From the IMG/VR virus record IMGVR_UViG_3300042867_000488, positions 1 through 25,545 of that record: DNA of 25,545 bases; one strand, 5' to 3'. Shown in pieces: positions 1 through 25,545 of this stretch. The stretch is from a virus. The position numbers were made by a program, and so were the translations under genes. Position 1 is the stretch's first letter. Each line of letters starts with the position of its first letter. Below the pieces are notes generated by a model, which saw only the letters and a list, made by a program, of their open reading frames with translations, had not been told where the DNA came from and made no database searches.

Positions 1-2
1 AG

Positions 3-248
3 ACGGTGAAGGAATTTACTCTCGCGGCAGAAAGACTTCTTACAGAATTACTTGCCCTAAACATGGAGTTAAGTAATGAGGAGATTGTAGAATCTTTTGA
101 CGGTTTAAGTCAGGACCTCTCCTCTCAATCAAGCAAAGCCCTTGACCTAATGAGAAATGACCCAGAGTTCCAACAAGAGTCTATTGCATTTTTAAACGCT
201 TTACAAATGGGGGCATCCGATGAAGATAGTGAAGCAGCTGGTGTATGA
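3..248 (+). CDS. Small phage protein, 5' end cut by window edge
   Basis: The reading frame is open to the left edge, so this is probably the C-terminal part of a longer gene; the only in-frame start seen is a GTG at 6, which would give 80 aa. The visible part is mostly helical and acidic, ending in an Asp/Glu-rich tail (GASDEDSEAAGV). I do not recognise a family. Its 3' end overlaps the next small gene by 29 nt, typical of tightly packed phage genes. Function unknown. Confidence 0.6.
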   Translation, partial: TVKEFTLAAERLLTELLALNMELSNEEIVESFDGLSQDLSSQSSKALDLMRNDPEFQQESIAFLNALQMGASDEDSEAAGV

Positions 249-348
249 GCGAATGCTCCGCAAAACCTTTAGCGAGTATGTCTCAGACGAATTAAAGCTA
301 GAGGTATTGACGTGGGTACTCTCTCAAATGAATAAGAAGGAAAAGTAA
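220..348 (+). CDS. Small 42-aa basic protein
   Basis: An ATG at 220 opens a 42-codon frame ending in TAA at 346-348. It starts inside the end of the preceding gene in another frame, a translational-coupling layout. The product begins MKIVKQLVYERMLRK, is predicted helical and ends in a basic NKKEK tail. No family is recognised. The same frame stays open after the TAA to a second TAA at 439-441. Coding status rests only on packing and the good ATG context. Confidence 0.45.
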   Translation: MKIVKQLVYERMLRKTFSEYVSDELKLEVLTWVLSQMNKKEK

Positions 349-475
349 CTGTACCTGACTAAAACTCAGAGTGCGTTGGAGATGGTGGCCACATTGTTCC
401 AACTAGCTGTGTCAGACCTCGCAAAGGATGCTAACACATAACACCAAGCTAAAGTCGGGTGTAAACTTTAAAACT

Positions 476-694
476 ATGAGTAACAAGAAGCAAACCTCGG
501 TAGATGTCCTCTTCGAAACACTATGGAACACACCAAAAGATAAGTGGGAGTGGAACGCAATACTCAAGGAGGTGAAGGAAATACACAAGCAGGAGATGAA
601 GGATTTGTATCTTGCTCATGTGACTAAAGTCCCTCGCTTGAGAGAAATCTTCGAGAAACAATTTGAGGAATACTACACCAATACATTTGAGTAA
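476..694 (+). CDS. Hypothetical phage protein (72 aa)
   Basis: The frame is open from an ATG at 428, but the ATG at 476 (preceded by the A-rich AAACT) is the better start and gives MSNKKQTSVDVLFETLW. The protein is short, charged and helical, with a Trp-rich patch (DKWEW) followed by an amphipathic segment containing EIHKQEMKD. Proteins of this look are frequent in phages of Bacteroidota, but I know no assigned role. It sits 2 nt upstream of the next gene in the same operon. The 127 bp before it hold no convincing gene. Confidence 0.7.
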   Translation: MSNKKQTSVDVLFETLWNTPKDKWEWNAILKEVKEIHKQEMKDLYLAHVTKVPRLREIFEKQFEEYYTNTFE

Positions 695-696
695 TC

Positions 697-918
697 ATGA
701 CACCAAAGGAAAAGGCAAAGGAACTGACAGACAAATATTGGATCTATCTACGAGCAGGACTGCTTTATGACGAGGAGGCTAAGGAGGATGCAAAGCAATG
801 CGCAATAATAGCCGTAAAAGAAATGCTAGAGGAAGTCAAGGAGCATAAGTATGATGACACCTCTGCTATTAGAATCATATACTGGTTTAAGGTAATTAAC
901 GAAATAGAAAAGATATGA
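697..918 (+). CDS. Conserved hypothetical phage protein (73 aa)
   Basis: ATG at 697, two nucleotides after the preceding stop. The product starts MTPKEKAKELTDKYW, contains the helical segment AKQCAIIAVKEML, and ends with a hydrophobic/aromatic patch (IIYWFKVINEIEKI). This sequence type recurs in many environmental phages, usually as a small unannotated protein in runs like this one. The stop overlaps the next start (ATGA), so the two are probably translationally coupled. Function unknown. Confidence 0.75.
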   Translation: MTPKEKAKELTDKYWIYLRAGLLYDEEAKEDAKQCAIIAVKEMLEEVKEHKYDDTSAIRIIYWFKVINEIEKI

Positions 919-1157
919 GCAAGGTAACAATAGAATTTGACCGAGTAGAAGAGGCGGATGAACTGCGTACAGCTCTCGATGGGTTTAAGTACAAAATGCT
1001 CCTATGGGAACTCGACCAAAAACTCCGTAGCGTGCATAAGTACGGAGCCGCTATAGAAGGATCAGGAGAAGCCACTCCAGAAGAAATGGACGTATGCTAC
1101 AGGATAAGAGAGTACATCCGCCAGGAACTACAGGACAGTAATTTAACAATAGAATAA
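915..1157 (+). CDS. Conserved hypothetical phage protein (80 aa)
   Basis: Start ATG at 915 overlaps the upstream TGA by 4 nt. The protein begins with a beta-strand-like MSKVTIEFD, followed by a helical region with KYKMLLWELDQKLRS and a C-terminal helix with IREYIRQEL. The combination 'xxLLWELDQxLRS-K' recurs in small phage proteins next to the MTPKEKAKEL family, as here. No catalytic motif or membrane segment is visible and no function is known to me. It is followed directly by the next gene with no spacer. Confidence 0.75.
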   Translation: MSKVTIEFDRVEEADELRTALDGFKYKMLLWELDQKLRSVHKYGAAIEGSGEATPEEMDVCYRIREYIRQELQDSNLTIE

Positions 1158-1355
1158 ATGGCGGACATAAGTAAGTGCATAGGGACAGATTGTCCCCACA
1201 GAGAAAAGTGCTACCGATTTACAGCACCTGCTGATGAGTATCAAGCCTATTTTACGGAGCCGCCAATTAAGGCAGACGGAACCTGCGACTTTTTCTGGGG
1301 AAAGACTCAGACAGATATTCTCTCTCAACTCAAAGAAATTTTGGGGGATAAGTAA
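1158..1355 (+). CDS. Small Cys-containing phage protein (65 aa)
   Basis: ATG at 1158 immediately follows the TAA at 1155-1157. The product starts MADISKCIGTDCPHREKCYRF and has four cysteines (7, 12, 18, 43) spaced C-x4-C-x5-C-x24-C, which could bind zinc or another metal; that is inference from spacing. The pattern 'SKC-xx-DCP-R-CYRFTA' recurs in phage genomes as a short conserved hypothetical protein. It is the last gene before the separately transcribed basic protein, whose -33 element lies inside its last codons. Confidence 0.75.
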   Translation: MADISKCIGTDCPHREKCYRFTAPADEYQAYFTEPPIKADGTCDFFWGKTQTDILSQLKEILGDK

Positions 1356-1370
1356 GACTTTGTATATTTG
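1340..1370 (+). promoter_or_regulatory. Bacteroidota-type promoter for the basic protein gene
   Basis: TTTG at 1340-1343 and TATATTTG at 1363-1370 are separated by 19 bp, an exact match to the Bacteroidota -33/-7 consensus (TTTG...TAnnTTTG). The predicted start of transcription is near 1377, giving a leader of about 23 nt before the ATG at 1400. With the terminator at 1727-1751 this makes a one-gene transcript. Confidence 0.75.
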
Positions 1371-1399
1371 GACATTATTAATAATAAAAATACAAAATC

Positions 1400-1705
1400 A
1401 TGGCAATTAAAAAAGTAGTTAAAATGAGTGCAGCACCTAAAAAATCAGATCCTGGTAAGGGAATGAAAGGAGTTGTAAAAGGAGTGATGAACGCAGGTAA
1501 GGTAGTTAAGAGAGTTAAGCAAGGTTCTAAGCCTCTTATGGAAAAAAGAGTTAAGGAAGGACCGGTGAGACCAATAGGAGAAACAGTGAAGAGAGTTAAG
1601 ATGGACTCTAAGCCTATAAACAACTCATATAAAATGAGTGCAAGTGAATCTGCAAAGAAATACACTCAAGCTGAAATTAACAAGTTCACTAAGAAGAAGC
1701 CATAA
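1400..1705 (+). CDS. Highly basic 101-aa protein
   Basis: The ATG at 1400 follows an A-rich leader downstream of a consensus promoter, and a hairpin plus T-tract terminator lies 22 bp after the stop. The product is very rich in lysine and low in aromatic residues. It has an internal repeat: VVKRVKQGSKPL near residues 35-46 and TVKRVKMDSKPI near 63-74, with KMSAA/KMSAS also recurring. This composition suggests a disordered nucleic-acid-binding or virion-internal protein, which is inference; no family is recognised. Its separate strong promoter suggests high or differently timed expression compared with the packed genes upstream. The antisense open frame here is a shadow. Confidence 0.75.
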   Translation: MAIKKVVKMSAAPKKSDPGKGMKGVVKGVMNAGKVVKRVKQGSKPLMEKRVKEGPVRPIGETVKRVKMDSKPINNSYKMSASESAKKYTQAEINKFTKKKP

Positions 1706-1726
1706 GCAAAATACTTCGCAATGAAT

Positions 1727-1751
1727 AAGCCTCGAAAGAGGCTTTTTTTTT
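1727..1751 (+). terminator. Rho-independent terminator
   Basis: The stem AAGCCTC (1727-1733) pairs with GAGGCTT (1738-1744) around a GAAA tetraloop and runs into a tract of T ending at 1751. It ends the transcript of the basic protein gene and separates the left operon from the non-coding region. Confidence 0.9.
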
Positions 1752-1770
1752 ATTCAAAAGTCCCTTACAA

Positions 1771-1796
1771 GTCACAAATATTTGAAAAATTGTGAC
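1771..1796. repeat. Inverted repeat GTCACAA...TTGTGAC
   Basis: Perfect 7-bp arms (1771-1777 and 1790-1796) are separated by 12 bp. The size and symmetry fit a dimeric repressor or initiator site, or a small hairpin. It is the first of a cluster of inverted repeats downstream of the terminator. Confidence 0.55.
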
Positions 1797-1815
1797 ACAA
1801 AAGACACACTATAGT

Positions 1816-1831
1816 ATGACTCCGCAGTCAT
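1816..1831. repeat. Short hairpin ATGACT-CCGC-AGTCAT
   Basis: Perfect 6-bp arms flank a CCGC loop. It is part of the inverted-repeat cluster at 1771-1932. There is no T-tract, so it is not a terminator. Confidence 0.45.
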
Positions 1832-1901
1832 TAAAGTCAAAATATACCTTTACGGTCCTCGATCCCACACTTTAATATGGGTTAGATGCTATAAAACACA
1901 T

Positions 1902-1932
1902 ATGTCGCATATATAGTAAACATTTGCGACAT
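1902..1932. repeat. Inverted repeat ATGTCGCA...TGCGACAT
   Basis: Perfect 8-bp arms (1902-1909 and 1925-1932) are separated by 15 AT-rich bp. The arm-to-arm spacing puts the half-sites about two helical turns apart, as expected for a protein-binding site. It lies just before the ATTTAACA iterations. Confidence 0.6.
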
Positions 1933-1936
1933 CAGC

Positions 1937-2032
1937 ATTTAACACAACACCCTCTCAAACCCTTAATAGACAAGCGTATCCCCCCAAGGCTAATCCCCAA
2001 CATTTAACAGACCCCCTGCGCAGGATTTAACA
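1937..2032. repeat. Three copies of ATTTAACA plus a 10-bp palindrome
   Basis: ATTTAACA occurs at 1937-1944, 2002-2009 and 2025-2032, and the perfect palindrome CCTGCGCAGG sits at 2015-2024 between the last two copies. Iterated short motifs next to dyad symmetry resemble initiator-binding regions of replication origins. The copy number is small, so chance is not excluded. Confidence 0.4.
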
Positions 2033-2872
2033 TTGTGGAAAATATTCTTCAGAATATGCCATATAGTGGAAAATAATCTACACTAACTCGGAAGTCCTCC
2101 GAATTACTGCATGAATTTTACCATTTTGTCTACTCCAGCAAGATGGTTAGTACCACTACCCAACTCCCCAAAAATTTTTTTTGACCCTGGTCCCAACAAC
2201 AGAATCTCATTCACCACGAAACGCATTTTGCGATACCACCCCCCTATACCCCTCTTTACAAAAATTACAAACCCAGCAAAGACGGGATACTCACCGATGA
2301 ACAAACCGCATTTCACCCCCATTTATTATAATCTTTACAATACATTTCGTATCTTTACATAACCATAAAAAGGGAATCAGGGGAACACCCAATCCAAAAA
2401 CAAAAAGGGGCAAGCAGTCAGGGGAAGGGGGTTTACCACCCACGGACCCACACCCCCGATCCGGCGGAGATCGATACTTCCGAACCCACCCCCCAGGCGA
2501 TCCTGTTTGCGTTACGGCTCACAAGCATCTCGTCTCCTCCTCGTCTCGCTTCCATAGGCATAGCATAAAGCGAAGCAAATCGAATCGCAATGGTTTACTA
2601 TGTCCAACACAACACAAGGTCTCTATTGACGTCACGAATCGCACAAGGTCATCCGCAATGCCCTAATAAATAATGTGCATAACTATGTTGGTAACTATTC
2701 CTCAATCCTATTGCACACACGAACCACATTCACTATAGGCATAACATCACAACACAACATCACATCAAAGCATTTCCACAAAGGCAAAACCAAATCAAAA
2801 CAATTCCATATCATTTGCGGAGAATTTATGGTGCATCCTAAATCACATTTATGCCTTCTATTATAGGTCAAT

Positions 2873-2904
2873 TTTGGTGCTAACACGCAAAAACAGTTAA
2901 TTTG
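2873..2904 (+). promoter_or_regulatory. Probable promoter of the early small-gene cluster
   Basis: TTTG at 2873-2876 and TTAATTTG at 2897-2904, spaced by 20 bp, match the Bacteroidota promoter with one mismatch in the -7 box. Transcription would start near 2911, leaving a leader of about 140 nt before the ATG at 3052 with a T8-containing stretch. No better candidate was found closer to the gene. Confidence 0.45.
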
Positions 2905-3051
2905 CACACTTTTTTTTGTGGGTTAAAATGCACATTTCCAGCTTATTACGTTAGGATTCCAAGAATGGTTAAATTTATTGCAATTATATGATTATTGAAT
3001 AACAAAAGGGATGTAACATTGCATCATCAAACTAACAAACAAACACACACA

Positions 3052-3243
3052 ATGAAAAACACAAACATCAAAATTGCCTTACTAACTACTATCTGCTTTC
3101 TTCTCTCTCTTGTTCTTATCAATATAGGTGAGGAGATGCCGAATAGAGGAATCGTATTTATGGGATTAATCTCCTTGAGTGCATCTACATTCATTCTTGC
3201 CTTTGTCGTTGCTGAGTTAATCATTTCAAACTTTAAAAAATAA
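3052..3243 (+). CDS. Small membrane protein with two hydrophobic segments
   Basis: The frame is open from 2995, but ATG at 3052 is the likely start: it follows an A/C-rich leader (ACACACACA) and yields the typical MKNTNIKIA membrane-protein N-terminus. The 63-aa product has two hydrophobic stretches, roughly residues 7-24 (ALLTTICFLLSLVLI) and 34-58 (VFMGLISLSASTFILAFVVAELI), joined by a short loop with Glu and Arg, and a basic C-terminus (NFKK). It is therefore probably a two-pass inner-membrane protein with both ends in the cytoplasm. As the first gene of the early cluster it may act on the host membrane, but no function can be assigned. Confidence 0.65.
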   Translation: MKNTNIKIALLTTICFLLSLVLINIGEEMPNRGIVFMGLISLSASTFILAFVVAELIISNFKK

Positions 3244-3263
3244 TCAACCTAATAATTATCACT

Positions 3264-3755
3264 ATGGAAAAGAAAGTATTTACAATTTGTGACGCATCTC
3301 AATTCACATTCGTTGGTTACGATTCAAAAACACGTTGGAACGGATGGTGTATGCCTTACTTCAGTGAGAAGACTCTTCTAGAGATTCTAGAGAAGAATGC
3401 ACCATATGTTAGAGAGGATGACGAGTCTATCTATTCATTTGAGGATGGTGTATTTTATGAGACATACGATGGTGAGAAGATTGTTGTGAGCGAAGGAAAG
3501 ATGATAAACGGAGAGATGCACTACCTACATTCAATCGGATGGATTTGGGACGTTGACTCTAGACTATCTAGAATCGTAGAGGAGATTCAATCAATCGTTG
3601 ACGATGTGACCTTTACTGACAAAGAAGTTATGGACGAGATGTATTCGTACTTAATTGATGTGAGAGAGAGAGGAATCGTTGTTGAGACGTATACCAATGG
3701 AAGAACACAAGCACTAATGACCATCAACGCAATCAATCAATTCACTAACCAATAA
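3264..3755 (+). CDS. Unknown acidic protein (163 aa)
   Basis: ATG at 3264, 20 bp after the previous stop in an AT-rich spacer. The product begins MEKKVFTICDASQFTFVGYD and is rich in Asp, Glu, Trp and Tyr. The N-terminal half looks like alternating beta strands (YETYDGEKIVVSEGKMING) and the C-terminal half is helical (RLSRIVEEIQSIVDDV). No catalytic motif, signal peptide or membrane segment is visible and I do not recognise the family. Position in the promoter-proximal cluster of small acidic proteins suggests an early, possibly host-directed role; this is inference. Confidence 0.75.
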   Translation: MEKKVFTICDASQFTFVGYDSKTRWNGWCMPYFSEKTLLEILEKNAPYVREDDESIYSFEDGVFYETYDGEKIVVSEGKMINGEMHYLHSIGWIWDVDSRLSRIVEEIQSIVDDVTFTDKEVMDEMYSYLIDVRERGIVVETYTNGRTQALMTINAINQFTNQ

Positions 3756-3765
3756 TCATAAGACA

Positions 3766-3936
3766 ATGCAAGACATCATCACATTCTACCACTACGAAAA
3801 TGTCCAAGGACAATTCGTTAAATCTCTTGAGACGGGAATAGTCATGGAGAAGTTTAGAGGAGGATTCCTCATCCAATCAAGCAAGTTTCCAAAAGGAAAA
3901 TGCATCGCATCAGAAAACATAATCAATAACCAATAA
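3766..3936 (+). CDS. Small unknown protein (56 aa)
   Basis: ATG at 3766 is preceded by ATAAGACA, the leader motif shared by several genes of this cluster, and the frame runs 57 codons to TAA at 3934-3936. The product starts MQDIITFYHYENVQGQFVKS and looks like a small beta-rich domain (EKFRGGFLIQSSKFPKGKC). It is too short for most gene callers, but the spacing (10 bp from each neighbour) and shared leader support it. No function is recognised. Confidence 0.65.
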   Translation: MQDIITFYHYENVQGQFVKSLETGIVMEKFRGGFLIQSSKFPKGKCIASENIINNQ

Positions 3937-3946
3937 TTTTAAGACG

Positions 3947-4120
3947 ATGAACAATTCAAAGATGCCGTATAAGTGCGGACAAAATGTTCGAATGAATGAA
4001 CAAACCTATCTCTTCCTAGGATATACTGACATTGATTGCAAGAGAGGATGGATTGCCGATAAACATGGGAACGGATTAGAAGTTCAAATCAGTAACTTAA
4101 GTAACTTAAGTAGATGTTAA
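3947..4120 (+). CDS. Small unknown protein (57 aa)
   Basis: ATG at 3947 follows TTTAAGACG, a variant of the cluster's leader motif, and the frame ends at TAA 4118-4120. The product (MNNSKMPYKCGQNVRMNEQT...) appears to be a small beta-barrel-like domain: GQNVRMNEQTYLFLGY followed by GWIADKHGNGLEVQISNL, an arrangement resembling KOW/SH3-like folds, which is a guess. The 3' end contains a tandem repeat of AGTAACTTA, encoding SNLSNLS. Confidence 0.65.
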   Translation: MNNSKMPYKCGQNVRMNEQTYLFLGYTDIDCKRGWIADKHGNGLEVQISNLSNLSRC

Positions 4121-4155
4121 CACAAAAATTTTTAAACACACATAAACTGGAAATT

Positions 4156-4500
4156 ATGAAAAGCACAATGAACTTACAAAAATCCATCTTCATTTTAGAT
4201 GGTGCGAGAGGAACTTACATCCCACAAAATCTTGCTGAGACTATGTTGAACGAGAGACATCTTCACACATATGAATTCACTACGGATTCTGCTACGTTGA
4301 AGAGGATGTTGGATGAACTAATCGAAGGACAAGACAACGAACACTATTGGGACAATTGGAACGACATCCTTTGTTACTTCAACGAGATTCGTAAGATGTC
4401 TTCTAACGAACTATTCTATCTAACGCAGACGGAAGATGGTGACCTTTGGTTAGTTCACGAAGACGAACTATGGGAATGGAATGAATATAGTGAATCTTAA
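4156..4500 (+). CDS. Unknown strongly acidic protein (114 aa)
   Basis: The frame opens at 4114, inside the previous gene, but ATG at 4156 after GGAAATT is the likelier start. By my count the 114-aa product has about 23 Asp/Glu against about 8 Lys/Arg, with acidic, aromatic-rich stretches such as DNEHYWDNWND and the C-terminal HEDELWEWNEYSES. The composition would fit a DNA mimic or a protein that binds a basic partner, but no family is recognised. It lies in the middle of the early cluster. Confidence 0.7.
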   Translation: MKSTMNLQKSIFILDGARGTYIPQNLAETMLNERHLHTYEFTTDSATLKRMLDELIEGQDNEHYWDNWNDILCYFNEIRKMSSNELFYLTQTEDGDLWLVHEDELWEWNEYSES

Positions 4501-4542
4501 ATCAATCAAAAATCAAAATCAATAATTTAAAAAATCAAGACA

Positions 4543-5598
4543 ATGAACTTAAAAGAATTAAAAAAGTATGCCCATACAATGGGTAAAGAAAATCCAACAT
4601 TGAAAGAAGAAATCTATGACTTCGTTCAGTTAGCAATTGACGAGATTGATGAAGGAGGAAGTGAAGACCATGAATGCAATCTTGCACAACGAGACATCGA
4701 ATTCATCGTGAACGAGAAGATGATTGAAGACGAAATGCAAAAATCCAACTTGACTGGCGAAGACAAAACGGTGCATGGATACACTAATCTAGAGACACAT
4801 ATAATGATTTCACACATCCACAATAACCAAGATTGGTTAGAGGATGCCTTCGACAACATCAGAAGGTATAACAATCCAAATAACTTGAAAGCAAATTGTC
4901 AAGAGGAGATATTTAACGGAAGAGGATTATCGGATGTACTTGGTCTAATGTCCTTCGATAGAATCAATTTTAAAGAGATATTCGAGAATCTAAAAGGGAT
5001 GATGCCGAAAGTTAGATTCGAAGTAGGAGACTATCTGATGATTGTTGACGGAGATGACTTGACTTTCGATTGGAAAGGAAAGGTATTCGTATTCGATTCA
5101 TACGATGGAAATGAGGAAGGAGCAATAGACATTACTGACCATAGTGGAGAAGATGTAAAACACTACCATTTATTCGAACATCGTTTCGTCAAGGTAACGC
5201 ATGAATGGAGACTTGTTCAAGAATCTGACCGATGGATATCTGAATGGAGAAACGAGAACAATGAGATTGTGGGAGTAGACTACTTTCAAGGATATGATTC
5301 TTTCGATGCCTTGCAAGAGGAATTCTTCCTACCTAATGTTAAACTTACTGAAAAAGTTCTAGAGAAGAAGATGCCTGTTGACGATGCAATTTGGTTAGTC
5401 ATTCACGAAGAGAACATCAGCAAGGAAGAATTGCTTGAGAGACTTGCTTTGGCTAACACACAAGCGAAAATCTTATTTGACCAATTGCTTGAATTGTGTA
5501 ATGGTGAAGATGATACAATGGCTGAGGAATTGTCTCACGCACACAACATCAAAATACTTACTGACCTAACTACTGACGAATATAAATTTGATAAATAA
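4543..5598 (+). CDS. Large acidic protein of unknown function (351 aa)
   Basis: ATG at 4543 follows AATCAAGACA, the cluster's leader motif. This is the largest product of the early cluster. Its N-terminal part (about 1-110) is helical, with Glu/Asp-rich segments such as AIDEIDEGGSEDHE. A middle part (about 160-260) looks beta-rich (VGDYLMIVDGDDLTFDWKG, then KVFVFDSYDGNEEGAIDI). The C-terminus (about 280-351) is helical, including ENISKEELLERLALANTQAK. The AIDEID and NNQDW segments are only loosely reminiscent of annotated phage proteins. No enzyme motif is visible. Confidence 0.75.
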   Translation: MNLKELKKYAHTMGKENPTLKEEIYDFVQLAIDEIDEGGSEDHECNLAQRDIEFIVNEKMIEDEMQKSNLTGEDKTVHGYTNLETHIMISHIHNNQDWLEDAFDNIRRYNNPNNLKANCQEEIFNGRGLSDVLGLMSFDRINFKEIFENLKGMMPKVRFEVGDYLMIVDGDDLTFDWKGKVFVFDSYDGNEEGAIDITDHSGEDVKHYHLFEHRFVKVTHEWRLVQESDRWISEWRNENNEIVGVDYFQGYDSFDALQEEFFLPNVKLTEKVLEKKMPVDDAIWLVIHEENISKEELLERLALANTQAKILFDQLLELCNGEDDTMAEELSHAHNIKILTDLTTDEYKFDK

Positions 5599-5599
5599 T

Positions 5600-5926
5600 A
5601 TGAAAGCAATAGAACTAAACACAAAAGAAATCACTAGGATACAAGTTATCCTAGGTGATTATCTAAATGACCGAGAGACTGGTGTACTTGAATTGAATAG
5701 AGAATTCGTCATGGATGACAAGACATTTGTTACTTACTTCATTGAAGGAAGGTATACCAAAGACGAGTCATTCAGGTATGGTCAAATGAGAGAGAATGTT
5801 GAATTCGAATGTGAGACATTCATTGTCTCTGATGCCGATGACAATATGCATCCTCAAGATTCATCTTTACTATCATTCTCCTCCAGCGAGACATTTGACC
5901 ATCTCGGAAGTGGATCGTACATCTAA
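5600..5926 (+). CDS. Unknown protein (108 aa) with an intragenic hairpin
   Basis: ATG at 5600 lies 1 nt after the TAA of the 351-aa gene and is preferred over the ATG at 5588, which overlaps it. The product (MKAIELNTKEITRIQVILGD...) is beta-rich with acidic patches and ends in a Ser-rich tail (SSLLSFSSSETFDHLGSGSYI). Codons about 10-20 carry a long, near-perfect hairpin (5629-5660), unusual this close to a start codon and possibly regulatory. No family is recognised. Confidence 0.7.
   Translation: MKAIELNTKEITRIQVILGDYLNDRETGVLELNREFVMDDKTFVTYFIEGRYTKDESFRYGQMRENVEFECETFIVSDADDNMHPQDSSLLSFSSSETFDHLGSGSYI
5629..5660 (+). other. Strong intragenic RNA hairpin near a start codon
   Basis: AATCACTAGGATA (5629-5641) and TATCCTAGGTGATT (5647-5660) pair over 13 bp with one bulged G, around a 5-nt loop CAAGT. 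It begins 29 nt after the ATG at 5600 and lies wholly within coding sequence. It could slow translation, act as a processing site or be an operator-like DNA dyad; no T-tract follows. Confidence 0.55.
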
Positions 5927-5927
5927 A

Positions 5928-5961
5928 AAATCAAATCAAATCAAATCAATAAATCAAAAAA
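5928..5961 (+). repeat. AATCA-type pentamer repeats in the leader of the next gene
   Basis: The 37-bp spacer between genes is almost entirely made of (A)AATC units, with TCAAA repeated about four times in tandem at 5931-5950. A similar AATCAA-rich spacer precedes the gene at 4543. It is probably an unstructured A-rich translation-enhancing leader, which is inference. Confidence 0.5.
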
Positions 5962-5963
5962 TT

Positions 5964-6491
5964 ATGTTAACGAAACAACAAAAACAAATCATTGCGGATA
6001 TGTCAGATTCATTCGCTAAAGTGAACGAGCAGTTCAACACATCAAAATCTTTTAATCTAATCAATGCAGACGAATTGCATATGCTGAATAGAAAGAAGAT
6101 AGAATTCGCAGAGAATGTCAAAATTGCAAAAGAGAACTGGTGCAAATTAGCCGAAGCAGAAGTGTATCGAATCATCTCTTTGTTGAAGGAAGACTTGCCT
6201 AACGCAGTAATTCAAAAGCAAGGGAAAGAAAATGGTCACTACGAAGGCAATTCTATTTTGATAGGTAGAAGAGAAAGCGATTTATCTGGTCATCACGAAA
6301 AACGTGTAACTATTGATGTAGTGAAACTTACGGAAAAAGCAATGGAAGATGAATACGGAAATTGGTCTAACATTCCAATGGGATTAGCATATGAATATTG
6401 GGGAAGTAATAGTAGAGAAAGATTTAGCGACATTCAATCCCTATGTTCATCAAAAGTATTTATCAGCCAAGTAAGAAACAAAGTTTTATAA
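5964..6491 (+). CDS. Unknown mixed-charge protein (175 aa)
   Basis: The frame is open from 5796 inside the previous gene, but that N-terminal extension is out of character; ATG at 5964 after AAAAAATT is the natural start. Residues 1-75 are helical and coiled-coil-like (KQQKQIIADMSDSFAKVNEQF, then NRKKIEFAENVKIAKENW). The remainder is mixed, with EYGNWSNIPMGLAYEYWGSN near 130-150. No recognised motif. It is less acidic than its neighbours. Confidence 0.75.
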   Translation: MLTKQQKQIIADMSDSFAKVNEQFNTSKSFNLINADELHMLNRKKIEFAENVKIAKENWCKLAEAEVYRIISLLKEDLPNAVIQKQGKENGHYEGNSILIGRRESDLSGHHEKRVTIDVVKLTEKAMEDEYGNWSNIPMGLAYEYWGSNSRERFSDIQSLCSSKVFISQVRNKVL

Positions 6492-6511
6492 TAATTTAAT
6501 AATCAGAAAAA

Positions 6512-6922
6512 ATGGAAAAATTTAGAATCACCAGACATTCATGCATCACTACATTAGATTCATATGAGCATGGACAACAACAAGAGGTTAATTCTCATTC
6601 AATTGAGCGACACGAGGAATTCGATTCAATGGACGAGCTTTTTGAACATCTTAATGCCCACATTGGAGCGGATTATAACGCAGACGATTTCTATGCAGAT
6701 GAGGAGACAATCCAAACGGATGTCCTTTGCAAGTTCGTTAATGGTTTTTACTTCAGAGCGGATGCGGATGAAATCTCTCTTTGGAGACAAGGTCTAATTG
6801 ACCTTTACAATTGTCATCACATCTTCTATGCAGAGCGGATCGTTAAGTTAAAACTGACGAAGGAAGACGAGAAAGAATCTCTCTTCAATATACTGGGAAA
6901 TGCATTAAATCCAAATAACTAA
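6512..6922 (+). CDS. Unknown acidic protein (136 aa)
   Basis: ATG at 6512 after CAGAAAAA. The protein starts with a basic strand (MEKFRITRHSCITT) and turns strongly acidic in the middle (RHEEFDSMDELFEHLNAHIG and YNADDFYADEETIQTD), then ends with a helix (KLTKEDEKESLFNILGNAL). The middle could be a compact helical acidic domain. A second open frame inside it is a shadow. No family is recognised; it belongs to the early cluster. Confidence 0.75.
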   Translation: MEKFRITRHSCITTLDSYEHGQQQEVNSHSIERHEEFDSMDELFEHLNAHIGADYNADDFYADEETIQTDVLCKFVNGFYFRADADEISLWRQGLIDLYNCHHIFYAERIVKLKLTKEDEKESLFNILGNALNPNN

Positions 6923-6934
6923 AAACATAAGGCA

Positions 6935-7291
6935 ATGAAAAAAGAAATCGAAGAGAATAAGTACATCTGCAATTCATGTCACGAACATTATCCAGCAAGT
7001 GAAATGGATTTTGATACTGATAATGAATCTGACCTTTGTAAAAATTGCAATCATATTTCACACAATGATTCTCCCTATGGCGAAATCAAAAATGAACACG
7101 AGATTACAATCAATGCCGTTGAGCTTGCTTCAGAATTAGCGCATACTAATCTTGTTGAGAACTGGGAAGAGAGCATCACAATTTACAAGGATGTGAAATC
7201 GGATGTGTTAACCTATACTGAAGATGCACAAGACTTGTTCAATGAATATTATGATAACTATTACACATTAATCCAATCAACAAAAATTTAA
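6935..7291 (+). CDS. Zinc-ribbon-like acidic protein (118 aa)
   Basis: ATG at 6935 is preceded by ACATAAGGCA, a variant of the cluster's leader. Near the N-terminus it has two CxxC knuckles, CNSC (residues 12-15) and CKNC (35-38), separated by 19 residues, the layout of a small treble-clef or zinc-ribbon domain. The C-terminal 70 residues are acidic and helical, with a Tyr-rich end (EYYDNYYTL). A metal-binding fold is likely from the Cys spacing; the binding partner is unknown. It could be a transcription or host-interaction factor, which is inference. Confidence 0.75.
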   Translation: MKKEIEENKYICNSCHEHYPASEMDFDTDNESDLCKNCNHISHNDSPYGEIKNEHEITINAVELASELAHTNLVENWEESITIYKDVKSDVLTYTEDAQDLFNEYYDNYYTLIQSTKI

Positions 7292-7295
7292 AGCA

Positions 7296-7547
7296 ATGAG
7301 CGAAAAAGTAAATTCAGTAAAAGCATCTAAATTCCTTGAATGGTATTTCTCTGACTCATCTATGATAAGAGATTTTGGGAATGCAATGATTGACCAATTA
7401 GAGACATTTGGTAAGGCAGATATTTCAGTAGAGCAATTGTATGACGGATGCGGATATATTCCGCAGAGCATCTGCGAAGATTACGATGGTGTTTACGAAG
7501 TGGAATATGAACCATCGGATGTAGAATTCATTAATGACCTTAAATAA
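7296..7547 (+). CDS. Unknown strongly acidic protein (83 aa)
   Basis: ATG at 7296 is 4 nt after the previous stop and preceded by ATTTAAAGCA, again the cluster's leader type. The small product is rich in Asp, Glu and Tyr, especially at the C-terminus (CEDYDGVYEVEYEPSDVEF). Such compact acidic proteins are sometimes DNA mimics in phages (for example Ocr of T7), but no sequence similarity is claimed. No motif is recognised. The antisense frame at 7277-7471 is a shadow. Confidence 0.7.
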   Translation: MSEKVNSVKASKFLEWYFSDSSMIRDFGNAMIDQLETFGKADISVEQLYDGCGYIPQSICEDYDGVYEVEYEPSDVEFINDLK

Positions 7548-7559
7548 TAAATGAAGACA

Positions 7560-7709
7560 ATGAAAAATACAATTGATATTATTCTGACGGTGCTAGGCGT
7601 ACTTTGTCTGGTCATGTTCTTCGTCTCTTATATGACGGATTCAACACCACTAATGTTAGGCACGATGACGATACTACCAATCGTATATGTCATAGGCAAT
7701 CTGCAATAA
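7560..7709 (+). CDS. Small two-segment membrane protein (49 aa)
   Basis: Two ATGs are in frame, at 7551 and 7560; the second is chosen because it carries the AATGAAGACA leader seen elsewhere in the cluster. The product MKNTIDIILTVLGVLCLVMF... has a first hydrophobic helix at about 6-27 and a second at about 33-46 (PLMLGTMTILPIVYVI). It is probably a two-pass membrane peptide. It closes the early cluster and is followed by a strong terminator, mirroring the two-segment membrane protein that opens the cluster. Confidence 0.65.
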   Translation: MKNTIDIILTVLGVLCLVMFFVSYMTDSTPLMLGTMTILPIVYVIGNLQ

Positions 7710-7726
7710 TAGACATGGATAATCTT

Positions 7727-7761
7727 AAAAGGATGTTGTTAATTCAGCATCCTTTTTTTTT
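7727..7761 (+). terminator. Rho-independent terminator of the early cluster
   Basis: AAAAGGATGTTG (7727-7738) pairs with CAGCATCCTTTT (7745-7756), with one G-T pair, around a TTAATT loop, and continues into a T9 tract to 7761. It lies 17 bp after the last stop codon of the early cluster. Confidence 0.9.
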
Positions 7762-7891
7762 GTGCCTAGTTTTCAATGAGTTAAGTCTTGTTTGTGTGGA
7801 TCTTGGGGCAACTGGTCTGCATTTCACCGGATCACCGCCCCAATCCAAAAAATTTACTATCACTTTCTCTAGCAGGTCAGACGGTGCAGAG

Positions 7892-7923
7892 TTTTGATTT
7901 TGCTGACTTTTATAGTACATTTG
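7892..7923 (+). promoter_or_regulatory. Bacteroidota-type promoter of the recombination operon
   Basis: TTTTG (7892-7896) and TACATTTG (7916-7923) are spaced by exactly 19 bp, a perfect -33/-7 match. Transcription would start near 7930, giving a leader of about 38 nt before the TTG start at 7968. It lies between the early-cluster terminator and the operon with recT and the exonuclease. The rest of 7762-7967 shows no gene. Confidence 0.75.
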
Positions 7924-7967
7924 GTTTGTAAAAACTTCTCGCACACATTTTTTAACACAATAATAGT

Positions 7968-8261
7968 TTGAACACCACGCAAGATAATAAGCTACAGAAA
8001 AAGGTTGTTGGGGATTCCCTACTGATGTCCTTTATTAAGACGTGCCGGTCTCATGCTGACGTGTTAAACATGGCTTACATCAACCATATGTGTGGTAATG
8101 GTCAGCGTTGGATGAGCGACATTGTGGGTAGAAAGAAGCCCATTAGAGACCGAGAGAAGGTCATACAGGTCATCAATTCTATCCTACTATATTGTGAAGA
8201 GGTGGAGGAAATGAGAGAGAAAATTGAACGCCTAAAGCATGAAATCGAAGCACAAGTATAG
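7968..8261 (+). CDS. Small basic protein, possible HTH regulator (97 aa)
   Basis: No ATG is available before codon 20, and an in-frame stop lies upstream at 7953, so the start is probably TTG at 7968 just downstream of the promoter; ATG at 8025 is the alternative. Residues about 27-57 (with CGNGQRWMSDIVGRKKPIR) look like a helix-turn-helix with a basic recognition helix. The C-terminal 25 residues form a likely coiled coil (EEVEEMREKIERLKHEIEAQ). A DNA-binding regulator or replication accessory role fits the promoter-proximal position, but this is inference. It overlaps the next gene by 23 nt. Confidence 0.65.
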   Translation: MNTTQDNKLQKKVVGDSLLMSFIKTCRSHADVLNMAYINHMCGNGQRWMSDIVGRKKPIRDREKVIQVINSILLYCEEVEEMREKIERLKHEIEAQV

Positions 8262-8478
8262 AGCAAATTGGCTCACCTATTTTGCAGACAAGGACATAAA
8301 TCCGAGGAATGCCTTGAAGATATTCCGACCAGAGTTTGATCCCTTGAAGGTCAAAAGGATGATGTCCTTGTTTCATGGGAGGATGATTTTTGAGGAACAA
8401 GACCTAGTCGATTGGAAGAATATAAAGTCATCTATAGAGAGAACGGACACAAGAAACAATGGCAAAATCTTTTCGTAG
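8239..8478 (+). CDS. Unknown basic protein (79 aa)
   Basis: ATG at 8239 lies inside the end of the preceding gene, a coupled layout. The protein (MKSKHKYRANWLTYFADKDI...) is basic with a compact helical core (FDPLKVKRMMSLFHGRMIFEE). It overlaps the next gene by 20 nt. No family is recognised. Location just upstream of recT suggests an accessory role in recombination or replication, without direct evidence. Confidence 0.65.
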   Translation: MKSKHKYRANWLTYFADKDINPRNALKIFRPEFDPLKVKRMMSLFHGRMIFEEQDLVDWKNIKSSIERTDTRNNGKIFS

Positions 8479-8749
8479 TCAGAAGTATTTAAAGAGGGCA
8501 GACACATACCTTGTCCTTGACACTATGCACAAGAGGGTGAACAAGATGTGCATCTCTCTGGGTATTCCACAAGATCCAAAGTCATATGTATACTTCGACC
8601 TTGCTCTCTTGAGCTTTCCTCAAGGGGAGAGGAGGAGGGTTCTCAAGCAGATTTTCAGCAAGTGGGGTACGGACATAAAGCTCGAACACGAACCTTACTT
8701 ATTAACATTAGAAAAATTTACAAAAAAAGTTTTGGAGGGTTTCGAATAA
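8459..8749 (+). CDS. Unknown basic protein (96 aa)
   Basis: ATG at 8459 overlaps the preceding frame and follows GAAACA. The product (MAKSFRSQKYLKRADTYLVL...) is basic at the N-terminus and helical, with FPQGERRRVLKQIFSKWG near residues 54-71 and a C-terminal helix. No motif is recognised. Its last codons contain the -33 element of a candidate recT promoter. A parallel frame at 8548-8805 is a shadow. Confidence 0.65.
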   Translation: MAKSFRSQKYLKRADTYLVLDTMHKRVNKMCISLGIPQDPKSYVYFDLALLSFPQGERRRVLKQIFSKWGTDIKLEHEPYLLTLEKFTKKVLEGFE

Positions 8750-8762
8750 TGTGTTACATTCG
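8731..8762 (+). promoter_or_regulatory. Candidate internal promoter before recT
   Basis: TTTG (8731-8734) and TACATTCG (8755-8762) are spaced by 20 bp, matching the Bacteroidota consensus except for one base in the -7 box. Transcription would start near 8769, about 24 nt before the recT ATG at 8793. It would allow recT and the downstream genes to be expressed separately from the three small genes upstream. Confidence 0.5.
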
Positions 8763-8792
8763 CAAAACATTAATAAAGAAAACCTATAAATT

Positions 8793-9659
8793 ATGTCAAA
8801 CATAACAATTTCACCAAAGACGGTTATGCCGTTCATCGAACCTCGCAGAGAGGAAATGATTAAACTGATGGGAGGAGAAGAAGTCCTCATGAGAGAGATG
8901 TCTTTCGCCATCCAAGCTGCTAACAACAACCAAGTGTTGGCAAATTCTAACCCACAATCAGTTGCAATGGCTGTGTACAATTGTGCATTGACCAAGTTGT
9001 CTCTGAACCCTGTAATGAACTTGGCCTACCTAGTTCCTTACAAGGGCAACGCTAAACTTATGCCCGGCTACCAGGGGATGATTAAGTTGATTTCTGACAC
9101 GGGAATTATCAAGGCCGTATCTTCTGCCGTGGTTTACCGAGGAGATGAGTTCGACTTCATTCAAGGAACAAGTCCTGAGATTATCCACAAGCCGAAGGGT
9201 GAGACCTTCAAGCACAGCGATGTGTTAGCTGTGTACGCAATCTTTGTACTACACAACGATGAGAAGTTGTTCGAGATTATGTGGAAGCCACAGATTGACG
9301 CTATCAAAAATCGTTCAGAGACTGGCCGCAAGGATGTTGGCCCATGGTCTACTGACTACTCAGAGATGGCTCGTAAGACCGTTGTGAAGAGAGGTTGGAA
9401 GTCTATCCCTAAGTCATCCTTTGCCTTGGATAAGATTGAGAAGGTTAACACCGCTATCAGCATCGACAACGAGGAGTATAAGACAGTTGAGTATGTGAAG
9501 ATGAGCGAGGAGCAAGTTGAACGCTTACTTGAGAAGACTACCAACGTAGTAGAACTTGAGACTGCTCTATCTGATGAGTCGGTAATGATTGATCCTGAGC
9601 AGAAGAAGGAGATTATTGAGAAGGCTCGTAAGAAAGTTAAAGGAGGGGACAATGAGTAA
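8793..9659 (+). CDS. recT: RecT-family single-strand annealing protein
   Basis: RecT-type proteins bind single-stranded DNA and anneal complementary strands in phage recombination, working with a 5'-3' exonuclease. The 288-aa product has the expected length and hallmarks: MNLAYLVPYKGNAKLMPGYQGMIKL (residues 75-99) and the conserved block GPWSTDYSEMARKTVVKRGW (183-202). The C-terminal 60 residues are charged and helical, the usual site of partner contacts. ATG at 8793 follows an A-rich leader (ACCTATAAATT). The stop overlaps the start of the exonuclease gene, so the two are translationally coupled as a recombination pair. Confidence 0.95.
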   Translation: MSNITISPKTVMPFIEPRREEMIKLMGGEEVLMREMSFAIQAANNNQVLANSNPQSVAMAVYNCALTKLSLNPVMNLAYLVPYKGNAKLMPGYQGMIKLISDTGIIKAVSSAVVYRGDEFDFIQGTSPEIIHKPKGETFKHSDVLAVYAIFVLHNDEKLFEIMWKPQIDAIKNRSETGRKDVGPWSTDYSEMARKTVVKRGWKSIPKSSFALDKIEKVNTAISIDNEEYKTVEYVKMSEEQVERLLEKTTNVVELETALSDESVMIDPEQKKEIIEKARKKVKGGDNE

Positions 9660-10335
9660 TCTACTAAACGAAATCCTAAAGGAACAAGCACAAGCGTCTG
9701 ACCAACGCTCACAGGCTTGGTTCAACGCTCGTGTGGGTAAGTTCACCGCATCAGAGATATACAAACTAATGACTCAACCTCAAACTAAGGCAGCGAGAGA
9801 TAACGGAGAGTTGTCCGAGACTACCAAGACTTATATCATGGGAAAGGTTGCCGAGGAGATGGCTGGTGTTGAGCAAACCACTAACTCTGCGGCTACGGAC
9901 TGGGGTGTGGAACATGAGGCTGAGGCTTGTAATCTATATGCCGAGATGATGGAGTCTCGTGTCGACTCTGTAGGTTTTATCCCCTACGGAGACCACGCAG
10001 GAGGTTCTCCAGATGGTATCTGCTCACGCTTCGGTGTGATTGAGATTAAGTGTCCATACAACTTCGAGAATCATGTGCAGAACCTTCTCATTGCTGACGA
10101 GGATGACCTATTCAAGCAGAGAAAACCTTACTGGTGGCAGTTGCAAATGAACATGGTTGTCGCAGGAAAGGAAGAGGGGATGTTCATATCTTACGATCCA
10201 AGAATGGATGGGAAGAACAAGTTAGCGATAATTCCTGTACATTTACAACCTGATTCAAAAGAAATATTAGACAACGCCATTGCAATGGCAGTTAAATACA
10301 AACAATTTTTAATTGAAAAGTTAGGCAACCGATGA
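9652..10335 (+). CDS. YqaJ-type phage exonuclease
   Basis: This is the nuclease partner of RecT, a PD-(D/E)XK enzyme of the YqaJ/lambda-exonuclease family that makes single-stranded ends for annealing. The start is ATG at 9652, overlapping the recT stop, giving 227 aa; the frame is open further upstream, but that part lies within recT. Visible motifs: AWFNARVGKFTASE (22-35), the acidic helix WGVEHEAEACNLYAEM (84-99), GGSPDGI with D121, the catalytic E131-x-K133 in VIEIKCPY, and the following WWQLQMNM glutamines. All core active-site positions are present, so it should be functional. It overlaps the next gene by 4 nt. Confidence 0.92.
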   Translation: MSNLLNEILKEQAQASDQRSQAWFNARVGKFTASEIYKLMTQPQTKAARDNGELSETTKTYIMGKVAEEMAGVEQTTNSAATDWGVEHEAEACNLYAEMMESRVDSVGFIPYGDHAGGSPDGICSRFGVIEIKCPYNFENHVQNLLIADEDDLFKQRKPYWWQLQMNMVVAGKEEGMFISYDPRMDGKNKLAIIPVHLQPDSKEILDNAIAMAVKYKQFLIEKLGNR

Positions 10336-10706
10336 TTCTAGACGAACACAAAAAGCATCAGATAATTGCATCCATGCTACACGCAAATGCATTTGTAAAC
10401 ATCTCCGACCAAATAGGGCCACCCTTTTGGGAGAAGGAGGTAAAGATGAAGGGTAACCAATTCGTTAAAGCTGCCGAGCAGAGATACAAAGTATTAGCCA
10501 CCGCCCTCTTCGACCTTGAGGGTGGTGACTACTACCTACGAGCAATGGGTGATGCTGAGGAATTGATAGAGGAAATCTCTACACTACCCTGGTTTTCTTA
10601 CTACGACATCGTTCAACTAATTAAAAAATACAAAGATGAAAAAGTTTTGGAAGACAGAGAGAAACTTCAGAAAGGGATGGAATCTGAACCCACAGCAGAA
10701 GAGTGA
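10332..10706 (+). CDS. Unknown protein after the exonuclease (124 aa)
   Basis: ATG at 10332 overlaps the exonuclease stop (ATGA). The protein is soluble and mostly helical, with HQIIASMLHANAF near the N-terminus, an internal aromatic patch (PWFSYYDIVQLIKKYKDEK) and an acidic tail (ESEPTAEE). No motif is recognised. The last 71 nt overlap a separate 42-codon frame that encodes a membrane peptide. Tight coupling to the recombination pair suggests co-expression but not a specific role. Confidence 0.75.
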   Translation: MILDEHKKHQIIASMLHANAFVNISDQIGPPFWEKEVKMKGNQFVKAAEQRYKVLATALFDLEGGDYYLRAMGDAEELIEEISTLPWFSYYDIVQLIKKYKDEKVLEDREKLQKGMESEPTAEE

Positions 10707-10764
10707 GATTTATATTTCAGTTGCCGTACTAATTATTATTTTTATCTACACACAACTGCCATGA
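10636..10764 (+). CDS. Hidden 42-aa single-span membrane protein
   Basis: ATG at 10636 (context CAAAG-ATG-AAAAAG) lies inside the end of the preceding gene in another frame, and the frame runs 43 codons to a TGA at 10762-10764 that overlaps the next ATG (ATGA). The product has a basic N-terminus (MKKFWKTERNFRKGW), one hydrophobic helix (about 24-38, IYISVAVLIIIFIYT) and almost nothing after it. This is the profile of a small type II membrane peptide with its N-terminus inside. Placed directly before two spanin-like genes, it may be a holin-like or spanin-associated component; that is inference. Confidence 0.65.
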   Translation: MKKFWKTERNFRKGWNLNPQQKSEIYISVAVLIIIFIYTQLP

Positions 10765-11141
10765 AGGACCATCATAAATTTTTAGCACTTTCCATAATCA
10801 TATTAACCCTATTTGCCACTATTCACGTTGTTAGCGTCAAGAGAATGGAGGACAATAATGACGCTGATGCAATTCTCCGTAAACAAATAGAGGAACAGCA
10901 GAAGATTATTGATGGTAAGCAGGTGGAGATTACCCAACTTCAGCGGACTCTTGTTGGTCTGAAAGGAGATGTGGTTGTAATAGACAACAAGGCAAAAGAA
11001 ACTAAAACCAAATACAAAGATGAAAAAAGGTACATTGATTTTGCTACTCCTAGTCAGCAGTCAAGTCTTCTCTCAACTAACCTCACCGAGTTCAAGGATC
11101 TTGATAAAAAAGGATACTTTGACCTGCCTGAAGGACGCTGA
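10761..11141 (+). CDS. Rz-like inner-membrane spanin candidate (126 aa)
   Basis: ATG at 10761 overlaps the stop of the small membrane peptide. The product has an N-terminal hydrophobic anchor (about 7-26, LALSIIILTLFATIHVVSV) followed by a long coiled-coil-like segment (about 30-95, DAILRKQIEEQQKIIDGKQV onward). This is the topology of inner-membrane spanins, which help disrupt the outer membrane during lysis of Gram-negative hosts. The next gene starts inside it in another frame, as in Rz/Rz1 pairs. No sequence-level family match is claimed, and the C-terminal 30 residues are not helical. Confidence 0.6.
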   Translation: MKDHHKFLALSIIILTLFATIHVVSVKRMEDNNDADAILRKQIEEQQKIIDGKQVEITQLQRTLVGLKGDVVVIDNKAKETKTKYKDEKRYIDFATPSQQSSLLSTNLTEFKDLDKKGYFDLPEGR

Positions 11142-11469
11142 GATTAAAATCATTAACAAGTTAGCCGCAGCTGAGAGGTTCTACCACTCAATGTATGACA
11201 ACCACCTGAGTAAGATTTCTAACCTAGAGAAGCAATTGTCTACGCTAGATGTAATTGCCGATGGCTACAAGGTCTCCTTCGAGGCTAAGTCAAATCAGTA
11301 CGAGTCCTTGCAGATGCAGTATGACTTGAGAGTTAAAGAATACGAGGATTTGGAGAGTTCCTATTGGACACTTAACGCAAAGAAAACTACATGGAAGACA
11401 CTTACCATTGTAGGCATACCAGTCTCCTTCGTTGGAGGCGTTCTACTTACAGTTAAACTTTTAAACTAA
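11020..11469 (+). CDS. Signal-peptide coiled-coil protein with C-terminal membrane anchor
   Basis: ATG at 11020 follows ACAAAG inside the preceding gene, in another frame, and overlaps it by 122 nt. The 149-aa product has a clear signal peptide (MKKGTLILLLLVSSQVFS, likely cut before Gln19), a coiled coil around 50-115 (LSKISNLEKQLSTLD, and later KVSFEAKSNQYESLQMQYDL) and a C-terminal transmembrane helix (about 124-146, TLTIVGIPVSFVGGVLLTVKL). There is no lipobox Cys after the signal peptide, so it is not a canonical Rz1 or unimolecular spanin. A periplasm-spanning lysis or envelope role with the upstream anchor protein is the best reading. Confidence 0.65.
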   Translation: MKKGTLILLLLVSSQVFSQLTSPSSRILIKKDTLTCLKDAEIKIINKLAAAERFYHSMYDNHLSKISNLEKQLSTLDVIADGYKVSFEAKSNQYESLQMQYDLRVKEYEDLESSYWTLNAKKTTWKTLTIVGIPVSFVGGVLLTVKLLN

Positions 11470-11474
11470 CACAC

Positions 11475-11741
11475 ATGAAAACACTAGCAGACAGAATTAA
11501 ATTCCTACCAATCACACAAGACCTCGTTAAGTCAACCCTATTAGACTTGTCCCACATAGGAACACAAGTTATTGAGGGGAAAGTTATTGAGGTTGGACCA
11601 GAGATTGAGGAGGTAAAACTTGGAGACATCATCCGCTTTGGAGAGAAAACTCCGGTATATCTTGACGAGAAAGGGGTAAAGGTTGGGTACATAATGGAGT
11701 CGGATGTGCTACTTATAATGGGCAATGAGACGGAAGGTTAG
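11475..11741 (+). CDS. GroES-like co-chaperonin (88 aa)
   Basis: GroES-type proteins cap the GroEL folding chamber; phage versions such as T4 gp31 adapt the host chaperonin to phage proteins. The sequence follows the family order: LADRIKFLPI at the N-terminus, a loop region (about 16-32, LVKSTLLDLSHIGTQV) where the mobile loop lies, then GKVIEVGPE (35-43), VKLGDIIRFGEKTPVYLDEK and the terminal YIMESDVLLIMG. The length is slightly below that of E. coli GroES (97 aa). No GroEL is seen nearby, so it must use the host's. ATG at 11475 follows CACAC; the 3' end overlaps the next gene by 17 nt. Confidence 0.85.
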   Translation: MKTLADRIKFLPITQDLVKSTLLDLSHIGTQVIEGKVIEVGPEIEEVKLGDIIRFGEKTPVYLDEKGVKVGYIMESDVLLIMGNETEG

Positions 11742-12051
11742 GTATTGGAACGATATCCAAATTGATGACGGGGCTTGTTATATGTGGAACGGAGAGTACC
11801 AGGTTATAACATTCAACAACTCAAAGGCAGGGTACTTTCACGCCTGGGGAATTGTTTCAGGAGAGAGCGTTGCGTTTATTGAAAATTATGAAGGACATAT
11901 TGAAGCAATTAACCCAACATTCATTAAATTTACAAGTGAGAACACAACCACACCTCATTTGTTTCAAGCGTTATCATTTATAGAAGATCAGGAAATGAGA
12001 GAGAGGGTTATAAATGTTTTCTTGAACACAGATGAATACAATAAAGGTTAA
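11725..12051 (+). CDS. Unknown protein (108 aa)
   Basis: ATG at 11725 lies inside the end of the GroES-like gene. The N-terminal half looks like a beta-rich domain rich in Trp and Tyr (MRRKVRYWNDIQIDDGACYM, then WNGEYQVITF); the C-terminal part is helical and acidic (HLFQALSFIEDQEMRERVIN). No catalytic motif or membrane segment. It overlaps the resolvase gene by 20 nt. It could be a small binding domain; no family is recognised. Confidence 0.7.
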   Translation: MRRKVRYWNDIQIDDGACYMWNGEYQVITFNNSKAGYFHAWGIVSGESVAFIENYEGHIEAINPTFIKFTSENTTTPHLFQALSFIEDQEMRERVINVFLNTDEYNKG

Positions 12052-12364
12052 CATAAAACCATTGTCTATAAACAAAGCCTTCCAAGGCAGAAGGTTTAAG
12101 ACAAGCGATTATAACAATTATGAAAAGTCATGCCTGTTGATGATGCCCCGGCTACGGTTTCCCCAAGGCAAGGTAGCACTTCATATACGGTATGGCTTTT
12201 CTAACAAAGCATCGGACGTAGATAACCCCACTAAGTTAGTGTTGGACATCATGCAGAAGAAGTATGAGTTTAATGACAAGGATGTTTACGAGATTCATCT
12301 CTATAAACTAATTGTCCCACGAGGTAAAGAGTTTTGGGAAGTTACTATCATCCCTCTCGAGTAA
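12032..12364 (+). CDS. rusA: RusA-type Holliday junction resolvase
   Basis: RusA enzymes cut four-way DNA junctions made during phage recombination and replication. The 110-aa length fits the family. The N-terminal KPLSINKAFQGRRFKT matches the usual 'PxSxNxAWRGRRFKT' opening. The acidic active site is present as DVDNPTK (D62, D64, with K68 at the RusA lysine spacing), LVLDIM (D72) and NDKDV (D82 or D84). ATG at 12032 overlaps the previous gene. It closes the rightward operon and fits with RecT and the YqaJ nuclease. A 12-base T tract lies right after the stop (12366-12377), without an obvious hairpin before it. Confidence 0.88.
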   Translation: MNTIKVNIKPLSINKAFQGRRFKTSDYNNYEKSCLLMMPRLRFPQGKVALHIRYGFSNKASDVDNPTKLVLDIMQKKYEFNDKDVYEIHLYKLIVPRGKEFWEVTIIPLE

Positions 12365-12388
12365 GTTTTTTTTTTTTACTGTTGAGCG

Positions 12389-12421
12389 AAGGCGGTTACT
12401 TCAAACGTGGAGTGCCGCCTT
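12389..12421. terminator. Hairpin between convergent genes, possible terminator
   Basis: AAGGCGG (12389-12395) pairs with CCGCCTT (12415-12421), with a few more possible pairs inside the loop. It lies between the resolvase gene (+) and the basic protein gene (-), and the stop codon of the latter falls within the loop. The downstream T-tract on the + side is interrupted (TCCCATTTCT), so terminator strength is doubtful. Confidence 0.4.
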
Positions 12422-12686
12422 TCCCATTTCTAGCCCTATTTTTTGACTGACCTTCGGAAACAGTTTTGCCCGACTTGGTGTGGCTACGATCCTTACCATC
12501 TTTGTTTCCGTAAGTTCCAGCCTTGCGGTTCTCCTTGTTCAGTTCTGAACGATACTTACGTCTCTCGGGAGTAGAATGATATTCTTTGTTGTACTCATCC
12601 TTTTTAGCCTTAGCCTTTGGATTCGATTGAAAGTATTTAGCACTCTCTGACTTGCCTTTTTTAGTACCTGCTAATGAATTTCTCAT
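12396..12686 (-). CDS. Conserved basic phage protein (96 aa)
   Basis: The product begins MRNSLAGTKKGKSESAKYFQ and is rich in Lys, Arg, Ser, Asn and Gly with almost no hydrophobic core. It includes EYHSTPERRKYRSELNKENRK (about 36-56) and the segment DRSHTKSGKTVSEG (about 66-79). This 'SAKYFQSNPKAKAKK...SHTKSGK' type is familiar to me from unrelated environmental tailed phages, where it is unannotated. The composition suggests nucleic-acid binding or a virion-internal protein (inference). It is transcribed divergently from the gene at 12716, with the start codon right at the edge of a shared inverted repeat. Confidence 0.8.
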   Translation of the reverse strand: MRNSLAGTKKGKSESAKYFQSNPKAKAKKDEYNKEYHSTPERRKYRSELNKENRKAGTYGNKDGKDRSHTKSGKTVSEGQSKNRARNGKGGTPRLK

Positions 12687-12714
12687 GTAACAAATATAAC
12701 ACTAAATTTGTTAC
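12687..12714. promoter_or_regulatory. Divergent promoter/operator: perfect 9-bp inverted repeat
   Basis: GTAACAAAT (12687-12695) and ATTTGTTAC (12706-12714) flank a 10-bp centre and fill the whole gap between two divergent start codons (12686 and 12716). Each arm contains most of a -7 box: TAAATTTG (12703-12710) on the + strand, with TTTC 20 bp upstream, and TATATTTG (12698-12691) on the - strand, with no clear -33. The predicted transcription starts fall at or next to both ATGs, suggesting leaderless or near-leaderless mRNAs. A protein bound to the dyad would shut both genes at once. Confidence 0.6.
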
Positions 12715-12715
12715 G

Positions 12716-12925
12716 ATGATTATACATGAAATACAACAAGTGCTTTGGGTAGAGACGGAGTTAGGTGAGGGGATTGCCCTATTCCTCATGGACTACGGAA
12801 TGCAGAATAATACTGTGTGGGTTGTGGCCTTGGAGGAGACTGGAGAGATAAAACACTTCGACTCTAATCAGATAAGGTTATGCAAGAACCACACTATAAA
12901 CCTTCGCTGTAATACGCAATCTTGA
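12716..12925 (+). CDS. Conserved small phage protein (69 aa)
   Basis: The ATG at 12716 is chosen; the frame also has an ATG at 12674, but that lies within the divergent gene and upstream of the promoter. The product MIIHEIQQVLWVETELGEGI... looks like a small five-stranded barrel with LGEGIALFLMDYGMQNNTVW followed by VVALEETGEIKHFDSNQIRL. The 'ETxxGEGxALFxxDYG...VALxETGEIKHFDSNxIR' pattern is familiar from phage genomes, where it has no assigned function. The last 32 nt overlap the HNH-like gene tail to tail. Confidence 0.78.
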   Translation: MIIHEIQQVLWVETELGEGIALFLMDYGMQNNTVWVVALEETGEIKHFDSNQIRLCKNHTINLRCNTQS

Positions 12926-13319
12926 GCATCTCGTATAGTTTAAAGACGTACTCCCACCTCCTATCCTTTTGTAGTAGCTTCTCTCTTGACATGGTGTGCC
13001 AATCTGTGTGGTACTCAGCATTAACAAAGATTATATTGGAGGGGTTGAGACGATAGGCAGGAAAGGCTCCCTTGCCGAGGATGTGGAAGCAGATTGATGG
13101 AGAGAACTCTAATTCTCTCCCTGTGATATAGCAACGATGCTTACGACTTTCCCATAGATGTTTGAAGAGATCCATTTCCCCAGTAGGCTTGTACTTCTTT
13201 TTGAAATCAGTTCTCTTGAGACCCTTAGACTTAGGCTTCGCATCCTCTCTGTAGTTCTTACAGAATGTACGGTTAAAGTCCGTACAAAAACACTCCTCGG
13301 CTTGGCACTTCATGGGCAT
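12894..13319 (-). CDS. HNH-like / NinG-like nuclease candidate (141 aa)
   Basis: The N-terminus is Cys-rich (C5, C10, C12, C20) and is followed by a basic stretch (KPKSKGLKRTDFKKKYKP, about 29-46), as in NinG/Rap-like phage recombination nucleases. The core has FKHLWESRKHRCYITGREL (52-70) with C63, then ICFHILGKGAFPAYRLNPSN (77-96) and VNAEYHTDWHT (99-109), which matches the order of an HNH fold: first His in 'FHILGKG', Asn in 'NPSNI', His in 'EYHTDWH'. Only one of the usual two CxxC knuckles is obvious, so metal binding may be altered. Function would be DNA cleavage in recombination or packaging. Confidence 0.7.
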   Translation of the reverse strand: MPMKCQAEECFCTDFNRTFCKNYREDAKPKSKGLKRTDFKKKYKPTGEMDLFKHLWESRKHRCYITGRELEFSPSICFHILGKGAFPAYRLNPSNIIFVNAEYHTDWHTMSREKLLQKDRRWEYVFKLYEMLKIAYYSEGL

Positions 13320-13333
13320 TGCGTTTAAAACAA

Positions 13334-13357
13334 ATAAGGAGGATTTCTCCCCCTTAT
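13334..13357 (-). other. GNRA-capped hairpin in the leader of the HNH-like gene
   Basis: Read on the - strand, ATAAGGGGGA pairs with TCCTCCTTAT (one G-T pair) around a GAAA tetraloop. It lies 15 nt before the start codon of the HNH-like gene and downstream of its predicted promoter. The - strand continues TTGTTTTAAACG, a weak T-rich stretch. It could be the terminator of the fibre-region transcripts, or a translational control element of the HNH mRNA. Confidence 0.55.
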
Positions 13358-13408
13358 CTGTAACCTAAATCAATAATCAATAAATCTATGAGAAAGAATT
13401 TAACATTG

Positions 13409-13441
13409 CAAATATACAAAAACAAATTCTGTAATTGCAAA
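13409..13441 (-). promoter_or_regulatory. Bacteroidota-type promoter of the HNH-like gene
   Basis: On the - strand TTTG (13441-13438) and TATATTTG (13416-13409) are spaced by 21 bp, a full match to both boxes though at the long end of spacing. Transcription would start near 13402, leaving a leader of about 83 nt that contains the GNRA hairpin. Confidence 0.6.
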
Positions 13442-13452
13442 TATTAATAAAT

Positions 13453-15705
13453 TTAATTTTCTTTGATTACATCTGTGCCAAGCATAAATTCTCCAAACAT
13501 ATACTTTTGAGCTTGTTTAGTGCAATCGGTTTTTGATAAGAATAGATTAATAACGTCTGAATCTACCAAGTCTGGGTGTACCCACCAGTCTTCATAAGGA
13601 CAGTTGTCATTAGGAGATATATTACTTCCTACTAATACATACCCTTTTTCTGTTAAAAACTCTCTAGACTTTTCTCTGTATAGCCTAGTTAGGTCTGCAT
13701 AGTAGTCATGTTCAAATGTAATTACTGCAAATCTATGCTTGTCAAATGGTATCTTGGTTAAGATGTCATAGGTTACACTAGGTGGCTCACAGTCTACTTG
13801 TAGGTAATCTATATCCTTAGGATACTGATGATGTGTTAGGAAGTCAGCGTAGTCTATAGTTGTAGCGTCATGAAGGATTATAGGATTTTTTCTGCTGTTT
13901 TTAAATTTTGTAACCTCATGCTCTAATATTTCTATAGACACCCCCTTCCATTCAAACTGAGTCTCTAGCAATGCTGAATTACTACCAAAGAAAGGATCTG
14001 CTGCACCAATTTCTAAATAGGTGCCATGCTTCTTCCCCTTTAACATTGATAACACAAAAAGGTCTTGGTATGTTTGTGAATAGTTTCTCTTAACACCCTC
14101 CAACCCTTCAAAATGATACATCATCGAAGAGTAGTTTAATGCGGTGTAAGGTAAAAAAGGGTCAGACGATGAGCCTAAAGAAGTTATATTCTTTTGGAGC
14201 AAGACCTTAAATCCTTCGTCCATTAGGTGACTATAGTTTTCTGCTAATTCAAATAGCAATACTCTTGCTTGTTTGCCGTCTCCTATCCACCATTGTGAGA
14301 CAGCTAATTGAAACAAGTATAAGTAATAATCATCATCTTTATTATTCTTTTTGGTAAGAGCTAATGTGGCATAAAGGTTAGACTCTTGCCAGTTCTGAAT
14401 TGATTCGAAGTATTGGCTAAGTTTTAAAAATCCATATGCAACATCAGGCATATAGGTTACTACGTCCATTAGTATACTCTTCTCTGCAACTTTTCTATTA
14501 CCTTCTTTAGCAATACACTCCGCTATTCTTAACAAGCATTGGTATGCATTAACAGGTTGACTATTTAAATGAAATAACTCTGCACTTCTTAGATAAAAAG
14601 ACAGGGCCGATGACCAAAGTTCTTGGTTAAAATAGAAGTTGGCTAGTGCATAATTGTTCTCTGCTAGTTCAGGAGATTCAGCAAACCTTTCTAATGCTTT
14701 AGGGGAGTTTTTACTGCTATGTTTTTTTACAGCATTTGACAAACCTACTAAACTCTCAAAGTATTCACAAGGCATCTTAACTATAAATGCAGACGAGTCA
14801 TGAAAGCCCATAGTGATAAGAAGGTTATCCTCTTGAACAGCCATACCACATGAGAATTCTATATTAGCACCAAAGATTTTAAAAGCGTCTGATGTAGCAA
14901 CTATATTCCAATCCTTATCCCACACGATAAATCTGTGATAGTATTGGGCATCTTTTTTATTTTGCTCATTTTTCCAAAGGTCTACCTCGTGGGTTAGTGC
15001 TATCCTGTAATTTTTGTATGGTATAACTTGGCTGCCCCCACGAATATCTCTAGGAAGTTCTAATGTTTCTTTTGATATAAATACTGTTTCAGAGGACTTG
15101 TTTTCTAGGTTTACTTTTACCACCTCTGTAGGATTACTCCACTTAACAAAGTGATATGGCATATCCAATACAGGCATCCAGTTCTTCTCACAATAAGATT
15201 GAGCAGGTGGTTCTATTCTAGTTCTATTCACCTCTTGCCCATTAACAATCTCAGACATCTCCATCCTGCCCACACCATTAGTTGTAGTATCCCTCCTAAC
15301 CCCACATAAAAATAGTTTGTTATCCCACTTAACTATACGGGCATCTTCTAATCCTACAAACTCCCATAATGGCTTTACATCTAACTTTGAAGTGTTTACT
15401 TTTTCAAACGACTCTAGAGTAAGAGTATTAGAATCAAGTTTACATAAGTAGTTAGTTGTAGTGAGAGTTATATCATTTTCAGGATTTAGGTATGCCAATG
15501 GACTGCAATGAACAAGAAACTTCTGTGAAAATTCAGAGTGGTATAACATATACTGCACCTTTCTGATATTCAATAGAAGATCTTCGCCATCAATGAATAT
15601 TGAGGGGTTAGTATTTGCTGTGCCGCCTATACAGGTAGCCGGTAAATTTAAGAAATGAAAACTGCCCCCATGTTGGAGCAAATCATGGGATAAATAATTT
15701 TGCAT
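13453..15705 (-). CDS. Three-part protein: GH130-like propeller, TPR-like helices, FkbM-like methyltransferase
   Basis: The 750-aa product has three parts. Residues about 15-320 resemble the five-bladed propeller of GH130 mannoside phosphorylases and related enzymes: FVGLEDARIVKWDNKLFLCG (117-136), EKNWMPV (173-179), RGGSQVIPYKNYRIALTHE (222-240) and YYHRFIVWD...FSCGMAV (255-290). Residues about 335-510 are helical repeats of TPR type (NNYALANFYFNQELWSSALS). Residues about 540-710 match the FkbM methyltransferase fold: YSQTYQDLFVL, the SAM-binding YLEIGAADPFFGSNSALLE (563-581), IDYLQVDCEPP (632-642) and FAVITFEHDYYADLTRLY. It probably acts on sugars of the phage particle or host surface, but the substrate is unknown. 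It has its own candidate promoter and lies downstream of the fibre genes. Confidence 0.8.
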   Translation of the reverse strand: MQNYLSHDLLQHGGSFHFLNLPATCIGGTANTNPSIFIDGEDLLLNIRKVQYMLYHSEFSQKFLVHCSPLAYLNPENDITLTTTNYLCKLDSNTLTLESFEKVNTSKLDVKPLWEFVGLEDARIVKWDNKLFLCGVRRDTTTNGVGRMEMSEIVNGQEVNRTRIEPPAQSYCEKNWMPVLDMPYHFVKWSNPTEVVKVNLENKSSETVFISKETLELPRDIRGGSQVIPYKNYRIALTHEVDLWKNEQNKKDAQYYHRFIVWDKDWNIVATSDAFKIFGANIEFSCGMAVQEDNLLITMGFHDSSAFIVKMPCEYFESLVGLSNAVKKHSSKNSPKALERFAESPELAENNYALANFYFNQELWSSALSFYLRSAELFHLNSQPVNAYQCLLRIAECIAKEGNRKVAEKSILMDVVTYMPDVAYGFLKLSQYFESIQNWQESNLYATLALTKKNNKDDDYYLYLFQLAVSQWWIGDGKQARVLLFELAENYSHLMDEGFKVLLQKNITSLGSSSDPFLPYTALNYSSMMYHFEGLEGVKRNYSQTYQDLFVLSMLKGKKHGTYLEIGAADPFFGSNSALLETQFEWKGVSIEILEHEVTKFKNSRKNPIILHDATTIDYADFLTHHQYPKDIDYLQVDCEPPSVTYDILTKIPFDKHRFAVITFEHDYYADLTRLYREKSREFLTEKGYVLVGSNISPNDNCPYEDWWVHPDLVDSDVINLFLSKTDCTKQAQKYMFGEFMLGTDVIKEN

Positions 15706-15722
15706 AAATATTGATTATACAA

Positions 15723-15754
15723 CAAATGTAAACAAAATTTTCTTTAATCTTAAA
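15723..15754 (-). promoter_or_regulatory. Candidate promoter for the GH130/TPR/FkbM gene
   Basis: On the - strand TACATTTG (15730-15723) is an exact -7 box, and TTTA (15754-15751) stands 20 bp upstream in place of TTTG. Transcription would start near 15716, about 11 nt before the ATG at 15705. With the hairpin just upstream, it suggests that this gene is transcribed apart from the fibre operon. Confidence 0.5.
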
Positions 15755-15768
15755 ATGTAAAAACTATT

Positions 15769-15787
15769 GGTTGTTTATTTTACAACC
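15769..15787 (-). terminator. Probable terminator of the fibre operon, overlapping a stop codon
   Basis: On the - strand GGTTGT pairs with ACAACC around AAAATAA, followed by AATAGTTTTTACATTTT. The TAA stop of the 87-aa gene lies at the edge of the stem and loop. The 6-bp stem is short and the T-tract interrupted, so termination may be partial. Confidence 0.5.
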
Positions 15788-16043
15788 CCAAGAGTGTTTT
15801 TTCCTCAGGTGATAGCTTACTAAGAGCATCTTCTTTCTTTATCTCATCAACGTCTAGGTTCTGTGTTAACTCAAAATACTCCACTTCAGGCATAAAACTT
15901 TGAATATTTTTTGCTTCAATAAGATATGCTAAATACTTATTTGCATCTTCAAATGAATCAAAGTATTTAGTGAGGTTTTGAACAGTAACCGTTAATTGGT
16001 CCCCGTCCACAATAGTTTTTTTTGTTAGTGATACTTTATACAT
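15780..16043 (-). CDS. Small virion-region protein (87 aa)
   Basis: ATG at 16043 lies 1 nt after the stop of the 674-aa gene. The product has an N-terminal beta part (MYKVSLTKKTIVDGDQLTVT), a helix (SFEDANKYLAYLIEAKNIQS) and an acidic helical tail ending in LSKLSPEEKTLLGL. The 'L-x-PEEKxxLGL' ending is common in short phage tail-region proteins. It could be a chaperone or connector for the fibre proteins, by position only. Confidence 0.7.
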   Translation of the reverse strand: MYKVSLTKKTIVDGDQLTVTVQNLTKYFDSFEDANKYLAYLIEAKNIQSFMPEVEYFELTQNLDVDEIKKEDALSKLSPEEKTLLGL

Positions 16044-16044
16044 T

Positions 16045-18069
16045 TTATACTGATATTAATAGTTCAAAAAATTCATTTTGAGCAGGAGCTGAGGGTCTTC
16101 CAAAAGCAGGTGCGTAAATAGCTGTTATTTTTGTAGTCCCATCTTGATAACAGATGCACCCCATTTTATTATTTGAACTAGGATTTGTAGCTAATGACCA
16201 AGTACCGGCAGCACTTAATACACTATAAGGTGCTTTGATAGGTGTATATCCACTAACATTACCTTTCAATAAATTTATCCTAAATATTTGATGACTCAGT
16301 CCAGGTGATGCTATAGATGCGTTAAAAAGATAAATCGCATCTCCCTCTTCAGTATGTGGATCATATGCGTAAGATATTAAATTTGTGGTACTTGAATTAT
16401 TAAAATAACCTCCAACAGCTCTTCCCATAGTTGATAAAGTCCAAGCCCCATTAGTTCCTCCTGCTATATCAAAAGTATATAAAACATTGGTTACCATAGA
16501 AAATATTAAACTGTTTCTAACAGATGAATTAGCGGAGTTACTTCTTTTAGCTCCAAAACAATGTACTAAAACACCACTATGGTTTGGACCGTTTGTATTT
16601 GTAAATTGAGTTGTACTCCAAGTGTCAATAGTTTGAGAGGTGTCTGCACATAGGTTAGAGGTCTTGTATGTCATCATAGAGGTACTATTTCCTCCTGCCA
16701 CTAAAATATTGTCCGTCCAGTTTTCAATAACAAACTTACAGTTTGCACTTGGGGTTACTGTCCAGTTAGCTGATAATGTATACACCGCAGATGGTCCTGC
16801 TGTATGAGAAGATATTCTTCTTCTTTGACCAACAGCTGTTGTGTTAACAGTATCCTCTACAATTCTAACTTGGAAGTTTCTATATTGATTTGCTACTACT
16901 ACTGAATCACCATTAGAGGCCTGCCCTGTAATTGTTCCTGCCGCAATTGCTGTGGCTAGTAAACAATTTTTAGTGTTAATATAATTAGTCCCAGACAAAG
17001 TAGCGGTATCATATGTACTTGTTCCTACTATAAAACCCTCTCCAGGTATTCTGTCAGCAGAAACGTGTTGCTCATCAAAAACTATCATTCCGGCTTGTGA
17101 ATTACCGGATAAAGAAAGATTTGCAACACCCCTATTCCCACTTTGTGCATATGTATTATCAGCATTATTTAATGTGGCTAAATCATAACTTCTCCACATC
17201 CCTGTACTACCATTTCCAACCCCAGCTACATAAAGAGTTCCTGATAACAATTCAAATGTATCTCCAACAGCTGGTGTAAAAGATAGAGGTTGATCTAAGT
17301 ATATAGTTGGGGCAGTAACATACAAAGAAGCAGGCGTTGAATAGCCTGTGTTGCTAACTATTCTTCTTTCTTCAATTTTACCTGAAGCTAACCCAATTAC
17401 TCTAATCATAAACCCTAAACCATCACCTCTATCAGACCATTGGTCTGCAACAATAGGAATTCCTACTGTTAATGTTCCTGACGCAGCTCCTGAGGCCCCA
17501 CCGTTAAAGGTAAATTGAGTTGTGCTAGCAACAGATTGTATCAGTGTAGCACTACTATTTATTGTAGTTAATGGGACTGCCGTAGCATCACTAGACACTG
17601 ATACAAATACTCTTTGTTGAGCGTAAAAATTATGTGGTCGAGTAGTAGTTACTGTAATAACAGAACCTGCTCTTGTCCATGTAGCCGCAACAGGAGCGTA
17701 ATAGGTGGTGTCTAGATTTAATATTGATGCTGTACTGCCAGCAAGAATGCTTCCTCTTGGCCCTTGTGATGGAGCAAATGCAGCAGCAGTACACACAGGA
17801 AAAGACCCTCCAGTACCCCAAGATAAATTAGCTAAACCACTCCAAGCGTCTGTAACTGCGTTGTATTCTTGATGGGTAGTAGCTCCAAAACCTAAATGCC
17901 ATAGTTTTGGAGTATTGTAGTTATTACCTCTAAAATCTGACGCTATATTACCACCACTTAATAATATTGAGGTGCTTGTTGTCATAGATGTTAGACCACC
18001 TTGAGCAACTGCTAAAGGTCTCCATTCGGGCTTGTCTAATAACTTTTTAAAATTTAATGTTGTTGCCAT
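16045..18069 (-). CDS. Large beta-rich virion protein (674 aa), propeller-like
   Basis: The N-terminus MATTLNFKKLLDKPEWRPLA is a familiar opening of large structural proteins in environmental tailed phages. The rest is Gly/Ser/Thr-rich, with repeated blade-like strands: GNNYNTPKLWHLGFG (48-62), TGGSFPVCTAAAFAPSQGPRG, SDRGDGLGFMIRVIGLASGK, KIEERRIVSNTGYSTPASLYV, and late TEEGDAIYLFNASI and KMGCICYQDGTTKITAIYAP. This suggests a Kelch-like propeller or fibre-tip domain. No enzymatic motif. It lies between the fibre and the 87-aa protein, so it is probably a distal fibre or tail-surface component (inference). Confidence 0.75.
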   Translation of the reverse strand: MATTLNFKKLLDKPEWRPLAVAQGGLTSMTTSTSILLSGGNIASDFRGNNYNTPKLWHLGFGATTHQEYNAVTDAWSGLANLSWGTGGSFPVCTAAAFAPSQGPRGSILAGSTASILNLDTTYYAPVAATWTRAGSVITVTTTRPHNFYAQQRVFVSVSSDATAVPLTTINSSATLIQSVASTTQFTFNGGASGAASGTLTVGIPIVADQWSDRGDGLGFMIRVIGLASGKIEERRIVSNTGYSTPASLYVTAPTIYLDQPLSFTPAVGDTFELLSGTLYVAGVGNGSTGMWRSYDLATLNNADNTYAQSGNRGVANLSLSGNSQAGMIVFDEQHVSADRIPGEGFIVGTSTYDTATLSGTNYINTKNCLLATAIAAGTITGQASNGDSVVVANQYRNFQVRIVEDTVNTTAVGQRRRISSHTAGPSAVYTLSANWTVTPSANCKFVIENWTDNILVAGGNSTSMMTYKTSNLCADTSQTIDTWSTTQFTNTNGPNHSGVLVHCFGAKRSNSANSSVRNSLIFSMVTNVLYTFDIAGGTNGAWTLSTMGRAVGGYFNNSSTTNLISYAYDPHTEEGDAIYLFNASIASPGLSHQIFRINLLKGNVSGYTPIKAPYSVLSAAGTWSLATNPSSNNKMGCICYQDGTTKITAIYAPAFGRPSAPAQNEFFELLISV

Positions 18070-18075
18070 ATTTTT

Positions 18076-18600
18076 TTAACTTATTCTATTTCTTACTGCT
18101 AATTGCCACGTTGTTGATCTAGGTGGATTAATTTGATCTTCTAAAAATCTAGTTGTTGTTCCTATACCTAATAAAATGTTTACCGAGCCTACTGTAGTTA
18201 CTGTATCTAAGTATCCCCCATAACTTTTAGACCTAGAGTAAAGATTATTTTCAAGATAATTCGGTCTTTGTAATGACTTTAATATTTGAGATAAAGCAAC
18301 CGACATATCATTGATTTGTTGAGATATAAACTGCTCATCATAGTAAAAGATTTGCAACCTATCTGTATTAGCAAAAGAGGCTGTGTTTGTATCGTACGTT
18401 AAAGTAAATACATTGCCTGATAAAGTAGCACCTTTTGTAGCGTCACTAAACTGATAAATAATTGTATTGTTAGTAGTATCTGTTATCAATAACAAACCTT
18501 CTAGTTTTACATTACCCGAAGGTAAATTTATAGTGACGGTTTTAGCCACCTTATTAAAAGTGTAACTCCCGTAGTCTAGTCCTATTACTATTTTTGCCAT
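18076..18600 (-). CDS. Tail-region structural protein (174 aa)
   Basis: The protein starts MAKIVIGLDYGSYTFNKVAK and has an N-terminal beta-sandwich-like domain (about 1-95) ending in NTDRLQIFYYDEQF, a pattern typical of small phage virion proteins. A helix (SQQINDMSVALSQILKSL) links it to a C-terminal part that ends TTWQLAVRNRIS. Such proteins occur beside fibre and baseplate genes in environmental phages. It is 4 nt downstream of the collagen-like gene and 6 nt upstream of the 674-aa gene. It may be an adaptor between fibre and tail; that is inference. Confidence 0.7.
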   Translation of the reverse strand: MAKIVIGLDYGSYTFNKVAKTVTINLPSGNVKLEGLLLITDTTNNTIIYQFSDATKGATLSGNVFTLTYDTNTASFANTDRLQIFYYDEQFISQQINDMSVALSQILKSLQRPNYLENNLYSRSKSYGGYLDTVTTVGSVNILLGIGTTTRFLEDQINPPRSTTWQLAVRNRIS

Positions 18601-18604
18601 AATT

Positions 18605-21600
18605 TTATCCTAAAGATATTGCATATGCTATTGCATCACCTGCTGAGATACCACCCCCTCCTCCACCCGAATATTGGGGGATGTTAAGGACAGAACCAAC
18701 CAAAGTAGATGCTCCGCTTGTGCCTAATGTTGTCAAAGTTAGTGAAATTGTTCCTTGAATTCCTTGAATTCCTTGAATTCCTTGTGTCCCAGTTCCTGTA
18801 AATCCTTGTGTTCCAGTTGTACCTTGTGACCCTTGAGCCCCATTAGAGCCTGTGTTTCCTGTGATTCCTTGAATACCTTGAGACCCATTTGTACCATTTG
18901 AGCCTGTAGTACCTTGACTACCGACTGCCCCCTGGCTTCCTGTAGACCCTGTAGAGCCTTGACTTCCAGTTGACCCGGTAGTTCCTTGGGACCCCGTTGT
19001 TCCCGTTGCACCTTGACTTCCTGTAGTACCTGTTGCCCCTTGTGAACCTGTAATACCTTGACTCCCAATAGTTCCTGTAGCCCCCTGACTTCCATTTAAA
19101 CCTGTAGTTCCCTGAGAACCTGTTACACCAGTAGACCCTTGACTCCCTACGGCTCCTTGAGAACCTGTACTTCCTGTAGCACCCTGTGACCCATTAGTGC
19201 CAGTAATACCCTGTGTTCCATTAGCACCCTGAGACCCTGTATTTCCTATCAACCCTTGTGTTCCCTGCACCCCCTGACTACCCGTTGTGCCCTGAGGCCC
19301 AGTCGGATATGAGGTAATAATCAACAACATTTGATGATTATTAGGAAAAGAGTATGTTGATGTAACTAAAGTAACACCATAAGTCCAATATGTTGTATTA
19401 TCAGTCTTACTAGTAATTTGCCATTGCTGATAATTTGTGTGGGAGGACTGATCTTGTAAAGTTATAATAGTTCCAATTCCAATATTTGATAAAAACAAAT
19501 CTAAGTTATCTCCATTTTGATCTATTTCACTTACACTAATAGAAGTTGCAGACGCTTGTGTTGCATTGTTCCATATAATGTGACCCGATGCTGGGTCCCC
19601 AGTTGTGATAGTAGTTTTTGCTTGGTAGTTAAAAAACGAATTAGAATTTCCTGCAATTCCTTGACTTCCAATAGCCCCTTGTGCTCCAGTTAAGCCTAAA
19701 GTTCCTTGTATACCTTGAGTTCCTTGACTTCCGTTTATACCAGAAGTACCTTGAGTACCTGTACTACCAACAGCCCCTTGAGAACCAGTATTTCCAGTAG
19801 CTCCTTGCGAACCTGTTGCGCCAATAGTCCCTTGTGAACCAACTGACCCTTGGACACCTATGGCCCCTGTTGTTCCCTGACTACCTGCTGTTCCCGTGCT
19901 TCCTTGGGAACCAGTGTTACCAAGAATACCCTGCACACCTTGAATACCTTGTGAGCCGGTGTTTCCAGTAGACCCTGTGCTTCCTTGTGAGCCTGTTGTT
20001 CCTATAGAACCTTGGCTACCTACAATACCTTGTATACCCTGACTTCCCGTTGCTCCATTATTACCAGTTAATCCTTGAACTCCTTGAGTTCCCTGAGATC
20101 CATTTAACCCTGCCGTACCTTGTGTACCTATGGCACCCTGACTTCCTGTAGAGCCTGTAACACCTGTTGTTCCTTGGCTACCTGTAACTCCTTGGGAACC
20201 ATTAGTTCCTGAAATACCCTGCGTACCCTGAGAGCCATTAGCCCCAGTAGTGCCTGTGGTTCCTTGGGACCCGATAATACCTTGACTTCCAGTGGCACCT
20301 GTTGTGCCTTGCAAGCCTGTTGCACCAACACTACCCTGCGAACCAACCGACCCTTGAACTCCAGTTGAACCAACACTTCCCTGTGTTCCTGTAGCCCCAG
20401 TTACACCCTGAGAACCAATTGCTCCTTGTAGTCCAAGCGTGCCTTGTATTCCTTGAACTCCTGTAATCCCTTGGCTTCCCGTAGAGCCTGTGCTACCTTG
20501 GCTACCTGTATTACCTACTGTACCTTGGAGACCTGTTGTCCCCTGTGTACCTTGAACGCCTAATAAACCTTGTATGCCTTGGGTTCCTTGGAGTCCTTGT
20601 AAACCATTTAATCCCTGTACCCCTAAAAATCCTTGTACACCTTGGGTGCCTTGAGTTCCAACTAATCCTTGAACACCTTGTGCACCAACAATTCCTTGAG
20701 TGCCTTGTGGTCCATTAGCACCTTGTACACCTTGAGGACCTGTTACATTACCAGCATCAATCCATGAAGTTCCACTCCATACCCATAAATGTCCTGTATC
20801 TGTGGTAATATAACCATCACCAATTGACCCACCATACGAACTTGGCCATCCTGGCAAAGAAGTCGATGTAGACACACTACCTAATATTGTTACTGAACTA
20901 CCGGAAACTCCTTGTAATCCTACTAATCCTTGGATACCCTGAGTACCTTGCAACCCTGTTATCCCTTGGATACCTTGCAAACCAGTTAAACCTTGTATAC
21001 CTACAGCACCTTGAGAGCCGATTGCACCTTGTGAACCAAGAATACCCTGTGTCCCTATAATGCCTTGAGTACCTTGGCTACCAGTTTGACCTTGAATTCC
21101 CGTGGCACCTTGTGTTCCATTAATGCCTGCTGTACCCTGCGTACCTACCGCACCTTGTGACCCAGTATTACCTGTGGACCCTTGGATACCCGTGTTTCCT
21201 AATACACCTTGCACGCCTTGTGTACCCTGACTTCCCGTAGAGCCTGTAGCTCCCTGCGAACCTAAGATACCTTGACTTCCTTGGGAACCTGTATTTCCTA
21301 TAGAGCCTTGGGTACCTACTAATCCTTGAGAGCCAGTTATACCTTGGATGCCTTGAGAACCATTTAAGCCAGTAGTTCCTTGAGAACCTATGGCACCTTG
21401 TGAACCCGTAGCTCCGGTTATCCCTTGACTACCTATCGCCCCTTGCGAGCCAGTTGCTCCCGTACTTCCCTGTACTCCTGTAGACCCTGTAGATCCTGTG
21501 GCCCCTTGAGACCCTGTAATGCCTTGGACACCAATTGCACCCTGAGAACCTATAGTTCCCTGCACTCCCTGAGTTCCTTGAGTACCGGCTACACCTGCTG

Positions 21601-22666
21601 TTCCAGTTGCACCTTGTGCCCCAGTTAATCCCGTTGCACCTTGACTTCCAATACTTCCTTGGATTCCTGTGCTTCCCTGACTCCCTAGGGAGCCTGTAAC
21701 TCCTTGAGTTCCCTGACTTCCAATAGCACCTGTTGTCCCTTGAGATCCAACAGCACCTTGACTACCAGTTAAGCCAACAGTTCCTTGGCTTCCAGTAGTT
21801 CCAACACTTCCTTGCGAACCTACCGAACCTTGCGAACCCGTAATTCCTTGCACTCCTGTTGCACCTTGAGAACCAATAGATCCCTGAGTACCGATAACCC
21901 CTTGAGATCCTGTAATTCCTTGGGAACCTACTGTTCCTTGAGAACCTATAATGCCTTGAGTTCCTGTTAAACCTTGGACACCTGTACTTCCTTGCGTTCC
22001 AGCAACCCCTTGCAAACCAGTGCTACCTTGCACCCCTTGGACACCCTGAGTTCCTTGAGAACCTCCCACACCTAAAGATTGATAGGCTGTTCCATCCCAT
22101 ACATACGGCTCAGGAACACTCATGTCAATATAAATAACATTAGCGGCTCCTGTTGCTGGGAATAATGCAAAACTTGCATACTGCTCTACGCCAGTGGATA
22201 CAAGAAGTTGGTAAGAGGTGCCGTCCCAATAGTAGGCACTATTATCAGCCTCATCAATATATATTACTGACTGCTGACCTGTCGCAGGAAAAGATGCGAA
22301 GTTAGGATATACAGCAACGACACCTCCTATAAAGGCAGGTTTAGGGCAACAACCTTGAATAACGCCTGAGATTATAAATGCGTATATATCGTAGAGACGA
22401 TCTATATACGCCTCACTTGTGTCAGAGGGGTCTATTCCTGCTGAGTATATCTTATTGCTTGTTGATCCATAAACAGCAATTATATTAAACACGTTGAACG
22501 AGAGAGTCTTTACGCTGCTTGAGAATACAATTGTCTTGGCTAGATTGCTTTCGAAGCCTATAGAAACGGAACTTGTAATACTAAAAGAGTCTACAATGTC
22601 TGACCCGTTATAAAACTGGATCATCCCATTAGATAGACGCTGTATTTTCGTTACATTTACATTCAT
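18605..22666 (-). CDS. Giant collagen-like tail fibre protein (1353 aa)
   Basis: The N-terminal 155 residues form an anchor domain nearly duplicated in the protein encoded at 24162-24686. Two similar hairpin units follow: FPATGQQSVIYIDEADNSAY (126-145) and FPATGAANVIYIDMSVPEPY (169-188), each ending in WDGTxYQ. Then come long Gly-X-Y tracts (about 202-587, 643-1005 and 1125-1305) built of GSQ, GTQ, GVQ, GTT and GAT triplets, which form collagen-like triple helices in phage fibres. Two non-collagen domains interrupt them, near 588-642 (with GYITTDTGHLWVWSGTSW) and near 1005-1125. The end has a Gly6 linker and ISAGDAIAYAISLG. Proline is nearly absent from the triplets; Thr and Gln take the Y position. 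Confidence 0.93.
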   Translation of the reverse strand: MNVNVTKIQRLSNGMIQFYNGSDIVDSFSITSSVSIGFESNLAKTIVFSSSVKTLSFNVFNIIAVYGSTSNKIYSAGIDPSDTSEAYIDRLYDIYAFIISGVIQGCCPKPAFIGGVVAVYPNFASFPATGQQSVIYIDEADNSAYYWDGTSYQLLVSTGVEQYASFALFPATGAANVIYIDMSVPEPYVWDGTAYQSLGVGGSQGTQGVQGVQGSTGLQGVAGTQGSTGVQGLTGTQGIIGSQGTVGSQGITGSQGVIGTQGSIGSQGATGVQGITGSQGSVGSQGSVGTTGSQGTVGLTGSQGAVGSQGTTGAIGSQGTQGVTGSLGSQGSTGIQGSIGSQGATGLTGAQGATGTAGVAGTQGTQGVQGTIGSQGAIGVQGITGSQGATGSTGSTGVQGSTGATGSQGAIGSQGITGATGSQGAIGSQGTTGLNGSQGIQGITGSQGLVGTQGSIGNTGSQGSQGILGSQGATGSTGSQGTQGVQGVLGNTGIQGSTGNTGSQGAVGTQGTAGINGTQGATGIQGQTGSQGTQGIIGTQGILGSQGAIGSQGAVGIQGLTGLQGIQGITGLQGTQGIQGLVGLQGVSGSSVTILGSVSTSTSLPGWPSSYGGSIGDGYITTDTGHLWVWSGTSWIDAGNVTGPQGVQGANGPQGTQGIVGAQGVQGLVGTQGTQGVQGFLGVQGLNGLQGLQGTQGIQGLLGVQGTQGTTGLQGTVGNTGSQGSTGSTGSQGITGVQGIQGTLGLQGAIGSQGVTGATGTQGSVGSTGVQGSVGSQGSVGATGLQGTTGATGSQGIIGSQGTTGTTGANGSQGTQGISGTNGSQGVTGSQGTTGVTGSTGSQGAIGTQGTAGLNGSQGTQGVQGLTGNNGATGSQGIQGIVGSQGSIGTTGSQGSTGSTGNTGSQGIQGVQGILGNTGSQGSTGTAGSQGTTGAIGVQGSVGSQGTIGATGSQGATGNTGSQGAVGSTGTQGTSGINGSQGTQGIQGTLGLTGAQGAIGSQGIAGNSNSFFNYQAKTTITTGDPASGHIIWNNATQASATSISVSEIDQNGDNLDLFLSNIGIGTIITLQDQSSHTNYQQWQITSKTDNTTYWTYGVTLVTSTYSFPNNHQMLLIITSYPTGPQGTTGSQGVQGTQGLIGNTGSQGANGTQGITGTNGSQGATGSTGSQGAVGSQGSTGVTGSQGTTGLNGSQGATGTIGSQGITGSQGATGTTGSQGATGTTGSQGTTGSTGSQGSTGSTGSQGAVGSQGTTGSNGTNGSQGIQGITGNTGSNGAQGSQGTTGTQGFTGTGTQGIQGIQGIQGTISLTLTTLGTSGASTLVGSVLNIPQYSGGGGGGISAGDAIAYAISLG
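18740..22065. repeat. DNA-level repeat tracts encoding Gly-X-Y triplets
   Basis: On the + strand, units such as CCTTGACTTCC, CCTTGAGAACC and CCTGTAGTTCC recur throughout the collagen gene, broken only by the two non-collagen domains (about 20740-20905 and 19290-19650). At 18751-18782 TTCCTTGAA recurs four times almost perfectly. Such tracts are substrates for slippage and recombination, so fibre length may vary between isolates. Confidence 0.85.
22201..22666 (-). repeat. Fibre-anchor duplication, copy in the collagen gene
   Basis: This segment encodes residues 1-155 of the collagen-like fibre and is closely related at both DNA and protein level to 24221-24686. Conserved blocks include VDSFSITSSVSIG, KTLSFNVFNII, KIYSAGIDPSDTSE and FASFPATGQQSVIYIDEA. 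See the partner copy. Confidence 0.9.
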
Positions 22667-22690
22667 TGCTCGAGCATTTTTATCTATTAT

Positions 22691-22912
22691 TTATGAAGGA
22701 AATGGTGGTGGTAATGGTGCTATGTACTCACCTTCTGGTAGGTCAAGAATCCAAGCCCATTCAGTAGTTGCAATTTCTACTTTATCTTCGTTAGATAAGA
22801 ATAGAAACCACACATCGTTGATGTCTTGAACGCAGTTAAAGAATTGATAAGGGGAATAGTATTGCCCCTGTATCTGCTCTTTTTCTTCTATTGTCAAAAT
22901 GTAACCTATCAT
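22691..22912 (-). CDS. Small virion-region protein (73 aa) with Pro-rich end
   Basis: ATG at 22912 overlaps the stop of the preceding 281-aa gene by 4 nt. The product (MIGYILTIEEKEQIQGQYYS...) is acidic and aromatic, with VWFLFLSNEDKVEIATTEWAW in the middle and a proline-rich tail (APLPPPFPS). Similar short proteins with EWAWIxxLPEGEY-type segments accompany fibre genes in environmental phages. It is likely a minor structural or assembly factor; no function is assigned. Confidence 0.7.
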   Translation of the reverse strand: MIGYILTIEEKEQIQGQYYSPYQFFNCVQDINDVWFLFLSNEDKVEIATTEWAWILDLPEGEYIAPLPPPFPS

Positions 22913-23754
22913 ACTTGTCTACCTAATGTTGTTTGAAATGTTTGAACTGCGGTGTAGAAATCGCTCATGTTTTGGCTAGTAATTCCATCCCCAATAAATC
23001 CAAGTGCATTTTCTCTATCTTCATAGCCTTGTCCACCTCTTGCAAAAATAAAATTTCTAGAAGACAATGTACCACTTGCAGAACTTGCGTATGTTGCTAT
23101 TGTTGAATTTAGTTGAATAAACTTTACATTTAATCCAATTCTTGACATTGCATTAAATCCACGACAATCACTAACTGCTCCCCCATCATTACCGCCATCA
23201 AATAAATATCCGTATTTATTGCCGTCATTATACCTAATCCAAAATTCATTAGGTGGGTTATTAGTTGATGGCACACCCCAACCAAATGAACCACTACTTA
23301 GAGTATTTGTTCTACAATAGTATCCGTAAGAAATATTACTAATTGAATTCATTGTATTTAAATTTAAATTAGTATCCATAAATGCACTATTTCCATTAGG
23401 AGTAACTCCTGTACTTGCAAATGTCCAACCACTTGAAAAAGTACCCGTAAAACTTGCACTCTTTAAGTTTTGTGAACAAGCGGCAGCACTTGAACCTACC
23501 ATTGGATAAATTGCTTTCATTGGCGTCCATATTCCAACCGCTTTCATTTGTAAAACTAATTGAGTAATTGCATTCTGTTCGGTAGAAGTTAAAGAACCAC
23601 CTGCTGCTATTACTCGGTTAAAAAAATCTTGAACATCAGGATCAGAAAGTGAAACGCTACCAATCATTCCTAATTGCGTTGGTAATTGCCCAGCAACTAA
23701 CTTGTCACCAAACAATTTTTCACCAAATCCACGAAATATTCCAAAGTCAGGCAT
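22909..23754 (-). CDS. Virion surface protein with probable LamG/concanavalin-like domain (281 aa)
   Basis: The N-terminal about 65 residues include DVQDFFNRVIAAGGSLTSTE (40-59), a helix-turn common in phage tail proteins. The bulk (about 70-281) starts IWTPMKAIYPMVGSSAAACS and continues SGWTFASTGVTPNGNSAFMD, then WIRYNDGNKYGYLFDGG and a helical end (FYTAVQTFQTTLGRQV). This order is typical of phage tail proteins with a LamG-like jelly-roll fold. Such domains often bind carbohydrates, so host-surface recognition is plausible. ATG at 23754 overlaps the upstream stop (TAATG). Confidence 0.78.
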   Translation of the reverse strand: MPDFGIFRGFGEKLFGDKLVAGQLPTQLGMIGSVSLSDPDVQDFFNRVIAAGGSLTSTEQNAITQLVLQMKAVGIWTPMKAIYPMVGSSAAACSQNLKSASFTGTFSSGWTFASTGVTPNGNSAFMDTNLNLNTMNSISNISYGYYCRTNTLSSGSFGWGVPSTNNPPNEFWIRYNDGNKYGYLFDGGNDGGAVSDCRGFNAMSRIGLNVKFIQLNSTIATYASSASGTLSSRNFIFARGGQGYEDRENALGFIGDGITSQNMSDFYTAVQTFQTTLGRQV

Positions 23755-24158
23755 TAGTAATCTCCTTTAATTGCAAATACATTTACTCCTGCCGCTGTTG
23801 CAACAGTAATTCCAACCTTTACCACTTGACCTGCTTTAAGTTGCAAATCAGAATAAGTATTAACTTGTCGTTGTGATGTCACCGTTGTTGATGGTGTTAT
23901 TGCATTTAGTGCAATCTCATCAAATAACTTAAAGTTAGCACCTGCGGTATCACTTATAAAGATAAGCACTAAAACAGCAGCGTTTGTCCCTGCTACCTTT
24001 GCTCCTATCTGAGTTATTTTAGTTCCGTTGGTTGCTGCCGTTAGTAGCGTTATGGTGTTACCCATCGTTGCTCCTGTACGGTCTGTTGTTGCAGCCGTTA
24101 CCGTAGCGAAAGCCGTTTCAGGAACGAGTGCGAAAATGGGTTGAAAGTTAGCTGGCAT
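23754..24158 (-). CDS. Beta-rich virion protein (134 aa)
   Basis: The product begins MPANFQPIFALVPETAFATV and is rich in Ala, Thr and Val, with alternating strands (GTKITQIGAKVAGTNAAVLV, then LFIS-like segments, and LKAGQVVKVGITVATAAGVN). The sequence resembles small jelly-roll or barrel proteins found in phage virions, often near head or tail decoration genes. There is no catalytic motif. It starts 4 nt after the upstream anchor protein and its stop overlaps the next start. Confidence 0.75.
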   Translation of the reverse strand: MPANFQPIFALVPETAFATVTAATTDRTGATMGNTITLLTAATNGTKITQIGAKVAGTNAAVLVLIFISDTAGANFKLFDEIALNAITPSTTVTSQRQVNTYSDLQLKAGQVVKVGITVATAAGVNVFAIKGDY

Positions 24159-24161
24159 TGT

Positions 24162-24686
24162 TTAGTAATTGTAAAATAAATATAATGAACTTGCTGGGTT
24201 GGTTATGTCAACTGTGGATGTTAAAAGCTGATATGATGAGCCGTCCCAATAGTAGGCTTGGTTCATCGCCTCGTCTATATATATTACAGACTGCTGTCCT
24301 GTTGCTGGAAAAGATGCAAAGTTAGGATACGAGGCAACGACCCCTCCAACAAAAATAGTTTCAGGGCAGCAACCTTGGATGACATCTGAAATTAAAAATC
24401 CGTATATGTCGTAAAGTCTGTTTACATATACCTCACTTGTGTCAGAAGGATCTATTCCTGCTGAATATATTTTACTACTTGCCTCCCCGTAAAGAGCTAT
24501 TATATTAAATACATTGAATGAGAGGGTCTTTACGCTGTTTGAAAATATAATTGTCTTGGCTACATTATTTTCAGATCCAATAGATACAGAGCTTGTAATG
24601 CTGAAAGAATCTACAACTTCAAGTCCATTGTAAAACTGAACTATTCCGTTGGTTAGACGTTCTATTTTCGTTACATTTATATTCAT
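24162..24686 (-). CDS. Stand-alone fibre-anchor protein (174 aa)
   Basis: Residues 1-155 are a near copy of the N-terminus of the 1353-aa collagen-like fibre, including the CC pair in VIQGCCPE and the unit FPATGQQSVIYIDEAMNQAY-YWDGSSYQLL. Instead of a collagen tract, it ends after 19 more residues (TSTVDITNPASSLYLFYNY). The aromatic end looks like a deliberate C-terminus rather than a frameshift scar. The protein could occupy the same docking site as the fibre, as a short cap or co-subunit. ATG at 24686 overlaps the upstream stop (TAATG). Confidence 0.85.
   Translation of the reverse strand: MNINVTKIERLTNGIVQFYNGLEVVDSFSITSSVSIGSENNVAKTIIFSNSVKTLSFNVFNIIALYGEASSKIYSAGIDPSDTSEVYVNRLYDIYGFLISDVIQGCCPETIFVGGVVASYPNFASFPATGQQSVIYIDEAMNQAYYWDGSSYQLLTSTVDITNPASSLYLFYNY
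24221..24686 (-). repeat. Fibre-anchor duplication, stand-alone copy
   Basis: This is the partner of 22201-22666, in the same orientation about 2 kb apart. Matching DNA blocks include GGAAAAGATGC(A/G)AAGTTAGGATA near 24308 and 22287. Recombination between the copies would delete the three intervening genes and fuse the anchors. Confidence 0.9.
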
Positions 24687-25498
24687 TACTCAAGCATTAG
24701 TACGGACGCAATCTCGTCATCGGATGCGTTCATACAAAAATACTGAAAATTACCATACCTTTCAGACATTATTGGAGCCTTTTCTTCAAAATTTAAACTA
24801 TTAATTCCTATCGAGATTAATTTGCCCATGACATACTTCGTGTCTTGGTGGCCTCGGCACTCTGCGTTTATTTCTTCTACCTCTTCAACCTCTTCCACTT
24901 GAGGTGCGTTTATAGTTCTCGCCTTCTTCTTTTTGGAGGAGAGGGTGCGAACTCTGTTGTAGTTCTCCTCACCCCAAATAAACTCAAAGAGTTGTTTAAC
25001 AGTAACCCTCTCGGAGTTAAACTTCTGTGAGGTTGCCTCCAACGCTTGCGCTATAGGGAACTTGGATGGTTTGCAATAGCGAGAGAGGGAACGTAAGTCC
25101 TGACACTTGATGACCTCCACCGGATCTATCCCATGCTCTTCTGCAACTAACTTCCAACTCTTGATTGGTCTAAACTCAGTCTCCTTCCTTGGCTTCTCAA
25201 ACTCAAAGTCAATAGGTATACCTAGAGAGGTGCAGGTCATGACGAGTAACTTCATATTGGCTATGGCAATGAGAGCCTCTCTCGGCTTCTCTTCCTCGCA
25301 CACTACAGAAAAGGTGTCGCTCCTCTTGTCAGCAATGGTCATGTACCCTGTGACCTTAACACTCTTTGGAGCGATAGACTCTTCCTTGAAGATTTGCCAT
25401 CTGATATCTCCTGTGTTTACAGAATCGCTTATAGCTGTATATAGTTCAATGAGACTTTTCTCCTCCTTGGAGAGAGAGAATGGTAGAGAACATTTCAT
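24686..25498 (-). CDS. Unknown protein (270 aa) with charged linker
   Basis: ATG at 25498 follows a run AAAAAAAACAA on the - strand. Residues about 1-105 appear to form an alpha/beta domain (MKCSLPFSLSKEEKSLIELY; VKVTGYMTIADKRSDTFSVV). Residues about 110-185 form a helical region with AEEHGIDPVEVIKCQDLRSL and VTVKQLFEFIWGEENYNRVR. A Lys-rich cluster (189-193) and an acidic repeat (VEEVEEVEE, 201-209) form a linker before the C-terminal 60 residues. I recognise no family. It heads the fibre region and may be a tail or baseplate component, by position only. Confidence 0.7.
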   Translation of the reverse strand: MKCSLPFSLSKEEKSLIELYTAISDSVNTGDIRWQIFKEESIAPKSVKVTGYMTIADKRSDTFSVVCEEEKPREALIAIANMKLLVMTCTSLGIPIDFEFEKPRKETEFRPIKSWKLVAEEHGIDPVEVIKCQDLRSLSRYCKPSKFPIAQALEATSQKFNSERVTVKQLFEFIWGEENYNRVRTLSSKKKKARTINAPQVEEVEEVEEINAECRGHQDTKYVMGKLISIGINSLNFEEKAPIMSERYGNFQYFCMNASDDEIASVLMLE

Positions 25499-25517
25499 TT
25501 GTTTTTTTTGTTATTTG

Positions 25518-25545
25518 TTATTGTTCGGATGGTGTGTCATCCTTC
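25518..25545 (-). CDS. C-terminal end of a further upstream gene (partial)
   Basis: On the - strand one frame entering from the right edge reads KDDTPSEQ and stops at TAA (25520-25518), 19 bp before the next start. The acidic/Pro-Ser tail is a plausible phage protein C-terminus, but only eight codons are visible and another frame stops too (GAA GGA TGA at the very edge), so this is tentative. Confidence 0.35.

What the first reader, a model, noticed from the sequence alone, without database searches (positions are those of the whole stretch)
13453..15705. GH130-like propeller + TPR-like + FkbM-like methyltransferase in one phage protein beside a collagen fibre
One 750-residue frame joins a sugar-enzyme-type propeller, helical repeats and an FkbM-type SAM-binding domain (YLEIGAADPFFGSNSALLE). 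FkbM proteins O-methylate sugars or other small substrates and GH130 members act on mannosides. The combination next to a Thr-rich Gly-X-Y fibre suggests a phage system that builds or caps a glycan on its own fibre, or alters host surface sugars. Domain identity is from family knowledge; the fibre-glycan link is inference.
Basis: partly seen in the sequence, partly recalled or inferred. Interest (0 to 1): 0.68.

Follow-up and report, generated by a model that had tools for sequence, protein, structure and literature searches.

The report
Phage enzyme paired with collagen fibres
Many environmental phages carry a three-part enzyme (a mannose-transfer-type propeller, a protein-binding repeat and a methyltransferase) that is gained and lost together with a collagen-like virion fibre, which suggests that these phages put a methylated sugar on their own fibres.

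Summary
The three-domain protein is real, but it lies on the minus strand (15705 to 13453). A confident model (pLDDT 91) shows a GH130/GT108-type five-bladed propeller (residues 6-324, Z 20-24), a TPR-like helical domain and a class-I methyltransferase. The residues that align with the GH130 active site (N33, R48, E120-D121, R123) are invariant in 104 diverse clusters, so the propeller is probably an active enzyme. The family is abundant in viral contigs (at least 597 relatives) and nearly absent from cellular genomes. In other phages the domains occur as two or three adjacent genes, or gain GT25, WavE, GT17, radical-SAM/SPASM or extra methyltransferase domains. A Gly-X-Y gene lies within 5 kb upstream in 13/15 fused-gene clusters and never within 5 kb downstream (0/52 in the whole lineage). 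In one syntenic lineage, 8/8 loci with the module and 0/8 without it have the Gly-X-Y fibre. A close relative of the window phage lacks both. Partner fibres are lysine-free, nearly proline-free and Thr/Ser/Gln-rich. Best explanation: glycosylation and methyl-capping of the phage's own fibre. Activity, donor, acceptor and virion modification are untested. A second lineage lies beside non-collagen tail fibres; some homologues lie beside replication genes.

The parts
13453..15705 (-). Three-domain enzyme gene (750 aa)
   Evidence: Open frame with 48-54% identical full-length relatives; AF2 pLDDT 91.3
14734..15690 (-). GH130/GT108-type five-bladed propeller, residues 6-324
   Evidence: VIA Z 20-24 to GH130, about 18 to Leishmania GT108; N33, R48, E120, D121, R123 align with GH130 invariant residues and are invariant in 104 clusters
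14176..14700 (-). TPR-like helical repeat domain, residues 336-510
   Evidence: Helical hairpins in the model; Foldseek matches to TPR proteins incl. OGT and SPINDLY; TPR Pfam hits in relatives
13498..14067 (-). FkbM-like class-I methyltransferase domain, residues about 547-736
   Evidence: Separate AF2 model of 516-750, pLDDT 90.4; class-I MTase folds Z 11.6-12.7; PF05050 below cut-off here, hit in 8/19 members
15780..16043 (-). 87-aa gene upstream of the module; kept in relatives that lack the module
   Evidence: Synteny with L320-L322
16045..18069 (-). 674-aa gene, kept at about 82% nt identity in relatives without module and collagen
18076..18600 (-). 174-aa virion structural / tail-fibre-like protein
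   Evidence: phrog_5838 E 2.5e-9, phrog_13980 E 0.001
18605..22666 (-). Collagen-like fibre protein, 1353 aa, 313 Gly-X-Y triplets, Ser/Thr at X, Gln/Thr at Y, about 1% proline at X; proposed substrate
   Evidence: Pfam Collagen 3.6e-139; composition; C-terminal tail homologous to a 170-aa non-collagen gene in relatives
13461..15774 (-). Segment absent from close relatives, where about 161 bp with a 51-codon ORF stand in its place
   Evidence: blastn breakpoints: identity resumes at 13461 (95.5%) and 15774 (81.9%)

Best explanation
The gene encodes an intracellular fibre-modifying enzyme. The TPR-like domain holds the nascent fibre chain, as TPRs hold the peptide in O-GlcNAc transferase. The GH130/GT108-type propeller transfers a mannose-type sugar, from a sugar phosphate or a GDP-sugar, directly onto fibre residues (most plausibly Thr/Ser in the Gly-X-Y repeats) or onto a first sugar placed there by another enzyme. 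The FkbM-type domain then O-methylates the product as a cap. The glycan would stabilise a proline-poor triple helix, shield the fibre, or tune receptor contact. Shown here: domain folds, conservation of the acid and substrate-binding residues, modular swaps with other glycan- or peptide-modifying domains, near-restriction to phages, and co-gain/co-loss with the Gly-X-Y fibre. Inferred: activity, donor, acceptor, order of steps and benefit.
For: Fold: GH130 phosphorylases Z 20-24, GT108 mannosyltransferases Z about 18. Active site: N33, R48, E120-D121, R123 align with GH130 invariants; spacing N33-R48 equals BT3780 N74-R89, and E141/D142 there are essential (PMC4599007); invariant in 104 clusters. 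Methyltransferase fold. TPR-enzyme matches to OGT/SPINDLY. Modularity: split genes; fusions with GT25, WavE, GT17, radical SAM/SPASM, DUF6445; 2OG-Fe(II) oxygenase next door in two loci. Fibre link: Gly-X-Y gene within 5 kb upstream in 13/15 fused clusters and 25/45 of lineage A, 0/52 downstream; 8/8 versus 0/8 in a syntenic lineage, Fisher 1.6e-4, at least 3-6 switches all concordant; relative of the window phage lacks both; annotated collagen-like gene beside it in cyanophage DSL-LC02; tail-fibre gene upstream in lineage B. Fibre chemistry: median Thr 27%, Ser 12%, Pro 1%, Lys 0% over 43 partners. Precedents: SgtA next to BclA3, mimivirus L230.
Against: No activity or virion data. The family falls below Pfam's cut-offs for GH130 and FkbM in this protein. 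Lineage B has no Gly-X-Y gene in reach (0/16), so collagen cannot be the general substrate. Some homologues lie beside DNA polymerase or ribonucleotide reductase. L206-L210 have the module near Gly-X-Y fibres with only about 2% Thr. Fibre and module may be co-inherited in one recombination block: identity jumps from 82% to 95.5% at the module's 3' edge.
Confidence: 0.6

Rival explanations
1. The enzyme remodels host glycans (surface polysaccharide or a metabolic mannoside) during infection, for superinfection exclusion, release or sugar supply; linkage to the fibre reflects a shared host-interaction region.
For: GH130 enzymes degrade or build beta-mannosides (PMC4599007); WavE and GT25 partners belong to families annotated for LPS synthesis; heptose kinase and cysteine dioxygenase families downstream in lineage B.
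Against: Nearly absent from bacterial genomes; co-variation with a fibre of unusual composition in several switches; TPR plus radical SAM/SPASM point to a protein substrate.
Confidence: 0.15
2. It modifies sugars on phage DNA or nucleotides (hypermodified DNA).
For: Some homologues beside DNA polymerase (L062, L069) or ribonucleotide reductase (L227, L229); S-SCSM2R copy follows nrdA/nrdB and a DNA ligase; phage glycosyltransferases often act on DNA (PMC12619734).
Against: Does not explain the upstream Gly-X-Y or tail-fibre genes, the TPR domain, or loss together with the collagen fibre.
Confidence: 0.1
3. It is a fibre-assembly chaperone or a virion protein in which the enzyme folds serve for binding only.
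For: Fibre-adjacent and co-varying like a dedicated chaperone; TPR domain.
Against: Residues aligned with GH130 acid and substrate-binding positions are invariant in 104 clusters; methyltransferase core motif retained; swaps with catalytic domains.
Confidence: 0.08
4. Module and fibre are only genetic hitch-hikers in one exchangeable cassette with unrelated functions.
For: Identity break at the module edge fits block exchange; in the syntenic lineage they are direct neighbours.
Against: Same pairing in unrelated backgrounds (window lineage, TerL/exonuclease lineage, cyanophage DSL-LC02) and in split and fused forms; three retained genes lie between them in the window lineage.
Confidence: 0.07

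Closest known systems
GH130 mannoside phosphorylases (e.g. Teth514_1788, BfMGP 4kmi, BT3780)
   Same: Five-bladed fold, Z 20-24; N, R, ED..R active-site residues of the N-terminal half align
   Different: 8-16% identity; no Pfam GH130 hit for this protein; phage family, fused to TPR and methyltransferase; second half of the active site not mapped residue by residue
GT108 Leishmania MPT mannosyltransferases
   Same: Same fold, Z about 18; synthetic use of the GH130 fold; acid Asp (D94N is listed as an inactive variant)
   Different: Donor use not tested; MPTs make mannogen, not protein glycans
O-GlcNAc transferase / SPINDLY
   Same: TPR plus transferase working on Ser/Thr of proteins; Foldseek matches across the TPR part
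   Different: Different catalytic fold; works-like comparison only
C. difficile SgtA with BclA3; B. anthracis BclA glycan with 2-O-methyl anthrose
   Same: Dedicated glycosyltransferase gene beside a Thr-rich collagen-like surface fibre; methylated terminal sugar
   Different: SgtA is an unrelated O-GlcNAc transferase; bacterial spores, not phage; fibres rich in Gly-Pro-Thr
Mimivirus L230
   Same: Virus-encoded multidomain enzyme that glycosylates viral collagen; GT25 domain also appears among relatives here
   Different: Acts on hydroxylysine; fibres here have no lysine; different folds
Mycobacteriophage virion glycosylation
   Same: Phage-encoded modification of its own virion proteins
   Different: Capsid and tail-tube C-termini, other enzymes (from the account in PMC12619734; original not read)

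Membership tests
GH130 (PF04041) | Five-bladed beta-propeller of the GH130 type | tested here: met
   Z 20-24, 261-279 residues aligned
GH130 (PF04041) | Conserved acid Asp in G-x-E-D-x-R plus Asn and Arg of the sugar subsites | tested here: met
   hhalign E 2.7e-5 aligns N33, R48, E120, D121, R123; invariant in 104 clusters
GH130 (PF04041) | Score above the curated Pfam cut-off | tested here: not met
   No hit for the window protein; 6 of 30 members, best E 1e-4
GH130 (PF04041) | Phosphate-binding basic residues (phosphorylase) versus Glu pair (hydrolase) | tested here: inconclusive
   R222, H239, H257 conserved, but the alignment covers residues 12-140 only
GT108 | Fold of MPT mannosyltransferases | tested here: met
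   Z 17.3-18.3
GT108 | GDP-Man-dependent mannosyl transfer | not testable with these tools
   Needs enzyme assay
FkbM methyltransferase (PF05050) | Class-I SAM-dependent methyltransferase fold | tested here: met
   Z 11.6-12.7; Foldseek E about 1e-7
FkbM methyltransferase (PF05050) | Score above the curated Pfam cut-off | tested here: not met
   17.1-19.1 bits against 22.7; 8 of 19 members match, best E 8e-5
FkbM methyltransferase (PF05050) | O-methylation of a sugar or other small substrate | not testable with these tools
   Needs enzyme assay
TPR proteins | Tandem antiparallel helical hairpins | tested here: met
   Helices 336-510; Foldseek TPR matches; Pfam TPR hits in relatives
Virus collagen-glycosylation systems (L230-like) | Encoded with collagen-like substrate in the same virus | tested here: met
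   (lineage A only)
Virus collagen-glycosylation systems (L230-like) | Glycosylation of (hydroxy)lysine | tested here: not met
   Partner fibres hold practically no lysine in the repeats

The most novel reading that the evidence does not exclude
A widespread phage-specific protein O-glycosylation system in which a GH130/GT108-fold enzyme, not known to act on proteins, glycosylates Thr/Ser (or hydroxylated residues) of collagen-like tail fibres, followed by methyl capping, with interchangeable extra modules (GT25, WavE, radical SAM, oxygenase) that diversify the fibre coat between phages.
Probability: 0.4. Interest if true: 0.85.

Novelty: new variant of a known kind. Interest (0 to 1): 0.68.

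Why it matters
Collagen-like phage fibres without proline or lysine raise the question of how the triple helix is held together. A phage enzyme that is gained and lost with such fibres offers a testable answer: sugar on Thr/Ser. It would add a large, mainly aquatic group to the few known virion-glycosylating phages, would be the first protein-directed use of the GH130/GT108 fold that I know of, and gives a marker for finding modified fibres in metagenomes.

Tried and rejected
Sequence-only searches for homologues of known structure found nothing real. Aligning the second half of the propeller to GH130 by profile failed, so the phosphate-site question stays open. A first adjacency count with greedy gene calls missed some propellers (L206-L210 looked module-free); it was replaced by an ORF-wide count and the gene was checked directly. 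The tail-sheath control (78 loci, module 0, Gly-X-Y 1) could not test association because neither feature was present often enough; it only shows that Gly-X-Y genes are rare there. Paper searches for phage FkbM with GH130, collagen-like tail glycosylation, cyanophage FkbM and GT108 with GH130 found no description of this system; the library is open-access only. DNA search found no known phage near the window. Bacterial copies are five short contigs in metagenome bins, read as phage DNA in bins and not as cellular genes.

Full report
WHAT IS THERE. The 750-aa frame at 13453-15705 exists, on the minus strand. The window is a 25.5-kb virus record. Only five of the searched bacterial and archaeal species genomes gave a hit, all on contigs of 3-18 kb in draft bins; a profile search of 396 genomes of one bacterial order found one, the same bin. 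The first of these scans is pattern-based and therefore a lower bound.

DOMAINS. AlphaFold2 on an alignment of the window's relatives (A1) gave mean pLDDT 91.3 and pTM 0.81. Foldseek's best PDB match is the GH130 1,2-beta-oligomannan phosphorylase Teth514_1788 (E 3e-9), with Leishmania MPT-4 and MPT-1 further down and, across the helical part, O-GlcNAc transferase and SPINDLY. VIA-align gives Z 20-24 to GH130 enzymes and 17-18 to the GT108 mannosyltransferases, over residues 6-324; one of the latter entries is titled an inactive D94N variant. The methyltransferase domain, modelled alone (pLDDT 90.4), matches class-I methyltransferases at Z up to 12.7. By sequence the window protein is below Pfam's cut-offs for both GH130 and FkbM, so I describe the domains as GH130/GT108-type and FkbM-like and do not file them as members.

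ACTIVE SITE. A profile comparison with GH130 proteins from bacterial genomes (E 2.7e-5) aligns N33-P34, R48 and G118-x-E120-D121-x-R123 with GH130's invariant NP, R and GxEDPR. In BT3780 the equivalent residues are Asn74, Arg89, Glu141 and Asp142; E141Q and D142N are inactive (PMC4599007), and the equivalent Asp104/Asp131 is the proposed acid in other members (PMC10619541). The 15-residue spacing between Asn and Arg is the same. These residues, and R137, R138, D139, E173, K174, N175, R222, H239, E283 and D303, are invariant or nearly so in 104 clusters at 90% identity. That argues for a working enzyme. Matching K174 to the beta-1,2 specificity Lys199 and D303 to the essential Asp363 is by eye only. 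Whether the conserved basic residues bind phosphate (phosphorylase), a nucleotide sugar, or neither was not resolved.

MODULARITY. In many relatives the propeller is a gene of its own (323-350 aa) followed by a TPR-methyltransferase gene (about 410 aa). Extra domains are fused to either part: radical SAM with SPASM, GT25, WavE, GT17, DUF6445, TylF-type and further FkbM methyltransferases (34 deliberately non-standard members, so these counts are not frequencies in the family). L018 and L046 have a 2OG-Fe(II) oxygenase just upstream. The DUF6445 region of L206 reads to me like a 2OG oxygenase (H-x-D, distal H), which I did not test. All these are glycan- or peptide-modifying types. In cyanophage DSL-LC02 the neighbours are annotated 'collagen-like protein', 'beta-mannosyltransferase' and two 'FkbM' genes.

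FIBRE LINK. Over 221 loci (104 clusters), lineage A has a Gly-X-Y gene (15 or more triplets) within 5 kb upstream in 25 of 45 clusters with enough upstream DNA, 13 of them within 200 bp, and in 0 of 52 within 5 kb downstream; for fused genes it is 13 of 15. Lineage B (344 + 410 aa genes) has none in 16, but 12 of these 16 have an ORF of more than 1,600 aa ending within 3 kb upstream; four such giant ORFs match PHROG tail-fibre families. My lineage split uses one motif, and a few B-like loci fell into A, which makes A's fractions conservative. Some homologues lie beside DNA polymerase or ribonucleotide reductase.

CO-GAIN AND CO-LOSS. Relatives of the window phage (L320-L322, the last a 66.7-kb contig) share 82% DNA identity from window position 18744 to 15774 and 95.5% from 13461 to 12700. 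Between these, the module is replaced by about 161 bp with a 51-codon ORF. In the collagen gene's place they have a 170-aa gene with the same C-terminal tail and no Gly-X-Y repeats. Neither module nor Pfam Collagen is found anywhere in the 66.7-kb record. A near-identical copy of the window (L319, 99.93%) keeps the module. Independently, loci gathered by an exonuclease gene next to TerL, without regard to the module, show the Gly-X-Y gene in 8 of 8 with the module and 0 of 8 without (Fisher 1.6e-4). The exonuclease tree needs 6 switches, 3 on well-supported branches, and all are concordant; three supported pairs are too few for significance on a sign test (p 0.25). Joint exchange of one block could explain each single switch. 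The jump in identity at the module's edge fits that, so the repeated pairing across backgrounds is the stronger argument.

FIBRE CHEMISTRY. The window's repeats have Ser/Thr (53%) at X and Gln/Thr (75%) at Y. Across 43 partner fibres the median share of X and Y positions is Thr 27%, Ser 12%, Gln 25%, Pro 1% and Lys 0%. Lysine-directed glycosylation as in animals or mimivirus (PMC9614988) is therefore ruled out for most. O-linked Thr glycosylation beside a dedicated transferase gene is known for C. difficile BclA3/SgtA (PMC7157674), and BclA of B. anthracis ends in a 2-O-methylated sugar (PMC6222408, abstract seen). From general knowledge, glycosylated Thr can stabilise collagen helices in a worm cuticle collagen; I did not find a held paper for this. 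A counter-example: L206-L210 carry the module near a Gly-X-Y fibre with about 2% Thr; there the methyltransferase gene has an added DUF6445 domain.

JUDGEMENT. The architecture, conserved active site, modular partners and repeated joint gain and loss with the fibre make fibre glycosylation with methyl capping the best explanation (0.6). Nothing here shows activity, donor, acceptor or a modified virion. Host-glycan remodelling, DNA modification, a chaperone role and hitch-hiking remain possible, in that order.

Noticed in passing
window 24162-24686 (-): 174-aa gene is an 80% identical copy of the first 158 residues of the collagen-like fibre protein, without the repeats: a duplicated fibre head.
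   Followed up: partly
window 13409-13441 (-), 1340-1370 (+), 7893-7923 (+) and two more: Five matches to a Bacteroidota-type promoter pattern TTTG-N17-22-TAnnTTTG against 1.1 expected; with RecT closest to Bacteroides phages this hints at a Bacteroidota host.
   Followed up: partly
BFVD hits of the model: Best predicted viral structures are pithovirus proteins; other giant-virus hits are multi-domain proteins named as glycosyltransferases. Which region of the model matches was not checked.
   Followed up: no
L206 6325-8268: DUF6445 region fused to the TPR-methyltransferase has an H-x-D...H pattern like 2OG-Fe(II) oxygenases; the nearby fibre is Thr-poor and Gln/Asn-rich.
   Followed up: partly
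L104 12312-13064: Gene after the lineage B module matches heptose kinase/adenylyltransferase and cysteine dioxygenase phage families.
   Followed up: no
L322 3640-3830: 51-codon ORF stands where the module is in the window phage.
   Followed up: no
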